From NCBI RefSeq assembly GCF_017569205.1, contig NZ_CP071870.1, positions 62,001 through 126,000 of the forward strand: a stretch of 64,000 bases of DNA, read 5' to 3'. The notes beneath the pieces are model-generated. The model saw only the letters and a program-made list of their open reading frames with translations. It was not told where the DNA came from and did not search any database. The DNA comes from Propioniciclava sp. MC1595 (GTDB taxonomy: Bacteria > Actinomycetota > Actinomycetes > Propionibacteriales > Propionibacteriaceae). Positions 1 through 64,000 of this stretch are shown here, piece after piece. The translations under genes and the position numbers were made by a program. The number at the start of each line of letters is the position of its first letter. Position 1 is the stretch's first letter.

Positions 1-219
1 CAAGCGGCCAAGCGGCCCTCATCCCCTTGGGCGCCCATCGGGTGTGCTCGACTCTGCCGACGGGCGTGTGGTTACTCAACTGCCCATGTGGGGACGTCGA
101 GGTCAACGGTCGTGACCGCACGCACGTGCTTGATGCCGAATGGCGGATGTCTGGACCGGCCGTAGCGAGCGTTGGGCTTCGCTGGAGAGCCTCGTCTGTG
201 CTTTGTCCCCGTCGAGGGC
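1..219. other. Left edge, no supported gene
   Basis: Short open frames exist on both strands but none has a convincing start, ribosome binding site or recognisable family. The stretch lies just downstream of the MerR-type gene and may hold its terminator or the end of a gene outside the window. Confidence 0.4.
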
Positions 220-621
220 TTACTTCGCTGAGGAGAGTATGTGGCAGATGTCGTCGTCTTCGCAGTCGGCGGGATCGAGCAGCTCACTGTGGTCGCGGAG
301 TGCTTCGAGCTCGGTTTGCAGCGCGGCAAGTTGTTTGATCCGTGCACGGACGTCAGCGAGCTTGGTGTCGATGAGCGTAACCACGTGCGCGCAGGGCAGG
401 TGCCCGTCGTCGCGAAGGGCGATGATGGTGCGAATCTCGGACAGTGTCAGCCCGGCGGCCTGGGCCACGTTGATGAAGCGCAACCGGGCGAGCATGGCCT
501 CGTCGTAGACGCGGTACCCGTTGGCGCCTCGTTCGGCGTCCGGCAACAGGCCCCTGCGCTCATAGAACCGCACGGTCTGGCACGTCACCCCGGCAATGTC
601 GGCAAGCTCACCGATCAACAT
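220..621 (-). CDS. MerR-family heavy-metal-responsive regulator
   Basis: This 133-residue protein is a MerR-type activator that would bind a metal ion and untwist an over-long promoter spacer. The N-terminal winged helix-turn-helix (LIGELADIAGV ... VRFYERRGLLP, residues 2-27) is followed by a dimerisation helix (about 75-110). Cysteines at 77, 120 and 126 (C-x5-C near the C-terminus) are in places where MerR, CadR and ZntR relatives bind metal, but the spacing between the first and second is longer than in those proteins, so the metal cannot be named. The ATG at 621 is chosen because an in-frame ATG at 660 would start inside the operator. The gene is divergent from the 677-2340 pair, with the shared operator between them, so it probably controls both directions. 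Confidence 0.88.
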   Translation of the reverse strand: MLIGELADIAGVTCQTVRFYERRGLLPDAERGANGYRVYDEAMLARLRFINVAQAAGLTLSEIRTIIALRDDGHLPCAHVVTLIDTKLADVRARIKQLAALQTELEALRDHSELLDPADCEDDDICHILSSAK

Positions 622-638
622 GTCATCCCTCTTAACGC

Positions 639-670
639 TTGACCTTCTACCACGGTACAAGGTCTAGCGT
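639..670 (+). promoter_or_regulatory. MerR-type promoter with dyad operator
   Basis: A near-perfect dyad GACCTT-N12-AAGGTC occupies 641-664, with inner arms TACC/GGTA around a central AC. It overlaps a -35 element TTGACC (639-644) and lies before a possible -10 TAGCGT (665-670), a 20-bp spacer as expected for promoters activated by MerR proteins. The ATG at 677 is about where transcription would begin, so the rightward mRNA may be leaderless. Confidence 0.7.
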
Positions 671-676
671 CGCACC

Positions 677-988
677 ATGAACGTCTCTCTGTTGTACTTC
701 GATGACTGCCCCAACTGGAAGGTCGCCGACCAGCGACTTGCAGCGATCGCCAACGAACGCCCCGATATCGTGGTGACGCGACTCCGCGTCGAAACGCTCG
801 AGGAGGCGGAGCGGCTGGGGTTCCACGGCTCGCCGAGCATCCTGGTCGAGGGCGTCGACATCTTCGCCAAACCCGGCGACGGGGTCGGGTTGTCCTGTCG
901 GCTCTACAGCACACCCGATGGGCTGGCGGGGGCGCCCACGATGCAGGAACTCCGGGCTGCGCTCGGCGTGGCCGAGGTGCTGTCCTGA
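677..988 (+). CDS. Thioredoxin-fold protein of the mercury/metal resistance type
   Basis: This 103-residue protein starts with MNVSLLYFDDCPNW and has a beta-alpha-beta thioredoxin-like layout. It has one cysteine (C11, in CPNW) where thioredoxins have CxxC, and another at C74. Small proteins with this DDCPNW start are often found beside mercury and other metal genes and are sometimes labelled alkylmercury lyase; I see no MerB-like second domain, so that label is not supported. Its stop and the next start overlap (TGATG, 986-990), so it is translated with the flavoprotein downstream and may be its redox partner. Function is inferred only from fold and neighbours. Confidence 0.7.
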   Translation: MNVSLLYFDDCPNWKVADQRLAAIANERPDIVVTRLRVETLEEAERLGFHGSPSILVEGVDIFAKPGDGVGLSCRLYSTPDGLAGAPTMQELRAALGVAEVLS

Positions 989-2340
989 TGACGCGCAGCT
1001 ATGACTTGATCGTGATCGGTGCCGGCATGGCCGGCGTCGCGGCGGCGAACAAGTGCGCTTCCGCGGGCTGGAGGGTCGCGATCGTCGACGCGCTTCCCTA
1101 CGGCGGCACCTGTGCGCTTCGAGGGTGCGACCCGAAGAAGATCCTGCGTCGCGGGGCCGAGATCATCGACAGCGCCCGACTGATGCGGGGCAAGGGAATC
1201 GACGACGCCGGCTTGTCGATGAACTGGGCCGATCTGATCAAGCACAAGCACGGCTTCACCGACCCGGTCCCGCGAAACATGGAGGACAGCCTTTCGGGCA
1301 ACGGTGTGGACACGCTCCACGGGCAGGCGCGGTTCACGAACGCGCACACCATCGCGATTGACGGCAGGTCCTACGACGCAGCTCACTTCCTGATCGCCGC
1401 GGGCGCCCGTCCACGGCCGCTGGACTTTCCCGGTCACGAGCATCTGGTCGACAGCACCGCCTTCATGGACCTTCCAGCGCTGCCACGTAGGATCTTGTTC
1501 GTCGGTGGTGGCTTCATCTCGTTCGAGTTCGCTCACATCGCGGCGCGGGCGGGCAGCACCCCGGTCATCCTCGACCGCGGGCCGCGGCCGCTCAAGGCGT
1601 TCGACCCCGACCTCGTAGAGCTCCTCATCAACCGCGGCGCCGAGGCCGGGATCGAGCTGTGGCGCTCCACCACGATCACCTCAATCGAGAAGTCCGGTGG
1701 CGGTTACCAGGTCAGCTTGGCACGATCCGGCCGACCCGAGGACGTGGAGTTCGACCTCATCGTGCACGGTGCGGGCCGGATCCCCGAACTGTCCGGCCTC
1801 GACCTCGACGCCGCCGGAGTCGAGTGGGACGAACAAGGAGTGCGGGTAGCGGCTCACCTGCAGAGCACCAGCAACGCCGCGGTCTACGCCGCCGGCGACG
1901 CGGCCTACACCCCCGGGATGCCACTGACCCCAGTCGCAGTGATCGAAGCCAAGGTCGCGGCCTCCAACATGCTCAAAGCCACCACGACCGTCCCCGACTA
2001 CACGGGTATCCCCACAGCGGTGTTCACGATCCCCGAACTCACTCGAGTTGGGATGCTCGAACAACAAGCCCGAGACCAGGGCATCGACGTCGACGTCCGC
2101 TACCGCGACACCAGCGGCTGGTACTCCAACTACCGCATCGGTGAGACCACCGCGGCCACCAAGATCCTCATCGACCGATCCACGGATCGGATCGTCGGCG
2201 CACACCTGCTCGGCCCGGAGTACGGCGAACTGGTCAACTTCTTCGGCCTCGCCATGAAGCTCGAACTGACAACCCATCAACTGAAATCGATGACCGCCGC
2301 CTACCCCACCGTAGGATCAGATGTCGGCTCGATCCTCTGA
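988..2340 (+). CDS. FAD/NAD(P)-dependent disulfide oxidoreductase, MerA/glutathione-reductase-like
   Basis: A 450-residue flavoprotein of the pyridine nucleotide-disulfide oxidoreductase family. It shows the FAD dinucleotide fold GAGMAGVAAA (11-20), a redox pair C42/C47 in GTCALRGC, an NAD(P)-binding GGGF motif (173-176), a second FAD motif YAAGDAA near residue 300 and a C-terminal dimerisation domain. It lacks the N-terminal HMA domain and the C-terminal Cys-Cys pair of mercuric reductase, and its C-terminus reads AYPTVGSDVGSIL, without the His-Glu dyad of glutathione and lipoamide reductases. It is therefore a class I disulfide reductase-like enzyme of unknown substrate, not a proven MerA. 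It is coupled to the thioredoxin-like gene and placed under the MerR-type promoter, which suggests a metal or thiol stress role. Confidence 0.85.
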   Translation: MTRSYDLIVIGAGMAGVAAANKCASAGWRVAIVDALPYGGTCALRGCDPKKILRRGAEIIDSARLMRGKGIDDAGLSMNWADLIKHKHGFTDPVPRNMEDSLSGNGVDTLHGQARFTNAHTIAIDGRSYDAAHFLIAAGARPRPLDFPGHEHLVDSTAFMDLPALPRRILFVGGGFISFEFAHIAARAGSTPVILDRGPRPLKAFDPDLVELLINRGAEAGIELWRSTTITSIEKSGGGYQVSLARSGRPEDVEFDLIVHGAGRIPELSGLDLDAAGVEWDEQGVRVAAHLQSTSNAAVYAAGDAAYTPGMPLTPVAVIEAKVAASNMLKATTTVPDYTGIPTAVFTIPELTRVGMLEQQARDQGIDVDVRYRDTSGWYSNYRIGETTAATKILIDRSTDRIVGAHLLGPEYGELVNFFGLAMKLELTTHQLKSMTAAYPTVGSDVGSIL

Positions 2341-2523
2341 CCTAGAGGAGGCCTTGGTGGTCGCGGAGAAGTTCGGACCCAGGCAGCCCAACCACAGGAG
2401 AGAACCGGTTGGGTCGGAAGCGACACACGGCCGGCGTCTCGATCCTCCCGTTGAACATCCTGTATTGCCGCGGGGCGGGAGCACGATTGCGCTCCTGGCG
2501 CTGGTCGGGACTGAGGGATCGAA

Positions 2524-3438
2524 CTAGCTGTGTGTGGTGTGTTCGCGTTGCGCGTGGTCGGGTGATTCGAGTTGGAAGGTGGAGTGCTCGACGCTCACGT
2601 CGAAGTGGTCGGCCACACACGCTTGGAGATCGGTCAGCATCTGGGCGGCGTGGCCGTCGGCGAAGCAGGCCTCCTCGACCACAACGTGGGCGGTGAGGAC
2701 CGGCAGACCGGTGGCGATGGTGGAAGCGTGCAGGTCGTGCACCCCCACCACGTGCGGCACCTCCAGGATGTGACGACGGACCTCTTCGAGGTTCAACCCC
2801 GGAGGAGTGGACTCCAGCAGGATGCTCCCCGCCTCCCGCAGGATGGTGATCGCCCGCGGCACGATCAGGGTCGCGATCAGCATGCCTGCGAGGGCGTCGA
2901 TCCGGGTCCACCCTGTCAGCGCAATGACGACCGCGCTCACGATCACCGCCACCGACCCGAGGGCGTCGTTGACGACCTCAAGGAAGGCGGCGCGCATGTT
3001 GAGGTTCGCACCGCGGCCCGAGCTGAGTACCAGCATCGAGACGATGTTGCCGACCAGACCGACGATGCCGAACACCAGCAGCCCGCCGGCGGTGACCTCC
3101 GGGGGTGTGGCCAGTCGTCGAACACCCTCGGCGAACGCGTACACCCCGACCCCGAGCAGGACCGCGGCTTGGGCTCCAGCGGCCAGCACTTCGGAGCGCC
3201 GCCAACCCCAGGTGCGTTCGGGGGTGGGTGGACGAAGGGCGAGGTTTGCGGCGATGAGCGCCATCAGCAGGCCCGAGGCGTCGGTGAGCATGTGGCCGGC
3301 GTCGACCAACAGCGCCAGGCTGTTGGTCCACCACGCGCCGATGAGCTCGGCGACCAGGATGGTGGCAGTGATCCCGAACGCGATCGCCAACTTGCCCCGA
3401 TGGGTGCCCTGCGGCGCGTGGTCGTGGCCCGTGCTCAC
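2524..3438 (-). CDS. Cation diffusion facilitator (CzcD/ZitB-like) efflux protein
   Basis: A 304-residue membrane protein with six predicted membrane spans and a C-terminal cytoplasmic domain, the CDF layout. Metal-site residues are visible in DAGHMLTD (D46, H49, D53) and in EVVND, where the usual histidine of HxxxD is a glutamate, a change common in some actinobacterial members. A His-rich start (HDHAPQGTH) could hold metal. CDF proteins swap Zn, Cd, Co or similar ions for protons. The start codon overlaps the stop of the P-type ATPase by ATGA (3435-3438), so it is the third gene of the ArsR-led operon and gives a second export route for the same metal. Confidence 0.92.
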   Translation of the reverse strand: MSTGHDHAPQGTHRGKLAIAFGITATILVAELIGAWWTNSLALLVDAGHMLTDASGLLMALIAANLALRPPTPERTWGWRRSEVLAAGAQAAVLLGVGVYAFAEGVRRLATPPEVTAGGLLVFGIVGLVGNIVSMLVLSSGRGANLNMRAAFLEVVNDALGSVAVIVSAVVIALTGWTRIDALAGMLIATLIVPRAITILREAGSILLESTPPGLNLEEVRRHILEVPHVVGVHDLHASTIATGLPVLTAHVVVEEACFADGHAAQMLTDLQACVADHFDVSVEHSTFQLESPDHAQREHTTHS

Positions 3439-5384
3439 GCTGTCGCTCCTTGGAGGGCGGGCCTGTCGGCCAATGCGGTGAGGGTGGGCAGGTGGGTGGT
3501 GCGGCCCGCGCGGACACCGTTGGCGATCACGAACACCTCGGCTACCTCGTGAACCAGCACCACGGCCGCCAACCCCAGGACGCCGAAAAGGGCGAGCGGG
3601 ATCAGGACCGCGATCAACGCGATCGACAGGACCACGTTCTGCAGCATGATCCGGCGCGTGTAGCGGGCGTGATCGAACGCGTGCGGCAGGAGGCGCAGGT
3701 CGTCGCCCATCAGGGCGACGTCGGCGGTTTCGATGGCGACGTCGGTGCCCATGGCACCCATGGCCACGCCCAGGTCGGCGCTGGCCAACGCGGGGGCGTC
3801 GTTGACGCCGTCGCCGACCATCGCCGTGACCTGGCCCCTTTCCCGCAGCCTGTGGATGATGGTCGACTTGTCCTCGGGCCGCAGGTCGGCGTACACGTCA
3901 GTAATCCCGGCCTCGGCGGCGAGCGCCTGGGCGGTGGCCGTGTTGTCCCCGGTGAGCATCGCGACGGCATAGTCGTGGGAGCGGAAGTGGGCGACGACAT
4001 GGGCGGCTTCGGGGCGGAGTTCGTCGCGGACCGCGATCGCGCCGGTGGTCTGCCCGTCGACCTCGACGAGGACGGCGGTGGCCCCGGCTTGTTGCATCCG
4101 GTCGATGTCGCCGGCGAGTGGGCCTGCCTCGATCCAGCCGGGACGCCCCAACCTTAGGCTGTGCCCGTCCAGGGTGCCGGTCAGTCCGGCGCCGACGGCC
4201 GCCTGCACGTCGTCGGCGGTCGTGGTGGTTTCGGTGGCGGCGAGGATGGCTTTGGCGAGGGGGTGCTCGCTGCGTGCCTCAAGCGCGGCGGCCCAGGCGA
4301 GCACCTGCTCGCGGGTGTGCGGGCCGGTGGTTGTCACCTCGATGACGACGGGTTGGTTGCGGGTGAGGGTTCCGGTCTTGTCCAGGGCGACGGTGCGGAC
4401 CTTGCCGAGGACCTCCATCGCGGCGCCACCCTTGACGAGGATGCCGCGCCGGCTGGCCGCCCCGATGGATGCCACGACGGTGACCGGCACCGAAATGGCC
4501 AGGGCGCAGGGGGACGCGGCGACCACCATGACCAATGCTCGTTGCAGCCACAGGCCGGGGTCGCCCACGGCGAAGCCGGCGACCACAGTCAAGGCCGCTG
4601 CAATGAGGATCCCCGGTACCAACGGTTTCGCGATCCTGTCGGCGAGCCGTTGGGTGGTCCCGCGCCGGGACGACTCGGCCTCGACGATGTGCACGATTCG
4701 GGCCAGCGAGTTGTTGTCCGCGGTCGAGGTCACCTCCACCTCGAGGATGCCGGTGCCGTTGATCGCACCGGCGTACACCTCGTCGGAGGGGCCGACCTCG
4801 ATCGGCATGGATTCGCCGGTGATCGCCGAGGTGTCCAAGGCTGTCCGTCCGGTGCGGATGACGCCGTCGGTGGCGAGCCGTTCGCCCGGCTTGACCACCA
4901 TCAGGTCGCCCAGGATGAGCTCGTCGGGATCGACGACAACCTCGTCGCCGTCGCGCAGCACGGTGGCCTGCCGGGGGACCAGGTCAAGCAGGGCGCGCAA
5001 ACTGTGCCGGGTCCTGGCCAGCGAGTAGTCCTCCAGGCCCTCGCTGAGGGAGAACAGGAACGCCAAGGTCGCGGCTTCCTCGACCTGGCCCAGGAGGGTG
5101 GCGCCCACGGCGCCGATGGTCATCAGTAGACCCACTCCCAGCTTGCCCTTGGCGAGCTTCTTCAACGCACCCGGTATGAACGTCGACCCGCCGACCAGCA
5201 ACGCCACCCCGCTGAGGACGAGCCTGACCGTTTCCCATCCGGCCAGGCCGGTCAGGAAACCGGCCAGCAGCAGGACGCCGGACACCAACCCCAGCTGGAT
5301 GTCACGCACCTGCCACAGGTGGTCCACCGCGTCGTCGTCGCCAGGCGCCGTGGCAATGGGGGCATCACACCCGCACGCCGACAT
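3435..5384 (-). CDS. P1B-type metal-transporting ATPase, CtpG/Cd-Pb-like
   Basis: A 649-residue P-type ATPase counted from ATG 5384, which has GAGGAAGG just upstream. A GTG at 5429 overlapping the arsR stop (GTGA) would add 15 residues and is a good alternative. Motifs: TGES (189-192), SPC in the membrane (291-293), DKTGTLT with phospho-acceptor D335, HP (374-375), GDGVND (524) and HEVAEV in the last membrane pair (612). SPC in place of CPC and HEVAEV resemble mycobacterial CtpG-type exporters of cadmium. The N-terminus holds CGCD, a possible metal ligand, but no HMA domain. Context with a CmtR-like sensor and a CDF exporter supports a Cd/Pb/Zn detoxification role; the exact ion is inferred. 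Confidence 0.92.
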   Translation of the reverse strand: MSACGCDAPIATAPGDDDAVDHLWQVRDIQLGLVSGVLLLAGFLTGLAGWETVRLVLSGVALLVGGSTFIPGALKKLAKGKLGVGLLMTIGAVGATLLGQVEEAATLAFLFSLSEGLEDYSLARTRHSLRALLDLVPRQATVLRDGDEVVVDPDELILGDLMVVKPGERLATDGVIRTGRTALDTSAITGESMPIEVGPSDEVYAGAINGTGILEVEVTSTADNNSLARIVHIVEAESSRRGTTQRLADRIAKPLVPGILIAAALTVVAGFAVGDPGLWLQRALVMVVAASPCALAISVPVTVVASIGAASRRGILVKGGAAMEVLGKVRTVALDKTGTLTRNQPVVIEVTTTGPHTREQVLAWAAALEARSEHPLAKAILAATETTTTADDVQAAVGAGLTGTLDGHSLRLGRPGWIEAGPLAGDIDRMQQAGATAVLVEVDGQTTGAIAVRDELRPEAAHVVAHFRSHDYAVAMLTGDNTATAQALAAEAGITDVYADLRPEDKSTIIHRLRERGQVTAMVGDGVNDAPALASADLGVAMGAMGTDVAIETADVALMGDDLRLLPHAFDHARYTRRIMLQNVVLSIALIAVLIPLALFGVLGLAAVVLVHEVAEVFVIANGVRAGRTTHLPTLTALADRPALQGATA

Positions 5385-5425
5385 GCCTTCCTCGCGCTCG
5401 TCGCCGTGCGGATCTTCCTGCCCGC

Positions 5426-5842
5426 TCACCGGTCCGCCCCGACCGTGGCATGTACCTTCAGTTCTTCCGGTGTGGGGTTCGTCGTGGTGCCCAGCCCGTA
5501 GTTCGGACACAACGCCACCCCCTGGCCGGTGGTAGCCAGCAGTCGCTCCGCTGCCGCCAAGACGGCCAGCAGTTCCGGTGCGCTCACCAGCGAGAAGACC
5601 GACGCCCGCCCTTGTGGACGCGACACCACCAACCCGCACTCCCGCAAGCACGCCAGGTGGGCACTCACCGTCGATTGCGCCAACCCCAGGTGCTCGGTCA
5701 AATCGCGGACTCGATGTTCTCCGAAGATCAAGTGCTGCAAGATGGCCAGCCGGGACGGGTCGGACAGGCTGTGGAACAAGGCAGCCGCGACCTGCAGGTC
5801 GCCACCATCGGGCGCACTCTCAACGGCAGTCGGTATCGTCAT
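5426..5842 (-). CDS. ArsR/SmtB-family metal sensor repressor, CmtR-like
   Basis: A 138-residue winged-helix repressor. The recognition helix STVSAHLACLRECGLV carries C65 and C69, and a third cysteine sits at C112 (ALCPNYG). This C-x3-C in the DNA helix plus a C-terminal cysteine matches the Cd/Pb ligand pattern of mycobacterial CmtR (C57, C61, C102). Metal binding would release DNA and switch on the ATPase and CDF genes, which follow with little or no gap. A perfect palindrome covers its start codon, consistent with self-repression. The start at 5842 is the only ATG ahead of the domain. Cd/Pb specificity is by analogy. Confidence 0.9.
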   Translation of the reverse strand: MTIPTAVESAPDGGDLQVAAALFHSLSDPSRLAILQHLIFGEHRVRDLTEHLGLAQSTVSAHLACLRECGLVVSRPQGRASVFSLVSAPELLAVLAAAERLLATTGQGVALCPNYGLGTTTNPTPEELKVHATVGADR

Positions 5843-5851
5843 GTGACGATA
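5834..5851 (-). promoter_or_regulatory. Probable ArsR operator over the start codon
   Basis: A perfect 18-bp palindrome, TATCGTCA-TG-TGACGATA, spans the arsR start codon (5840-5842). A further half-site CGTCA follows at 5856-5860. The 8-2-8 form is typical of ArsR/SmtB operators. Its position means repressor binding would block transcription start or early elongation, and suggests a very short or absent leader. Confidence 0.75.
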
Positions 5852-5920
5852 GTAGCGTCATGCATCGTTAGTGTCGCGTGGTGCTCAAGCGGGACTGGCT
5901 GCCCGTTCCGTCGAGCCAGG

Positions 5921-6148
5921 CTATGAGGCCCGTTGAGCGGTCCGGGCCCTCGCTGAGGCCTGCGGCGCTGTCGACCATTGGGGATACCGGCTGAACATGG
6001 CATCGACGTCGTCTGGGTCCAGCCTGAGGATGCGGCCGCAGCGGTACACGGGGAGGACGCCCTCGGCGATCCGGCGGCGGATGGTCTTCACGCTGACCCC
6101 GATGCGCGCAGCGGCCGTGGGCAACGACTCGTAGGTTCGCATGGTCAT
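5921..6148 (-). CDS. Excisionase-like helix-turn-helix protein
   Basis: A 75-residue protein with a single MerR/Xis-type helix-turn-helix: ESLPTAAARIGVSVKTIRRRIAEGVLPVYRCGRILRL is the classic layout of the HTH_17 excisionase family, with the wing ending in a basic strand. The start at 6148 has AAAGGGA seven bases upstream; a longer reading frame begins at 6307 but has low-complexity coding and no site. Such small proteins direct excision by integrases or regulate plasmid and phage genes. No integrase lies next to it, so it may be a leftover of an integrative element. Function is inferred from fold. Confidence 0.7.
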   Translation of the reverse strand: MTMRTYESLPTAAARIGVSVKTIRRRIAEGVLPVYRCGRILRLDPDDVDAMFSRYPQWSTAPQASARARTAQRAS

Positions 6149-6538
6149 GGCGCTGTCCCTTTCTGGGCCCACGTGGGCCTCTAGGGACACAAGACCAGCT
6201 CGACGTACTCCTGGCCGCAGCCCCGGCTCGGTCTCCGATGACTCCCCAGGTCGCTTCCTGGGCGAGCGACGAGCAGTCATCCCTTGTGGGAGCGGGGTTG
6301 CGCGCACCGCGAGGCCTTAACGGCACCAAGGTCAAGGCCAGGCCGTTCTTGTGCCGGACGGCTGGCCCGGTGACCGTGCCCAACAACCGCCCTGTCGCTG
6401 GGCACGGCCTCACGCGAACGTCACGCCTTGTGAAGAAGGAGTTAGGCCGTTTGCGTCGGGGGGGGGCAGGCGGCGTCCGTAGCCCAACTCGCACGCACCG
6501 GTTCCCGTTCGGTGATTGGAACTGCACCCGGCCGCCCG
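6149..6538. other. Gap without a gene, with inverted repeats
   Basis: No frame here has a convincing start and family match. It contains short inverted repeats (GTGCCCA ... TGGGCAC near 6380, and GGCCAGGCCGT ... ACGGCTGGCC near 6340-6371) and an unbroken run of nine or more G at about 6458-6466. These could be terminators for the gene at 6539-6886 or DNA sites of a former mobile element. Confidence 0.4.
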
Positions 6539-6886
6539 TCAACCTGCCGCAGTCGGGGATTGGGCGGAAGGTGTGGTGGCCTGGATGAGCGCCCGTAGGT
6601 CCGCGTGGAGCTTGGCGTTGTTGAGCGTCCAGTGCGTGAGGCGCCGTCGGCGGTCCCTGAGGGGAGGGTCGCCGCTGACGTAGCCGTGGTCTTCGAGTTC
6701 ATGGAGATTGCGAACGATCGTGGTGCCGGCGACGGTTCCCTCCAGCGCAGCGACCAGGCCGGGGGTACTCAGGGTGCCGCCGTGCTCAGCCAGCGCGACG
6801 GCGATGGCGAGCTTGACGCGGTTCATGCCCATGCCGACCAACGCGTCCAACCCGACAGGGAGCGGGGCGTCGGAGTAGGCAGGCAC
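6539..6886 (-). CDS. Small winged-helix DNA-binding protein
   Basis: A 115-residue protein predicted to be a winged-helix transcription factor. The core LAIAVALAEHGGTLSTPGLVAALEGTVAGTTIVRNL is a helix-turn-helix, followed by a wing with basic residues (DPPLRDRRRRLTHW). It resembles the ArsR/PaaX-like fold group but I do not recognise a named family. The start at 6886 is the first ATG of the frame. An inverted repeat 53 bases upstream (6939-6963) may be its own operator. Partner genes are unknown. Confidence 0.6.
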   Translation of the reverse strand: MPAYSDAPLPVGLDALVGMGMNRVKLAIAVALAEHGGTLSTPGLVAALEGTVAGTTIVRNLHELEDHGYVSGDPPLRDRRRRLTHWTLNNAKLHADLRALIQATTPSAQSPTAAG

Positions 6887-6938
6887 GCGCCCATTGTTTC
6901 AGTGGTCCGCGGCAAGGGGAGACGAGACACGATCAGCA

Positions 6939-6963
6939 ATCTATACCGCTAAACGGTGTAGAT
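6939..6963. promoter_or_regulatory. Inverted repeat upstream of winged-helix gene
   Basis: Arms ATCTATACCG and CGGTGTAGAT match at 9 of 10 positions around a CTAAA spacer. Size and place fit an operator for the small winged-helix protein downstream; a recombination site is another possibility. Confidence 0.45.
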
Positions 6964-7154
6964 GTGGTAACGTTCGGAAGGGATGGGGCTCGAAATCCCC
7001 AAGATCGCCGAGATCCATGCTTAGTCTTCCCGTACAAGATTCCGCCCTGGAGAGCTTGGAGCCAGTCATGGCCGCTTCTGAGATTGGCCGCACCCGCACC
7101 ACCGCGGCCCGGCGCCACGGGCGCCAGACGCACTCCGGAGCTTGGGTGCTGCCG

Positions 7155-8282
7155 CTAGGCGCCGAGCTGTTCGACGAGCGCTGTGAGTGCGCCGTCCACT
7201 TCGCCAAGCACTCCCGGCAGGACTGCCGGAGGGAACGTTGCTGCGTTGAGTGCGCTCTTTGGCGCTACCCCTCCTGGGATCGACTTCACACGCTCGGCGT
7301 ACGCGAGGACGGCGTTGGCGACGGACGGGGTCTGCGCCAGCGACGTCGGGTCTACGCCGAGGGTGACGTACCGCGCCGCTTGCCAATGGCTCCCTTCGGA
7401 AAGCATCCACCCGATCGCGAGTGGTTGGCGGCGATCAGGTGTGTCGATGCGCAGCGCCGCTCCGCGTGAGCGCCACTTCACCTCAATGCCGAGGGTCTCG
7501 CACCGTGCGATGATGCTGCGAACCGCGTCGCGGTATGCGGGATCTCCGATGCTGGAGAGGTACTCGGCCTCCTCGACATCCTTCCTTGCGCCTTCTGTTG
7601 TTGATCGGGCAGCGTTCCAGCGTGCTGGTGCTGCAACGACCTGGGTGGCGTGTGCGATGAGCTCTGCGCCGGTCAGCTGGATCACCTCCACGAGGTAGAA
7701 GCGCCCGCGTCGCATGGTGGCGTTAAGGTAGTCGAGGCTGTTCTTCATCGAGTCGGTGAATCGCTGCGCGGCGATAACAAAGGCGAAATCGCCTGTTTGG
7801 AGCACCTCGGTGAGCCGTTCGAAGAGCGCCGTTCGATCATCACTGGTCAGGTCCCATGAGGTCCGCTCGATCGCCTCGGACAACGTTCGTGCACCGCGGA
7901 AGGCCGCGTCCACTCTCCCGCCGGCGAGATACCGTTGAACCACGCCGCGGTCGAAGTCCTCGACGCTGAGACGCCATAGATCCGAGCCATAGTCGATCGC
8001 CTGCGCCAAGGCATGGCGGAAATCAGGGTTCTGCGGGCCGGTCTTGAATTCGACAAGCACCAGGTCACCTGACCTCGCCAAACAAAGCAGATCGATATAG
8101 CCCGAGGCGAGACTCGTCTCCCTGCCCACCACCAAGAGATCCCCGTCGAGCCCGAGGTCGTCAGCCGGAATCAATTGGGGGCTCGTCTTCACTACCTCCT
8201 GGAGGTGGTGCTCGCTCGGCGCGGGCGCTTCAATCAGGTCGAACGACTGCTCAGAGCGCGTTACCAACACACGACGCGGCAT
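7155..8282 (-). CDS. PD-(D/E)XK nuclease-superfamily protein
   Basis: A 375-residue protein with a restriction-endonuclease-like core near its N-terminus: E24/E29 in the leading helix, D64 in GYIDLLCL, and E78-x-K80 in LVLVEFKTG, followed by a helix with QAIDYGSDL. This is the PD-(D/E)XK metal site. The remaining two thirds (about 150-375) is alpha-rich and has no motif I know. The start at 8282 is preceded by GAGAGGGAGG; the frame runs on upstream to 8576 without a better site. Standalone proteins of this kind are found in defence and mobile regions, and this one lies among HTH genes and insertion sequences. Substrate and partners are unknown. Confidence 0.7.
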   Translation of the reverse strand: MPRRVLVTRSEQSFDLIEAPAPSEHHLQEVVKTSPQLIPADDLGLDGDLLVVGRETSLASGYIDLLCLARSGDLVLVEFKTGPQNPDFRHALAQAIDYGSDLWRLSVEDFDRGVVQRYLAGGRVDAAFRGARTLSEAIERTSWDLTSDDRTALFERLTEVLQTGDFAFVIAAQRFTDSMKNSLDYLNATMRRGRFYLVEVIQLTGAELIAHATQVVAAPARWNAARSTTEGARKDVEEAEYLSSIGDPAYRDAVRSIIARCETLGIEVKWRSRGAALRIDTPDRRQPLAIGWMLSEGSHWQAARYVTLGVDPTSLAQTPSVANAVLAYAERVKSIPGGVAPKSALNAATFPPAVLPGVLGEVDGALTALVEQLGA

Positions 8283-8708
8283 CGGGCCTCCCTCTCGACC
8301 GCACTCTATCGGCAGCTCCTCCGGAGGCATCCAAGTCACAGCGACGGCCACTTGCCCGCTCCGAACGACCGCTTCTGCCGCCGTCCGGAAGTGCCGATGT
8401 GCGGTCGCATCCTTCGGCGTATTCCAGCGGCCGGGTTCCGGATCGGACACACTCAGCGCAGGGCGGCGACTGTCCGCCCGTTCTGCAGCAGAGGTGAGGC
8501 ATGGAGCGCATTGACGGAGTGCTCGACGGAATCGGCGAGCGGGCCCGGTCCCAGCGCCGCGATGTGCATACTTCAACGCCCCGTGCAGAACGTCGCTGAA
8601 GAGTGGCCCTTCCGGCCACGGGTTCCGGCCAGCGCGGCGCTGCGGCTCAGATCTGGCCGTGACCCACCGTCCCGTGAGGCAGTCACGGTTCTGGTGGCCC
8701 GAACTCGG
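8283..8708. other. Gap without a gene
   Basis: The frames here are either the non-coding extension upstream of the nuclease-like gene or short antisense frames. I see no RNA gene, repeat or promoter that I can support, though the nuclease gene's promoter must lie in its left part. Confidence 0.4.
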
Positions 8709-9161
8709 CTAGGCAGTTCTGGTCGACTCCTCCCAGCGCTTCAGCGAACGGGCCAGTTCGGCGCTGTCTAAGTCGGCCTCCGCATGGAGACCCCAGGCCG
8801 GGCTGGAGCTTGTCAGGGTCAGGCGGGCTGCCGCTGGCGGCGGGAACTCGACGTTCAACCTTGCTACCATTTTGCCTTCGCCTTCGCCGGCTGAGGACCC
8901 GCTTGCTGCCAAAGTAATCGGCACCGGATGGCCGTCGGCGAGGAGTTCGAGTTGCAGCGATGACTCCGGGGAATCCTGGCCCCACCACATGATCTCGTCG
9001 CTCATCCGCGACAGCACGGCTGGATCTTGCGATGAGGCGATGACGAACAGCTCGAAGCCGCACACGTCGCCGGACACGAAACCTCTCGACAGCCAGACCG
9101 TCAGACCCGGCCGGCTTTCCAGGACAGCGTCGAAGGCGATGGTCGATACGGTGATGGTCAT
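8709..9161 (-). CDS. Hypothetical protein
   Basis: A 150-residue acidic protein that I do not recognise. It has no signal peptide or membrane span. The sequence alternates hydrophobic strands with polar turns and has several tryptophans (EIMWWGQD, PAWGLHAEAD, KRWEES), so it is probably a small beta-rich soluble domain. Base composition and codon use are coding-like. It lies next to the remnant cut by the IS21 element and is read in the same direction. There is no ribosome binding site of note before ATG 9161. Confidence 0.5.
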   Translation of the reverse strand: MTITVSTIAFDAVLESRPGLTVWLSRGFVSGDVCGFELFVIASSQDPAVLSRMSDEIMWWGQDSPESSLQLELLADGHPVPITLAASGSSAGEGEGKMVARLNVEFPPPAAARLTLTSSSPAWGLHAEADLDSAELARSLKRWEESTRTA

Positions 9162-9169
9162 GGTTCAGG

Positions 9170-9387
9170 CTAATAGATGTACTTGCAGCGACGGTCAGTG
9201 CCGGTTCGGCCAAGGCAGTCTGCCGTCTTCTTGCCGGTCTGGATCGTGTTCGCGACGGTGGTTTGGGTGATTCCGACCGCTACCGTCAGGCGCTTGCCGG
9301 CCCGGTTGCCGTAGTTGGACAGGGTCTGGCGCACCGTGAGGAGGTTGTCGATCCGGTCCGCGTTGCCGCTTGGGCACGTGGTGTGGA
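9170..9387 (-). pseudogene. Gene remnant cut at the IS21 insertion site
   Basis: The last part of a protein (TVAVGITQTTVANTIQTG ... RRCKYIY) is open up to the IS21 end at 9388. If the IS is removed in silence, the frame meets a stop a few codons beyond the target (in the 85-bp repeat), so the 5' end was already lost or the true start is an internal GTG near 9346. I do not recognise the family. Confidence 0.45.
9370..9387 (+). repeat. 85-bp direct repeat, copy A, left piece
   Basis: These 18 bases (TTGGGCACGTGG and onward) match 18301-18318. The copy is cut here by the IS21 element and continues at 15468-15527. The last seven bases, GTGTGGA (9381-9387), are the target duplication of the IS. 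Confidence 0.8.
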
Positions 9388-9512
9388 TGAGTATTTGGAG
9401 TCTTGAGGGCCACTGATTATTGCGGTTGAGCGCCAGTCGATATTGACTCTCAGGGCCACTGGTATTGCCGGTGAGCGCCACCCCGGTCGCCGCGACGCTC
9501 ACCGGCCCGGGT

Positions 9513-10262
9513 TCAGCCGGCCGCGGCGGCGGTGTGCTCCCGCATGTTGACGTCGCCGGTCTCGATCCAGAGGGTGTTGTGGACGATGCGGTCCATGATC
9601 GCGTCGGCGTGGACCCCTCCGCCGAGGCGCTGGTGCCAGTCCTTCTTCGCGTACTGGGTGCAGAACACCGTCGAGGTCGCGTCGTAGCGGCGTTCGAGGA
9701 GCTCGAGCAGCATGGACCGGACGTCGTCGGTGGGCGGGTCGAGCAGCCATTCGTCGATCACGAGGAGCGTGAACGTGGAGTACTTCCGCAACCACTTCTC
9801 CCGACCGGCGGGCTTGTCTTTCGCCGCGGTCCAGGTCTCTTCGAGGTCGGGCATGCGGATGTAGTGCGCCCGGTAGCGGTGCTGACACGCCTGCTTCGCC
9901 AGCGCCGACCCGAGGTAGCTCTTCCCGGACCCGGTGAACCCTTGGAACACGACGTTCATGTGCCTCTGGATGAACTGGCAGGTCCCTAGCTGCGCGATCA
10001 CGCCTCTGTCGAGCCCGCGTTGTTCGAGCATGTCGACGCGGCGGAGGTCCGCGTTCGGGTAGCGGAGCCCGGCGCGGCGGATGAGGCCTTCGACTTTGGA
10101 GTGGGTGAACGCGGCGTGGGCGTCGTCGACGGCGAGCTTGATCCGCTCCTCGAACACCAGCCCGATCGTGAGGGCGTCGTCTTGGATGTCGAGCGCGTCG
10201 ACGAGGGCGGGGACGCCCATCTCTCGCAGCTTCCGCTTCGTCTCGGAGTCGAGCCGGCTCAT
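9513..10262 (-). CDS. istB: IS21 helper ATPase IstB
   Basis: A 249-residue AAA+ ATPase that assists the IstA transposase in target choice and strand transfer. Walker A is GFTGSGKS, Walker B is LLVIDEW, and an arginine-rich C-terminal part follows (LLERRYDATSTVFCTQY). Start ATG 10262 overlaps the istA stop (ATGA, 10259-10262), the standard IS21 arrangement. It is intact, but its partner is split. It has the length usual for the family. Confidence 0.93.
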   Translation of the reverse strand: MSRLDSETKRKLREMGVPALVDALDIQDDALTIGLVFEERIKLAVDDAHAAFTHSKVEGLIRRAGLRYPNADLRRVDMLEQRGLDRGVIAQLGTCQFIQRHMNVVFQGFTGSGKSYLGSALAKQACQHRYRAHYIRMPDLEETWTAAKDKPAGREKWLRKYSTFTLLVIDEWLLDPPTDDVRSMLLELLERRYDATSTVFCTQYAKKDWHQRLGGGVHADAIMDRIVHNTLWIETGDVNMREHTAAAAG

Positions 10263-11069
10263 TGGGTGTCTCCTGCGTAGTAGTCGGCGCCGCGGACGTA
10301 GCCGGCGGGTTCCTCGTCGGCGGGTTCGAACCATGGGCCTCTGCCGCGTTGGTCCTGATTCGAGTCGAGGATCGGCCGCAGGTGCGCATACCTGGGTGAT
10401 CGGACTCGGGAATCGAGTGCGATGCCGGCGGCGGCTTCGACCCGGGTGGGGGAGTAGCGGCGGGTCAACCTGAGCACTGCCAGCGCGGCGCCGAGCCCCT
10501 GCTCGTCGACGGGGACGGACTCGAAGATGCGGTTCACGATCGTGGTGGTGTTCTCCCCGATCCGAGCGGCCCACTCCCTCGCCCGTTGCGGGTCCATCTG
10601 CTGGTAGCGGGGCCCGTCGGGCAGATCCGAGTCGTGCGTCCGGTACTCGTTGACCACCCCGGCTGGGGCGAGGAGATGGCTGGTAAGCCGCTGATCCCCG
10701 GCGAACACCTCGAGGGTGGTGTCGGTGATGCGCAGGTCGACGGACCGACCGATGTTCTCGTAAGGGACCGAGTAGAAGTTCCTCTCGAACACCACGTGTC
10801 CGTTCTTCTGGACCTTGCGGCCGTAGAGCCACTGCGAGATCTCGAACCGAACCTGCGGGAGCGGCCGCAGCAGCGGCTTCTCCTCACCCTCGAACACCGA
10901 AAGCCTCGACCCGGCGCGTTTCTGAAACGGCTTCGCGTTGTAAGCGGCGACGCGTTCGTAGACCGCGGCCCGCAACTCCGGCAGCGTCGCGAAGGTGCGG
11001 TCGCGGAGAGCCGCGATCACCACCGTCGCAACGTTCCCGACCGTGCCCTCGACACTCGGCTTGTCCTTC
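10259..11069 (-). pseudogene. istA: istA, 3' part (C-terminal half of IS21 transposase)
   Basis: This fragment carries the catalytic glutamate of the DDE triad (KDKPSVEGTVGN) and the C-terminal part with WLYGRKVQKNGHV and SVPYENIGR. It is cut from the 5' part (14544-15299) by the RIT insertion between KPKD and KPS. Removing the insert with one copy of GTCCTTC restores one frame of 520 codons, so the split is recent and precise. An internal ATG at 11023 gives an open frame but no complete transposase. Confidence 0.9.
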
Positions 11070-11096
11070 TTATCCCGAATTCGGGATAAGAAGGAC
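11063..11096. repeat. 34-bp perfect palindrome at left RIT boundary
   Basis: The centre is TTATCCCGAATTCGGGATAA (11070-11089), flanked by GTCCTTC on the left and its inverse GAAGGAC on the right. GTCCTTC is native istA sequence and also flanks the right end of the RIT element. This extra palindrome is not present at the right end. Confidence 0.9.
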
Positions 11097-11176
11097 TATC
11101 CCGAGGATCTGGTTATCCCGAGTCGTGGCCGTTGCTGCTTGTCAACGGGGGCTGTGGCTGGGGATCCTCGGGATAA
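11097..11176 (+). repeat. RIT left terminal inverted repeat (80 bp)
   Basis: It is identical to the inverse of 14464-14543 over all 80 bases; with the outer GAAGGAC the match reaches 87. TATCCCGA boxes lie at 11097-11104 and 11114-11121, and the inverse TCGGGATA at 11168-11175. Confidence 0.93.
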
Positions 11177-11244
11177 TCACGCTCCTGGCGTTCCAGTCGT
11201 ACGTTGCTCGTCTCTGCTGGGTTTTCGCTTGGAGGTGAGCGGAC

Positions 11245-12486
11245 ATGGGTGTCTTTGTTGGCGAGGTGATCGCGCGGGCCGACGCGGCGGTCAGCGCTTT
11301 GGGGCATGCGCCCTCAACGTTGTGGCAGTACCGGTGGGCGTGGTCCCGGGTCGAGGTGTTCTGCGGCGAGCCTGACGTTGTTGAACTGACCGACGAGGTG
11401 GTGGCCGGGTTCCTGCGGTGGGTGGCTGCCGAGCACGCTGAGGGCCGCATCAAGGAGTGGAAACGCAAGCTGCTCCGCAAGGGCATGTTGGTGTTGTCGG
11501 AAGTGGCCTCGACCGGCACGTACACGTGGAAAGTGACTCGAGGACGGCACCGCAATGAGGGCCTGACTACGGAGTTCCGTCCGGTACAGGAACAGTTCGA
11601 GCAGTGGCTGACCGGCCAGGGACTGGCACCGGCCACGACGGCCCTATACGCGACGGTCAGCCGGAAGGTCCTGGCCTGGCTGCCGGAGCGCGGAGTGGTC
11701 GATGTGCGGCGGGTGTCCGCGGGGGACGTGTCGGCGGCGGTGGCCTTCCTCGGCGTCAGCTACTCACCGGGCAGTATGCGGACCGTGTTGACCGCTTTGC
11801 GGGTGTGGTGCCGGTTCCTTGAGGACACCGGCCGGTCCGCGCGGCTGTCGCCGGCGGTGCCGGCGGCGAACTGCAGGCGTGTGCGGACGCTGGTGGTGTT
11901 GTCGGCTGACGACGTGGAGTTGGTGGTGGCTTCCCCCGATCCGGCCACACCGGTAGGACGCCGGAACCGGGCGATGCTCTTACTGGCGGCCAGGACGGGG
12001 CTGCGTCCCAGCGATGTCGCCGGTCTTCGGCTGGCAGACATCGATTGGCGCCAAGCGATGATCACGGTGACCCAGCACAAGACCGGGACGGTGGTGGTGC
12101 TGCCGCTGCTGGCCGACGTCGGCGCGGCGCTCACCGACTATCTCCTGTCCGACCGACCGGCTCACGCGCTCGACGATCACGTGTTCCTGCGTTCCCAGGC
12201 CCCGCACGTCAGCTTGGGCTGCTCCGACCTGTATCACGTGGCGGCGGGCGCGTTCGCCCGCGCCCAGACGGTCAACACCAGTGGTACGGGGCGAGGGATG
12301 CGGGTGCTGCGGGCGTCGTTGGCGACCGGCATGCTCCAGCAAGACGTGCCCCTGCCGGTGATCAGTGGTGCGTTGGGTCATCGCGGCATCGACTCGGCCA
12401 AGCACTATCTGGCAGGCGACGAGGCCCGGATGCGGCAGTGCTGCCTGGACTTCACTGGGATCGAACCGAACCGGGCACGGCCATGA
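11245..12486 (+). CDS. ritA: RIT tyrosine recombinase A
   Basis: A 413-residue phage-integrase-family recombinase. N-terminal SAM-like core-binding regions (about 1-200) precede the catalytic domain (about 215-400). The first arginine is in ARTGLRPSDVAGL, the lysine in QHKTG, the second arginine in RVLRASLAT, the next histidine in GALGHRG and the nucleophile tyrosine in KHYLAGD. The histidine usually three residues before the second arginine is an arginine here. GGAGGTGA precedes ATG 11245. Its stop overlaps ritB by ATGA (12483-12486). As first gene of the trio it probably acts with the other two in one synaptic complex, but individual roles in RIT elements are unknown. Confidence 0.9.
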   Translation: MGVFVGEVIARADAAVSALGHAPSTLWQYRWAWSRVEVFCGEPDVVELTDEVVAGFLRWVAAEHAEGRIKEWKRKLLRKGMLVLSEVASTGTYTWKVTRGRHRNEGLTTEFRPVQEQFEQWLTGQGLAPATTALYATVSRKVLAWLPERGVVDVRRVSAGDVSAAVAFLGVSYSPGSMRTVLTALRVWCRFLEDTGRSARLSPAVPAANCRRVRTLVVLSADDVELVVASPDPATPVGRRNRAMLLLAARTGLRPSDVAGLRLADIDWRQAMITVTQHKTGTVVVLPLLADVGAALTDYLLSDRPAHALDDHVFLRSQAPHVSLGCSDLYHVAAGAFARAQTVNTSGTGRGMRVLRASLATGMLQQDVPLPVISGALGHRGIDSAKHYLAGDEARMRQCCLDFTGIEPNRARP

Positions 12487-13457
12487 CCGGGCTGGTCAGC
12501 GGCCTGGCCGGCCACATCGACGGCCTGCTCGAAGTCAAGCACGCGCTCGGGTACCCGTACACGACCTCGGAGCGACACCTGCGCGCGTTCGACGCGATGT
12601 GCGCCACCGAGTACCCGGGACAGGCCACGTTGAGCCGGCACATGGCGATGCGCTGGGCCACCAGCCGTCCCGGCGAGCACGTCAACGGGCAGCTGCGACG
12701 CATCACCCCGGTCCGGCAGTTGGCCAAACACATGGCTGGGCTCGGGGTGGACGCCTATCTGATCCCGCCGGGCATCCCAGGCAAGCAGGTCCGTTACCGT
12801 CCGCACTTGTACACCCACGCAGAACTGCGGGCGATCTTCGACGCCGCCGACCAGATCGTGGCGACCCCTTACGGCGGGTGCCGGCATCTGATCATCCCGG
12901 TGGTCTTCCGGATGATCTACTGCCTGGGTCTGCGCCCCGGCGAGGCCCGCCGACTCCACCGCAATGACGTCGACCTGACCAAGGGCACCGTCCAGATCCG
13001 CGAATCGAAAGGACACAAGGACCGGGTGGTGTACCTGTCGGCCGACCTGCACGACTACTGCCGCCGCTACGACGCCACGATCCGCGCGCACCACCCGAAC
13101 CGGGTCGCGTTCTTCCCGAACCAGAGCGGTGGCTTCTACAGTGCGTGCACCCTGGACCACTGGTTCGGTCAACTCCTGGCTGTCGCCGAGGTGACCGGTA
13201 CAACCGGCGCGGGCTCGCCACCGCGGGTCTACGACTTGCGGCATGCGCATGTGATGGAAACGGTCAACCGGTGGGTGCGTGCGGGCCGCGACCCGCAGGC
13301 GCTGGTGATGTACCTGAGCCTGCACCTGGGGCACAGCAACCCCGAGGACACCTGGTACTACTTCCACCTGACCCCCGATTTCCATGCCGACCTGCGCCAG
13401 GTGGCCAACATCAGTATCGAGTCGGTCCTGCCCGAGGCCTCCCATGCACACGGATGA
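12483..13457 (+). CDS. ritB: RIT tyrosine recombinase B
   Basis: A 324-residue phage-integrase-family recombinase, middle gene of the trio. Catalytic positions: R in YCLGLRPGEARRL, K in SKGHKDR, R in VYDLRHAHV, H in HLGHSNPEDTW and Tyr in TWYYFH. The residue three before the second arginine is tyrosine in place of histidine. The start ATG 12483 overlaps the ritA stop (ATGA), and its own end overlaps ritC by 14 bases, so all three proteins come from one mRNA by coupled translation. Confidence 0.9.
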   Translation: MTGLVSGLAGHIDGLLEVKHALGYPYTTSERHLRAFDAMCATEYPGQATLSRHMAMRWATSRPGEHVNGQLRRITPVRQLAKHMAGLGVDAYLIPPGIPGKQVRYRPHLYTHAELRAIFDAADQIVATPYGGCRHLIIPVVFRMIYCLGLRPGEARRLHRNDVDLTKGTVQIRESKGHKDRVVYLSADLHDYCRRYDATIRAHHPNRVAFFPNQSGGFYSACTLDHWFGQLLAVAEVTGTTGAGSPPRVYDLRHAHVMETVNRWVRAGRDPQALVMYLSLHLGHSNPEDTWYYFHLTPDFHADLRQVANISIESVLPEASHAHG

Positions 13458-14463
13458 CTTCTTCCGGCTCGTGCGTTCCTGGCTGACCGTCTACCTGCCG
13501 CGCTCACGTCGGCTCAGCGCCCATACCATCCGCTCGTACAAGACGGCGCTGACCATGCTGCTGGCCTACCTGCACGAAACCCGCGGGCTGGACCTGACCG
13601 CGGTCAGCTTCGAAGCCATCGACCACGCGACGATCCGGGGGTTCACCACCTGGCTGACCGACGACCGACACGTCAGCCCCGCCTCGGCCAACCAGCGTCT
13701 GGCAGCGATCAAGTCGTTCCTGTCGTTCTGCGCCGCAGAAGACCCGGCACTGGTCGCGGTCTGGCTGGACATCAAACAAGTCCGGCCCGCCCGGGTACCG
13801 GCCCGCGCCCCGGACGCGCTGAGCATGCCCGCCGTCGAGGCACTGATCCGCGCTCCGGGCCAGCGCACCCGCCAGGGCCTCCGTGACACCACCATCTTCT
13901 TGCTATTGTTCGACGCCGCCGCCCGGATCCAGGAAGTCCTCGACCTGACCCTCGCCGACCTCGACACCACCAGCGGGCACGGCCGGGTCATCCTGACTGG
14001 CAAGGGCCACAAGACCCGGACGATCCCGATCATGGACAAGACCTGCCGTCACCTTGACCAGTACCTCGACGCGTTCCACATCGGCACACCAGAGCCGGGA
14101 ACGCTGCTGTTCTACACGGTCCGGGCCGGCCGTCACCAGCCGATGAGCCAAGACAACATCAACTACCTGCTGAACAAATACGCGGCAGCCGCCCGGCCGG
14201 GTTGCCCGGATGTCCCCCGACGGGTCCATGCCCACCAGTTGCGCCACGCGCGGGCCATGCAGATGCTGCGGGCTGGCGTACCCCTGCCGCACATCAAGGA
14301 GTTTCTCGGCCACGTCAACATCACCACCACCAGCGTCTACGCCACGGCCGACAACCAGATGGTGCGCGACGCGATCCAGAAAGCCGCCGGCGCCACCCCC
14401 GAACTCGCGCCCCTCTGGAAAGGAGACGACGACCTGATCCTCCGACTCGCAGGCCTCACGTAG
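13444..14463 (+). CDS. ritC: RIT tyrosine recombinase C
   Basis: A 339-residue recombinase with a complete set of catalytic residues: R in AARIQEVLDL, K in KGHKTR, HxxR in AHQLRHARAM, H in LGHVN and Tyr in TSVYATAD. It has the usual core-binding domain at about 5-100 (SAHTIRSYKTALTMLLAYL). ATG 13444 is chosen since it lies just inside the ritB end; a more upstream ATG would overlap far more. It is the only one of the three with the canonical box II histidine, so it may be the main strand-cutting subunit. The stop codon lies directly against the right inverted repeat. Confidence 0.9.
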   Translation: MHTDDFFRLVRSWLTVYLPRSRRLSAHTIRSYKTALTMLLAYLHETRGLDLTAVSFEAIDHATIRGFTTWLTDDRHVSPASANQRLAAIKSFLSFCAAEDPALVAVWLDIKQVRPARVPARAPDALSMPAVEALIRAPGQRTRQGLRDTTIFLLLFDAAARIQEVLDLTLADLDTTSGHGRVILTGKGHKTRTIPIMDKTCRHLDQYLDAFHIGTPEPGTLLFYTVRAGRHQPMSQDNINYLLNKYAAAARPGCPDVPRRVHAHQLRHARAMQMLRAGVPLPHIKEFLGHVNITTTSVYATADNQMVRDAIQKAAGATPELAPLWKGDDDLILRLAGLT

Positions 14464-14543
14464 TTATCCCGAGGATCCCCAGCCACAGCCCCCGTTGACA
14501 AGCAGCAACGGCCACGACTCGGGATAACCAGATCCTCGGGATA
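14464..14543 (-). repeat. RIT right terminal inverted repeat (80 bp)
   Basis: Perfect inverse copy of 11097-11176, starting one base after the ritC stop codon and ending at the native istA sequence GTCCTTC (14544-14550). Confidence 0.93.
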
Positions 14544-15299
14544 GTCCTTCGGCTTCTTCACCCGTCCCGGCAGCACCGCCGCCGAATAGTGCGCCGCGAG
14601 CTCCCGATACGCGTCGTTCAGCACCACCTCGCCCTCGGCAGGGTGCTTGATCACACCCGCCTTCAGGTTGTCCGGAACGATCCGCGGGACGGACCCGCCG
14701 AACCAGTCGAACATCGCCGTGTTCGCGCGCAGCCAGGTGTCCTGCTTCATATCCAGCGTCGGCTCGACGAACGAATACCTCGAGAACGGCAGCGTCGCGA
14801 CGAACAAGTAGACCCTCGTCGCCTGCCCGGTGACCGGGTCGCTGAGCTGCATAGTCTTGCCCGACCAGTCGACCTCGACCGTCTGCCCGGCCTTGTGACC
14901 GACCCGCGATGCCGCCCCGATCACGAGCACGTGACGCTGGTAGGTCTTGCAGAACCGGTCGTAGCCCATCGCCGTCTCGCCCTTGGCCCGGCAGGCGTCG
15001 ACGTACTCGCCATGCAGCAGCTTCAACGTCACCCCGACCCGGGCGAGCTCCCGGTGCACCTTGTCCCAGTCCGGCTGCGCGTGAACACTCTCGTGCTCAC
15101 CACGCCCGGGGAACAGCCGCGCATACACGTCCGCCTCGTCGAGCTCCGCGACGTCGTCCCAGCCGATGCCCTCCCGGTCGGCGGCATCGATCACCGCGGC
15201 CACGCTGGTGCGGGACAGGCCCTGCGCGGCGATCTGCCGGCCCGTGAGCCCCTCCGCGCGCAACCGAAGCACGAGCTTCGCTTTGATCCTGCGTACCAT
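14544..15299 (-). pseudogene. istA: istA, 5' part (N-terminal half of IS21 transposase)
   Basis: This part encodes the N-terminal helix-turn-helix (VLRLRAEGLTGRQIAAQGLS) and the first two DDE aspartates (VEVDWSGKT and IVPDNLKAG). It ends at KPKD, where the RIT element is inserted; translation would then read into the inverted repeat and stop inside the element. ATG 15299 has AAGGAG upstream, placed in a strong hairpin (15308-15345). Confidence 0.9.
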
Positions 15300-15307
15300 C
15301 CGAATCA

Positions 15308-15345
15308 CTCCTTCTGCCGCGTGATCAGCCACGCGGCAGAAGGAG
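15308..15345 (-). promoter_or_regulatory. Hairpin hiding the istA ribosome binding site
   Basis: Perfect 16-bp arms CTCCTTCTGCCGCGTG (15308-15323) and CACGCGGCAGAAGGAG (15330-15345) with a 6-base loop. On the coding strand the inner copy of AAGGAG, eight bases before the istA start, is in the stem. If transcription enters from outside, this would block istA translation, a control seen in other insertion sequences. Confidence 0.65.
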
Positions 15346-15460
15346 CCTAGGAAGGTGGCCCCGAACCCGAATACTCGGTGGCCCTCACGGACGCGATCGC
15401 GTCGACGCGCGAGTGGCCCTGAACCTCAATATCGGTGGCCCTCAGAAGAGCGAATACTCA

Positions 15461-15527
15461 GTGTGGAACCGCTCGAGCCGTCAGTAGGAGCCCAGAAGGG
15501 CGGGGTGAGAACGTCCGCTTCTGCCGC
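15461..15527 (+). repeat. 85-bp direct repeat, copy A, right piece
   Basis: These 67 bases match 18312-18378 with one mismatch. With 9370-9387 they rebuild the uninterrupted repeat. The first seven (GTGTGGA) are the IS21 target duplication. Confidence 0.9.
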
Positions 15528-15540
15528 GGTCAGCGTGTGG

Positions 15541-15888
15541 TCAGAGGTGGAGGTGCAGGCGCAGGGCGTCGTCGAGTTGGGTCAGCAGGTATGTGGGAAT
15601 CCGGCCAGTGACGGGGCCGATGCGTTCCACCGAGACCGAACGAACTTGTTCAGCTTGGGCTTTCGAATCCACGTGCAGGCCTGTTTCGTCAGCGGGGAGG
15701 AGGACCTGGAAGGGGTAGACCCTGGCGATGTTGCTGGTGACGGGGACCACGGTGACGACGCCACGCCCCAGCCTCGCCGCGGTGGCGTTGGCGTTGTCGT
15801 TGCTCACGATCACCGCAGGGCGACGCTTGTCCGCCTCTCCCGCGCGGGCGGGTTCCAGATCGACCAACCGGATCTCACCGCGGAGCAT
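15541..15888 (-). CDS. mazF: MazF/PemK-type mRNA endonuclease toxin
   Basis: A 115-residue toxin of the PemK/MazF fold: RGEIRLVDLEPARAGEADKRRPAVIVSND holds the typical G-x-I/V-x2-V start and RPAVIVS strand, and VTVVPVTSN the second core strand. Members cut mRNA in a sequence-specific way and are silenced by the partner antitoxin. Its start overlaps the antitoxin end by 14 bases, so it needs antitoxin translation first, the usual order. The arginine of KRRP and the serine/threonine of PVTSN are in the expected active-site places. Confidence 0.9.
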   Translation of the reverse strand: MLRGEIRLVDLEPARAGEADKRRPAVIVSNDNANATAARLGRGVVTVVPVTSNIARVYPFQVLLPADETGLHVDSKAQAEQVRSVSVERIGPVTGRIPTYLLTQLDDALRLHLHL

Positions 15889-16114
15889 CAGCCATCCCGT
15901 CAGCCGCGGCGGAATCCCACGCGTCGGCGTTCCCGGAGTCTTCCCACTCCCGCCAGGCTGATTCGTAGGCGGACTGGAGTTCTGGGTCGCCGAGTAGCCT
16001 GATCGCCTGCTGGATGGCCGCGGAGCGCGACTTCAGGCCGGCAGCGTGGGCGTACTTGTCCAGGGCTGCGACCTCGCTCTCGGAGAGACTCACACTCAAC
16101 TTCACCTGACTCAT
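15875..16114 (-). CDS. Ribbon-helix-helix antitoxin (MazE-like)
   Basis: A 79-residue antitoxin. The N-terminal ribbon-helix-helix (QVKLSVSLSESEVAALDKYA ... SRSAAIQQAIRLL, residues 3-42) binds DNA and makes a dimer. The acidic C-terminal tail (SAWREWEDSGNADAWDS) would wrap the MazF toxin. Start ATG 16114 is the only good one. A GGTAG-type palindrome upstream (16124-16150) is the likely self-operator. It is the first gene of a two-gene operon with mazF. Confidence 0.87.
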   Translation of the reverse strand: MSQVKLSVSLSESEVAALDKYAHAAGLKSRSAAIQQAIRLLGDPELQSAYESAWREWEDSGNADAWDSAAADGMADAPR

Positions 16115-16123
16115 GCGACCAGC

Positions 16124-16150
16124 CTACTACCAGACTTCCTACCACGGTAG
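16124..16150 (-). promoter_or_regulatory. Probable antitoxin operator
   Basis: A palindrome CTACC-AC-GGTAG (16139-16150) stands beside a further CTACTACC (16124-16131), just before the antitoxin start at 16114. Short repeated boxes of this kind are normal for ribbon-helix-helix repressors. Confidence 0.5.
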
Positions 16151-16278
16151 CTTTACCGGATCTGCCGCGCTGCGGGCAGCTGGCCGGCAGTGCTCTAAGA
16201 GCGCGGCTGTTCGGAGGAGGCCTCCCCGGGGTGTATCGATAGGCGCCGGACGCGGCGAGAACCGTCTTGGAAGTGGAG

Positions 16279-16983
16279 TCATCGGCGGCCACAGGAATAG
16301 CCAGCCAACATTGCAGCAACGTGATCATTGTCATCGAGCTCGAAGATTGCCCCCGTGGTGTCCCCGACGAAGATGGAGAACACGCGGTCGCCGGCGTCAC
16401 CTTCGACACCCGCATAGTCCCACTCTTCACTGTCGAAGCGCGTCTCTAGGATGGCGAGCGGCGTACCGATAGCTGTGCCGGCGGGTCCTGTCGCGTTCGG
16501 GGACAAGCCCGGACGACCATCGAGCGTCGGGTCTATGCGCCAGCCGGAAACCGAGCCGGGCGGGTAGGTCTCGCCATACTCGTCACCGGTGTCTACCTCG
16601 TGCAGGACCACCACGGAGAAGTCACCCCAGCGGTATGTCGTGTTCCGCAATGAACTGCTACCACAGGTCGCGGAGTCTGCTTTCTCGTCCGGCTCACCGA
16701 GCGCAGCTATCAAGGTGCTGGTCGATTGCGGGCCGTCGCGGCCCATCTGCTGTCCATCCACAGCAATCCAGCCGCCGGCCAGACCACTCAGTGTTGGCCA
16801 CACACGGTCAGTTGGTAGACGGCCGGCTGGTGTGGCGTCTACCGGATCTGTCGTCGCGGACACCTGAGGCCCTCCAGTGGGGGTGCTGCTCCCAGATGTT
16901 CCACTGCTGGGCGCGGTACATGACGATGCGGCGATCGCCAGCGTGACGATCAGGGTCACAAGTCGCAATGAACGATGTTCCAT
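16279..16983 (-). CDS. Hypothetical lipoprotein
   Basis: A 234-residue exported lipoprotein. The signal peptide ends in a lipobox (LAIAASSC, C22), followed by a Ser/Thr/Pro/Gly-rich linker to about residue 55. The rest is a globular domain with strands around RWGDFSVVVLHEV and RVFSIFVGDTTG and two cysteines (ATCGSS, YSCGRR) that may pair. I do not recognise the domain. ATG 16983 has GGAGG five bases upstream and makes the best signal peptide; upstream ATGs at 17049 and 16995 do not. It stands alone between the MazEF pair and the next small operon. Confidence 0.65.
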   Translation of the reverse strand: MEHRSLRLVTLIVTLAIAASSCTAPSSGTSGSSTPTGGPQVSATTDPVDATPAGRLPTDRVWPTLSGLAGGWIAVDGQQMGRDGPQSTSTLIAALGEPDEKADSATCGSSSLRNTTYRWGDFSVVVLHEVDTGDEYGETYPPGSVSGWRIDPTLDGRPGLSPNATGPAGTAIGTPLAILETRFDSEEWDYAGVEGDAGDRVFSIFVGDTTGAIFELDDNDHVAAMLAGYSCGRR

Positions 16984-17179
16984 CCGTGCCTCCATGCTGA
17001 GGGTGTGAAACGAGTGTGCCCTGCTTCGCATCCCCACAGCAGACGGCACGCGGCCCTCCCGTCCCAGAGGCGGTGAGCAGCCTCCGAGCGCAAATTGCCG
17101 CTTGTGTTCTCTCGTCGCAACGTCCGCAAATGCCGCTGGGTGGCTGGGCGTTTTCGCTGGCGGTGGAATAGGTGCCAGC

Positions 17180-17458
17180 TCAGGCGACCTTCTTGCTGTA
17201 GCGCTGGCGGGCGGCCTCGCCGCTGGTGCCGACGAAGGAGCCGATGGCCGACCAGGGCATCCCAGCCTCGCGCGCCTTGCGCACTGCCTCGATCAAGTGG
17301 CGTTCGGCTTCGGAGCGTTCAGCGACAGCGGCGCGCAGTAGCGTGACGGCGCCGGAGTCGAGTTCGTCGGCAGGGTCCGGTTCGTAGGACTCGAAGCGCG
17401 CCGCGAGTTCGTCGGCGTGCTGCAGGATCTCGTCAACAGTGCGCGGCATGGTCATCAC
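17180..17458 (-). CDS. Small helical protein, putative antitoxin
   Basis: A 92-residue all-helical protein. The last part, AREAGMPWSAIGSFVGTSGEAARQRY, reads as a helix-turn-helix of the type found in sigma-like or Xre-like antitoxins; the first half (EILQHADELAARFESYEPDP) is acidic and amphipathic. Its start overlaps the stop of the small upstream protein by ATGA (17455-17458). This gene order, a compact HAM-ending protein followed by a helical DNA-binding protein, is what toxin-antitoxin loci show, but no named family was recognised with certainty. Confidence 0.6.
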   Translation of the reverse strand: MMTMPRTVDEILQHADELAARFESYEPDPADELDSGAVTLLRAAVAERSEAERHLIEAVRKAREAGMPWSAIGSFVGTSGEAARQRYSKKVA

Positions 17459-17685
17459 CTCAGGAACTTCTCGCGGGCTCTCATTGCATGGACGATGACG
17501 TGGACATGGTCGCCATCGACATAACCGATCTCCAGGAAGATGGCGGACTGGTTCGGGCCGACGATCATCGTGAACCCGTCGCCCAGATGCCAGATCCTGA
17601 CGGGATTTCGGTACGCGTGGAGAATCTCGGGTTCGTCGAGTCCGTGCTTGAGCGCGGACGGCGCGACGATGGGATCCTCCGTCAC
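17455..17685 (-). CDS. Small BrnT/DUF4258-like protein, putative toxin
   Basis: A 76-residue protein from GTG 17685. The motifs KHGLDEPEILHAYRNPVRIW, LEIGYV and VIVHAMRAREKFL match the general pattern of BrnT/DUF4258-like RNase toxins (helix with conserved H, a four-stranded sheet, and a final HAM-x-AR-x-KFL). Upstream ATGs at 17736 and 17742 would add residues with no family match, so the GTG is preferred although it lacks a clear ribosome binding site. Coupled by ATGA to the helical partner downstream. Toxin role is inferred from sequence pattern and gene pairing. Confidence 0.6.
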   Translation of the reverse strand: MTEDPIVAPSALKHGLDEPEILHAYRNPVRIWHLGDGFTMIVGPNQSAIFLEIGYVDGDHVHVIVHAMRAREKFLR

Positions 17686-17843
17686 GAGTCCAAGGTAACT
17701 TGTTGGCCCGGCGGGGTCAACGCCCGAGCCGAACATCCCCATCTGCCGCGGCTGGTGCTTGCGGGTCGGACCGTGGCCAGGCCGGCGCATACAGTCGACG
17801 ACAGCGCCGGACGGCGAACCGATGTCCCGGGAAAGAGCAAGGC

Positions 17844-18338
17844 ATGACCCCAGCAATGAACTCCACGCGGCGCCTGAGCGCGAGGGCCGTCGCGCTCATC
17901 GGAACGGGGGCGGTGGTTGCTTACGCGCTGCTCGCCGCGGTCCAGATCCTCGTGTGGAATCCGCAGGCTGCAGTCCCCGGCGTCGGTCTCGACCAGATAT
18001 ACGCGGACGTGGCCGCGACTGGCGAATCCATGGCTGCCGGGATGGTCATTGCCTTCCTGGCGGTCGGGCCCCTGCTGGCGATCGCGCTGCTAGTCGGCGC
18101 CTGGAGGCGGCCCGAGGGGCGGGCCAGTGTGGTGGGGGTCCCGTTCCTGGTTCTGCTGGCTTTGGGAGCCCCAGCCTATTTCTGGGCGAACTTCGGTCCG
18201 GGCATGGCCTTGGCCGACACGTTCTTCGTTAGTGGGGGTGATCATTCAGCGTGGTCTGCCCCGTTGTACGTGACGAGCGGCCTCGCTGTCCTTGCCCTCG
18301 TTGGGCACGTGGTGTGGAACCGCTCGAGCCGTCAGTAG
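17844..18338 (+). CDS. Small membrane protein, four predicted spans
   Basis: A 164-residue protein with four hydrophobic segments at about 13-34, 60-85, 93-115 and 135-157 and no motif that I know. The start ATG 17844 follows AAAGAG. Its last codons (VVWNRSSRQ and the stop) lie inside copy B of the 85-bp direct repeat, so the 3' end may have been set by a recombination there. It is isolated from other plus-strand genes; no function is suggested. Confidence 0.6.
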   Translation: MTPAMNSTRRLSARAVALIGTGAVVAYALLAAVQILVWNPQAAVPGVGLDQIYADVAATGESMAAGMVIAFLAVGPLLAIALLVGAWRRPEGRASVVGVPFLVLLALGAPAYFWANFGPGMALADTFFVSGGDHSAWSAPLYVTSGLAVLALVGHVVWNRSSRQ

Positions 18339-18378
18339 GAACCCAGAAGGGCGGGGTGAGAACGTCCGCTTCTGCCGC
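18301..18378 (+). repeat. 85-bp-class direct repeat, copy B
   Basis: Intact copy of the sequence split by IS21 at 9370-9387/15468-15527: it starts TTGGGCACGTGGTGTGGA and ends CTTCTGCCGC. One mismatch (A for G) in the compared part. It covers the end of the membrane-protein gene and part of the following gap, so it is not simply a gene duplication. Confidence 0.9.
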
Positions 18379-18565
18379 ACTGTGCGCGAGGATAGCCTGT
18401 GGCTTTCCGGTACCCGAAGCGCGCACTCGCTCATGCCGCCCACAGTGCGAAGGTGCAGGGTCGGCTTCGGTACACGAGGGCGCGGCCCGCGGATGCTGTT
18501 GGCCGCGCGAGAGCTGAAACGGGTGCCGTCGAGCAGGATCTCAGCGGTCGGGGCATGAAACCACC

Positions 18566-19207
18566 CTACGTGCGGACCTCGCGCACCATCATCGCCGCGG
18601 AGACTCGGTTGTCGACGCCGAGCTTGGTGAAGATGTGGGACAGGTGCGCCTTGACCGACGCCATGGACACGTTCAGTCGCGAGCCGATCTGGGCGTTGGT
18701 CAAGCCCTCGGCCATGAGGACGGCGATCTCGCGCTCGCGTTGGGTGAGTTGCTCCAGCGCCGCGTTCGCCGGGGCATCGGCGGCCGGACGCTCGGTGGCG
18801 GCCTGGATGAGCGTGTCGGTGACCTCCGGTGACAGCGTCCGCTCCCCGGCGTGAACTCGACGGATCGCGTCGACCACCCGGGCCGGATCGGTGTCCTTCA
18901 ACAAGAACCCGTCGGCGCCTTGCCGCAGCGCCCGCACCACGTAGTCGTCGGTGTTGAACGTGGTCAGCACGATGACGCGAGGCCGATCGTCGCGACCGGC
19001 GAGGGCGTCCAGGGTCGCGAGACCATCCATGCCCGGCATGCGGATGTCGAGCAACAGCAGGTCGGCACCCTGCGCCGCCAGGTGCTCCAGCGCCTCGATC
19101 CCGTTGGCGGCCTGCCAGGCCACCTCGATGTCAGCCTCACCGCCCAGGATGAAAGCCAGCCCGGTCCGCACCATGGCGTCGTCATCAACGATTCCGAGCC
19201 GGATCAT
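18566..19207 (-). CDS. NarL/LuxR-family response regulator
   Basis: A 213-residue two-component regulator. The receiver domain (1-120) has acidic residues D8-D10, the phospho-acceptor D54 in LLLLDIRMPGMDG, a Thr in VLTTFN and Lys in LLKDTD. The C-terminal LuxR helix-turn-helix (LTQREREIAVLMAEGLTNAQ ... VKAHLSHIFTKL) binds DNA. ATG 19207 has AGGAGG upstream and overlaps the stop of the kinase gene by ATGA. The pair is divergent from the ABC/esterase operon at 20524-23301, its most likely target. Confidence 0.92.
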   Translation of the reverse strand: MIRLGIVDDDAMVRTGLAFILGGEADIEVAWQAANGIEALEHLAAQGADLLLLDIRMPGMDGLATLDALAGRDDRPRVIVLTTFNTDDYVVRALRQGADGFLLKDTDPARVVDAIRRVHAGERTLSPEVTDTLIQAATERPAADAPANAALEQLTQREREIAVLMAEGLTNAQIGSRLNVSMASVKAHLSHIFTKLGVDNRVSAAMMVREVRT

Positions 19208-20370
19208 GCGCCCTCCTTCGCCGGCGTGCCCCACGGGAGGGCGGCGTCCACCACGAATTGTCCATCCTGGACGCCGTGGCTGAGCGTTCCGCCCACCAGC
19301 CCGACGCGTTCGGCGATGCCCACCAGACCGAGCCGTGACCCGCTCGCGTCGGGGATCGCCAGGTCAGCGAGCGGGTTCGATACCCGCAGGTGCAAGACCT
19401 CGTCGCGTGCGGTGAGGCTGAGGTGCACCGGCGCTCCGGGGGCGTGCTTGCGGGCGTTGGTGAGGCACTCCTGGACGATCCGGAATGCCTGCCGAGACGC
19501 GTGGGTGGCCACCGCCTCAAGGTCGCCGATGTGGGTCACGGTGACGCGCTGGCCGACGTCTTCGGCGTCGGCCAGCAGGACGTCCAGCTCGGCGAGCGTC
19601 GGCTGGGGAGGCTCGGGCGGTGCCTCAGCTCCTCGCAGCGTGGCAAGCATCGTGCGAAGCTCGTCGAGGGACGCCTGCGCATTGAGCTGAATCATCCTGG
19701 CCGCTGCCTGGGCTTCATCCGCGGTGAGATTCGTTCGATAGGCCAGGCCGCCGGCATGCAGGGCGACCAGCGACAGGCGGTGCGCCACGACGTCGTGCAT
19801 CTCGCGAGCGATGCGCTCGCGTTCGGCCATACGCGCCTCGTTGATGCGGGACGCCTCGGCCTCGCGTCGTGCCTGCTCCGCCGATTCGCGGTCGTGCTGG
19901 GCCTGAGCGCGGCTGGACGCCAACAATCCGATGAGGGTCGCGATCACCACGCCAGCGATGGCCAACGCCAGTTCGAAGCTGAGCGCCGTCGCAGCAGCAC
20001 CCGAGGCCGACGCGAATAGCTCGAGCACCTTGGCGGCGATGAGGACGGCACCCGTCGTGAGGGCGCTGGTGAGGCTCCGGCGTCGGGCCACCGACTCCTG
20101 CGCCACGATCGCCGCCCCGAGCACCCCAGGGCTCGGCACCCACAAGGCGGCGATGACGAGGGCGATCGCGATCGGAGCTCGCTCGCGCCAAGGCAGCGCG
20201 ACAAGGGCTGCGATGGCCGGGAGGACCAGCAGGAGGACGAACGACCATGGGAGTGGGCGTCCAGCGGCGAGGCGGGCGGCGATCGGCGTCAGGTAGTACA
20301 AGAACGCGAGCACCGCCACGCTCCACACCACGACTCGGGGCGGGGCAGGGGCCAGGGGTGGCGCGGTCAC
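19204..20370 (-). CDS. Sensor histidine kinase, HisKA_3 type
   Basis: A 388-residue kinase with four to five membrane spans in the first 150 residues and very little outside the membrane, so it may sense the membrane itself or a lipid-bound drug. A short coiled coil (ARREAEASRINEARMAERE) leads to the phosphorylation site in REMHDVVAHRLSLV (about residue 190). The HATPase_c domain shows NARKHAPGAP (N box) and GLVGIAERVGLVGGTL (G box). It phosphorylates the response regulator with which it overlaps. It begins 153 bases from the divergent ABC gene; regulation across this gap is likely. Confidence 0.92.
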   Translation of the reverse strand: MTAPPLAPAPPRVVVWSVAVLAFLYYLTPIAARLAAGRPLPWSFVLLLVLPAIAALVALPWRERAPIAIALVIAALWVPSPGVLGAAIVAQESVARRRSLTSALTTGAVLIAAKVLELFASASGAAATALSFELALAIAGVVIATLIGLLASSRAQAQHDRESAEQARREAEASRINEARMAERERIAREMHDVVAHRLSLVALHAGGLAYRTNLTADEAQAAARMIQLNAQASLDELRTMLATLRGAEAPPEPPQPTLAELDVLLADAEDVGQRVTVTHIGDLEAVATHASRQAFRIVQECLTNARKHAPGAPVHLSLTARDEVLHLRVSNPLADLAIPDASGSRLGLVGIAERVGLVGGTLSHGVQDGQFVVDAALPWGTPAKEGA

Positions 20371-20523
20371 GGTCCCAACCTAACGCTGGTGCCTTCGAGG
20401 AGGCGTCGGCCGATCGGCCCGCGGAGGGGGGTCCGGTCGGACCCTTCCCCAGCGCCGAACCGACCCGTCACGGTGGCTGATCACCCGATGCGGCACCCCG
20501 GATGGCTGGGCTGAACTGAACCC

Positions 20524-21231
20524 ATGATCGACCTGACCCACCTCACCAAGCGTTTCGGCGCCACCGTGGCCCTCGATGACGTCACGTTCTCTGTCGCTCC
20601 CGGCACGATCGTCGGGTTCCTCGGCCCCAACGGGGCCGGCAAGTCGACCTGCCTGCGTTCCCTGGTTGGTCTCGTCCGCCCCGACTCCGGGGAGGCCACC
20701 GTGAACGGGATGGCCTACGCCACCCTCGCCGACCCCGCCCATGTCGTGGGTGCCCTGCTCTCGGCCGACTCCTTCCACCCCGGCCGCACCGGACGCGAAA
20801 CCCTGCGGTTGGCGTCCATCACGCTGGGCCTGCCCGCGAGCCGCGTGGACGACGCGCTGGACGAGGTTGGCCTGACCGCTGCTGAGGGACGCCGTCGCGT
20901 CGGCACCTACTCCCTGGGCATGCGGCAGCGTCTCGGCCTGGCCCACGCCCTGCTCGGCGACCCTGCCGCGCTCGTGCTCGACGAGCCGGCCAACGGCCTC
21001 GACCCGCAGGGTCAGCGCTGGCTTGCGGGTCTGCTCCGTTCACGCGCCGAGCGTGGGTGCGCGGTGCTGCTCAGCAGCCACGATCTGCACGAGGTCAGCC
21101 GCCTGGCCGACCGCGTTGTGATGGTGGCCCGCGGTCGGGTGCTCGCCGACGAGCCCATCACCGCCGCGTCCAGCGCCGAGCTCGAAGAGCAGTACTTCAC
21201 CCTCACCTCTGGCGCTGACCGCGCCGCCTGA
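20524..21231 (+). CDS. ABC transporter ATP-binding protein
   Basis: A 235-residue ATPase of the drug/antibiotic exporter (DRA/BcrA-like) group. Walker A GPNGAGKST is near residue 37, the signature reads YSLGMRQRLGL, Walker B ALVLDEPANGLDP and the H-loop SSHDLHE. Together with the permease encoded 25 bases downstream it makes an ABC-2-type exporter. The promoter must lie in the 20371-20523 gap shared with the kinase gene. Substrate is unknown; the response regulator pair and the esterase gene suggest a role against an antibiotic or membrane stress. Confidence 0.92.
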   Translation: MIDLTHLTKRFGATVALDDVTFSVAPGTIVGFLGPNGAGKSTCLRSLVGLVRPDSGEATVNGMAYATLADPAHVVGALLSADSFHPGRTGRETLRLASITLGLPASRVDDALDEVGLTAAEGRRRVGTYSLGMRQRLGLAHALLGDPAALVLDEPANGLDPQGQRWLAGLLRSRAERGCAVLLSSHDLHEVSRLADRVVMVARGRVLADEPITAASSAELEEQYFTLTSGADRAA

Positions 21232-21256
21232 CCACCACCCTCGAAAGGACCCCGAG

Positions 21257-22060
21257 ATGACCGTCCACACCGCTTCCGTCCCCGCTCCTGCCGCCGCTCC
21301 GGTGCGCGCTGCGCGCGTCGCCTCGAACGAGACCTCCGGTCGGGCACTGGCCCGCGCCGTGGCCGTCGAGACCCGCAAGCTGGTCAACACCCGCACCGGA
21401 CCCGTGCTGATCGCTGCGGCAGCTCTCCTGTCGGGCGCCTTTGCCGGGGGACGTGCCCTGTTCCCCACCACAGGAACCGACTTCGGCCACCTGGCGTCGA
21501 TGGCTGTGGTGCCGGCGTCCATGATCTCGATGGTGCTCGCGGTGCTGCTCGTGGCCGGTGAGTTCTCGGCCCGCACCGCCTCCGTGACGTTGACCCTCGA
21601 TCCCCGCCGTGGCCGTCTGGTGTTGGCGAAGAGTCTGACCGTCCTGGGGCTGTGGGTCGTCGCGACCACCTTGGCTGTCGTGGCGGCGGCGCTCGTGATG
21701 GTGGTGGCGCCGCTGATCACCGGTGTGACCTTGGCGTGGACGTTTGACGTCGCCTCGCTCGCCGTGGTGGCCGGCAATGGTGCCTTCCTGGTCCTGGCGG
21801 GCTTCGCGTGGGCCCTGGCGCTGCGCAACGCGGCCGCCCCGATCGCCTTCCTGCTGGTGTGGCCCACGGTGGCCATGCTGGTCGGCAGCATCTCCGACAC
21901 CGCAGCGCGCGCCATGGCTTTCGTGGCCGTCGATCCGCTCTACGAACTTCTTCCGGACGCGACGGTGGCCGGTCCGCTGGCCGTGGTCGTCGCCGCGATG
22001 GTGTGGATCGTCGCCCCCGGTACCGTCGGGACGCTGCGTCTGCTGCGCGACGACCTGTGA
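21257..22060 (+). CDS. ABC-2-type transporter permease
   Basis: A 267-residue membrane protein with an N-terminal cytoplasmic stretch (to about 45) and six membrane spans. It resembles ABC-2 permeases with conserved TRTGPVLIAAAALLSGA and ASVTLTLDPRRGRLVLAK regions, the latter typical of the loop after the second span. GAAAGGA precedes ATG 21257. It is the membrane half of the exporter encoded with the ATPase upstream; 26 bases separate it from the esterase-family gene. Confidence 0.87.
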   Translation: MTVHTASVPAPAAAPVRAARVASNETSGRALARAVAVETRKLVNTRTGPVLIAAAALLSGAFAGGRALFPTTGTDFGHLASMAVVPASMISMVLAVLLVAGEFSARTASVTLTLDPRRGRLVLAKSLTVLGLWVVATTLAVVAAALVMVVAPLITGVTLAWTFDVASLAVVAGNGAFLVLAGFAWALALRNAAAPIAFLLVWPTVAMLVGSISDTAARAMAFVAVDPLYELLPDATVAGPLAVVVAAMVWIVAPGTVGTLRLLRDDL

Positions 22061-22086
22061 CGAACCCCGACCAGAAGGAGACGACC

Positions 22087-23301
22087 ATGAAGAAGCGCAA
22101 GCCCCTCGGCCTGGTGTTCGTCGCCATCATCGTCAGCGTGGCGGCCGTCGCGGCGATGGTGTCGTGGTGGCAGTCCCGCCCGCAGGGCTCACCTGTGGCT
22201 GGTGAGTTCACCGGGGCGGTTCTCTCGGAACGGATGACCTCCGCCCGGGTGCTGGCACTGGGGGAGGCCACGCATGGCACCCATGAGTTTCAGGCGTTGC
22301 GCCTGCAATTGCTGCAGAAGGTCGCGGACCAGGGCTTCACGACCGTCGCCTGGGAGGAAGACTTCGGCAGCGTCGCCTTGGTTGACGCCTGGCTGCAGGG
22401 TGGACCGGGCACCGCCGTGGAGGCCGCCGGTCTGTTCGGCTACGGCCTCAACCGGACCCGGGACACGGTCGACTTGCTGACCTGGGTGCGCGCGCACAAT
22501 GACCAACACCCGGCGGGCGAGGACATCCGCTTCGTGGGCATCGACGCCGCGCGTCCCACCGCCACCAAGGGGCTTGCGCTCGCCTCGCTGGCCGCGCGGA
22601 ACCCCACGGCTGCGGCCGACCTGACCGCGCGGCTGGCGCGCTTCACCGATGAATCCCTGTGGGACAGGGCGGTGGCCGCCGACGTCGAGTCGGCCGTGGC
22701 GGACCTGCAGGCCGCGCTCACGGCGTCCGATGACGGGAGCGAGGCGGCGGCCGAGGCGCGGCAGGCGGGGCGCGTGCTGGAGCAAGCCCGGCAGCGAGGC
22801 CTCGGTGTCGGCAACCGGGACGCGATGATGTTCGACAACCTGGCCTGGGTCGTGGAGCGCGGGACGGCGTCCGGAAGCGAGCGCACGCTGCTGTTCGGCC
22901 ACAACGGGCACCTCGACCGCGCGGGGCAGGCGACCGCGGTCGGGGGCGACACCGTGGGGCGGCTGGCCGCGCGGCAGTGGGGTGACGACTACCGGGTGAT
23001 CGGCACCGACGGGCATCGCGTGGGCCTGAACTCGCAAGGAACGGTGTCGACGCTGACGGTGAACGGGCGCATCCGCGGGCTGTTCGAAGGCACGACGGTG
23101 GGCTACCTGGAGCTGGCGTCGGTCACCGGGGCCGACGCCGAGTTGTTGCGCGGCGCCACGACGATGGTCAGCGCCGGCGAGCCGTTCGCCTCGTGGCAGG
23201 CGTGGGTGCCGCCCTTGCACACGGTGAGCGTCACCCCCGCGGAGGCCTGGGACGCGCTCATCTACGTCTGGGACGCGTCCCCGACCGAGCGACTGGGCTG
23301 A
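22087..23301 (+). CDS. Membrane-anchored erythromycin-esterase-family protein
   Basis: A 404-residue protein with an N-terminal signal anchor (residues 7-28) and an Ere-family domain. Signature residues are in LGEATHGTHEF (H63, H66), WEEDFG (E90, E91) and LLFGHNGHLDR (about 270), the positions of the catalytic histidines and glutamates in EreA/EreB/EreC. Those enzymes open macrolide lactones; other family members have unknown substrates, and this one being anchored outside the membrane argues against a simple copy of EreA. It has AGAAGGAG before ATG 22087 and is the third gene of the ABC operon. Resistance is possible but not shown. Confidence 0.8.
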   Translation: MKKRKPLGLVFVAIIVSVAAVAAMVSWWQSRPQGSPVAGEFTGAVLSERMTSARVLALGEATHGTHEFQALRLQLLQKVADQGFTTVAWEEDFGSVALVDAWLQGGPGTAVEAAGLFGYGLNRTRDTVDLLTWVRAHNDQHPAGEDIRFVGIDAARPTATKGLALASLAARNPTAAADLTARLARFTDESLWDRAVAADVESAVADLQAALTASDDGSEAAAEARQAGRVLEQARQRGLGVGNRDAMMFDNLAWVVERGTASGSERTLLFGHNGHLDRAGQATAVGGDTVGRLAARQWGDDYRVIGTDGHRVGLNSQGTVSTLTVNGRIRGLFEGTTVGYLELASVTGADAELLRGATTMVSAGEPFASWQAWVPPLHTVSVTPAEAWDALIYVWDASPTERLG

Positions 23302-23417
23302 GCTGCGGCCCGGGGAGGCGTGTCCGCGCTACGCCGACCACCTGACGCCCGTCGGCGCCTTGCTGTTAGTCGGTGTATCGGCCGAACGGGTGCACTCGCT
23401 CGCCGATCGGGTACCTG

Positions 23418-24914
23418 TCACCGGGCGAGTAAGGCCCCGGCAATGCGGGTGGCGTCCTTGGCTCCCGGGGCCAGATGCGAGAGGACGCACAGAGAGTCCT
23501 GGGCATGATGCCAGAGAGCGCGCTCCAAGGAGACCGGGGACGTCCAGCCGAGGGAGCCGTACACTCCGGCGGCCTCGTGCCGTGCGGCGTAGAACTCCTG
23601 GCCGGCGGCGGTGAACAGCAGAGCCAGCAGGCCGGCGTCCCGATCGGATTCGTGACGGCCCAGCGGCAGTCGACCTCTGATGTGCGCGAACAGCTTGCGC
23701 GGGTCGTCGACCATGCGTTTCGCGGACGCCGTGGGCAGCAGCTTGCCGTGCTGCTTGCGGAGCAGGCCGAGGCTGACCGCGGATTCCCGTAGTGACAGGA
23801 CGGGGGTCGTGTTGACCTCGGTGCTAGCTGGGAAGGGCCACGTGGAGTCGATGAGTTCGAGATCGTCGGCGAGCTGCTTGACCAGGGCCGGCGGCAGGTA
23901 TCCCGCCTGGGTGAGCTTGAGCCCGTCGCCAATCAGGGTGAGGAGGTGGCGGTAACGGTGGGTGGCGGCGTCCAGTTCGGCGTCGGTCAGCTCGACGCGT
24001 ACGCGGGTAGCCCTGCTGACGAGCGCGGCGATCGGACTCAGTTGGGCGCCGCCCTGAGCGAGCAGTTGGACGATCCCGGGGTGCCACGCGTCGGGGTTGA
24101 AGAGTCCTTGCTCGAGTTGTTCGTTGACCTCGGCGACGTCGAAGTGCTCCGGGTCGTAGCGGGGTGGCAGCCAGGCCAACAGCTCACGCGTCCACTCGGG
24201 GTTGTCGGAGGGCTCACCACGCAGGCCGGCGAGGGCGTCCTCATAGCCAGGGACGCCACCGACGTCTTCGGGCGGGCAGGCGCGGCGTCCGGTGACGCAG
24301 GAGGCGTCGGGCTGGCCGTCGACCCATGGCTCAACTCTCTCGAGCTTGATCGTGTGGTGCCAACTGTCGCCGAAGTCGTACTCGTAGAAGAGGCGGTGCC
24401 CGGGTTCGCCGAGAACCTGGTCGAGGCGCACGTCGTTCTCCGGAATGCCGTCAGTTTCGCCCTCGCTGAGGTCGTAGTCGGTGAGGAACGGCATCATCAT
24501 GAAGTCCTTGGTGGAGGGCCCCATCTTGAACTGGTGCAGGTGGGAGTTTGTCCAACCCATGGCGACCTGAATGATGCCGTGCAGGTGACCGAGTGTGACG
24601 TCGCTGCGCAAGCGGAGGCGGCGCCAGATCGGCGGCTTGGCGTCATCGAGGTCGAGGCGGACGACGTAGGTGGCCCGCTTGCTGCGCTTGCGCAGCAGCT
24701 TGGGCCTCGGCCGAGGTGGCATGAGGTCGAATGGACCCCGACCGCCGAAAGGCTCGAAGCCCCCGAACGCCCCCAGAGCTTGGAGGACTGCCTCGGGGCT
24801 GCCGAGTTCGTCGATCAATTGCTGGGTGATGGCCTGGATGTCGGCCTGGCTGAACGGAGGTGCGTCGTCGGGTTCGGCCTCCGCGCCAGGGAACGGGATG
24901 ACGTTGTCGGCCAC
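23418..24914 (-). CDS. Plasmid pRiA4b ORF-3-family protein
   Basis: A 498-residue protein. Residues about 75-240 form the pRiA4b ORF-3 domain: YVVRLDLDDAKPPIWRRLRL, LGHLHGIIQVAMGWTNSHLH, YEYDFGDSWHHTIKLE and CPPEDVGGVPGY are its landmark blocks. The last 230 residues are a helical extension of unknown role. The family is common in plasmids and genomic islands and its function is not known. It is convergent with the esterase gene and beside the decayed P450 region. Start ATG 24914 follows a TCTGACC tract with no strong site. Confidence 0.85.
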   Translation of the reverse strand: MADNVIPFPGAEAEPDDAPPFSQADIQAITQQLIDELGSPEAVLQALGAFGGFEPFGGRGPFDLMPPRPRPKLLRKRSKRATYVVRLDLDDAKPPIWRRLRLRSDVTLGHLHGIIQVAMGWTNSHLHQFKMGPSTKDFMMMPFLTDYDLSEGETDGIPENDVRLDQVLGEPGHRLFYEYDFGDSWHHTIKLERVEPWVDGQPDASCVTGRRACPPEDVGGVPGYEDALAGLRGEPSDNPEWTRELLAWLPPRYDPEHFDVAEVNEQLEQGLFNPDAWHPGIVQLLAQGGAQLSPIAALVSRATRVRVELTDAELDAATHRYRHLLTLIGDGLKLTQAGYLPPALVKQLADDLELIDSTWPFPASTEVNTTPVLSLRESAVSLGLLRKQHGKLLPTASAKRMVDDPRKLFAHIRGRLPLGRHESDRDAGLLALLFTAAGQEFYAARHEAAGVYGSLGWTSPVSLERALWHHAQDSLCVLSHLAPGAKDATRIAGALLAR

Positions 24915-24916
24915 GG

Positions 24917-25165
24917 TCAGACCTCCAGGAGCTCGTCACAAGTGATGGGTCGGGGGATGCGCGCGGGGACACGGCGTCCGTGATGCGAGCCTACGATCTT
25001 GGAGGATCTGGTGGCTACGGGCGCGCCTGGGAAGGATGGTGAAGTCCTCGATCGGGGTGGACGACGTGGGCCCGTACACGCCCGCGGTGCTGGCGTGGTT
25101 GACCCAGATGTCAAGCGTCCCAGCGCGAGTGCGGCGTCACGCAGGTGGTCCCGTGGGAGTGCCGG
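24917..25165 (-). pseudogene. Short-chain dehydrogenase remnant with frameshifts
   Basis: In one frame (about 25030-25118) the sequence reads GTLDIWVNHASTAGVYGPTS and STPIEDFT, which matches the NNAG-type segment of classical SDR enzymes (here NHAS). Before and after, SDR-like text continues in another frame (DPALPRDHLRDAALAL; SSKIVGSHHGRRVP), so at least two frameshifts separate the parts. N- and C-termini are gone. Confidence 0.5.
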
Positions 25166-25166
25166 G

Positions 25167-25640
25167 TCAGTGGGCGACGTGGAAGCGGCGCCGGTGGTGC
25201 CTGGGCTGCTCGATCTCGTCGAGGACCGCCAGGGCCAGGTCGGCCGCCGAGATCTGCGAGCTGCCATCGGGGCTGCGGAGCAGGACATCGTCGCTCGTGC
25301 GGTACTCGCCGGTCTCGGTGCTGGGAACCCAGGCGCCGAAATCGGCCGGCGGGCTGAGGTAGAACCAGTCCAGGTCGTCGCCGGCCGCCTTCAGCACCTC
25401 GAGCTTGTGGATGCCGAGGTCGGCCTCGGGGCGGACCTCGTCGGGCACCGGGTCGGCGTCGATGAGGCGGGGCCCGTCCGGCGAGACGAGCAGCGAGGAG
25501 GCCCCGCCGAGAATGCCGAGCCTCGTTCCGTGCTCCCGGGCGAGGGTGAGCACCTGGTCGAAGACGCCTTCCACCTTGCCGGCCATGTCCCCGCGCGGGG
25601 AGAGCGCCTCGAACACGATCCTCGGACCCTTTTTCGCCCT
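25167..25640 (-). pseudogene. NAD(P)-binding (NmrA/YwnB-like) oxidoreductase remnant
   Basis: The C-terminal two thirds of an atypical SDR are intact: SPRGDMAGKVEGVFDQVL, LGILGGASSLLVSPDGPRL and LDWFYLSPPADFGAW are typical of this NAD(P)H-binding family. The N-terminal Rossmann start (GxxGxxG) is missing; upstream the frame goes into non-matching sequence (PARAKKG) and then the end of the P450 remnant. It ends at FHVAH, the usual terminus. Confidence 0.7.
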
Positions 25641-25648
25641 GGCCGGCG

Positions 25649-26535
25649 TCACCCTGGTCCTCGTCTCTCGTCGCTGACCGCAAGGACCGGCAGAGGCGGC
25701 TTGGGGGTCGTGAGCACGAAGTCGCGCAGGGCGTAGCCGGCGGTGAGGTCCTCCCAGTGCATCACCGGGGCCTTCGCGACCACCAGTTCGTGGCGGAGCA
25801 GCCGGGTGAGCAGGATGTCGGTCTCCTGGATCGCCAGCGAGTTGCCCGGGCACTTGTGGTGACCGTCGCCGAAACTCATCACCTCAGGGCCGATCCCGCG
25901 CGGCAGCGGACGCCCGGGGCGCATGTCCAGCGGGCACTCGCCCACCGTGGACGCGTCGCTGTTCGCCTGACGCACGTACAGATCGATCAACTGGCCCCTG
26001 CGGATGGCCACCGTCTCCCCGTCGACCGTGAGGTCGAGGTCCCGCGCCGCCCGCCGGTAGAGGTGCCCGATGATGGGCTCGAGCCGGAGGATCTCGTGGA
26101 GGATGTCGAACCGCTCCTCCTCTTCGCCGGCCAGGTACCGGGCGCGGAGGTCGGCGTCCGCGAGCAGGTGCAGGACGGTCATGGAGATGAACTCGCGGGT
26201 CGTCGCCATGCCGGCCGCCCCGTAGGTGACGCACTCGATGAGGATGGCCGGCTCCCGGTAGCCCTCGGCGAGCAGGTGGCTGATGACGTCCTCACCCGGC
26301 GCCTTGCGGCGCGCCGCGATGGCGGGCCGGACGTCCGCCAAGTGGAAGGCCGCCATCGGCGCGTGGCTGCGGACCGAGCGCCACACGCTCCTCAGACGTC
26401 CCTCCGGGGCGGAGCCGGGGCTCCAGTCCGGCTGGGCGAACAACCGCTCCAGCCTCCGGGCCATCCCCTCGGCGTTGGAGTTGGTCAGGCCGATCACCTG
26501 GGCCGCCACCTCGGTGGAGTACTGTGCAGGGCGAG
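25649..26535 (-). pseudogene. Cytochrome P450, 5'-truncated
   Basis: About 295 residues of a P450 remain: the I-helix AGMATTREF, the K-helix ExxR (EILRLEP) and the heme loop FGDGHHKCPGN with its cysteine. The first 100-120 residues, including the substrate-recognition regions, are absent; homology starts at about 26535, thirty bases from the start of the divergent ABC gene. Without them it cannot be a working enzyme. It lies in line with the two other remnants as part of a lost oxidative gene set. Confidence 0.8.
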
Positions 26536-26566
26536 GGGCGTTTTCGTCGGGTGCAAGACTGGTGGG

Positions 26567-27283
26567 GTGACCCAGACGCCAACGCCGCACGTGCGCGTCG
26601 AGGGGTTGTCCCGGCACTTCGGAGCCGGTGAGTCGCGCGTCGAGGTGCTCCACGACGTGACGTTCTCGGTCGCCCGGGGAGCGCGCTGCGTCATCGTCGG
26701 CGCCTCCGGGTCCGGGAAGTCCACCCTGCTCAACGCCATCGGCGGCCTCGACGCTCCTGACGCCGGGACGATCCACGTCGCGGGGGAGCAGGTGACGGGG
26801 AGGTCACCCAGGGAGTTGACGCGCTACCGCCGCGCGCACGTCGGGTTCGTGTTCCAGTTCTACAACCTTGTCCCGGACCTGACAGTGACCGAGAACATCC
26901 AGGTGACCGCGCAGCTCGTCCGTCGCCCCCTGGACATCGACGAGCTGCTCGAGCACCTGGGCCTGACCCAGCACCGGCACAAGTTCCCCGCGCAGCTCTC
27001 GGGCGGCCAGCAGCAGCGGTGCGCGATCGCCCGGGCCCTGGTCAAGGGCTCCGACCTCCTGCTCGCCGACGAGCCCACCGGGGCGCTGGACCGGCACACC
27101 TCCCAGCAGATGCTCGAGGTCCTGGACGACGTCCACCGGCGGTACGGCGCCACCCTCGTCATGGTCACGCACAACGAGGCCATCACGGCCCTCGCCGACC
27201 AGGTCATCGAACTGCGCGACGGGCGCATCGTCCGCGACCGGCTCAACCCCCATCCGCTCGCGGCCCGGGACCTCGACTGGTGA
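26567..27283 (+). CDS. ABC transporter ATP-binding protein, MacB/LolD type
   Basis: A 238-residue ATPase that powers an FtsX-type permease. Walker A is GASGSGKST, the signature LSGGQQQRCAIARAL, Walker B LLLADEPTGALD and the H-loop MVTHNEA. This sequence group (with the Q-loop VFQFYNLVPDLTVTEN) drives mechanical or lipoprotein/peptide transport, not classical import. GTG 26567 is the start that keeps the full N-terminal strand; it has no clear ribosome binding site and may be leaderless, behind a TGCAAGACT -10-like box. It overlaps the permease by GTGA. Confidence 0.92.
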   Translation: MTQTPTPHVRVEGLSRHFGAGESRVEVLHDVTFSVARGARCVIVGASGSGKSTLLNAIGGLDAPDAGTIHVAGEQVTGRSPRELTRYRRAHVGFVFQFYNLVPDLTVTENIQVTAQLVRRPLDIDELLEHLGLTQHRHKFPAQLSGGQQQRCAIARALVKGSDLLLADEPTGALDRHTSQQMLEVLDDVHRRYGATLVMVTHNEAITALADQVIELRDGRIVRDRLNPHPLAARDLDW

Positions 27284-29673
27284 ACAGGGACGCCGTGGCC
27301 CTCGGTCTCCGCCGCCAGTGGCGCGGCTTCCGCGCCACGTGGGCGCGCTGGACCGCGATAGCCGTGCTCCTGACCGTCGGGCTGGGCGTGGTGGTGGGGC
27401 TCCTGACCTCGGCGTCCGCCACGCTGGGCGCGCTGGAACGCGGCGCGCGCGAGGGACAGCTCGCCGACGGCATGGTCGTCACCGAGATCCCGCTGACGGA
27501 GCAGCAGGTCGCCGACGTGGAGGCGCTGGGGGCGCGCATCGTCCCGACGCCGTTCGTCGACGTCCCGGGGCGGACCGCGGGCACCGACACGACCGTGCGC
27601 GTGCTCCGCGCGGACCAGGCGGTGAGCCGTCCCACGCTGGACGCCGGCGTCCTCCCCTCGGCCGATGACGAGGGCATGGTCGAGAAACTGCACGCCCGGG
27701 TGCATGGCCTGGGCGTGGGTGACACCCTGGCGGTGGACGGCCGGACCCTGCGGATCACCGGGATCGGCAGCCTTCCCGACTACGCCTCGGTCACCCCCCA
27801 CGTGGGCCAGTCCGGCGACCCCGAGCTGTTTGCGCTGGTGGTGGTGGCTCCGGACGCCTTCGAGGAGGTGGCGGCCGCCCACCCGCGTGCCGTCTCGTGG
27901 GTGTACGGCTACGCCCTCGAAGGCGCCACCCACGAGCAGGTGCGCCGCCTCCTGGGCGAGGCGACCCTGGATCCGGCGAGGGCGTCCAACCCCTACGTCG
28001 CCGTGGCCACGGACGCCGCCCGCGCTGCCGGCCTGCCCGTCAGCTACCCGGCGGTGTCGCTGTTCCTGCCGGCCGACGACAACCCGCGCATCAACGGGGC
28101 CATCTCGGACGCCCGCACCACGATGGCCGTCACCCTGGTCACGACCGTCCTCGTCCTGCTGCTCGTCGCCTACGTCCTCGCCGAGTTCTCCCGGGACCGG
28201 ATCGTCCGGGACTCCGTGGTCATCGGCACCCAGTCGGCCCACGGCACCAGCGAGCGCGCCCTGCTGGCCCACTACCTGGTCCTGCCGCTGGCCGTCACGC
28301 TCGCCGGCTCGCTGCTGGGGCTCCTGCTGGGCCGGGCGCTGGCCCCCTTCCTCGGACTGGTCACCGACTACTACTCGTTCCCCGCGGCCCCGGTCGAACC
28401 CACCCCGCTGGTCGCGCTGCTGAGCATCATGACACCCGTGACCCTGGTGACGGCGGTCAACGCCCTCGTCATCCGGTCCGCGCTGGGCCGCCCCACGCAG
28501 GAGCTGTTGCGTCCCCAGCCGGCCGGCGGGCCGGGCCTGCCGGTGCGCCTGGACCGGCTGCCCTTCGTGAGCATGTTCCGGTTGCGGCAGGCGCTCCGCA
28601 CCCCCGACAGCTACCTCCTCATCGCCGCGGGCACGTTCCTGTGCATCCTCCTGCTGGTCTTCGGGCTCGGGATGCGAAGCTCGATGGACACCTACCTGAC
28701 CCGCGCCGAGGACGAACTCCTCTTCCACGACTTCTACACCCTGCGGTTCCCCGACCTGGCTGCCGTTCCGCCCGGAGGGCACGAGGCCGTGGCCGTCCCC
28801 CTGCGGGTGGTCGGGGCGGACGGGCTGCCGGGGGAGTCGCTGACCGTGCTCGGCGTGCCCGCCGACAATCCCTACTTCGCGGCGGACGTGGACGCCCTGG
28901 GTGCGCAGGAGCTGGTGATCTCGCGGGCCGCGGCCCACAAGTACCGGCTGGGAGCAGGCGACACCCTCACCCTCCACGATGGGGAGCTCTCGTGGGCCTT
29001 CGACGTCGTGGACGTCTCCGACTACACCACCTCGGCGTTCGGGTTCACGACCCCGGAGCACGCGCGGGCGTTGGTCGATCCGGCGGTCCTGCTCGCGGCC
29101 CGGTCGATGGCCGGCGCCCGCCCGGGCGCGGACGACGACGGTGACGGCGTCGTGCCCTACTACAACGCCGTGTTCTCCGACCAGCCCCTGGACATCGACC
29201 CCGACCGGCTGGTCAGCCACAGCACGCGCGAGGAGATGCTCGGTGGCGTGGAGAAGTTCAACGCCCTCCTGTCACGCATCGTGGCGCTGGTCTCGTGGTC
29301 GTCCATGTTGATCATGGTGGTGGTGCTCTACGTGCTCGTCCGCCTGGTGGTGGCCCGTCAGTGGTACTCGATCTCGCTGCTGAAGGCGCTGGGCTACAGC
29401 GATCGTGAGGTGGGCAGGCTCTACCTCGACAACTACCTGTGGTTGGTGGCGGCGAGCGTCGCCGTCGCGGTGCCGGCGTCGGTGGCCATCATGGGCGAGG
29501 TCTGGCGGCTGATGACGGCCCACCTGCCGATCGGCATCCCGTTCCTGGTCACCCCGGGTGACGTGGCGCTGATGGCCGGGCTCGCGCTGGGGGCCTACGC
29601 CGTGGTTCGTGTGGCCACGGCTCGTGACACCAGGACGGTGCCCGTGACGGAGGTGCTGAAGTTCCGGGAGTAG
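27280..29673 (+). CDS. FtsX-family ABC permease (two FtsX domains)
   Basis: A 797-residue membrane protein from GTG 27280, overlapping the ATPase stop. One span near 22-44 is followed by a large extracytoplasmic domain (about 45-280), a first FtsX block of three spans (about 285-400), a linker, a span at about 445-465, a second outer domain and a last FtsX block (about 665-790). This is the duplicated layout of actinobacterial FtsX/MacB-like permeases. With its ATPase it probably moves peptides or lipoproteins or acts on the cell wall. Substrate unknown. Confidence 0.9.
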   Translation: MNRDAVALGLRRQWRGFRATWARWTAIAVLLTVGLGVVVGLLTSASATLGALERGAREGQLADGMVVTEIPLTEQQVADVEALGARIVPTPFVDVPGRTAGTDTTVRVLRADQAVSRPTLDAGVLPSADDEGMVEKLHARVHGLGVGDTLAVDGRTLRITGIGSLPDYASVTPHVGQSGDPELFALVVVAPDAFEEVAAAHPRAVSWVYGYALEGATHEQVRRLLGEATLDPARASNPYVAVATDAARAAGLPVSYPAVSLFLPADDNPRINGAISDARTTMAVTLVTTVLVLLLVAYVLAEFSRDRIVRDSVVIGTQSAHGTSERALLAHYLVLPLAVTLAGSLLGLLLGRALAPFLGLVTDYYSFPAAPVEPTPLVALLSIMTPVTLVTAVNALVIRSALGRPTQELLRPQPAGGPGLPVRLDRLPFVSMFRLRQALRTPDSYLLIAAGTFLCILLLVFGLGMRSSMDTYLTRAEDELLFHDFYTLRFPDLAAVPPGGHEAVAVPLRVVGADGLPGESLTVLGVPADNPYFAADVDALGAQELVISRAAAHKYRLGAGDTLTLHDGELSWAFDVVDVSDYTTSAFGFTTPEHARALVDPAVLLAARSMAGARPGADDDGDGVVPYYNAVFSDQPLDIDPDRLVSHSTREEMLGGVEKFNALLSRIVALVSWSSMLIMVVVLYVLVRLVVARQWYSISLLKALGYSDREVGRLYLDNYLWLVAASVAVAVPASVAIMGEVWRLMTAHLPIGIPFLVTPGDVALMAGLALGAYAVVRVATARDTRTVPVTEVLKFRE

Positions 29674-29686
29674 GGCCCACAGGCGA

Positions 29687-29724
29687 GGGCCAGCCGGGCG
29701 GCGCCGAGGCGCTCCGGCCGGCCC
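29687..29724. terminator. Imperfect hairpin between convergent genes
   Basis: GGGCCAGCCGG on the left pairs with CCGGCCGGCCC on the right around a GCGCC-GAG-GCGC core. It sits between the FtsX gene end and the convergent Hsp20 gene end and could stop transcription from both sides. There is no T-run, as usual in high-GC actinobacteria. Confidence 0.5.
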
Positions 29725-29755
29725 ACGCGCGGGACCGCCTCGCAGACAGCGCCGG

Positions 29756-30205
29756 TCAGGCGGGCTGCTCCTCGGTGGTGGCACCCTCGGTGATCTCACC
29801 CGGCACATCCCGGGTGGAGTGCTGCACCGCGATCTTGCGCGGCTTGGCGGCCTCGGCCACCGGGATGGTCAGCGTCAGGACGCCGTCGCTGTAGTCGGCG
29901 CTGATCTGGTCGGTGGCGAGCCCTCGGCCGAGCGTGAGCTGGCGGGCGAACGTGCCCACAGCCCGTTCGCGCGTCAGCCACTGGGTGTCCTCGTCGGCCG
30001 ACGTGGTGCGCTCGGCGCGGATCGTGACCGTCGCGCCGTCCATGTCGATGTCGATGCTGCCCGGCTCGACGCCAGGCAGGTCGATGTGCGCGACGAACGT
30101 GTCACCGGAGCGGTACAGGTCCATGGGCATCGCGACCGAGGCGGGCGTGCGGGTGACGTCGCCCAGGAGGCGGTCCATCTCGCGGAACGGGTCGAACATG
30201 GCCAT
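29756..30205 (-). CDS. Small heat shock protein, Hsp20/alpha-crystallin family
   Basis: A 149-residue chaperone that holds unfolding proteins. The alpha-crystallin domain spans about 35-125: YRSGDTFVAHIDLPGVEPGSI, VTIRAER and the end strand GVLTLTIPVAE; an I-x-V-like tail (KIAVQH) follows. ATG 30205 has AAAGGA six bases upstream. It is divergent from marR, and the 192-bp gap carries inverted ACTCAATCTT copies at both promoters, so MarR control is more likely than the usual HspR HAIR box, which I do not see. Confidence 0.92.
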   Translation of the reverse strand: MAMFDPFREMDRLLGDVTRTPASVAMPMDLYRSGDTFVAHIDLPGVEPGSIDIDMDGATVTIRAERTTSADEDTQWLTRERAVGTFARQLTLGRGLATDQISADYSDGVLTLTIPVAEAAKPRKIAVQHSTRDVPGEITEGATTEEQPA

Positions 30206-30247
30206 GAGTAGTCCTTTCGCATCAGGCGCCCTGGTTGAGCGTGGTTG

Positions 30248-30363
30248 ACTCAATCTTATACCTGAGCGTGGGGGACTCAACTCTGTTCAAAGCCCGATCC
30301 GCAGTGACCAAGCGGTTCGGGATTCAACCTTCAAAAAGAGTTGATAATCAAACAAGATTGAGT
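30248..30363. promoter_or_regulatory. Shared hsp20/marR control region with inverted boxes
   Basis: ACTCAATCTT (30248-30257) and its exact inverse AAGATTGAGT (30354-30363) stand near the two divergent starts. Further related words lie between (TTGACTCAA around 30245, ACTCAACTC at 30275, GAGTTGA at 30338). The AT-rich sequence differs from the genes around it. MarR dimers bind such short palindromes, so both genes may be under one repressor. Confidence 0.6.
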
Positions 30364-30397
30364 TACTGTCCTCTTGTCACCGTCAGAGAGGCTCCCG

Positions 30398-30868
30398 ATG
30401 TCCCACGCGTACCACCCCGCCACCTTCGCGTTGCAGGCCGTCATCGCCCAGTCGAACGTCCTCGAGCGCGAGCTCGCCCGGCTGCTGGGCCTGAACGCCA
30501 CCGACTACCGAGCCCTGTCGGCGCTGCAGCAGCTGTCCCGCCAGGAGACGGTCACGATGACCGGTCTGGGCGCGGCCCTGGGCACCACGGCGGCCACGAC
30601 GAGCGCCATCGTCGACCGGCTCCAGCGGGCCGGCTACGCCCAGCGGAACCGGGCCGAGACCGACCGCCGCCTGGTCACCATCGAGCCGACCCCCCTGGCC
30701 TGGCAGAAGATCGTCGAGATCATGCGCCCCCTCATGGGCGCCACCGACGCTTGGGTCAAGGCCCTGCGTCCGGAGGACGCCCAGCTCGTGACGGAGTTCC
30801 TCCAGGTCACGGCCACCCACCTCACCGACCACGCCGCGACGCTGGCCGCCCAAGAGGCGGACCGGTGA
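30398..30868 (+). CDS. MarR-family transcriptional regulator
   Basis: A 156-residue winged-helix regulator. The DNA-binding part is GLNATDYRALSALQQLSRQE followed by helix GLGAALGTTAATTSAIVDRL and a wing RNRAETDRRLV, with dimerisation helices at both ends. ATG 30398 has GAGAGG upstream. It is followed after 68 bases by an MMPL transporter gene, a common operon in which MarR represses an efflux pump and is released by its substrate. Inverted boxes in front point to self-control and control of hsp20. Confidence 0.9.
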   Translation: MSHAYHPATFALQAVIAQSNVLERELARLLGLNATDYRALSALQQLSRQETVTMTGLGAALGTTAATTSAIVDRLQRAGYAQRNRAETDRRLVTIEPTPLAWQKIVEIMRPLMGATDAWVKALRPEDAQLVTEFLQVTATHLTDHAATLAAQEADR

Positions 30869-30936
30869 GACGGCCCCGCACGCACGATTCCTGTTCCCTC
30901 CCGATCCCTCCAACCTCGTCTCCCCAGGAGTCCACC

Positions 30937-33120
30937 ATGTCCCTGCCCTCCCTCTACATCGGCCGCGGCCGATCGTGGATCGTCGCCCTCTTCTTCCTCC
31001 TGTTGGGAGGTCTCGTCGTCGGCTTCCTGCCCGAGGCCGAGCGGGACGCCTCGCCCACCGATTCCCTGGCCCAGGGCTACGACAGCACGCGCGTCGTCGA
31101 GCTGGCCGAGCGCTTCCCCCAGGAGGGTGACGGCACGGCCCTCATCCTCTGGACCTCCACCGACGGGGAGGCCCTGACCGAGGAGCAGCTGGCCGCGGCC
31201 CGCGAGTCCCTCTTCGAGCGGTTGCCCGACGACGCGTTCGCCGGTGCCGGGGGTCCGCCTCCCGGAGTGGACACGGGTGCCGCCGGCCCGCCCGCCGGCG
31301 TCCCCCCGCTGCCGCTGGTCAGCGAGGACGGGACCGCCGCCTTCGGCACGATCGCCATCGACGCCGCCGACGGCGCCGAGAACCGCGACGCCATCGCCAC
31401 ACTGCGCGCCGAGCTGGTGGACGAGGCGGCCGACGGCGTCACCGTGCAGGTGACCGGGCCCGCGGGCATCCGCGCCGACCTGGGTGCGGTCTTCGACGGC
31501 GCCAACTTCCGGCTGCTCGCCGCGACCGCCGCGGTCGTGGCCCTGCTCCTCCTGCTGACCTACCGCAGCCCCATCCTCTGGATCATTCCGCTGCTGGTCG
31601 TCGGTCTCGCAGACCGCCTGGCCGCCATCGTCGCGACGCACACCCTGCGCCTGGCCGGCGTGCCGTGGGACGAGTCCACCATCGGCATCCTCTCTGTGCT
31701 CGTCTTCGGTGCGGGCACGAACTACGCCCTCCTGATCATCTCCCGCTACCGCGACGAACTGCGCGCCAGCGAGGACCGGTTCCTGGCGATGCGCCGCGCA
31801 CTCCGTCACGCGGGCGAGGCCGTCGTCACCAGTGCCTCCACGGTGGTCCTGGGCGTCCTGACCCTCCTGCTGTCGGTGTTCCCCGCGACGCGCGGACTCG
31901 GTCTCGCCAGCGCCGTCGGCATCGTCATCGCGGCCGGCTACGCCCTCGTCGTCCTCCCCGCGGTGCTCGTGCTGGTCAACCGCTGGGTGTTCTGGCCGCT
32001 GATCCCCCGCGTGGGGCAGGCCGCCCTCGTCGACAGCGACCGGTCGGTGTGGGCGCGGGTCGGCAACCAGGTGGCGAAGCGTCCCGCCGCCTTCATCGCC
32101 GCCAGCCTGGCGCTGATCGCCGTCATGGGCGCGGGCCTGTTCCGCATCGAGACCGGGCTGGGCCCGTCCGACCAGTTCCTGCGCAAGCCCGAGGCCATCG
32201 TCGCGCTCGACCGTCTCGGCGAGTCCTTCCCCGCCGGCGAGTCCGACCCCGCCCTCGTGATCACCGAGGACGACCCGTCCCGTGTCGTGGAGCTGGCCGA
32301 GGCTGTCCCGGGGGTGGCCTCCGCCACCGTGGGTGACACCGCGGATGAGCTCACCCAGGTCCGGGTCGTGCTGGAGCCGGAGCCGGGCAGCGACGAGGCG
32401 CGCCAGACCATCCGTGACCTGCGCACGGCCTTCGAGGGCCTGGACATGACCGTCGTCGGCGGCACCGAGGCCCAGGCCGTGGACAGCCTGGACGGCTCGG
32501 CCCAGGACCAGCGCACGATCATCCCGCTCATCCTGGCCCTGGTGCTGGGCGTCCTGTTCCTGCTGCTCCGCTCGGTGGTCGCCCCGCTGGTCCTGGTGGC
32601 CACGGTGGTTGGGACCTACGCGGCGGCCCTCGGGGCCTCCTGGGTGCTGTTCGTCGAGGTGCTCGGCTTCGAGCGGCTGGACTCCAGCGTGCCCCTGCTC
32701 ACCTTCCTCTTCCTGGTGGCGCTGGGCATCGACTACAACATCTTCCTGGTCACCCGGGCACGGGAGGAGGGCCTGCGGCACGGCAGCAAGCGGGGCATGC
32801 TCCGGGCGCTGACGGCCACCGGCGGGGTCATCACGAGTGCGGGCATCCTGCTCGCCGCGGTGTTCGCGGTGCTCGGTGTGCTCCCGCTGGTGGTGCTGGC
32901 CCAGATCGGTGTGATCATCGGCATCGGCGTGCTGCTCGACACCCTGCTCGTGCGCACCGTCCTCGTCCCGGCCATCGCGATCATGCTGGGAGATGCCTTC
33001 TGGTGGCCGCGCCGCCCCGGGACCGCGGGCCGCAGGGCCCTCCCGGCGGGGGATCCCGACCGCCAGGCGGGGGAGGCCGCGCCGGTGTCCGCGCAGGAGG
33101 AGGCGTCGGTGGCCCGCTGA
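30937..33120 (+). CDS. MMPL/RND-family membrane transporter
   Basis: A 727-residue transporter with the MMPL twofold layout: span at 14-34, outer domain to about 185, spans of the first half at about 190-360, a second outer domain and five to six spans at about 525-690. GAGTNYALLIISRYRDEL and ALGIDYNIFLVTRAREEG are the two hallmark blocks, each with the aspartate/tyrosine region of the proton path (the first has N in place of D). The C-terminus is a Gly/Ala/Arg tail. CAGGAG precedes ATG 30937. It exports lipids or drugs and is under MarR; substrate unknown. Confidence 0.92.
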   Translation: MSLPSLYIGRGRSWIVALFFLLLGGLVVGFLPEAERDASPTDSLAQGYDSTRVVELAERFPQEGDGTALILWTSTDGEALTEEQLAAARESLFERLPDDAFAGAGGPPPGVDTGAAGPPAGVPPLPLVSEDGTAAFGTIAIDAADGAENRDAIATLRAELVDEAADGVTVQVTGPAGIRADLGAVFDGANFRLLAATAAVVALLLLLTYRSPILWIIPLLVVGLADRLAAIVATHTLRLAGVPWDESTIGILSVLVFGAGTNYALLIISRYRDELRASEDRFLAMRRALRHAGEAVVTSASTVVLGVLTLLLSVFPATRGLGLASAVGIVIAAGYALVVLPAVLVLVNRWVFWPLIPRVGQAALVDSDRSVWARVGNQVAKRPAAFIAASLALIAVMGAGLFRIETGLGPSDQFLRKPEAIVALDRLGESFPAGESDPALVITEDDPSRVVELAEAVPGVASATVGDTADELTQVRVVLEPEPGSDEARQTIRDLRTAFEGLDMTVVGGTEAQAVDSLDGSAQDQRTIIPLILALVLGVLFLLLRSVVAPLVLVATVVGTYAAALGASWVLFVEVLGFERLDSSVPLLTFLFLVALGIDYNIFLVTRAREEGLRHGSKRGMLRALTATGGVITSAGILLAAVFAVLGVLPLVVLAQIGVIIGIGVLLDTLLVRTVLVPAIAIMLGDAFWWPRRPGTAGRRALPAGDPDRQAGEAAPVSAQEEASVAR

Positions 33121-33144
33121 GGCCCGTCGCCAGACGTAGCGCCG

Positions 33145-33176
33145 CAGGCCGGTCGCCCCGAGGGGCGACCGGCCTG
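33145..33176 (+). terminator. Strong hairpin after the MMPL gene
   Basis: Perfect 15-bp arms CAGGCCGGTCGCCCC (33145-33159) and GGGGCGACCGGCCTG (33162-33176), 25 bases after the stop codon. This is a likely terminator of the marR-mmpL operon; no T-tract follows. Confidence 0.7.
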
Positions 33177-33415
33177 TGGCCGTGTCGGCCCGGCGTCCGT
33201 GACTTTCGCCCGCGCCGGGATTCGGGACGCGGCGAGGTCCTAGCCTCGATCTTTCGTCGGGCTGGCTTGGGTCGTTGTGACGGCTTGAGGATCACCGTGT
33301 TGGTGTGATTCTGCCGGGTGGGTGTGACGGTTTCCCGGAGGTGGCTCCGGTGGGCAGGGGTTCCAGGGTCCCGGTGGGTGTTTCGGCTTGTCGGGGCAGG
33401 GTCCGGGCTGTCGTG

Positions 33416-34807
33416 TCAGGTGCTGTCCAGAGTGGTGAGGGTGGTCAGGGCGCCGATGAGGACGGCCGCCCAGGGGTGGTGGGCGGCGTAGCGGAGCCGC
33501 ACCTGTCGGCTGCCCCGGACCAGGACGGCGGGGATCGTGTACAGCCGGTAGCGGAGCCTCTTGGGTTCCCACCGGCGGGCACTGTCAGCGTCGGCCAGGG
33601 CGAGCATCTGCATCCAGGCGGTGAGCTCGCAGGCGAGGGCGACGATGGCGCACCAGACCTGGTTCTGCGCGAACGAGTACAGGGGCAGGTTCGTCAGCCC
33701 AGTGTCTTTGGCGAGCCGGATCCGGTCCTCGCAGCGGGCCCTTCGACGGTGGCGGAGTTCGAGGTCGGCCAACTGGCCGCGGGTGGTGTTGGTGGCGAAC
33801 GCGGTGATGCGGTGGCCGTCGACGTCGGTGATCCGTAGTTGGGCGCCGGGATGGGGGCGTTCTTTGCGGATGATGACCCGCATCCCGGGCGGCCAGCCCG
33901 ACAGGTCGAGCAGCCCGGTGAGTTCGGCGACCCAGGCGCCGTCGCGGGGCTGCCGGTCGGCGTCGTAAGCGGGGGTCCACACGCGGTCTGGGATCTTCTC
34001 GATCAGCATGCCGGCGTCGCTGGGCAGGGTCCAGCCGACCGAGTACTGGACCCGTTGGCCGGTGAGCCAGTCGAGGAGTTGGTGGCTGTGCCCGGCACCA
34101 TCGGCCCTGACCAACACCCGTTTCCCGGGCCGCGTGGCGGACCGGCCCGGCAGCTGCTTGAACGCTTGCCGCAGGACGGTGATGTGGTCGGCGGCGGTGT
34201 TGGAGCCGGCGTTCCCGGGCCGCAGCAAGAGGGCGAGGGGCTCCCCGGTCCCATCACGGCCGTGATCGACGAACACGCACAAGGGGTGGAACCCGTAGCC
34301 CTTCTTGAACGTCGGCTTGGCATGCTCCTTGTCCGAGTGCGCCGTCACCAACGTGGCGTCCACGTCCACGATCAACGGGTGCTCCACGCTCATGCCGGAG
34401 TCGGGGGCGTGCTCACCGGCCAGCAACCAGGCGCGGGTCCGGGCAGCGGCGCGGGCGGCGTCGATGGCCTTCAACACCCGTGGGGCATCGGCGGCGAGCA
34501 GGCTGATCAGCCTCGAGATGGTCGGGTCGGAAGCCACCATCCCGTAGACGGCCGGCTCGGACCGGAGCAGCGCAGCATCGGCGAGGCAGTCCCCACCCAA
34601 CGCCAGAGTGATCGCCAGGTCGGACAGGATCTTGCCCGGGTCGTGGGTCGCGAGCGGTTTCCGCCACCGCGCCAACGCCGTCGACAACTCGCGGGTGAGG
34701 CCGGTCACCACCGCTGTCTTCGTGAGCAGCATGCCGCCGGCGTGGCCCACGACCCGGGTGGCTCCGGCGTCGTGGCGGGGTTGGGGATACGCGGCGGTAC
34801 GCTTCAC
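33416..34807 (-). CDS. IS1380-family transposase
   Basis: A 463-residue DDE transposase. Landmarks of the family: PLATHDPGKILSDLAITLAL with GGDCLAD, a first Asp in IVDVDATLV, a second in VRADGAGHSHQLLDWL, and the Glu region in RRARCEDRIRLAKDTGL. GTG 34807 gives the usual VKRTAAYPQPR start and has GGAAG upstream; the frame opens earlier at 34888 but crosses the terminal hairpin. It appears full length and intact, so the element may be active. Confidence 0.9.
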   Translation of the reverse strand: MKRTAAYPQPRHDAGATRVVGHAGGMLLTKTAVVTGLTRELSTALARWRKPLATHDPGKILSDLAITLALGGDCLADAALLRSEPAVYGMVASDPTISRLISLLAADAPRVLKAIDAARAAARTRAWLLAGEHAPDSGMSVEHPLIVDVDATLVTAHSDKEHAKPTFKKGYGFHPLCVFVDHGRDGTGEPLALLLRPGNAGSNTAADHITVLRQAFKQLPGRSATRPGKRVLVRADGAGHSHQLLDWLTGQRVQYSVGWTLPSDAGMLIEKIPDRVWTPAYDADRQPRDGAWVAELTGLLDLSGWPPGMRVIIRKERPHPGAQLRITDVDGHRITAFATNTTRGQLADLELRHRRRARCEDRIRLAKDTGLTNLPLYSFAQNQVWCAIVALACELTAWMQMLALADADSARRWEPKRLRYRLYTIPAVLVRGSRQVRLRYAAHHPWAAVLIGALTTLTTLDST

Positions 34808-34811
34808 GTTG

Positions 34812-34880
34812 AAAGTGCTTCCTTCGCGTGGGGTGAGTGGGACTTCGCAATCACATTCTCCCAAGCCGGAAGCACTTTCG
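34812..34880 (-). promoter_or_regulatory. Inverted repeat that can hide the transposase start site
   Basis: GAAAGTGCTTCC (34812-34823) and GGAAGCACTTTC (34869-34880) are perfect 12-bp arms. In mRNA read from outside the IS, the GGAAGC in front of the GTG start would be paired with the upstream arm, which could lower translation; transcripts starting inside would lack that arm. Confidence 0.5.
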
Positions 34881-34973
34881 CTGTTCAAACCACCGAGTCA
34901 GACCCCACCCTCATGAAAGCGCGAGGCTAGGGTTGGGAGGTAGTGCCCACATCGACCCGGGGGAGGAACCTCC

Positions 34974-35471
34974 ATGAACACCACGGACCTGAAGACCACG
35001 CCGCTGGCCATGACGGGGGCGCTGACGGCCGCGTGCGCCGTGTCCGGCTCGCTGGCCACCGATCCGAAGTCCGCGTGGTACTCGGGGCTCGACAAGCCGC
35101 GTTGGCAACCCCCCGGGTGGCTCTTCCCGATCGTCTGGACGGCCCTCTACACCGACATCGCGGTCACGTCGGCGGCCGCGATCAAGAGCCTGCACGACGC
35201 CGGCGACCAACGCCGCGCCCGGGACTTCCAGGCAGCCCTGGTGGTCAACCTCCTGCTGAACCAGGGCTGGAGTTGGGCGTTCTTCCGGGCGCACCGGCTG
35301 CGCCCTGCCACCGTGGTCGCGGCGCTGCTGGCCGCGAGCGCGATCGACCTCACGCGGAGGGCCGGCGCGACCGGACGGAGCCGTGCGATCGCCCTGGCGC
35401 CCTATGCGGCCTGGTGCTCCTTCGCGACGATCCTGACCGCGGAGATCGCCCGTCGGAACCCGCGCGACTGA
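34974..35471 (+). CDS. tspO: TspO/MBR-family membrane protein
   Basis: A 165-residue protein with five membrane spans. Family landmarks are WYSGLDKPRWQPPGWLFPIVWTALY (start of span 2 with the conserved Pro-Pro and Trp residues) and LLLNQGWSWAFF in span 3. TspO proteins bind porphyrins such as heme and protoporphyrin and are linked to light and oxidative stress. GGAGGAA precedes ATG 34974. It begins only about 40 bases from the end of the IS1380 element, so its native promoter may have been replaced by the insertion. Confidence 0.9.
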   Translation: MNTTDLKTTPLAMTGALTAACAVSGSLATDPKSAWYSGLDKPRWQPPGWLFPIVWTALYTDIAVTSAAAIKSLHDAGDQRRARDFQAALVVNLLLNQGWSWAFFRAHRLRPATVVAALLAASAIDLTRRAGATGRSRAIALAPYAAWCSFATILTAEIARRNPRD

Positions 35472-35511
35472 GCCGCCGGGCCGAGGCGGCACCCACGGTG
35501 GGGCCCCCGGC
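35471..35511 (+). terminator. Possible terminator after tspO
   Basis: CCGCCGGG (35471-35478) and CCCGGCGG (35504-35511) form an 8-bp stem directly at the tspO stop codon, with further G/C pairing inside. Confidence 0.4.
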
Positions 35512-35606
35512 GGAGCCCCCTCGGAGGTACCCCCACGGGTGAGGCGTGGTGCGCGGCGTCCCCGCAAGACTGGGACGCCACAGCCACCACGAGCCGAGGA
35601 GGAACC

Positions 35607-35661
35607 ATGGCGGACAAGGGTCTCAACGATCTCTTCAAGGACACGCTGCGCGACGTTTACT
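35607..35661 (+). pseudogene. YciE-type (DUF892 ferritin-like) gene, only the 5' end
   Basis: GAGGAGGAACC precedes ATG 35607, and the first 18 codons (MADKGLNDLFKDTLRDVY) match the start of YciE/YciF-type ferritin-like proteins. The reading frame then enters the ISL3 end (GGCTCTTC at 35662) and stops. The rest of the gene is not in the window. Confidence 0.65.
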
Positions 35662-36028
35662 GGCTCTTCATACCTGCGGTGGGTCCAGGGTGAGTCCGCC
35701 GCCGACGAGGAGCATGCGTAGCCGGTAGTTCTCTCGGTTCCGGAACCCTCGGGCGATGCGGCGGTGGAGCTCGATGAGCCCGTTGATTGCCTCGGTGCCG
35801 CCGTTGCTGGCGCGGTCGGTGTCGAAGTAGGCCAGGAACGCGTCCTTCCACTGTCTCAAGGTTCGGCCGAGGCGGGCGATCTCGGGGATGGGGCAGGACG
35901 GGAAGCCGTCGACGACCTGCTCGGCGAGCTGGCGGCCGGCTGCCGGGTCGGGGTGGGCGTAGGCGGCTCGGACGCGTTGGGCGCACTGCCAGGCGATGTG
36001 GACGGCGTCGTGGCGTTCATCGGCGGCG
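35662..36028 (-). pseudogene. ISL3-family transposase, C-terminal fragment
   Basis: The left tip GGCTCTTCATACCTGC is the typical ISL3 end. About 115 codons of the transposase C-terminus follow on the minus strand (DTDRASNGGTEAINGLIE, RIARGFRNRENYRLRML), ending at 35668. The 5' part is lost where the IS3 element begins at 36029, and it is not found on the other side of the IS3. Confidence 0.85.
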
Positions 36029-36102
36029 TGAGGTTGACCCCGTAACCCGGACACCGACTTGGCGGGTTCCCTTGTCGGGGACCGCCGGAGAGGATGTCCT
36101 CG

Positions 36103-36423
36103 ATGGGATCGACGAGGAAGAGAAGGACGTACACGCCGGAGTATCGGCGGGAGGCCGCGCATCTGGTGATCGACACCGACCGGACGATCGCAACCGTCGC
36201 CGGCGAGATCAACGTGGGTGCGCAGCTGTTGGGCCGCTGGGTCCAGCAGGAGCGCGACCGGATCGGTGCCCCACCGGAGGCGCCGCTGGACGCCTCGGAG
36301 CGGGCCGAGTTGGAGCGGCTGCGGCGGGAGAACACCGAGCTGCGGTTGGACAACGAGTTCCTGGGAAAAGCCGCGGCCTTCTTCGCAGCGAAGAACACTC
36401 CCGGCAGGAGTGCTTCGAGGTGA
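36103..36423 (+). CDS. IS3 OrfA (transposase N-terminal protein)
   Basis: A 106-residue protein with a helix-turn-helix (TYTPEYRREAAHLVIDTDRT ... GRWVQQER) and a leucine-zipper-like C-terminus (ERAELERLRRENTELRLDNEFL). ATG 36103 has GGAGAGG nine bases upstream; ATG 36094 touches that site and is less likely. A possible -1 frameshift site, GGGAAAAG, lies at 36363-36369 in the block encoding NEFLGKAAAFF, as in other IS3 members, and would make the OrfAB fusion. Confidence 0.88.
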   Translation: MGSTRKRRTYTPEYRREAAHLVIDTDRTIATVAGEINVGAQLLGRWVQQERDRIGAPPEAPLDASERAELERLRRENTELRLDNEFLGKAAAFFAAKNTPGRSASR

Positions 36424-37313
36424 TCGACGCGGAGAAGGCGAACTACACGATCAGCCGGATGTGCCGGCTGCTCAAGGTTGATCGGCGCCGCTACTACGAA
36501 TGGTGTCGGCGCCAAGCGGCCGGGCGTACCCGGGCCGAGCAACGGCGGGCTGAGCTGACCAGCAAGATCGTGGAGTTCCACAAGGCCTCTGATGGCACCT
36601 ACGGGGCGCCGAGGATCCTGCACGACCTGCGCGACGCCGGGGAGACGGTGTCGGTCAAGACGGTCGCGAAATGCATGCGGCAAGCCGAGATAGCCGGGAT
36701 CAGCCCGCGTACCTGGCATCCCCCGACCACGGTGCCCGGCCCGAACCCCGACCCGGCACCCGACCTGGTCAAGCGCCGGTTCGACCAAGGCCGCCGCGAT
36801 GCCGCCTGGTTCTCCGACATCACCTACCTGGCCACCGGTGAGGGCTGGGCCTACCTGTGCACCGTCCGTGACGGCCACACCCGCCGGGTCCTGGGCCGCA
36901 CCGTCGCCGACCACCTCAGGGCCGACCTGGTCGAGGATGCGCTCCGCCAGGCCGTCGCCCTACGCGGCGAGTTGCCCGGCAAAGTCATCTTCCACGCCGA
37001 TCGGGGCTGCCAGTACACCAGCCAGCAGCTGGCCGACCTGTGCGGCGAGCTGGACCTGCTCCGCTCCATGGGACGCACCGGGGTGTGCTGGGATAACGCG
37101 GCCGCCGAATCGTTCTGGTCAACGTTCAAGAACGAGTACTACCACCGGCACGTGTTCGCCACGATCGGCGCCGCCCGCCGCGGCGCCTACACCTGGATCG
37201 ACGCCTGGTACAACGCCCGCCGACGCCACTCCAGCATCGGCTACCTCAGCCCACTACAGTACGAACACCACCTGGCCCGACAGGCCGACCAGACGGCCCT
37301 CCAAGCCGCCTGA
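36420..37313 (+). CDS. IS3 OrfB (DDE integrase domain)
   Basis: A 297-residue catalytic part. The HTH_21-like start (YTISRMCRLLKVDRRRYYEW ... YGAPRIL) leads to the rve integrase core with DDE residues in WFSDITYLA, FHADRGCQYTS and DNAAAESFWSTFKNE, and ends RRHSSIGYLSPLQYE. GTG 36420 overlaps the orfA stop (GTGA); true production is expected as an OrfAB frameshift fusion. The frame is intact. Confidence 0.92.
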   Translation: MIDAEKANYTISRMCRLLKVDRRRYYEWCRRQAAGRTRAEQRRAELTSKIVEFHKASDGTYGAPRILHDLRDAGETVSVKTVAKCMRQAEIAGISPRTWHPPTTVPGPNPDPAPDLVKRRFDQGRRDAAWFSDITYLATGEGWAYLCTVRDGHTRRVLGRTVADHLRADLVEDALRQAVALRGELPGKVIFHADRGCQYTSQQLADLCGELDLLRSMGRTGVCWDNAAAESFWSTFKNEYYHRHVFATIGAARRGAYTWIDAWYNARRRHSSIGYLSPLQYEHHLARQADQTALQAA

Positions 37314-37351
37314 CCAAACAACCACCTGTCCGGGATTCGGGGTCAACCTCA

Positions 37352-37476
37352 GCCGCGCCGCGCTCGCCGAGCAGCGGGCCGCGTGGCAGACCGTGGACGC
37401 CGCCCTCCGCGCGCTCTGGCACGACGCCACGCGCACCCTCACACCCATCGCCCGTCCCCTTGGAGGCCTCGCATGA
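37352..37476 (+). pseudogene. PadR-family regulator, C-terminal remnant
   Basis: Directly after the IS3 end, about 40 codons (ALAEQRAAWQTVDAALRALW to GGLA) read like the C-terminal helices of a PadR regulator. The stop overlaps the next start as ATGA (37473-37476), and the next gene is of the permease-prefix family that is usually preceded by padR. The DNA-binding half has been lost. Confidence 0.65.
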
Positions 37477-38834
37477 CCACCCCCACCCGCGTCGACGAAC
37501 TCGTCGGCCAGTGGCGCACCGAACTCCTCGGACGCCGCGGCATCGACCCCGCCGACGCCGACGAGCTCGAGGACCACCTCCGCGGCCACGTGGACGCCCT
37601 CACCGCCGCCGGCCTGACCCCCGACGAGGCGGTGCTGGTCGGCGTCCAGCGGCTGGGCCCGCAGCACGCCATCGCCGCCGACCTCGCTCGCGAGCACGCC
37701 GACCGGCTGTGGAAGCAGCACGTCGGCGTCCGGCCCGAGGCGGGGGAGGGGCGCCGGAGCATGCTCGTCATGCTGGTGTTCGCCGTGCTCGCCGGGTTCG
37801 CCGTGCAGATCCCGTTCGGGCTGCTCATGACCACGGCGGACGCTGAACAGGGAGTGCCCCGCCTGTTCGCGATCGGGCTCGTGGCCCTCGCCGCGGTGGC
37901 GACGGCGTACCTCGCGTGGCTGCGGCGTCCACCGGTCGTGAAGGTCGTCGCGGGGGTCGGCGTCCTGTTGGGCGCGGTGCTGCTGGCGCTCCTGGCCTAC
38001 CCGTTCGCCCAACCGTTCGACACGCAGCTGCTGGCCCTGATGCACGCGGTGATCCTGCTCGCGCTGGCCCTCGGCGCCGTGCACCTCGGCCCCGACTGGC
38101 GCGTGGTCGACCGCTGGATGGACTACCTCCGCTTCCTCGGCGAGTGGCTCATCTACTACGTGCTGCTGGCGCTGGGCGGCGGCGTCCTGCTGGGCCTGGC
38201 GCTCGGCGTGCTGGCGCTCGCCGGCATCAGCCCCGACGTCGTGATCGGCCAGTGGATCTACCCCATGGCCATCGGCGGCGCGGTGATCGTCGCCGCGTGG
38301 TTGGTCGAGGCCAAGCAGGGCGTCATCGAGAACATGGCCCCCGTGCTCGCCGCGGTGTTCACGCCGCTGTTCACCCTGCTGCTCGTCGTGTTCCTGGCCG
38401 TGCTGCTCGCGACCGGCAACGCGGCGGACGCCGACCGCTGGGTCCTCATCCTCGTCGACCTGGTGCTCGTCGTGATCGTCGGGCTGCACCTCTACTGGGT
38501 GTCGGCCCGCACCCCCGGACGCCCACCCGGTTGGGCCGACCGCCTGCAGTTCGCGATGGTCGTCGTCGCCCTCCTCGTGGACGCCGTGGTGCTCGCCGCC
38601 ATGGCCGGACGCATCGGCGAGTACGGCGCCAGCCCCAACAAGCTCGCCGCCCTCGGCGAGAACCTCGTCCTGCTCGGCAACCTCGCCGGCGCGGCGTGGC
38701 TGTCGCTCGGGGTGCTGCGCCGGCGGCGTCCGTTCGTCGACCTGAGCCGCTGGCAGTGCCGCTACCTGCTGGTCATCGGCGTGTGGGCCGCGTTCGTGGT
38801 GTTCGTGCTGCCGGTGGTGTTCGGGTTCCGGTGA
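37473..38834 (+). CDS. Permease-prefix-domain membrane protein
   Basis: A 453-residue protein. Residues 5-75 are the permease prefix domain 1 (VDELVGQWRTELL ... DELEDHLRGHVDALTAAGLTPDEAVLVG), followed by about ten membrane spans from residue 90 to the end. Such proteins are encoded with PadR regulators and have no proven function; some are parts of MacB-like permeases. Its regulator is now only a remnant, so control from the native promoter is probably lost. Its stop codon touches the stop of the next, convergent gene. Confidence 0.8.
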   Translation: MTTPTRVDELVGQWRTELLGRRGIDPADADELEDHLRGHVDALTAAGLTPDEAVLVGVQRLGPQHAIAADLAREHADRLWKQHVGVRPEAGEGRRSMLVMLVFAVLAGFAVQIPFGLLMTTADAEQGVPRLFAIGLVALAAVATAYLAWLRRPPVVKVVAGVGVLLGAVLLALLAYPFAQPFDTQLLALMHAVILLALALGAVHLGPDWRVVDRWMDYLRFLGEWLIYYVLLALGGGVLLGLALGVLALAGISPDVVIGQWIYPMAIGGAVIVAAWLVEAKQGVIENMAPVLAAVFTPLFTLLLVVFLAVLLATGNAADADRWVLILVDLVLVVIVGLHLYWVSARTPGRPPGWADRLQFAMVVVALLVDAVVLAAMAGRIGEYGASPNKLAALGENLVLLGNLAGAAWLSLGVLRRRRPFVDLSRWQCRYLLVIGVWAAFVVFVLPVVFGFR

Positions 38835-41252
38835 TCAGCGGCGGCTGCGCCCGCGCAGCCAGCCGACGACCCACAACCCGCCCGCGACGAGCAGCAACGC
38901 CCCACCCGCGGCCGCGAGGTGGAGGCCGCGGCTCGTGCCGGTGCGCCACACGCGCACCTCGAACGACGCCTCGTGGGGGTTGCCCGCCTCGTCGAGGCCC
39001 CGCAGCACGATCGTGTGCGTGCCCGGCGCCAGGTCGGGCGGCAGGGTGACGAACCCTTCCGGACGCCGCGTGTCCGGGTTCACCGGCAGCGCCCCCAGCG
39101 GGATCGGCAGCGAGTTCACCGTGACCGTCACGTAGACCGTGGCGAACTCGCACTGCTCGATGCACAGGCTCACGTCGACGCTCTGGCCCGGCTCGGTGAC
39201 GATGTTGGGCAGGGTGAGCGCCGGGCCGGCCGCGCCGAGGGTGGTCGGCGTGTCGACCCGGCGCATGCCCCCGCGTGCCGCCGGCCAGACCTTCAGGTCG
39301 CGGTAGTCAGCCGGGTGGGCGGTGAGGTCGAGCGGCTCGACCGTGCGCGACCACTCGACGAGGCTCGCCGCGATGTAGGCGTGCCCCGCGGCGTTGGGGT
39401 GCATGAGCTCCTGCTTCGCGGCCGGGGAGCTGTTGTGGTACCAGATCTTCACCGCCGACGCCGGGCCTTCCCACCGCAGCGGGTTGATGTAGGTGTCGTC
39501 GCCGTCGCAGAGCGTGTGGTCGGGCAGGAAGGCGTACTCGACCGGGCTGGCGAGCTGCACCGGCACCCCGTCGGCCGCCGCCGCGGCGACCGCCTCGCGA
39601 ACGGTCTTGTTCAGCTCGCCGACGAACTGGTTGGCCAGGGTGAGCTCGTGCGGCGAGATCCACAGGAAGCAGCCCGCGCCGCCCGCCGCCGGGATCGGCC
39701 GCACGTACGGCAGCACGACCACCTGGGCGATCTTGCCCTCGCGCTTGGCGATCGCCACGGGCGCGTTGACGACCGCGTTGACCTCCTTGTAGGCGTCCTT
39801 GATGCGGGCGCCGAGCGTGCGCCACTCGATGGCGGGGCGCGTCGGCGGCGCGTCGTCAGCGGTGGAGTTGAGCATGTAGTCGGTGACCACCTGCCCGAAG
39901 CCCACGTCGTTGCCGCCGAGGGTCATCAGCACGAGGTCGGGCGGGTTGTCGGAGGCGGTCAGCTCAAGCAGTTGCAGCAGCTGCGGCTTCACGGTGCCCA
40001 TCGAGTTGGAGCCGCTGTTGCGGTTGTCGTTGGCCATCGCCCAGTCGTCGTAGACCGCGCCCGAGCAGGCGACCATGGCGGCGTCCGGGAAGAGCACCCG
40101 GCCGTACGCCTTCGCCGACCGGTGGCACCACCACTCGCGATGCGGCATCGACGAGTCGTAGTCACCCGCGCCCTCGCCCGAGGAGTACGAGTCGCCCATG
40201 ATGACGACGCTCTTCGCCTCGGAGAAGATGCGTCCGCCCGAGGCGACGGTGGTGCCCGACGTCAGCCGCACCGTGCCCGTCTCGCTCGCCACCGGCACGC
40301 CGCCGGCCACGAGGCTCGCCTTCCACGTCACGGGTCCGTCGGCCGTCGCCATCGGGTAGAGCAGCAGGGTCTTCTCGACGGACGCCCCCACGTCCAGGTT
40401 GCCGAGGGGGATCGTGCCGAGCGGTTCGGACTCGATGCGGCGGGCCGCGTCACCGGAGTGGAAGGTGACGACGAGGGAGGCGTCCGGGATGAGGGCGCTG
40501 CCGGTCGCGGTGACCTTGACCTTCATCTCGGCGGCGAGGTCGCGGGAGCGCCCGGTGACGCGGGGGAGCGTCGCGGGCAGGCTGACGTCGAGGTCGGCCC
40601 CGTAGGAGGAGGCGCGACGGACGGCGTCCACGAGGCCGGCGACGTCGTCGACGGTGGTCGACGTGCCGCCGGTGCCCCGGGCGAGGCAGGCGAGCGACGC
40701 GTCCCCGTCCGGGGTGTTGTTGAGGCTGACGGTGTGGATGCGCAGCTTGATGCCCTGCTGGTCGAGCATCGGCACGACCGAGCAGACGTCGTTCGACTCG
40801 CCACAGTTCGCCTCGCCGTCGGTGACGAGCACGACCTGCGCGTTCTCGTAGCCGTTGTTCTTGACGTTGCGCATGATCTCCTTGAGCGCCGGCACAGTGG
40901 GGGTGTTGCCGGTGGCGCTCAGCAGGTTCACGGCGAACTGGGCGTTGCCCTGGTTGACGCGCGCCGGGCGGATGTTGAACCGGCCGGCGGGGCAGCCGTC
41001 GACCATCTTCCGGCTGCCCGGGAACGTGTACAGCGCGAACACCTGGTCGGACTGCAGGCCCGTGATGAACGACCGCGCGGCCGCCTGGGCGGCCTGGAGG
41101 CGCTGGCCCTCCATGGAGCCGGAGACGTCCATGACGAGGTAGACCGGCACCGCGCTGTGCGGGTTGCGGGTCTCGGCGGCGGCGGGCAGCGTGGCGAACC
41201 CCAGGGTGACGAGCACCGTGGCGAGGGCGGCGAGCAGGCGGCGCATGGTCAC
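38835..41252 (-). CDS. Secreted von Willebrand A / SGNH-hydrolase fusion, membrane-anchored
   Basis: An 805-residue exported protein. Signal peptide 1-27, then a vWA domain (about 35-215) with a complete MIDAS start DVSGSMEG and TDGEANCG, a beta-rich linker, an SGNH lipase/esterase domain (about 350-640) with GDSYSSGEGAG (nucleophile Ser), GGNDVGF and HPNAAGHAY (catalytic His), a C-terminal Ig-like part with paired cysteines and a membrane span at about 777-797 followed by RGRSRR. It could deacylate a lipid or glycan at the cell surface and bind a partner by metal adhesion. It overlaps the PASTA/NPCBM gene by ATGA. Confidence 0.85.
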   Translation of the reverse strand: MTMRRLLAALATVLVTLGFATLPAAAETRNPHSAVPVYLVMDVSGSMEGQRLQAAQAAARSFITGLQSDQVFALYTFPGSRKMVDGCPAGRFNIRPARVNQGNAQFAVNLLSATGNTPTVPALKEIMRNVKNNGYENAQVVLVTDGEANCGESNDVCSVVPMLDQQGIKLRIHTVSLNNTPDGDASLACLARGTGGTSTTVDDVAGLVDAVRRASSYGADLDVSLPATLPRVTGRSRDLAAEMKVKVTATGSALIPDASLVVTFHSGDAARRIESEPLGTIPLGNLDVGASVEKTLLLYPMATADGPVTWKASLVAGGVPVASETGTVRLTSGTTVASGGRIFSEAKSVVIMGDSYSSGEGAGDYDSSMPHREWWCHRSAKAYGRVLFPDAAMVACSGAVYDDWAMANDNRNSGSNSMGTVKPQLLQLLELTASDNPPDLVLMTLGGNDVGFGQVVTDYMLNSTADDAPPTRPAIEWRTLGARIKDAYKEVNAVVNAPVAIAKREGKIAQVVVLPYVRPIPAAGGAGCFLWISPHELTLANQFVGELNKTVREAVAAAAADGVPVQLASPVEYAFLPDHTLCDGDDTYINPLRWEGPASAVKIWYHNSSPAAKQELMHPNAAGHAYIAASLVEWSRTVEPLDLTAHPADYRDLKVWPAARGGMRRVDTPTTLGAAGPALTLPNIVTEPGQSVDVSLCIEQCEFATVYVTVTVNSLPIPLGALPVNPDTRRPEGFVTLPPDLAPGTHTIVLRGLDEAGNPHEASFEVRVWRTGTSRGLHLAAAGGALLLVAGGLWVVGWLRGRSRR

Positions 41253-42259
41253 TCGCCCAGCTGGTCGAGCTTGTCGGGGTCGCCGACGAGCCGGATGTCG
41301 CCCAGCACCAGCACCGGCCGCGGGGACGCCTCGGGCCCCGTCACCTCGATGCGCAGCCGCAGCACGTCGCGCACGGGGACGCGCAGCGGCTGGGAGGTGC
41401 CGAACGCCACGTCCATCGTGGCCAGTTGGGTGCCGTCACCGAGGACGCGGACGGTCGCCGACCCCACGCCCCCGGTGTCGAGCATGCCGATGGTGGCGTC
41501 GAGGAAGGTGGCGTGGCGTCCGATGGCGTACTCGAGGTGGGCCGGGCGATCGGGCCGGCCCGGCGTGCACGTCAGCGCGAGGGCGTGGAGCGTGCCGTTG
41601 ACGGTCTGGTCCTTGGCGCGGCTGCAGGCGGTGTAGGTGACGGCGTCGAGGTCGGTCAGCGCCATCGCCTCGCCCCCGTCGGAGACCTTCAGCACCACGT
41701 TGACCGGCATCGGCTGGCCGGCGGCCGGCTCGGTCGAGAGCACCACGCCGGCCGGCTGGTCGGCGGTGGTGACGCGGTCGACCTGTGCGACGCCGAAGAG
41801 GTCGGTGACCGACCGGCGGGCGTCGTCGGCGGGCTTGCCGGCGAGGTCGGGCATGGTGACGGGCTCGCTGAGGGTGAGCTGGGCCGTGGCGTGGTCGAGG
41901 GGGAGCTGCTCGTGCGGGTCGGGTTGCTGCCTGACGACGTACCCCTGCGGGCCGGCCGCCGGAACGGTGTCGGTGGTCACCTGTGCGGCCGTGAACCCCG
42001 CCGACGCGATGACGGCCCGTGCCGACGCGACGTCGAGGCCCAGCACGTGCGGGAACCGCGCGGTCGTGGCGGCCTCGGCCGCCTGCTCCTCGGGGGCGAC
42101 CACCACCTGCTGCGTCACCCGCGCCGGCCAGACGACCTGGCCCAACCCGGCTCCGGCCACCAGGAGCCCCAGCGTGCCGACGACGGCGGCGGCGATCTTC
42201 AGCCTGCGTCCCGGCTTCGCTGCGCGGGGCGTGGGCTCGTGCGTGTCAGGGTGCTGCAT
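41249..42259 (-). CDS. PASTA-domain membrane protein with NPCBM-like domain
   Basis: A 336-residue protein with a short basic cytoplasmic start, a span at about 23-45 and two PASTA domains (PHVLGLDVASARAVIASAGF and MPDLAGKPADDARRSVTDLF with following strands). The last 130 residues (AVTYTACSRAKDQTVNGTLH ... HATFLDATIGM) look like an NPCBM/CBM51-type sugar-binding domain. PASTA domains bind muropeptides. GGGAGGAACC precedes ATG 42259. It is the first gene of a coupled pair with the vWA-SGNH protein, so the two may form one cell-wall complex. Confidence 0.82.
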   Translation of the reverse strand: MQHPDTHEPTPRAAKPGRRLKIAAAVVGTLGLLVAGAGLGQVVWPARVTQQVVVAPEEQAAEAATTARFPHVLGLDVASARAVIASAGFTAAQVTTDTVPAAGPQGYVVRQQPDPHEQLPLDHATAQLTLSEPVTMPDLAGKPADDARRSVTDLFGVAQVDRVTTADQPAGVVLSTEPAAGQPMPVNVVLKVSDGGEAMALTDLDAVTYTACSRAKDQTVNGTLHALALTCTPGRPDRPAHLEYAIGRHATFLDATIGMLDTGGVGSATVRVLGDGTQLATMDVAFGTSQPLRVPVRDVLRLRIEVTGPEASPRPVLVLGDIRLVGDPDKLDQLGE

Positions 42260-42403
42260 CGGTTCCTCCCAGATCTCAGTGGGACTGTATCGAGGGAGGG
42301 TGGCCGCGTGAGGACGTTTCGCGGCGGCGTCCGGGGGAGGGGATGTTTTCTCTTGTGGGACTGTGGAAATGGGCGCATGCTGGAGGGTCTCCGGAAGGGG
42401 GCC

Positions 42404-43615
42404 ATGATGGCTGGTCGGTCCGTGGTGGTGGTGGGTGCCGGGCTCGCGGCGGCGCGGTTGGTCGAGGCGTTGCGGAAGGGCGGTTTCGACGGGCGGATCA
42501 CCCTCATCGGCGACGAACCCCACCGGCCGTACGACCGGCCGGGGCTCTCCAAGGAGGTGCTGCAGGGCGAGGCGGACGCCGCCGCCATCTACCTGCACCC
42601 GGCGTCCTTCTACGCCGACAAGCAGATCGACACCCATTTCGGGGACGCCGCCGCGTGCGTCGACCGGGAGGCCGGAGTGGTGTGGCTGGCGTCCGGGCGG
42701 GACGTGCCCTACGACGACCTCGTGTTCGCGACCGGGTCGCGGGCACGTCTGCTCGACCTGCCGGGGGCCGATCTCCACGGCGTGCTCACGCTGCGCCGCA
42801 TGGAGGACGAGGCCGCCCTGCGACGCTCCCTCGACGCGGGGGAGCGGGTCGTGCTCGTCGGCGGCGGGTGGATCGGGCTCGAGGTGGCGGCCGCCGCGGC
42901 CGAGGCCGGGTGCCAGGTGACCGTGCTCGAGGGGCTCGACCTGCCGCTCGTGGGCGTGCTGGGGCCGGAGCTCGCCGGGCACATCGCCGCGCTGCACCGG
43001 GCGCACGGCGTCGACCTGCGCACGGGCGTGACGGTCGAGGGGTTCGAGGGCGTCGACGGGCGCGTGACGGGCGTGCGGGTCGACGGCTCGGTGGTTCCGG
43101 CTGACGTCGTGGTCGTGGGCGTGGGGGCGATCCCGAACGCGGAGCTCGCGGCGGCGTCCGGGTTGGTGGTCGACAACGGCATCCTCGTCGACGAGCACCT
43201 GCGCACCGACGACCCGCACGTGGGGGCGATCGGCGACGTGGCCAACGCGTACAACACGACTCTCGGGCGCCACGTGCGCGTCGAGCACTGGGACAACGCC
43301 CGGCGCCAGGGGCGGTTCCTCGCCTCCGTGCTGCTGGGCCGCGAGGGGAGCTACGACTGGCAGCCGTACTTCTACTCCGACCAGTACGACATGTCGCTGG
43401 ACTACCTCGGCCGCGCCGGCCGCGACGCCCATCTCGTGGTGAAGGGCGACCCGGCCAGTGGGGCGTACCTGGCGTCCTGGCTCGAGGGCGGTGTGGTGAC
43501 CGCCGCCCTGCAGGTGAACACCCCCCGGGCCGCCGGGCCGCTGCGGAAGGTGGTGGGGATGTCGCTGACCGCCGATCAGCTGCAGGAGCAGGACCTGGCC
43601 GATCTCGTCACCTGA
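42404..43615 (+). CDS. FAD-dependent ferredoxin-reductase-type oxidoreductase
   Basis: A 403-residue flavoprotein of the putidaredoxin/rhodocoxin reductase group. FAD motif VVVVGAGLAAARLVEALR (7-24), TGSRAR at about 110, NAD motif VVLVGGGWIGLEVAAAAAEAG (about 145-165), second FAD motif VGAIGDVAN (about 275) and a C-terminal reductase_C domain (PYFYSDQYDMSLDYLG). It passes electrons from NAD(P)H to a ferredoxin or rubredoxin. GGAAGGGGG precedes ATG 42404; an in-frame ATG at 42377 is possible. No ferredoxin or P450 partner is adjacent. Confidence 0.88.
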   Translation: MMAGRSVVVVGAGLAAARLVEALRKGGFDGRITLIGDEPHRPYDRPGLSKEVLQGEADAAAIYLHPASFYADKQIDTHFGDAAACVDREAGVVWLASGRDVPYDDLVFATGSRARLLDLPGADLHGVLTLRRMEDEAALRRSLDAGERVVLVGGGWIGLEVAAAAAEAGCQVTVLEGLDLPLVGVLGPELAGHIAALHRAHGVDLRTGVTVEGFEGVDGRVTGVRVDGSVVPADVVVVGVGAIPNAELAAASGLVVDNGILVDEHLRTDDPHVGAIGDVANAYNTTLGRHVRVEHWDNARRQGRFLASVLLGREGSYDWQPYFYSDQYDMSLDYLGRAGRDAHLVVKGDPASGAYLASWLEGGVVTAALQVNTPRAAGPLRKVVGMSLTADQLQEQDLADLVT

Positions 43616-43628
43616 CTAGGGTGGTTGC

Positions 43629-44573
43629 ATGACCCTGCTGCCGCCCGGAGCCCGCGAGACCTTCGTGCCCGCCGTCGGCGGCCGGTGGCGGGTGCTGGAG
43701 GGCGAGCGGTCGCCGGCCGGCGAGCCCGCGGGGCTTGGCGAACGGTCGCTGAGGCGCGAGCCTGCGAGCCTCGAAGCGACCCCCATCCTCCTCGTCCACG
43801 GGGGCGGGTACGACGCGGCGGCGATCTCCTGGTACCGGCTCATCGGCCCGCTGGCGGCGCAGCGGCGGGTCATCGCGCCCGACCTGCCGGGGTGCGGTGG
43901 CACGACGGGCGTTGCCCTGCCGGGCGCGCCCTCGGCGGCGGCCGACCAGCTGGTGGCGCTGCTCGACGAACTCGGTCTCGACCGCGTCGTCGCCTGCGGG
44001 GTGTCGATGGGCGGCGACATCGCTCTCGAGCTCGCCCTGCGCCACCCGGCGCGGTTGGCGGGGCTGGTGTGCATCGCGCCCGGCGGGCTGATGCCCTCGT
44101 TCGGGTCGGCGGCGATGCAGCGGCTGATGTGGCTCACGACGCGGGCCAACGATCGCGGCATGGCGCTGATCTCACGGCTGTCGCGGCCGTTGCTCGCCCG
44201 CGTCGTGCGCGACATGGTGCACGACCCGGCCACGCTGCCGCCCGAAGCCGTCGCCGAGTTCTTCGCCGAGGCGCGGCGCCCGGACGGCGGGGTGGCCCAC
44301 GGCTCCTACAACCGGGCGACCGTCGGCCCGCGCGGGATGCTGAACGACAAGTCCGGGGTCGTGGGGTCGATCCACCTGCCGGCGCTGTTCTTCCACGGCC
44401 GGCAGGACGGGTTGGTGTCGATCGACGGCTCCCGACGCGCGGTGGCGGCGATGCCCAACGCGCGCCTGGTCGAGGTCTACGCCTGTGGCCACTGGGCGCA
44501 GCTCGAGCAGCACGACCGGTTGCTGAGCGAGCTCACGGCCTTCCTCGCCGAGGTGGACGCCGCCCCCCACTAA
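43629..44573 (+). CDS. Alpha/beta hydrolase
   Basis: A 314-residue alpha/beta-hydrolase-fold enzyme. The oxyanion block is ILLVHGGGYDA, the nucleophile elbow CGVSMGGD (Ser about 122), the acid in GRQDGLVS and the base in ACGHWAQLEQH. The lid region around 140-200 is helical. It lies 13 bases after the flavoprotein and may share its mRNA. Substrate is unknown. A strong palindromic terminator follows. Confidence 0.87.
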   Translation: MTLLPPGARETFVPAVGGRWRVLEGERSPAGEPAGLGERSLRREPASLEATPILLVHGGGYDAAAISWYRLIGPLAAQRRVIAPDLPGCGGTTGVALPGAPSAAADQLVALLDELGLDRVVACGVSMGGDIALELALRHPARLAGLVCIAPGGLMPSFGSAAMQRLMWLTTRANDRGMALISRLSRPLLARVVRDMVHDPATLPPEAVAEFFAEARRPDGGVAHGSYNRATVGPRGMLNDKSGVVGSIHLPALFFHGRQDGLVSIDGSRRAVAAMPNARLVEVYACGHWAQLEQHDRLLSELTAFLAEVDAAPH

Positions 44574-44595
44574 CCCCGCCCCCCACCGACCCCGC

Positions 44596-44651
44596 CCGAA
44601 TTCGACCTGCAGAAGTCGAGCCCGGGCTCAACATCCGCAGGTCGAATTCGG
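44596..44651. terminator. Bidirectional terminator hairpin
   Basis: Perfect 15-bp arms CCGAATTCGACCTGC (44596-44610) and GCAGGTCGAATTCGG (44637-44651), with a second palindrome GAGCCCGGGCTC (44619-44630) in the loop. It lies between the ends of convergent genes and can act for both. Confidence 0.75.
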
Positions 44652-44655
44652 CAGG

Positions 44656-45585
44656 TCAGGGGCAGAGGCGATCGCGCGCGGCGGCGTACTCGGCCTCGAG
44701 GCGGTCGACGAGTTCGGCGACGGGCGGCACATCGGTGATGCCGGCCACGCCCTGGCCCGCCGACCAGATGTCGCGCCACGCCTTCGCGTCGCCCTCGCTG
44801 GGCTGCGTCACGTGGGCGAGGTCGACCGGGCCGGGGGCGGCGTCCGGGTCGATGCCGGCGAGCTCCAGACTGCGCCGCAGGAAGTTCGCCGGGATCGTGC
44901 TCACACTCGGCGTGTAGACGACGTCGCCCGCGCCGGCCGCGACGATCTGCTCGCGGTAGGCGTCCGACGCCATCGACTCGCGCGTCGCCACGAACCGGGT
45001 GCCCAGATAGGCGAGGTCGGCGCCCATGGCCCGGGCGGCCAGCACATCAGCGCCGGAAGACAGGGCCCCTCCGAGCAGGATCGTCCCCTCGAACCACGGC
45101 CTGACCTCGGCCATCAGCGCGAACGGCGACAGCGAGCCCGCGTGCCCGCCCGCCCCAGCCGTGACCAGGATCAGCCCGTCGACCCCCGCCTCCGCCGCCT
45201 TGCGCGCGTGGTGCTGCGTCGTCACGTCGTGGAACACCACCCCGCCGTACGAGTGCACCGCCGCCACCACCTCGGACGCCGCCCCTAGGCTCGTGATCAC
45301 CACCGGCACCCGGTGGCGGACGATCACCTCCAGGTCGGCGGTGAGCCGCGTGTTGGTCCGGTGCACGATGAGGTTGACGCCGTAGGGGCGGTCGCCGACG
45401 GCGTCCTCGATCTGGGTCAGCCAGTCGGCGAAACCGGCCGTGGTGCGCTGGTTGAGTGCCGGGAACGTGCCCAGCACCCCGGCGCGACAAGCGCCGATGA
45501 CCAGCTCCGGCCCCGACACCAGGAACATCGGCGCGGCCACCACCGGCACGCGCAGCCGGCCCTCCAGCGATGCGGGCAGCGCCAT
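44656..45585 (-). CDS. Nitronate monooxygenase-like FMN protein
   Basis: A 309-residue TIM-barrel FMN protein of the 2-nitropropane dioxygenase family. Landmarks: VVAAPMFLVSGPELV at the first strand, VFHDVTTQHHARKAAEAGVD, VTAGAGGHAGSLSPFA (FMN phosphate loop with the family histidine) and LLGGALSSGADVLAARAMGADLAYLGTRF. Members oxidise alkyl nitronates; many homologues, including ones coupled to fatty-acid genes, have other or unknown roles. The start touches the stop of the FadN-like gene (TGATG), so the two are made together. Confidence 0.87.
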   Translation of the reverse strand: MALPASLEGRLRVPVVAAPMFLVSGPELVIGACRAGVLGTFPALNQRTTAGFADWLTQIEDAVGDRPYGVNLIVHRTNTRLTADLEVIVRHRVPVVITSLGAASEVVAAVHSYGGVVFHDVTTQHHARKAAEAGVDGLILVTAGAGGHAGSLSPFALMAEVRPWFEGTILLGGALSSGADVLAARAMGADLAYLGTRFVATRESMASDAYREQIVAAGAGDVVYTPSVSTIPANFLRRSLELAGIDPDAAPGPVDLAHVTQPSEGDAKAWRDIWSAGQGVAGITDVPPVAELVDRLEAEYAAARDRLCP

Positions 45586-47903
45586 CAGTTGGCCAGCGGC
45601 TTGTTCGTCGCGAGCAGGTGGCGCACGCGCTCCTGGTTCTTCGGCAGCTGCAGCAGGTCGACGGCCGCGTCCACCTCGAGGGGCAGCAGGTCCTCCTCAG
45701 ACGCCGTGGCCCCGGGCCGGTCGCCGGTCAGGATCCCGGCGATGCGGGCCACGATCGCGCGGTCGGTCTCGGAGGCGTCCGCCCACCCGGCGTCCAGCGG
45801 CTCGGCGTCGGGGGAGTGCAGGGGCAGCTCGACCGGGGCCGGGGGCGTCCAACCGCCCTCGAGCAGCTCGAGCGCGACCGCCTTGGCCTCGGCCAGCACG
45901 CGGTGCACCGACGCGACGACCTCGTCCTCGGCGGTGAGCAGGTGCCAGTCGGCGGCCTGCCACGCCGACGTGCTGACCTCGCAGCTGGTCGTCACCGCGA
46001 ACGCGGACGCCGCGGGCAGCGGTTCGCCCGCCCCCAGTGCGCGCACCAGCGACTGCACCGTGCCGCCCCACGCGGGGAGCAGGCCGACCGACCGCTCGGG
46101 GAACCCGGCGTACAGCTCGGCGTGCGTGACGACCCGGTTGGCGGCGAGCATCAGTTCGCAGCCGCCGCCGAGCGCGAAGCCCTTGGCAGCCGCCACCACC
46201 GGGAACGCGGCGTTGCGCAGCGCGTGGAACGCCACCTGCCCGCGGCGGATGAGCTCGCGCAGGCCCTCCGGATCCTCGGACTCGATGAAGTGCGTGAACG
46301 TCGCCAGGTTGGCGCCGGCGGAGAAGGCGCGGGGGTGGTCGGAGCCGATGACGAGGGCCTTGAAGGCACCCTCCTCGCCGAGGGTGAGCGCGCGCTCGAC
46401 CATCTCGATCACGCCCGCGTCGCAGGTGTTCATCTTGGTGCGCAGCGCCAGGCAGGCGACGCCGTCGCCGAGGTCGACGACCGCGGCCGACTCCGACTCG
46501 GCGAGCACCCCGTGGGCGCGCTGGGCGTCGGCGACGGTGAGCACGCCCTCGACCTTCCGCCGCTCCACCACCTCGCCCGAGGACGACAGCACCGTGTCGG
46601 CGTCGGGGTAGAAGCCCCCGCCCTTCGCCGCGGCGGCCAGCAGGCCGGGCACCGCGCGTCCCTCGGCCTCGTACCGGGCCACCAGCTGGGCCGCGCCCAC
46701 GGCGTCCGCGAGCTTGAACGGGCCGCGCGCCCAGGCGTAGCCGAGTTCCATGCCCGCGTCGACGGCGGCGACGTCGTCGCCGACCTCGGGGGCGATGTGG
46801 CAGGCGTAGTCGAGCACCTGGGCGAAGACAGTCCACGCGTAGCGAGAACCGTCCGAGTCGCCCGCCAGCACGGCAGCGATGTCGCCGGCCGACCCCGCCG
46901 GGTCAGTTACCTGACGCCGCGCGCGGTACTCCAACGACTCCAGGTCGATGACCTCGTCGACCTTCTCGCCCGCCTCGTTCTTGCGGCGGGTGAAGCCGCC
47001 GGGGCCGCGGCGTCCGATGAGGCCGTTGTCGAGCAGGTGCTGGAAGACGCGGTCGCCCAGGAGGTCGTACCGCTGGGCGGCGTCGTCGGCAGGCAGCGCG
47101 CGGGTCAGGACCGGCCACAGCAGCGGCACGAGGTTGACCCCGACGAGGTCGAAGAGGCCGAAGACGCCGGTGCGGGGGATCCCGAACGGGCGCGACATGA
47201 TCGCGTCGGCGGTCTCGACGTCGAGCCCGGCCTCGAAGGCCTCCAGGGCGGCGACGGCCATCCAGTGCGACCCGAGGCGGTTGGCGATGAAGCCGGGGGT
47301 GTCGCGGCACTCGAGCACGGTCTTGCCGAGCTGGCGGTCGGCGACGCGGATGGTGCGCTCCAGCACCTCCGGCGAGGTGTCGGAACCGGCGACCACCTCC
47401 AGCAGCTCCATCGTGCGCGGCGGGTTGAAGAAGTGGGTGATGGTGAAGTCGCGGGCGAACGCTTCGGAGTGCCCGCGGACCAACTCGGCCACCGGGATGC
47501 CGGACGTGTTCGACGACATCAGCGTGCCCGGCCGGCGCAGGCCCTCGAGCTTGGCGTAGAGCTCGTGCTTGACGTTCGGGTCCTCGAAGACGGCCTCGAC
47601 GATCCAGTCCGCCTCGGCGACGACGTCGAGGTCGTCCTCCACGTTGCCCGGGGTCACCCGCGCCGCGAACTCCGGCACCATGAACCCGCCCCCCTGCACC
47701 TGGCGGTCGATGGCGGTGCGCGCCAGCGCCGAGCGGTCGTCGCCGTCGGCGACCCGGTCGAGCAGCGCGACGGCGATGCCGCAGTTGGCCAGGTGGGCGG
47801 CGATGCCGGAACCCATCGTTCCCGCGCCGATCACCACCGCGCGGCTGACGGGGGTGAACCCGTCGGTCATCGGGATGCGGGGCTGGCGGTCGGCGATGGT
47901 CAT
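45585..47903 (-). CDS. FadN-like 3-hydroxyacyl-CoA dehydrogenase / enoyl-CoA hydratase
   Basis: A 772-residue bifunctional beta-oxidation enzyme with the dehydrogenase first. NAD motif VIGAGTMGSGIAAHLANCG (about 24-42), the catalytic His/Glu region in FTITHFFNPPRTMELLEVV, 3HCDH C-terminal domains to about 440, then a crotonase domain (about 470-690) with oxyanion segment HPRAFSAGANLATF and GFALGGGCELML. Domain order and length fit Bacillus FadN, not FadB. ATG 47903 has GGAAGGA upstream. No thiolase or acyl-CoA dehydrogenase is adjacent, but the nitronate-monooxygenase-like gene is coupled to it. Confidence 0.9.
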   Translation of the reverse strand: MTIADRQPRIPMTDGFTPVSRAVVIGAGTMGSGIAAHLANCGIAVALLDRVADGDDRSALARTAIDRQVQGGGFMVPEFAARVTPGNVEDDLDVVAEADWIVEAVFEDPNVKHELYAKLEGLRRPGTLMSSNTSGIPVAELVRGHSEAFARDFTITHFFNPPRTMELLEVVAGSDTSPEVLERTIRVADRQLGKTVLECRDTPGFIANRLGSHWMAVAALEAFEAGLDVETADAIMSRPFGIPRTGVFGLFDLVGVNLVPLLWPVLTRALPADDAAQRYDLLGDRVFQHLLDNGLIGRRGPGGFTRRKNEAGEKVDEVIDLESLEYRARRQVTDPAGSAGDIAAVLAGDSDGSRYAWTVFAQVLDYACHIAPEVGDDVAAVDAGMELGYAWARGPFKLADAVGAAQLVARYEAEGRAVPGLLAAAAKGGGFYPDADTVLSSSGEVVERRKVEGVLTVADAQRAHGVLAESESAAVVDLGDGVACLALRTKMNTCDAGVIEMVERALTLGEEGAFKALVIGSDHPRAFSAGANLATFTHFIESEDPEGLRELIRRGQVAFHALRNAAFPVVAAAKGFALGGGCELMLAANRVVTHAELYAGFPERSVGLLPAWGGTVQSLVRALGAGEPLPAASAFAVTTSCEVSTSAWQAADWHLLTAEDEVVASVHRVLAEAKAVALELLEGGWTPPAPVELPLHSPDAEPLDAGWADASETDRAIVARIAGILTGDRPGATASEEDLLPLEVDAAVDLLQLPKNQERVRHLLATNKPLAN

Positions 47904-47959
47904 GGGCGTCCTTCCGGGGGCTCGACTCTGAGCGGGGTCCCCCCATCGTGTCACCCCGG

Positions 47960-48670
47960 TCAAGCGGCGGCGACCACCCCGGCGGCCTCGTTGATGACCT
48001 CCGCCAGCTGCCGCTTGTGCGTGAACGGCAGCAGGTGGGTGGCGGAGCGGACGACGACGATCCGCGGGTCCTGGCAAGCGCGGGCGTAGCGCCGGGTGTC
48101 GATGGCGAGTTGGTCGAGGGCGCCGGCGACGAGCCAGACGGGGCAGCTGACGTCGGGCAGCTGGTGGCAGCCGGCCTCGCTGACCACGCTGTGCCAGGCG
48201 TCGGGCGCGACCGCGTACCCGGTCGCGTCGGGGATCGCGTCCCCGCGCATCCCCATCACCCGCAGCACGGTGTTCGCGATGGACGCCATCCGCTGCGGGC
48301 CGACCACCGGCAGCAGCTTGGCGAAGTCGGTGTAGGCCCGGGTCAGGATCCGGTGGCGGCGCGGGTCGGCCATCGCGCCGACGAGGACCAGCCCGGCGAG
48401 GGCGTCCGGGTGGCGCTGGGCCCAGGTGGTGGCGATGAACCCGCCGAGCGAGTGGCCGACGAGCACGACCGGGGTGTCAGGGGTCACCGTCGCGACCTCG
48501 TCGTCGATCACCGCGAGCGCCGCGTCGGTCGTCCACGGCTGGCCCGCCCGGACGCCGTGGCCCGGCAGGTCGACGGCTCGCACGTCGGCGTCCACGAGGT
48601 CGGCGTAGCCGTCCCACGAGCGCGCGTTGAAGCGCGTTCCGTGCAGCAGGATCACCAGCGGTCGGGGCAT
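47960..48670 (-). CDS. Alpha/beta hydrolase
   Basis: A 236-residue alpha/beta hydrolase. Oxyanion block VILLHGTRFNARSWD (10-22), nucleophile elbow VGHSLGGF (Ser about 75), acid in AGALDQLAIDTR and base in SATHLLPF. It is of the small esterase/lipase group with a short lid. ATG 48670 is preceded by no strong site. It is divergent from the ATP-grasp cluster and lies 57 bases before the FadN-like gene; it may hydrolyse an acyl ester, which is inference. Confidence 0.87.
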   Translation of the reverse strand: MPRPLVILLHGTRFNARSWDGYADLVDADVRAVDLPGHGVRAGQPWTTDAALAVIDDEVATVTPDTPVVLVGHSLGGFIATTWAQRHPDALAGLVLVGAMADPRRHRILTRAYTDFAKLLPVVGPQRMASIANTVLRVMGMRGDAIPDATGYAVAPDAWHSVVSEAGCHQLPDVSCPVWLVAGALDQLAIDTRRYARACQDPRIVVVRSATHLLPFTHKRQLAEVINEAAGVVAAA

Positions 48671-48720
48671 GGACCCAGCGTACGTGGAGTGGTCAACCCA
48701 GACGCGCCGGACAACGTCAG

Positions 48721-48763
48721 ATGCGCCGGCTGCATGCGGCGCGGGTGACGGCATCCGGCGCAT
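48721..48763. promoter_or_regulatory. Inverted repeat in divergent promoter region
   Basis: ATGCGCCGG (48721-48729) and CCGGCGCAT (48755-48763) form 9-bp arms in the gap between the hydrolase and the ATP-grasp gene. It may be an operator for either gene. Confidence 0.35.
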
Positions 48764-48829
48764 TTGGGGTCGGCGGCTCCAAACAGCCGAACAATGTGAA
48801 CTCGTCACACGCGTGAAACACCTGCTCCC

Positions 48830-48842
48830 TACAATCCAGCCA
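48830..48842 (+). promoter_or_regulatory. -10 element of a probable leaderless mRNA
   Basis: TACAAT at 48830-48835 is placed seven bases before the ATG at 48842, which has no ribosome binding site. This is the arrangement of leaderless genes in actinobacteria. A clear -35 was not found. Confidence 0.5.
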
Positions 48843-51415
48843 TGACGGACGCCGGATCGACCCTGATCAGCCGCTATGCCGCGGCCCCGGGCGCCTTCGA
48901 CGAGATGCTGGACGCCGACGGCTCCGTCCGTCCGCACTACCGCGCCGCCGTCGAACAGCTCTCCGCGGTCAGCGACCGCGAGCTCCTCTCCCGTGCCGAG
49001 TACGTGGGGTCCACCTACCTCGAGCAGGGCATCACCTTCGACGTGGGCGGCAAGGAGACGCCGTTCCCGCTCGACGTCGTGCCGCGGATCATCACCGCCA
49101 AGGACTTCGCCCAGATCGAGGCGGGCATTGCCCAGCGCGTGACGGCGCTGGAGGCGTTCCTGCAGGACATCTACTCCACCGGCTCGGTGTTCGTCGACGG
49201 GGTCATGCCGCGGCGCGTGGTCACCTCGTCGACCCACTACCACCGGGCCGCGCACGGCATCCAGCCGCCCAACGGGGTGCGGATCCACGTGGCGGGCACC
49301 GACCTGGTCCGGGGCGCCGACGGCCAGATGCGCGTGCTCGAGGACAACGTGCGCGTGCCCTCGGGCGTCTCGTACGTGCTCACCAACCGGCGGGCGATGT
49401 CGTCGGCGTTCCCCGAGGCGATGTCGCGCTACCGCATCCGCGCGGTGCACGAGTACCCCTCGATGCTGCTCAACGCCCTGCGTGCGGCCGCCCCGAGCGG
49501 CGTCACCGACCCCACGGTCGTGGTGCTCACGCCCGGCGTCTACAACTCGGCGTACTTCGAGCACGCGCTGCTGGCCCGCACGATGGGCGTCGAGCTCGTC
49601 GAGGCCGGCGACCTGGTCTGCCAGAACGGCCGCGTCATGGCCCGCACCACCCGCGGCCTGCGCCGGGTCGACGTCATCTACCGCCGCGTCGACGACGACT
49701 TCATCGACCCCGCGGTGTTCCGGCCCGACTCGATGCTCGGCGTCGCCGGCCTCATGGCCGCCGCGCGCGCCGGCAACGTGACGGTCGCCAACGCCGTCGG
49801 CAACGGCGTGGCCGACGACAAGCTGACCTGCACCTACGTCGACGACCTGATCCGCTACTTCCTCGGCGAGGAGCCGATCCTGCCCGGCGTCACCACGTGG
49901 CGCCTCGAGGAGCCGGCCGCGCTGGAGGAGGTGCTCGACCGCCTCGACGAGCTGGTGGTCAAGCCGGTCGACGGGTCCGGCGGCAAGGGCGTCGTGATCG
50001 GGCCTAAGGCCTCGGCCCAGGAGCTCGAGGCCCTCCGCAGGGCGGTGTTGGCCCGGCCGCGCGACTACATCGCCCAGCCGGTCGTGCAGCTCTCGACGGT
50101 TCCGACGGTGGTCGACGGCAAGGTGGCCCCGCGCCACGTGGACCTGCGCCCGTTCGCGGTCAACGACGGCGAGCGCGTCCGGGTGGTGCCGGGTGGGCTG
50201 ACCCGCGTGGCCCTGCAGGAGGGCCAGCTCATCGTGAACTCCTCCCAGGGCGGCGGCTCGAAGGACACCTGGGTGCTCGACGACGCCCGCGTCCGCCTGC
50301 CCGAGCCCAAGCCGGCCCGTGGCAAGGGCCCCCGCCACCCGTCGCTGGTGCTCGACGACGAGGGCGAGCGCCCGGTCGTGCAGGTGCAGACGCAGTCCCA
50401 GTCGCAGGGCGGCCAGTCGCAGACCCAGCGCGCCAAGGGCGTCCGGTCGGTGCGTCGGCAGAGCCCGATGACCCTGTCGCGCATCGCCGACTCGCTGTTC
50501 TGGACGTCGCGCTACCTCGAGCGCGCCGAGGACACCAGCCGCATCCTCGACGCCAACGTGCAGTTCATGGTCGAGGACCCCACCGTCGACCACGAGCAGG
50601 CCGCCCGCGCCCTGCTCGGCGCGATGGGCGAGGACGCCGACGCGATCTCCCGCGGCCGCCCGGTCGACATCACGCTGGTCCTCGACCGGCTCTGCTACGC
50701 CGTGGACGCCCCGTCCTCGCTCCGCGCCACCCTCTTCGCCGCGCGCGAGTCGGCCCGCCGCGTGCGGGAGGTGATCTCCCTCGACATGTGGGAGGCGATC
50801 AACACCGCCTACCTCGACGTGCGGAGCCCGAGCTTCACGCGGCAGCCGGTGAGGCAGGCGTTCCGGCAGGTGCGCCACGGCGCGATCCTGGCCAGCGGCA
50901 TGGCCCGCACCACGATGGTCAAGGACGAGGGCTTCGAGTTCATGATGCTCGGCCGCTCGCTCGAGCGGGTCGACATGACCTCGCGCCTGATCCTCGCCGC
51001 CGCCACCAGCGGGGGCACGTCGGTCGCGTGGTCGAACGCGCTGCGCGCCGCGGGCGGCCACCAGTCGTTCGTGCGCACCAACATGGGTGAGGGTTCCGTC
51101 GACGCCGCGGCCGCGTTCCTGCTGTTCAACGACCGGTTCCCGCGGTCGCTGGTCTACGGCCTGGCCGCCGTCGAGCACGCGCTGCGCGAGCTGGAACCCC
51201 GTAGCTCCTTCGCGCGGCAGGACGAGGCGCTGGTCACGATCGGCCGCGTCCGCGCCGAGATCGAGTACCTGCCGGCCGACAAGGTCCTCGACGGTCTGGC
51301 CGACCGGATGGAGCACGTCCAGCAGGTCTGCACCGAGGTCGGCACCCTGGTGTCGCAGCGGTACCTGACCAGCGGCGTCCCCGAGGCCTGGAAGGAGGCC
51401 CCGACATGCGGCTGA
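48842..51415 (+). CDS. Circularly permuted ATP-grasp / alpha-E fusion protein (copy 1)
   Basis: An 857-residue fusion. The circularly permuted ATP-grasp part (about 1-480, DUF404/DUF407) shows EDNVRVPSGVSYVLTNRR, LVVKPVDGSGGKGVVIGP (ATP-binding Lys and Gly loop) and VDLRPFAVN with VPGGLTRVAL. A Gln/Ser linker (about 515-535) leads to the helical alpha-E domain (DUF403, 540-850: LSRIADSLFWTSRYLERAEDTSRILD). In other bacteria these are two separate genes. Such enzymes are predicted to join amino acids or peptides to an unknown target. It overlaps the transglutaminase-like gene by ten bases. Confidence 0.9.
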   Translation: MTDAGSTLISRYAAAPGAFDEMLDADGSVRPHYRAAVEQLSAVSDRELLSRAEYVGSTYLEQGITFDVGGKETPFPLDVVPRIITAKDFAQIEAGIAQRVTALEAFLQDIYSTGSVFVDGVMPRRVVTSSTHYHRAAHGIQPPNGVRIHVAGTDLVRGADGQMRVLEDNVRVPSGVSYVLTNRRAMSSAFPEAMSRYRIRAVHEYPSMLLNALRAAAPSGVTDPTVVVLTPGVYNSAYFEHALLARTMGVELVEAGDLVCQNGRVMARTTRGLRRVDVIYRRVDDDFIDPAVFRPDSMLGVAGLMAAARAGNVTVANAVGNGVADDKLTCTYVDDLIRYFLGEEPILPGVTTWRLEEPAALEEVLDRLDELVVKPVDGSGGKGVVIGPKASAQELEALRRAVLARPRDYIAQPVVQLSTVPTVVDGKVAPRHVDLRPFAVNDGERVRVVPGGLTRVALQEGQLIVNSSQGGGSKDTWVLDDARVRLPEPKPARGKGPRHPSLVLDDEGERPVVQVQTQSQSQGGQSQTQRAKGVRSVRRQSPMTLSRIADSLFWTSRYLERAEDTSRILDANVQFMVEDPTVDHEQAARALLGAMGEDADAISRGRPVDITLVLDRLCYAVDAPSSLRATLFAARESARRVREVISLDMWEAINTAYLDVRSPSFTRQPVRQAFRQVRHGAILASGMARTTMVKDEGFEFMMLGRSLERVDMTSRLILAAATSGGTSVAWSNALRAAGGHQSFVRTNMGEGSVDAAAAFLLFNDRFPRSLVYGLAAVEHALRELEPRSSFARQDEALVTIGRVRAEIEYLPADKVLDGLADRMEHVQQVCTEVGTLVSQRYLTSGVPEAWKEAPTCG

Positions 51416-52185
51416 GGATCGCGGCGACCATCGCCCACCGCCACGCCGGCGAGGTGAGCCAGGTGCACCTGCAGGCCCGGCTCTCCCCTGCGGCCACGGC
51501 GCGGCAGGTCGTGCTGGCGCACCCGCTGGCGTCCGAGCCGACGGGTTGGCAGCGCTCCCACGACGACTACTGGGGCACCCGCGTCGTCGAGCTCGAGGTC
51601 ACCGAGGCGCACGAGCGGTTCCAGCTGTCGCTCCTGTCCGACGTCAACCTGACCGGCATCGTCACCGCGGCGCCCGCCACCGACTTCGCCCGTCTGGACG
51701 CCGCGGGCGTCGAGGACTCCTTCACCGAGTTCCTCCGCCCGACCGCCCTCACCACGGCCTCGGACGCCGACGCCCGCGTCTCCGTCCGGTTGCGCCAGGA
51801 GACCCCCAACCCGACCGCGCTCGCGGAGGCGCTCTCGCGCGAGCTGGCCCCCGGCCCGGATGCAGGCGTCGACGACGCCACCCACCGGGTGATCGGCGCG
51901 CTGCGCGCGGTGGGAGTCCCGGCGCGGTTCGTGTCGGGCTACCGGGCGCCGGTGGGCGACTTCGAGCCGGGGGCGTCCGCGGCCGGCGAGATCGCGTCGT
52001 GGCTGGACGTCTGGGACGGCACCTGGCAGGGCTTCGACCCCGCCCGCGTGAGCCCGATCGGTGATAGGCACGTGATCATCGGCTGGGGCCGCGACCGCGC
52101 CGACGTGCCGCCGCTGCGCGGCATCTACTGCGGGCCCGAGGGCGCCGCGTGCGTCACCGAGGTGCAGGTCACGCGGCTGGCGTGA
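51406..52185 (+). CDS. Transglutaminase-like protein without catalytic residues
   Basis: A 259-residue protein with the bacterial transglutaminase N-terminal beta domain (1-140) and a shortened transglutaminase-like core. The normal GVCQDFAH motif reads GVDDATHRVIG, with Asp in place of Cys, and the ASHAW histidine site reads IASWLDVW; later blocks RFVSGYRAP, GFDPAR and IIGWGRDRADVPPLRGI are well kept. It therefore probably binds but does not cut or cross-link. It is coupled to the ATP-grasp fusion (GGAGG before ATG 51406). Confidence 0.8.
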   Translation: MRLRIAATIAHRHAGEVSQVHLQARLSPAATARQVVLAHPLASEPTGWQRSHDDYWGTRVVELEVTEAHERFQLSLLSDVNLTGIVTAAPATDFARLDAAGVEDSFTEFLRPTALTTASDADARVSVRLRQETPNPTALAEALSRELAPGPDAGVDDATHRVIGALRAVGVPARFVSGYRAPVGDFEPGASAAGEIASWLDVWDGTWQGFDPARVSPIGDRHVIIGWGRDRADVPPLRGIYCGPEGAACVTEVQVTRLA

Positions 52186-52204
52186 GCCGGTCGGTGTCCA
52201 GGAC

Positions 52205-53104
52205 TCAGTCGAGGCGCTTCACGTCGACGGCCACGGTGAGCGTCGACCCGGAGCCCTCGGTGAAGATGATCCCCTTCAGCGGGGAGACGTCGCGGTAGTC
52301 GCGTCCCCACGCCGTCACGATGTAGCGCGAGTCGGCGAGGTGGTTGTTCGTCGGGTCCAGGTCGACCCAGCCGCCGGGGCTGAGGACACCCACCCAGGCG
52401 TGCGAGGCGTCCGACCCCTCGAGCTTCACCGTGCCGGGCGCGGGCGTGGTCTCGATGTAGCCCGACACGTACCGGGCCGGCAGCCCGACCGCGCGCAGGC
52501 AGGCGACGCCGAGGTGGGCGAAGTCCTGGCACACGCCGGCGCGGGCGGCCAGCACCTCGGGCAGGGTGGTCGACACCGACGTCACCCCTTGTGAATAGGT
52601 GAACCCGCTGTAGATCTCGCGGTAGACCGCCTCGATGGCCTCCCCGAGGGGCCGGTTCCCGGGCAACAGTTCGTGGGCGAACGCGCGCACCTCGTCCTCG
52701 AGGGTCACCATCGTGCTGGGCAGCGTGTAGGCGGCGTGCTCGAACGGGTCCACGTCGGGGGCCGTGCGCAGGAACGCGGCGGCGGACTCCACCGTCCACG
52801 CGTTCAGCGCCGCCAGGTCGGCCGGGGGCCACGCGATCTCGACGGTGGTGCGCTTGGCGACGACCAACTCGGTGTGCGGGGTGGAGATCTCGACGTAGTG
52901 GGTCCAGTTGCCGAAGGCGTCGACGGACTCGTCGAGGCGGTCAGGCTCGGGGCTGATCTCGATGGCGTGGTCGAGCACCTTCTGGTGCTCGGTCTCGCGG
53001 GGGCGCAGCATGGCCCGCTCGAACGAGGCGGTCACGTCGTCGGAGTAGGTGTACGCCGTGCGGTGCCGCACCTCGTACCGGCGCCGGGAGTGGTGGTCGA
53101 TCAT
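52205..53104 (-). CDS. Transglutaminase-like cysteine protease (active type)
   Basis: A 299-residue protein with the N-terminal bacterial transglutaminase domain (YEVRHRTAYTYSDDVTASFE) and a full catalytic core: Cys in GVCQDFAHLGVACL, His in SDASHAWVGVL and Asp in WVDLDPTNNHL, then TAWGRDYRDVSPLKGI. Such proteins are predicted peptidases that remove modifications made by the ATP-grasp partner. It is convergent with the catalytically dead relative and overlaps the second ATP-grasp gene by ATGA (53101-53104). Confidence 0.9.
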   Translation of the reverse strand: MIDHHSRRRYEVRHRTAYTYSDDVTASFERAMLRPRETEHQKVLDHAIEISPEPDRLDESVDAFGNWTHYVEISTPHTELVVAKRTTVEIAWPPADLAALNAWTVESAAAFLRTAPDVDPFEHAAYTLPSTMVTLEDEVRAFAHELLPGNRPLGEAIEAVYREIYSGFTYSQGVTSVSTTLPEVLAARAGVCQDFAHLGVACLRAVGLPARYVSGYIETTPAPGTVKLEGSDASHAWVGVLSPGGWVDLDPTNNHLADSRYIVTAWGRDYRDVSPLKGIIFTEGSGSTLTVAVDVKRLD

Positions 53105-55614
53105 CGGGCGACCTCCTCGGCGAACTCGGGCACCGCGAACGCGCGCGAGGTGGCCTGCGGCGCGAAGTGGGTGCGCTCGATGACCCGGGCCAGGTCGCGC
53201 AGCCGCTGGTCGAGGGACGCCAGCAGCTCGGCCAGGCCCGCCCTGCCGTTGGCGAAGAGGGCGTCGTGGTCGGGCGCGGTGACCAGGTCGAGGGCCTCGC
53301 CGATCGCCGCGACGAGGGCCGGGTCCTGCCCGGTGTCGAAGTGCCGCAGCAGCCGTTCGAGCTGGTAGCGGACCGAGCGGGGGTTGATCGGGTCCTCCAG
53401 CAGCAGCTCCATCGCGGCGACGGCCGGCACGGTCGAGCCGACGCCGGCGGCCATGCGCCGGCGGTAGGTGATCAGGGTGTCACCCGCGCGCAGCACCATC
53501 TCGGCGATGACGGCCTCGGGGACCGGCGAGTGCGTGTCCCGCAGCGTGTGGCGCAGCAGGCCCACGGTGGCCTGGGCGCGCTCGAGGCGACGGCCGGCGT
53601 CCATGAACGTGAAGATGGCGTCGCGGACCAGGCTCTCCCCGGCGATGCCGGCCAGCGCCAACGACGACGACAGCACCTGCGTGGAGACGGCCTGGTGGTC
53701 GATCAGCCCGTCCTCGGCAGCCGCCTCGCGGACCTCGCCCAGCAGCTGGGTCAGCCCGCCGAGCACGTTGACGGTCTCGGGGGAGAGCAGCTCGCGCACG
53801 GCCAGCGCGTTCTCGCTGGTGCGCCGCGCGGCGTAGGCGACCGTGCCGGGCAGCTCGTCGTCGACGACCAGGCGGGTGAGCTGCTCGGAGTAGCGCGCCT
53901 CCTCGGTCTCGCCGGTGGCCGGGTCGATCCGCACCCCGGTGACCGCGCCGATGGCGTCCATGATCTCGACCATCGCGGTGTGGCCAGCCGACTCCGGCCG
54001 GGTGAGCTGGTCGTCGACCAGGTTGTCGCCCACGGCGACGAGCCGGGCGGTGGCCTCGACGCGCTCGGCGTAGCGGCCCAGCCAGTAGAGGTCGCCGGCC
54101 GCGCGGGGGGTGAGGTCGGGCATGACGGCCACCCCGGACGCCGTGGGCTCGGCCGGGCGCAGCGAGCGCCAGACGGGGGCGTGCTCGTCCTCGAGCACCC
54201 AGACGTCCTTGGCGATGACGGTGTCGCCGCGGGTGACGAGGGTCTCCTCCTCGCTCATCGCGACCTTGGCCAGCCCGCCGGGCATGACCACGTACTCGTC
54301 GTCGAGCGCGATCCGGAACGTGCGCAGCACCATCGCGCGCGGCGAGAGCCCCTGCGGGGTGACGACCGGGGCCGTGGACGCCTGAACGCGCTCCTGCGCG
54401 GCCCAGGCCCAGGGCTGGGCCTCGATCCGGCGGGTGAGGTCGTCGCGCTGGGCGGCGTCCAGCTCCCAGCCGGGGATGGTCGTGGGCCGCGAGCTGCGCG
54501 ACGTCGGCCGGATGACCAGCTCGCCGAGGTTCGCGAGCACATGGCCGCGGGAGGCGTCGTCCCCGCACCACCAGGTGCGCGGGGAGGGGAGCAGGAGGTC
54601 CTCGTCGAGGAGGGCACGGCAGGCGGCGTCCAGGTAGGGGGTGAGGCCGACGTTCTCGATCGCGCCCGAGCCGATCGGGTTGACCACCGAGACCGCGCCG
54701 CGGCGGGCGGCCGCGAGCAGCCCGGCGACGCCGAGGCGGGAGTCGGGGCGCAGGTCGAGCGGGTCGGACCACTCGCCGTCGACCCGGCGCTGGATCACGT
54801 CGACGCGCTGGGGCCGCCCGGGTGTGCGCAGCCAGACCGCGCCGTCGCGCACCACGAGGTCGTCGGAGACCACCAGCGGGTGGCCGAGGAGGGTGGCGAC
54901 GAGCGACTGGTCGTAGGAGGTGTCGCTGGAGGGTCCGGGGGAGTGCAGCACGATGCGTGGCGACGTGATGCCGGGCGGGGCGGCGGCCTGCAGGGCGTTC
55001 TGCAGCACGTCGAAGAAGCCGCGCAGCCGGGAGGAGCGGGTGGTGCGGGACAGGGGTTCCATCACGCGGGTGACGAGGCGTCGGTTGGCCAGCGCGTAGC
55101 CGACGCCGGCGGGGGCCTGGGCGCGGTCGGTGAGCACCGTCCAGCCGTCGGGGGTGCGGACGAGGTCGGTGCCGCCGAACGGCAGCTGCCGCGGGCCGGG
55201 GATCGTCACGCCGTGGGCCGGCAGCAGGTAGCCGTCGTGGCCGAGGAACAGCGCGGCCGGCAGCACGCGGCGGCGGATCAGGTCGCGGGGGCCGTAGAGG
55301 TCGGTGAGCAGGGCGTCCAAGAGGCGGGCGCGCTGTTCGAGCCCGGCCTGCAGGGCGGCCCACGGCTCGGCCTCGAACACCAGCGGGATCGGGTCGACCT
55401 TCCAGCGGCCGCCGTTCTGCCCGATCCGCTCCTCGCGGGTGAGGCGGTCGATCTCGCGGCGGCGCTTGTTGAGGCCGGTGGGCCCGAGGCGCTCGAGGTG
55501 CTCCCAGAGGGCGCGGTCGTGCACGGCGCCGCCCGCGCCGGTCTCGTCGAAGGCGACCAGGCCGGTGGCCGTCCGGGACGCCAAGCGCTCGGCATAGCCC
55601 GCTGCCAGGCTCAC
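53101..55614 (-). CDS. Circularly permuted ATP-grasp / alpha-E fusion protein (copy 2)
   Basis: An 837-residue fusion of the longer ATP-grasp type. Landmarks are LLTDLYGPRDLIRRRVLP, DRAQAPAGVGYALANRRL, VMPGGLAKVAM and the alpha-E part from about 545 (LTPRAAGDLYWLGRYAERVEATAR). The Lys/Gly ATP loop of copy 1 reads LGELVIRPTSRSSRP here, so ATP binding may differ or be lost. GTG 55614 overlaps the stop of the DUF2126 gene (GTGA), and the end overlaps the active transglutaminase gene, making one tight three-gene operon. Less than half of its residues match copy 1 by eye. Confidence 0.88.
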   Translation of the reverse strand: MSLAAGYAERLASRTATGLVAFDETGAGGAVHDRALWEHLERLGPTGLNKRRREIDRLTREERIGQNGGRWKVDPIPLVFEAEPWAALQAGLEQRARLLDALLTDLYGPRDLIRRRVLPAALFLGHDGYLLPAHGVTIPGPRQLPFGGTDLVRTPDGWTVLTDRAQAPAGVGYALANRRLVTRVMEPLSRTTRSSRLRGFFDVLQNALQAAAPPGITSPRIVLHSPGPSSDTSYDQSLVATLLGHPLVVSDDLVVRDGAVWLRTPGRPQRVDVIQRRVDGEWSDPLDLRPDSRLGVAGLLAAARRGAVSVVNPIGSGAIENVGLTPYLDAACRALLDEDLLLPSPRTWWCGDDASRGHVLANLGELVIRPTSRSSRPTTIPGWELDAAQRDDLTRRIEAQPWAWAAQERVQASTAPVVTPQGLSPRAMVLRTFRIALDDEYVVMPGGLAKVAMSEEETLVTRGDTVIAKDVWVLEDEHAPVWRSLRPAEPTASGVAVMPDLTPRAAGDLYWLGRYAERVEATARLVAVGDNLVDDQLTRPESAGHTAMVEIMDAIGAVTGVRIDPATGETEEARYSEQLTRLVVDDELPGTVAYAARRTSENALAVRELLSPETVNVLGGLTQLLGEVREAAAEDGLIDHQAVSTQVLSSSLALAGIAGESLVRDAIFTFMDAGRRLERAQATVGLLRHTLRDTHSPVPEAVIAEMVLRAGDTLITYRRRMAAGVGSTVPAVAAMELLLEDPINPRSVRYQLERLLRHFDTGQDPALVAAIGEALDLVTAPDHDALFANGRAGLAELLASLDQRLRDLARVIERTHFAPQATSRAFAVPEFAEEVAR

Positions 55615-58600
55615 TCGGCCTCCTCGGCCCCGACGACGGGGTGGCGGCCGCGGGAGTACCGGCGCAGGTCGAGCGTGACCGGGAACTCGGACGGGTCGCC
55701 GCCCAGCACGCCGCCCGGCACCGGCCAGGCGGAGGTGTCGACGCGGCCCGAGGTGCGCCGCTCCTCGAAGCGGCCCGTACGCCGGGACTCTGCCTCGACG
55801 GCGTTGACCGGGTAGCGGTCGTAGGAGCGCCCGCCCTGGTGGGTGACGTGGTAGGTGAACCCGCCCAGCGACGTGGAGTTGCGCACGTCGACGAGGTCGA
55901 AGTGCAGCGGGGTGTGGACACCGATCGAGGGGTGCATGGCCGAGGGCGGGTTCCACGCGCGGAACCGCACCCCGCCGACCCGCGCGCCCGCGGTGGCGTC
56001 ACGCCCGACGCCCCAGCCGGTGGTCGCGATCGGGGTCATCGGCACCGGGATGCCGTTGCAGGTCAGCACGTGGCGCCCCTCGGTCAGGCCGACGGCGCTG
56101 ACCTGAACGCGCTCGACGGAGCTGTCGACGTAGCGGGCCGTGCCGCCGAGGGCGACCTCCTCGCCGAGCACCTTCCACGGCTCGATCGCGCTGCGCAGCT
56201 CGAGCTCGACGTCGCCGATGCGCACCTCGCCCAGCCGCGGGAACCGGAACTCCAGGAACGGCTCCAGCCAGCGCTCGTCGAACCGGGGACGGGTGCCGTC
56301 GGGGAGGGCCGGCCAGGACTCCATGTGCGCGTTGAGCTCGGCGACGACCTCGCGGACGTCGGCGGCCACGAACGCCGGCAGCAGGTAGCGGTCGTGCAGG
56401 CGGGTGCCCCAGCGGACCAGCGGCCCCTGCACGGGCGCCTCCCAGAACCGGGCCACCAGCGCGCGGACGAGCGCGGCCTGCATCAGGCTCATCCGCGGGT
56501 GGGCGGGCATCTCGAAGCCGCGCATCTCGACCAGGCCGAGGCGCCCGGTGCCCGTGTCGGGGGAGTAGAGCTTGTCGATGCAGAACTCGGCCCGGTGCGT
56601 GTTGCCGGTCAGGTCGGTGAGCAGGTGGCGCAGCAGCCGGTCGACCAGCCACGGCTGCGAGCGGCGCTGGCGCTCGACGCGCTCGTCGGGGTCCTCGTCG
56701 AAGCGGCGGTCGGCGGCCACCGCGGCGGCGACGTCGTGCTCGATGGACGGGTCCTGGGTGATCGCCACGAGCTCGTTGAACGCGATCTCGAGGTCGTAGA
56801 GGGTCTCGGCCAGGCCCTCGTCGACGCGGGGTGCCTGCGAGGTGGAGCCGATGAACTTGCCCGTGAACAGGTACGACAGGCCGGGGTGCCACTGCCAGTA
56901 GGTGACCAGCGAGCGCAGCAGGTCGGGCCGGCGCAGGAACGGCGAATCCGCCGGCGTCGGGCCGCCCAGCGTGATGTGGTTGCCGCCGCCGGTACCCGTG
57001 TGGGTGCCGTCGAGGTCGAACTTCTCGGTGGCCAGACCTGAGCGCGCGGCGTCGTCGAACAGGGTGGTGGTCAGCTCGCGCAGGTCCCCCCACGTGGACG
57101 TCGGCTGCACGTTCACCTCGATCACCCCGGGGTCGGGCGTGACCGACAGGCTCTCCAGGCGCGGGTCGCCGGGCAGGCGGTAGCCCTCGAGCACCACCGA
57201 TGTCCCGGACGCCGCGGCCGCGGCCTCGATCGCACCCAGCAGGCCGACGGCGTCGTCGAGCCGGTCGATGGGGGGCAGGAACACGAACAGGTGCGCGCCG
57301 CGCTGCTCGACGACCACCGCCGTGGGCGGGGCGTCGCCGAGGTCGAGGGTGTTCAGGGGCAGCCGGTACCCGGCCGCCGAGGTGCCCGGGGTGAGGGTGA
57401 GCGGCTCGCCGTCCGGACGCCAGGCCACGCTGGCCCAGCGGGTTGCGCCGAGGGCTTGAGTTTTCTCGTTGAGGGCTTGGGTTTCCACGAACACCGGGAC
57501 CACCCAGGCGACGGGATCCCCGGGTTCACCTCGCGTGTCCTCGACCGCGCCGAGCACGAAGCCGTCGGGGATCCCGAGCCGGGAGGCGATCCCTTGGGCG
57601 AGACCATCGGCAGGCAGCCCGGCCGGGCCTGCGGCGTCCGAACTCGTCGGGGCGTGCGGGTCGGCCAGCAGCGCCGGGTCGCGCCACAGCGGGACCCCGT
57701 CGCGGCGCCAGGCGATCTGGGTCTGCCAGCGGGGCAGCTCCTCGCCGGGGTACCACTTGCCCTGCCCGTGGTGGACGATGCCGCCGCGCCCCCAGCGGTC
57801 GGTCAGCCGGGCGGCCAGGCGCGAGGCGAGCTCGCGCTTCTCGGCGCCGTCGGCGGCGGACTCCCACTGCGGGTCGGAGGTGTCGCCTGCGGAGACGAAG
57901 GTGGGCTCGCCGCCCATCGTGAGCCGGACGTCGCCGGCCGCCAGCCGCTCGTCGACCGCCGCGCCCAGGGCGTCGATGGCGGCCCACTGGTCGTCGGTGT
58001 AGGGCTTGGTGACGCGGGGGTCCTCGTGGACGCGGCGCACCTCGTTGGCGAAGTCGAAGGTGACCTCGACGACCTCGGTCGCGCCGGTGATCGGGGCGGC
58101 GGACTCGGGCTCGGGCGTGCACGACAGCGGGATGTGCCCCTCGCCGGCGAGCAGCCCCGAGGTCGGGTCGAGGCCCACCCAGCCGGCGCCCGGGATGAAC
58201 GCCTCGGCCCACGCGTGCAGGTCGGTGAAGTCGGCGCTGGGGCCGGCGGGCCCGCCGTCGATCGGGACGACGTCGCTGGTCAGCTGCACGAGGTAGCCGG
58301 ACACGAAGCGGGCGGCGATGCCGCAGCGGCGCAGCACCGAGACCAGCAGCCAGGCCGAGTCGCGGCAGGAGCCGATCGCGCGGTCGAGGGTCTGCGCGGG
58401 GGTCTGGACGCCCGGCTCGAGGCGGGTCGTGTAGTCGACGGCCTCGCGCATGGCGCCGTTGACCGCGACGAGGAAGTCGACGATCCCGGTCGTGCCGTCG
58501 AGCAGGCCGCGGGCGGTGACGTTGTCGGCGATCCAGGTGTCCACGGCGTCCGGCTCGCCGGTGGCCTGGCCGATGGACGCCGACGTGCCGTCCTCGTGCG

Positions 58601-58967
58601 CCCCGACCGGCCGCAGGTAGGGCGCGAGGTCGCGGCGGAGCTGCTCGGGGTAGGTGAAGGGGGCGTGCTCGGCGTACTCCTCGACGAAGAAGTCGAAGGG
58701 GTTGATCGCCGTCATGTCGGCGACGAGGTCGACGGTGAAGCTGAGCTCCTCGACCGGGTTGGGGAAGACGAGGCGGGCGAGGTAGTTGCCGAAGGGGTCC
58801 TGCTGCCAGTTGAGGAAGTGGTCGGGCGGGGTGACCGTCAGCGAGTACGCCTCGATGCGGGTGCGGCTGTGGGGGGCGGGTCGGAGGCGGACCACGTGTG
58901 GCATCACCCTCGCGGGGCGCGCGAACCGGTAGGTGGTCTGGTGGTGCAGCGCGACCCGGATGCTCAC
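55611..58967 (-). CDS. Transglutaminase / DUF2126 fusion protein
   Basis: A protein of about 1,118 residues. The N-terminal half has the bacterial transglutaminase domain (IRVALHHQTTYRFARPARVM) and an active core: Cys in IGSCRDSAWLL, His in TDLHAWAEAF and Asp in WVGLDPTSGL. The C-terminal half (from about 500) is DUF2126, with TGTGGGNHITLGGP, HPGLSYLFTGKFIGSTSQAP, RRSQPWLVDRLLRHLLTD and GRLGLVEMRGFEMPAHPRMS. GTG 58967 matches the family start; GTG 58976 is possible. DUF2126 has been linked to amidoligase-type peptide systems, with no proven reaction. First gene of the operon with ATP-grasp copy 2. Confidence 0.9.
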   Translation of the reverse strand: MSIRVALHHQTTYRFARPARVMPHVVRLRPAPHSRTRIEAYSLTVTPPDHFLNWQQDPFGNYLARLVFPNPVEELSFTVDLVADMTAINPFDFFVEEYAEHAPFTYPEQLRRDLAPYLRPVGAHEDGTSASIGQATGEPDAVDTWIADNVTARGLLDGTTGIVDFLVAVNGAMREAVDYTTRLEPGVQTPAQTLDRAIGSCRDSAWLLVSVLRRCGIAARFVSGYLVQLTSDVVPIDGGPAGPSADFTDLHAWAEAFIPGAGWVGLDPTSGLLAGEGHIPLSCTPEPESAAPITGATEVVEVTFDFANEVRRVHEDPRVTKPYTDDQWAAIDALGAAVDERLAAGDVRLTMGGEPTFVSAGDTSDPQWESAADGAEKRELASRLAARLTDRWGRGGIVHHGQGKWYPGEELPRWQTQIAWRRDGVPLWRDPALLADPHAPTSSDAAGPAGLPADGLAQGIASRLGIPDGFVLGAVEDTRGEPGDPVAWVVPVFVETQALNEKTQALGATRWASVAWRPDGEPLTLTPGTSAAGYRLPLNTLDLGDAPPTAVVVEQRGAHLFVFLPPIDRLDDAVGLLGAIEAAAAASGTSVVLEGYRLPGDPRLESLSVTPDPGVIEVNVQPTSTWGDLRELTTTLFDDAARSGLATEKFDLDGTHTGTGGGNHITLGGPTPADSPFLRRPDLLRSLVTYWQWHPGLSYLFTGKFIGSTSQAPRVDEGLAETLYDLEIAFNELVAITQDPSIEHDVAAAVAADRRFDEDPDERVERQRRSQPWLVDRLLRHLLTDLTGNTHRAEFCIDKLYSPDTGTGRLGLVEMRGFEMPAHPRMSLMQAALVRALVARFWEAPVQGPLVRWGTRLHDRYLLPAFVAADVREVVAELNAHMESWPALPDGTRPRFDERWLEPFLEFRFPRLGEVRIGDVELELRSAIEPWKVLGEEVALGGTARYVDSSVERVQVSAVGLTEGRHVLTCNGIPVPMTPIATTGWGVGRDATAGARVGGVRFRAWNPPSAMHPSIGVHTPLHFDLVDVRNSTSLGGFTYHVTHQGGRSYDRYPVNAVEAESRRTGRFEERRTSGRVDTSAWPVPGGVLGGDPSEFPVTLDLRRYSRGRHPVVGAEEAE

Positions 58968-59004
58968 GGCGCCCACTCTACGGGGCGCGTGTTTCGGCGG
59001 CGTG

Positions 59005-59805
59005 TCAGAGGTGGACGGGCTGGGACGGGTCCTCGGGCAGCAGCCCGTCGTGGGCGTAGCAGGTCACCTGGACCGGCCCGAACGTGACCTGGCCCGACAG
59101 CACGGTGAGGAACGCGGTGTCGGCGGCGTCGCGCCCGGTGGCGATGCGGACCAGCCCGGCGCGCGGCACCATGCGGGTGGCGTCGACGACCTGCCAGCGG
59201 CCGTCGACGGCGGCCTCGGCGACGGCGTGGAAGTCCATGGGCACCAGTCCGGGTGCGTAGGCGGCCATCAGGCGTGCCGGGACCCCACAGGCCCGCAGCA
59301 TGGCCACGGTCAGGTGGGCGAAGTCGCGGCACACGCCCTGGCCGGCGAGGAGGGTGTCGATGGCGGAGTCGGTGCTGCCCGAGGAGCCCGGGATGTAGCG
59401 CATGTGCCCGTTCACCCACGCGCCCACGGCGGTGACCAGCTCCTGGCCGGCGAGGCCGGCGAACTGGGTGGGGGCGAGTACGTTGAACCGGTCGGACTCG
59501 CAGTAGCGCGACGGCCGCGTGTACTCGATCGCCTCGGCGTCGGTGACCGCGGGCGTGGGGGCCGAGCCGGTGACGTCGGCGGCGTAGGCGAGCTCGAGGC
59601 GTCCGGTCGGGGCGTCGACCACGTGCAGGCGGGTGCCGGCGATGCTGCTGACCTCCGTGGCGGGCACCTCGGTGCCGTCGACGGTGATGCTGAGCGTCTC
59701 GCGGTCGGTCGGGGTGCCCTGCGCCACCGCGACCGAGAACACCAGCCGGGCCGGCTGCGTCACGGTCAGCGCGATGCGGGCGGTGACTGACGTGGGGTTG
59801 CTCAT
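59005..59805 (-). CDS. Transglutaminase-like protein (fourth in the cluster)
   Basis: A 266-residue protein with a beta-rich N-terminus and a compact transglutaminase core: Cys in GQGVCRDFAHLTVAML, His in PMDFHAVAEAAV and Asp in WQVVDATRMVPR. It lacks the longer N-terminal domain of the two larger relatives and resembles the group often found as single genes. It lies 37 bases upstream of the DUF2126 gene on the same strand and so may start the operon. The sequence ending HDGLLPEDPSQPVHL is the usual end. Predicted peptidase; target unknown. Confidence 0.88.
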   Translation of the reverse strand: MSNPTSVTARIALTVTQPARLVFSVAVAQGTPTDRETLSITVDGTEVPATEVSSIAGTRLHVVDAPTGRLELAYAADVTGSAPTPAVTDAEAIEYTRPSRYCESDRFNVLAPTQFAGLAGQELVTAVGAWVNGHMRYIPGSSGSTDSAIDTLLAGQGVCRDFAHLTVAMLRACGVPARLMAAYAPGLVPMDFHAVAEAAVDGRWQVVDATRMVPRAGLVRIATGRDAADTAFLTVLSGQVTFGPVQVTCYAHDGLLPEDPSQPVHL

Positions 59806-59861
59806 TCTGGCTCCGTCAGGGCTTGTGGCGAGCGGGACGCCGCAAGTGTAGGGCGTGGCCC

Positions 59862-61109
59862 TCAGCCCTCGAACTCCTGGCCGTCGGGGCTGTGGGTGGC
59901 GGCGAGGTACACCGCGCAGTCCCAGCCGAAGTCGGTGCCGATCAGGTAGCCGGCGCGTTCGGTCCACAGGCCGAGGTCGCCGAAGAACTCCAGGCAGCCG
60001 GCGAGGGTGTCGTCGCTGATGGGTCGCATGACGGCGTCGTGCTCGGGGCCGGCGAGGGGGTTGCCGGGGGACTGCCACCACCAGTCCGCGACGGCCGCGC
60101 GCTTCTTCGGGGCGCCTTGGTGGCCGTCGATTTCGAAGAGCAGTTCGGTGAGGGGGTACTCCACGCCCTCGTACATGGCCAGGTCGTACAGCTCGTGCGC
60201 GGCCACGAGCCCGAAGGCCACCCACTCCCGGTCGGTCGTGGGCCACGCCTCGGGGTGCGCGACCGCCTTGGTGGCGCGGAGCTCGACCAGCTCCGTCCCC
60301 ACGGCGGCCAGCCAGAGGCGGTGCAGCGGCAGGCAGTCCATCGCGCTGCGCCAGCTCCGGTCCCAGTCGCCGAGGCCGAGGGCGTCCACGGCCGCGCGGG
60401 CGATGACCGGCCGAAGCGCGCCGGTCGAGGTGACCTCGCGCCCGGTCCCCACCCAATCGACGAGCGCGCGCAGCGAGGCGACGAACTCGGACGCCCTCAC
60501 GTGTGGTGCGCTCGTGGCCGGGTCGCTGAGGCCGGCGGTCCACTCTGATCCGTCGCCGTCCCCTTCGGCGCCGGCCTCGGCCTCGAGGGCGTCCAGCCCC
60601 GGCGACCGCCGGCGCCGCTCGTCGGCCGGGAGGGCGTTCCAGGCGTCCGTGATCCGGCCGAAGCGTTCCTGGACCTCCTCGATGGAGGTCGCGTCGTCGA
60701 GCGTGATGCCGATCTCCTCGCCGAAGCCGAGCAGGATCTTGTTGGATCCGAAGTTGCGGTCGTCGGTACAGGCGGCCGCCATCCGCTTGCCGGCCTTCTT
60801 GGCTTCCTGGGCCAGCGCGGCCGGTTCGGCGGACCCGCCCGCCATGCGCCCTGTCGAGCGGAGGAAGCGCCAGAAGGTGTCGAGCGAGGCGACCAGGGCT
60901 GCGACGTCGGGCACGCCGTGCGGACCGTGCGACGGCCAGCGGACGAGCATGAGGTGTTCCACCGTCCGGGCGGGCCATCGGTGGGCCTCGAGCCCGTCGT
61001 AGGAATCGCGCAGCCTGATCGCGGTGTCGACCAACTCGGGGGCGAACGTGCGCCCGCGCTGGGTCGCCCACGCCTGGGCCAGCTCCAGGAGCTCCTCTGG
61101 GTTGCTCAT
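59862..61109 (-). CDS. Hypothetical protein
   Basis: A 415-residue soluble, mostly helical, acidic protein that I do not recognise. It contains a low-complexity Glu/Gly/Ala stretch at about 190-205 (LEAEAGAEGDGDG) that probably separates two domains. Trp- and Asp-rich segments near the end (WWWQSPGNPL, GTDFGWDC) are notable. ATG 61109 is chosen over 61148 because the first 13 codons look non-coding. It is between the transglutaminase cluster and the sugar operon, in the same direction as both; no partner is clear. Confidence 0.6.
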   Translation of the reverse strand: MSNPEELLELAQAWATQRGRTFAPELVDTAIRLRDSYDGLEAHRWPARTVEHLMLVRWPSHGPHGVPDVAALVASLDTFWRFLRSTGRMAGGSAEPAALAQEAKKAGKRMAAACTDDRNFGSNKILLGFGEEIGITLDDATSIEEVQERFGRITDAWNALPADERRRRSPGLDALEAEAGAEGDGDGSEWTAGLSDPATSAPHVRASEFVASLRALVDWVGTGREVTSTGALRPVIARAAVDALGLGDWDRSWRSAMDCLPLHRLWLAAVGTELVELRATKAVAHPEAWPTTDREWVAFGLVAAHELYDLAMYEGVEYPLTELLFEIDGHQGAPKKRAAVADWWWQSPGNPLAGPEHDAVMRPISDDTLAGCLEFFGDLGLWTERAGYLIGTDFGWDCAVYLAATHSPDGQEFEG

Positions 61110-61134
61110 GGGCACAGCCTGCCAGTTGGGCCCG

Positions 61135-62148
61135 TCAGCCGGAGGCACGCTCCACGAGGACGGGCGTGATGATGATCGGAGACGGCGCGGGCTGCCCGGC
61201 GAGCTGGTCGAGCACCATGCGCGTGGCCCGGCGGGCGAGGTCGCGCCCGGGGTTGGTGATCGTGGTGAGCTGCGGGTGGGTCGTCAGGCCGAGCTGGGTG
61301 TCGTCGTACCCGACCAGGCGCAGGGTCCTGGGGACCGAGCGCCCGGCGGCGCGGGCCGCGTTCAGTACGCCGGCGGCGGTGAGGTCGTTGGCGGCGAAGA
61401 CGCCGTCCACCTCCGGGTGTTCGGCCAGCAGCCGCGCGCCGAGTTCCTCGCCGCGCACCAGGGTGAAGTCGCCCTCGTACCGGGCGACCTCGGTGACGCC
61501 GCCGCGCGCCAAGGCCTCCGTCCACCCGGTGAGGCGGTCGACAGCGGCTGGCATGTCCAGCGGGCCACTGATGGTCGCCAGCCTGCGCGCGCCCGCGGCG
61601 AGCAGGTGCTCGGCGGCGAGGCGTCCGCCGGCGACGTTGTCGACGTCGACGTACGGCACGGCCAGCTGGGGCTCAAGGGGACGTCCGATGAAGGCGAGCG
61701 GCAGGTGCAAGGCGGCGAGTTCGCGTTCGAGGTGGTCGTCGCGGTGGTGGGAGAGCACCACGATCCCGTCGACATGCCCGCCGCGCAGGTAGGGCAGCAG
61801 CCGCTCGTTCTCCTGGCCGCGGGCGCGCATGAGCAGGACGAGCTGCTTCGGGGTGTGGGCCAGCGCCTCGGCGACCCCGCCGATGGCCTGCGCGATGAAG
61901 GGGTCGGAGAACACGCGGGCGTCGTCCTCGGGGACGACCACGGCCAGGGTGTCGGTCTGCCGGGTGACGAGGCTGCGGGCGGCCGGGTTGGGCACGTACC
62001 CGAGCTGCTCGACCGCCCGGCGCACCGCCTCGAGGGCGACGGGGCTCACCAGCTCGCCGCCGCGCACGGCCCGGGACGCCGTGGCGCGGGACACCCCCGC
62101 CACGCGCGCGACGTCCTCCAACGTGGTGCGTGCCCGCACGTCGTCCAC
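61135..62148 (-). CDS. LacI-family transcriptional regulator
   Basis: A 337-residue repressor. The N-terminal helix-turn-helix TLEDVARVAGVSRATASRAVRG and hinge helix PNPAARSLVTRQ are followed by a periplasmic-binding-type sugar domain (about 65-337: VDGIVVLSHHRDD, VDVDNVAGGRLAAEHLL, VDGVFAANDLTAAGVL). GTG 62148 has GAGGAGGCGAG in front. It follows the beta-glucosidase gene by nine bases and is the last gene of the operon with the ABC permease, which it most likely controls in answer to a beta-glucoside or its product. Confidence 0.93.
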   Translation of the reverse strand: MDDVRARTTLEDVARVAGVSRATASRAVRGGELVSPVALEAVRRAVEQLGYVPNPAARSLVTRQTDTLAVVVPEDDARVFSDPFIAQAIGGVAEALAHTPKQLVLLMRARGQENERLLPYLRGGHVDGIVVLSHHRDDHLERELAALHLPLAFIGRPLEPQLAVPYVDVDNVAGGRLAAEHLLAAGARRLATISGPLDMPAAVDRLTGWTEALARGGVTEVARYEGDFTLVRGEELGARLLAEHPEVDGVFAANDLTAAGVLNAARAAGRSVPRTLRLVGYDDTQLGLTTHPQLTTITNPGRDLARRATRMVLDQLAGQPAPSPIIITPVLVERASG

Positions 62149-62157
62149 CTCGCCTCC

Positions 62158-63579
62158 TCAGTCGAGGGTGACGCTTCCCGACCGTGCGACCTCGGCGTAC
62201 CAGAGTGCGGACGCCTTGGGGGTCCGCTGGAGCGTGTCGAAGTCGACCCGAACGATACCGAATCGCTTGGCCAGGCCCCACGCCCACTCGAAGTTGTCCA
62301 GCATCGACCACACCATGTACCCGTCCACGGCGGCGCCGGCCTCGATCGCGGCGTGCACCGCGGCGAGGTGGTCGCGCACGTACGCGAGGCGGGTGTGGGT
62401 GTCGTCGACGAAGCCCGCGGCGTCCGGGACGTCGTCGTAGGCGGCGCCGTTCTCGGTGACGTGCAGGCGGACGCCGGCGGGACCGGTGTACTCCTCGTGC
62501 AGCCGGACGAGCAGGCGGGTGAGGCCCTCGGGTTGCACCTCCCACCCCATCGCGGTGACGGGCAGCCCGCGCGGGACGAACCGCACGCGTTCCGAGCCCA
62601 CGTAGGGGCTGCGCCGGGGCAGCCCACCCGGGCCGGCGAACACCAGCGGCGACTCGTCCCCCGGCACAGCGCCGGCGACTGCCACACCGTTGTAGTAGTT
62701 CACGCCCAGCACGTCGATCGGCGACGAGATGACCGCGAAGTCGCCGTCACGGGCCGCGCGACCCAGCCCCGCCTCCGCCATGTCCTCGAGCACGTCCGCG
62801 GGGTACTCGCCCCGGAACAGGGGGTCGAGGAACACGCGGTTGAACGCGCCGTCGATGCGGCGGGCGGAGTCGACGTCGGCCGGGTTCGACGGGTCGGCCG
62901 GGTCGGCGACGGTGTGGTTGGTGGTGATGCCGACGGTGACGTCGGGTCGGTCGGCGCGGATCCGCTGCACGGCCAGGCCGTGGCCCAGCAACAGGTGGTG
63001 GGCGGCGTCCACGGCCTCGGTCGGGGAAGTGTGGCCGGGCGCGTGCTCGCCGGCCGCGTAGGACAGGAACGACGAGCACCACGGCTCGTTGAGCGTGGTC
63101 CAGACGGGCACGCGGTCGCCGAGTCGGTCCAGCACCGCGCCGGCGTAGTCGGCGAACGCCGACGCCGTGTCGCGGTTCGTCCAGCCGCCCCGGTCCTGGA
63201 GGGCCTGGGGGAGGTCCCAGTGGTAGAGCGTCAGCCACGGTCGGATGCCGCGCCCGACGAGCTCGTCGACGAGGCGGTCGTAGAAGTCGAGGCCTTCCGG
63301 GTTGGGGGTCCGGCCGTCGGGGCAGACGCGCGCCCACGAGACCGAGAACCGGTACGTGTCGAGGCCGAGCGAGGCCATCAACGCGACGTCGGAGGGCATG
63401 CGGTGGTAGTGGTCGCAGGTGACGTCACCGGTGTCGCCGTTCACCACCGCGCCGGGGGTGTGGGCGAAGGTGTCCCAGATCGAGTCGCGGCGGCCACCCT
63501 CGTGGCGGGCTCCCTCGATCTGGTAGGCCGCGGTGGCGGTGCCCCACGAGAACGAGGGCGGGAAGGTGAGTTCGGTCAT
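62158..63579 (-). CDS. Glycoside hydrolase family 1 beta-glucosidase
   Basis: A 473-residue GH1 (beta/alpha)8 enzyme. The start FSWGTATAAYQIEGA is typical; the acid/base glutamate is in TTLNEPWCS and the nucleophile glutamate in VTENGAAYDD; further sites are LYHWDLPQAL, YYNGV and NFEWAWG near the end. There is no signal peptide, so it cuts imported beta-glucosides or related disaccharides in the cytoplasm. ATG 63579 overlaps the permease stop (ATGA). Substrate range within GH1 cannot be read from the sequence. Confidence 0.94.
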   Translation of the reverse strand: MTELTFPPSFSWGTATAAYQIEGARHEGGRRDSIWDTFAHTPGAVVNGDTGDVTCDHYHRMPSDVALMASLGLDTYRFSVSWARVCPDGRTPNPEGLDFYDRLVDELVGRGIRPWLTLYHWDLPQALQDRGGWTNRDTASAFADYAGAVLDRLGDRVPVWTTLNEPWCSSFLSYAAGEHAPGHTSPTEAVDAAHHLLLGHGLAVQRIRADRPDVTVGITTNHTVADPADPSNPADVDSARRIDGAFNRVFLDPLFRGEYPADVLEDMAEAGLGRAARDGDFAVISSPIDVLGVNYYNGVAVAGAVPGDESPLVFAGPGGLPRRSPYVGSERVRFVPRGLPVTAMGWEVQPEGLTRLLVRLHEEYTGPAGVRLHVTENGAAYDDVPDAAGFVDDTHTRLAYVRDHLAAVHAAIEAGAAVDGYMVWSMLDNFEWAWGLAKRFGIVRVDFDTLQRTPKASALWYAEVARSGSVTLD

Positions 63580-64000
63580 CCCTTGACAGCTCCTTGCATA
63601 ATGCCGGCGACGAGGTGTCGGCCAGCGACGACGAAGACCAGCAGCAGCGGGATCGTGGCCACCACGACGCCCGCCATGATCAGCGAGTAGTCCTTGAAGT
63701 ACGACGCCTGCAGCAGTTGCAGCGCCACGGGCAGCGTCGGGTTCGTGGGACCCAGCACGATGAAGGGCCAGAAGAAGTTGGTCCACGAGCCGACGAAGGT
63801 GAACAGGGCCAGCATCGCGGCGGCCGGGCGGGCGGCGGGCAGCGCGACGTGCCAGAACGTGCGAATCATCGAGCAGCCGTCCACCCGTGCCGCCTCGATC
63901 AGTTCGTACGGCAGGGCGTCGCGGAGGTACTGGGTCATCCAGAACACCCCGAACGCGGTGACCATGCCGGGCACGATGACGGCCTGCAGCTGGCCGACCC
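63576..64000 (-). CDS. Sugar ABC transporter permease, MalG type (5' end outside window)
   Basis: About 141 residues of the C-terminal half of a carbohydrate ABC inner-membrane protein. The EAA loop that contacts the ATPase is visible (ELIEAARVDGCSMIRTFWHVALP), followed by spans FTFVGSWTNFFWPFI and SLIMAGVVVATIPLLLVFVVAG and the end GIMQGAVKG. The frame is open to the window edge. With the GH1 enzyme and LacI regulator it makes a beta-glucoside uptake and use operon; the other permease and the binding protein should lie to the right. Confidence 0.93.
   Translation of the reverse strand, partial: VGQLQAVIVPGMVTAFGVFWMTQYLRDALPYELIEAARVDGCSMIRTFWHVALPAARPAAAMLALFTFVGSWTNFFWPFIVLGPTNPTLPVALQLLQASYFKDYSLIMAGVVVATIPLLLVFVVAGRHLVAGIMQGAVKG

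Follow-up and report, generated by a model that had tools for sequence, protein, structure and literature searches.

A gene coding for a fused vWA-SGNH protein and the PASTA-NPCBM gene directly upstream of it constitute, as judged from their sequences, a conserved two-gene unit, because the partner precedes the fusion at 21 of the 23 distinct loci at which the latter was counted (three of them Rhodococcus plasmids), and because the MIDAS is intact in 21/21 and the SGNH Ser, Asn and His (S355, N448 and H618 in the window) are present together in 20/21 of the aligned fusion proteins. At the other two loci the contig starts inside the fusion ORF. The explanation that we favour, with a probability of roughly one half, is that the pair would be a transferable accessory unit of the actinobacterial envelope, performing surface acyl-ester remodelling limited to the sites of the partner's ligand.

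The pair was examined in a stretch of 64,000 nucleotides from Propioniciclava sp. MC1595 (hereafter the window), where both ORFs are present as initially annotated (Table 1). The initial annotation is supported as regards a two-gene unit, kept together as described, of proteins predicted to lie at the surface, one with an acyl-hydrolase that appears intact and the other resembling wall- or sugar-binding proteins; that they make physical contact as a two-part machine is conjectural. Chance can be excluded, since frame, architecture and gene order are conserved across divergent loci, and an annotation artefact, the concern raised initially, was rejected, the identical single ORF being found at many loci and in most relatives. 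Nor was a lack of surface location, the other concern, encountered in the predicted topology. The overlap of start and stop noted for the pair depends on the start chosen: with GTG at 41252 as the fusion start there is a 4-base GTGA overlap, whereas starting at the ATG two codons further on would open a gap of 2 bases. In the relatives inspected, the two genes either overlap or are separated by up to 15 bases.

Table 1. Features of the gene pair, in positions of the window
Feature	Position	Strand	Description
Partner gene (P0002), upstream of fusion	41249..42259	-	336 aa membrane protein (predicted), PASTA x2 + NPCBM
Partner layout			basic N-terminus (predicted inside), TM helix ~19-43, two PASTA ~64-195, NPCBM/CBM51 ~196-328
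vWA-SGNH fusion gene (P0001)	38835..41252	-	805 aa, secreted, C-terminal membrane anchor (predicted)
Fusion layout			signal peptide, vWA aa 37-205, beta-rich ~219-331, SGNH ~345-635, beta-rich ~692-769, TM helix ~774-800, basic tail
vWA domain with MIDAS	40599..41153	-	D42, S44, S46, T117, D145
SGNH domain	39327..40220	-	S355 (GDSYSSGEG), G398, N448 (GGND), H618

The fusion protein and its catalytic domain

The fusion protein reaches the Pfam cut-offs of VWA_2, VWA, Lipase_GDSL_2 and Lipase_GDSL. Its AF2 model is moderately confident (mean pLDDT 73.5, pTM 0.48), and structure comparison of this model places the vWA fold at Z 18.9-22.8 to vWA chains; all five metal-site residues are present, in agreement with the MIDAS-bearing vWA first described. 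The Ig-like part fared less clearly: strands are modelled at 692-769 with middling confidence, and the Pfam Big_13 match (15.3 bits) lies under the 27-bit cut-off. The model also contains the beta-rich region between vWA and SGNH, which was absent from the initial annotation. In a Pfam scan of nine relatives, VWA was above cut-off in all nine and a GDSL family in five (L043, L044, L045, L048 and L052; below cut-off in L046, L049, L050 and L055). The membrane anchor is predicted throughout, a hydrophobic C-terminal stretch being found in 15/15 fusion proteins scanned, of which 14 have a tail of net positive charge after it; the Arachnia tail is longer, with a net charge of -2. As the partner N-terminus is basic ahead of the TM helix in 15/15 proteins scanned, the charges agree with the predicted topology, in which the folded parts of both proteins would lie outside the membrane.

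By sequence and fold, the SGNH domain appears to belong with the extracellular lipase of Streptomyces rimosus (SrL, 5mal) and the phospholipase A1 of S. albidoflavus (4hyq), as is consistent with the lipase/esterase type and the intact Ser and His motifs initially reported. Among the PDB sequences listed, the profile matched 4hyq at E 1.9e-30, 5mal at 9.3e-25 and 1esc at 2.8e-12, while the model gave Z scores of 24.7 (5mal), 24.6 (4hyq) and 23.1 (1esc), with 226-228 residues aligned to 5mal and 4hyq at 32-34% identity. Both Streptomyces enzymes share with the window domain the Ser, Gly, Asn and His positions and the Cys at the 376/396 and 582 positions; they are free secreted single-domain enzymes, whereas in the window the SGNH is one of several domains of a membrane-anchored protein whose gene has a partner. 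Cys occurs at 376, 396 and 582 in 21/21 aligned fusions, with 528 aligning unevenly, and the window protein has no Cys at 459/464, where the other 20 have both; passages of PMC10779480 assign three disulfides to the S. rimosus-type lipase. The Gly at 398 is found in 19/21 proteins, and the Ala that replaces it in the plasmid protein L161, where Ser, Asn and His are retained, fits the tolerance of Gly54Ala in the S. rimosus lipase, of which Ser10, Asn82 and His216 are described as essential in the same passages (PMC10779480). The residue three before His618 is Glu in 17/21 proteins and His, Gly or Gln in the other four, which, set against the retention of the catalytic Ser and His in 20/21, leans to a Ser-His dyad.

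The SGNH domain could instead be mainly binding or structural, with vWA, PASTA and CBM51 doing the work of a unit for adhesion or sensing. In favour of this, the MIDAS is kept in 21/21 aligned proteins and the catalytic residues in 20/21, one protein (L054) having lost the SGNH Ser and His with its MIDAS retained, and 40/394 class genomes have matches limited to the vWA region. The five vWA-only proteins scanned (L137-L141) have VWA and, unlike the fusion, no GDSL family, and five such actinobacterial loci (L136-L139 and L141) have genes for a Ser/Thr kinase and for an HTH protein nearby, their vWA being related to that of the fusion by profile matches; scanning of fusion loci revealed neither this type of kinase nor this type of HTH protein. 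The retention of Ser, Asn and His in nearly all of these divergent proteins argues for catalysis, however, and we consider a non-catalytic role unlikely.

Broken or split fusions were observed in G105 (L100), in G128 (L056/L134/L135) and on the R. qingshengii plasmid pLP1 (L163), in which the fusion ORF stops after the SGNH domain.

The partner protein and the question of substrate

The partner reaches the Pfam cut-offs of PASTA, in two stretches, and of NPCBM, the latter match spanning profile positions 48-119 of 137, and its model resembles CBM51 chains (Z 17.3-18.5) and the PASTA chains of PknB and StkP (Z 11.4-11.7), so that the two PASTA domains and the sugar-binding-like domain of the initial annotation were recovered. 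As in PASTA receptor Ser/Thr kinases of the PknB type, a TM helix is followed by PASTA domains; those receptors carry a cytoplasmic kinase domain, whereas the Pfam scan of the partner gives only PASTA and NPCBM and no kinase. A kinase-PASTA-NPCBM protein (L153:3500-5338) has the NPCBM domain in common with the partner. The CBM51 modules of Clostridium and Streptococcus glycosidases and of ZmpB (2vmg, 2vng, 2ygl, 7jrm) have a fold like that of the partner C-terminal domain, but at 13-17% identity the likeness is one of fold, and they are attached to other enzymes. In one partner relative, the N-terminal part includes an LRV_2 domain.

PASTA and CBM51 would place the pair at the wall, as would suit a unit in which the partner binds peptidoglycan and the SGNH domain takes acetyl off peptidoglycan or a wall polysaccharide. 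PASTA domains are not always peptidoglycan binders. The SGNH profile also matches the carbohydrate esterase 2waa weakly (E 0.0029), but its strong matches are to lipase, phospholipase A1 and esterase, and of the five PDB sequences listed with E <=0.1, none carries the name of a peptidoglycan O-acetylesterase, an absence that is compatible with such an activity. We consider an O-acetylesterase of this kind unlikely.

Distribution, probable transfer and genomic context

The unit is patchily distributed and has probably been transferred horizontally. Relatives were confirmed with the alignment A1 as query, a scan of genome contigs with P0001 alone confirming none. The fusion occurs in 4/394 class genomes, its own genome counted, and the unit was not found in 12 congeners; carriers include mycobacteria, Williamsia and other actinobacteria. 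Of 198 family genomes, six have a full-length partner (270 bits or more), and these are also the six with a fusion, which in two of them is broken or split; among 148 class genomes the full-length partner is present in G000, G286 and G357, all with the fusion; G103 has a PASTA-NPCBM gene of 143 bits with no adjoining fusion. Fusion and partner distances correlate at r 0.91 over 15 pairs (reached by 0/2000 permutations) and at r 0.60 over 13 pairs once one of each close pair is dropped (0/5000), in permutation tests uncorrected for shared ancestry. The two gene trees differ on some placements, that of the window included; both place G032, from the family of the window, together with a MAG of the Bifidobacteriaceae (support 1.00 and 0.997). 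Transposases lie within about 5 kb of the unit on two of the three Rhodococcus plasmids opened, and P0001 had no match in 50,697 phage records at E 1e-10.

This patchy spread, the tree placement of G032 and the plasmid loci with their transposases would also suit a unit of envelope-level conflict, in which a surface lipase alters the receptor of phage or conjugation on its own cell or acts against the lipids of other cells in contact with it. Against it, the eight neighbour proteins scanned at six loci comprised one TIR-WD40 protein, three metabolic or RNA enzymes, one AAA-TPR protein, one DUF4190 protein and two without a family, so that a defence island is not supported; in PADLOC-DB 2.0.0 there is no family for P0001, and P0002 matches PD-T4-6 models in its PASTA region only. 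We regard this reading as very unlikely. A mycolate-like ester as general substrate, among those suggested in the initial annotation, was rejected, because the unit is found in Microbacteriaceae (Agreia, Leucobacter), Propionibacteriaceae and Bifidobacteriaceae, which are not known to make mycolates.

A conserved wider operon was also rejected, as an all-against-all comparison of the neighbouring genes at 16 loci found the pair alone to be widely shared. At four of the 16, made up of two close pairs of loci, a response regulator/sensor kinase pair occurs in the flanks, and its relatives lie near the unit on one Rhodococcus plasmid.

A candidate accessory unit of the envelope

In the envelope-remodelling unit that we favour, the PASTA-NPCBM protein, of type II with its N-terminus inside, would read or grip peptidoglycan or an envelope glycan, with the vWA-SGNH protein (type I) standing beside it. 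The vWA MIDAS may use its metal to contact either the partner or a peptide or glycan of the envelope, and the SGNH domain, as a lipase of the SrL or S. albidoflavus phospholipase A1 type probably working through a Ser-His dyad, would strip lipids or lipoglycans of medium-to-long acyl chains where membrane and wall meet.

In line with the initial annotation, no description of this combination was found in the open-access papers searched, nor any paper there with both NPCBM and PASTA, and the passages of PMC12419801 covered do not describe the pair. The three plasmid records opened name the proteins only 'VWA domain-containing' and 'PASTA domain-containing' or 'NPCBM/NEW2 domain-containing'. A further parallel is offered by the MoxR-vWA conflict systems, in which, according to passages of PMC7159879, vWA is joined to effector-like domains, as in the fusion; these systems are defined there by a MoxR-type AAA+ partner, whereas the gene paired with the fusion at 21 of 23 loci codes for the PASTA-NPCBM protein, and the fusion, in contrast to them, has a signal peptide.

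More speculatively, and in our view improbably, the partner could be a wall-reading PASTA-CBM51 receptor without a kinase, joined via the vWA metal site to a tethered lipase, so that the state of the wall would directly license the removal of acyl chains from surface lipids or lipoglycans, perhaps hiding a phage or conjugation receptor in this way, the whole being a horizontally transferred and self-contained device. If the envelope unit is as proposed, it would represent a two-gene system of the envelope whose PASTA protein has an enzyme as partner instead of being fused to a kinase, and the pair constitutes clear candidate surface proteins open to testing.

Layout and domains of the gene pair

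The two genes (see table) code for proteins whose domains are each already known, and no description of the pair itself came up in searches of an open-access library. The partner comprises a basic N-terminus, a single transmembrane helix, two PASTA domains and an NPCBM domain, while the fusion runs from a signal peptide through vWA, a beta-rich part, an SGNH hydrolase and a second beta-rich part to a transmembrane helix and basic tail; Pfam cut-offs were passed for PASTA and NPCBM in the former and for VWA and GDSL lipase in the latter. The overlap of stop and start codons proposed in the initial annotation holds if the fusion starts at GTG, and is lost with the other start. The fusion is single-copy in its own genome (one contig, 3.43 Mb), and the GC content of the pair, 0.728, is in line with the two flanks (0.733 and 0.710). 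Relatives of both nearby transposase genes also lie near the pair of a Propionibacteriaceae MAG (L056).

Coordinates of the pair, neighbouring genes and fusion loci (L numbers), with the basis of partner identification
Feature	Position	Strand	Remark
Partner gene	window 42259-41249	minus	336 aa; first of two genes; Pfam
Fusion gene	window 41252-38835	minus	805 aa; second of two genes
Convergent gene	window 37383-38834		hydrophobic protein; no Pfam family at E 0.1
Transposase gene	window 35787-37313		1.5 kb from pair
Transposase gene	window 33416-34888		3.9 kb from pair
L042			Pfam
L043, Mycobacterium sp. BK086			Pfam
L044, Mycolicibacterium vinylchloridicum			Pfam
L045, Mycolicibacter senuensis			Pfam
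L048, Agreia pratensis			Pfam
L049, Williamsia soli			Pfam
L050, Bifidobacteriaceae MAG			Pfam
L053, Williamsia sp. 1135			Pfam
L041/L047, Arachnia propionica			phmmer
L046/L131, Frankiaceae MAG			phmmer (L046)
L052, Leucobacter MAG			phmmer
L055, Arthrobacter sp. SO3			phmmer
L056/L134, Propionibacteriaceae MAG			phmmer (L056)
L099, L100, L132, L133			phmmer
L161, L162, L163, Rhodococcus plasmids			record annotation
L051, Acidimicrobiales MAG	1-3558		
L054, Bifidobacteriaceae MAG	2-3475		
Standalone partner-like gene	L152:8732-9724		G103
Kinase-PASTA-NPCBM receptor	L153:3500-5338		G128
TIR-WD40 gene	L100:4842-6917		G105
Regulator, kinase-like and third genes	L162:1454-4376; L049:13211-16073; L053:13785-16647		

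Genomic pairing of the fusion with its partner

An alignment-based scan of named genomes gave at least 37 loci among the matches listed; at L043-L056 (at least 14 loci) the match extended past the vWA region, and at least 23 others, confined to it, were set aside. Together with further genomes and plasmids, at least 23 distinct fusion loci were counted, the window included, and at 21 of 23 the partner is the next gene upstream, in the same orientation. The nine partners scanned with Pfam carry two PASTA stretches, except that of L045, with one; nine more were recognized by phmmer similarity, L052 through its last 106 residues, the only part of it on the contig. At the other two loci, L051 and L054, the fusion reading frame runs off the start of the contig, leaving no upstream sequence that could carry a partner.

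A search of 198 family genomes found full-length partners (at least 270 bits) in the same six as the fusion (G000, the window's own, G046, G032, G118, G105 and G128); the fusion is broken in G105 and G128, and the partner match of G105 includes two stop codons. Lesser matches were a standalone, lipoprotein-like PASTA-PASTA-NPCBM gene lacking a fusion neighbour (G103, 143 bits), the kinase-PASTA-NPCBM receptor that G128 has in addition to its full-length partner, and one limited to the NPCBM part (G096). Partner matches were found in seven of 148 class genomes, three at full length, all fusion-bearing, and four partial. Neither a full-length fusion nor a full-length partner was found in any of 12 congeners, two of them just 72-73% complete.

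With L141 proteins as queries, a related Ser/Thr kinase and an HTH protein were found close to five vWA-region matches without SGNH (L136, L137, L138, L139, L141; domain scans covered the vWA frames of L137-L141) and neither at L140; by eye, the kinase N-termini show GEVFAGRYEL (L136, L137, L141) or GEIFAGRYEL (L139). In L162, L049 and L053 the pair has, no more than about 5 kb away, genes for a LuxR-type regulator and a histidine-kinase-like ATPase together with a third gene; those of the Rhodococcus plasmid resemble their Williamsia soli counterparts at 55, 43 and 39% identity. L043 and L044 also have a regulator/kinase pair upstream. In G128 the receptor gene is followed by a 1407-aa gene and, by eye, a 97-aa WXG100-like gene, which suggests a type VII secretion neighbourhood; a TIR-WD40 gene lies near the broken fusion of G105.

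Predicted folds and active sites

The fusion model (mean pLDDT 73.5, pTM 0.48) places its SGNH part close to 5mal, the S. rimosus lipase (Z 24.7, rmsd 2.2, 226 aligned), 4hyq, the S. albidoflavus phospholipase A1 (24.6, 2.3, 228), and 1esc, presumably from S. scabies (23.1, 3.4, 254), and its vWA part matches vWA chains at Z 18.9-22.8. In the partner model (mean pLDDT 86.2), the NPCBM part matches CBM51 chains (Z 17.3-18.5) and the PASTA part chains of the kinases PknB and StkP (Z 11.4-11.7). Lipid II with mDAP is a ligand of the outside domain of PknB, according to PMC6428115, so that the partner may plausibly bind the wall too.

We aligned 21 fusions (15 of the distance-correlation set, three plasmid copies, L052, L051 and L054; broken L056 and L100 omitted). 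MIDAS positions are kept in all, as is SGNH N448; S355 and H618 are each kept in 20, and all three jointly in 20, the sole exception being L054, which retains MIDAS and has lost Ser and His. PMC10779480 names Ser10 and His216 as the catalytic dyad of the S. rimosus lipase. G398 occurs in 19/21 (Ala in L161, Ser in L054) and Glu at 615 in 17/21. Nine fusion relatives all passed the VWA cut-off, and five a GDSL cut-off. L051 joins an alpha/beta-hydrolase-like part (Pfam cut-off narrowly passed, 26.0 vs 25.8 bits), vWA and SGNH in a single reading frame; the N-terminal parts of L051 and L054 differ from those of other fusions.

Frequency and probable horizontal transfer

Full-length fusions occurred in 4/394 class genomes, own included, and in 2/396 of an overlapping phylum draw (E 1e-80), both lower bounds because scoring was limited to the top two first-look candidates of each genome; 40 further class genomes matched in the vWA region alone. 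Matches were found in four of 72,556 plasmid records, the three Rhodococcus plasmids opened and a fourth (H4). In L161 and L163 the pair has annotated transposases at a distance of about 5 kb or less, and none is listed in the L162 stretch shown. G032, from the window's family, pairs with a Bifidobacteriaceae MAG in both the fusion and the partner protein tree (support 1.00 and 0.997), but many of the remaining nodes are weak and the window is placed differently in each. Judging from sequence, the best reading is that fusion and partner were probably transferred as a unit.
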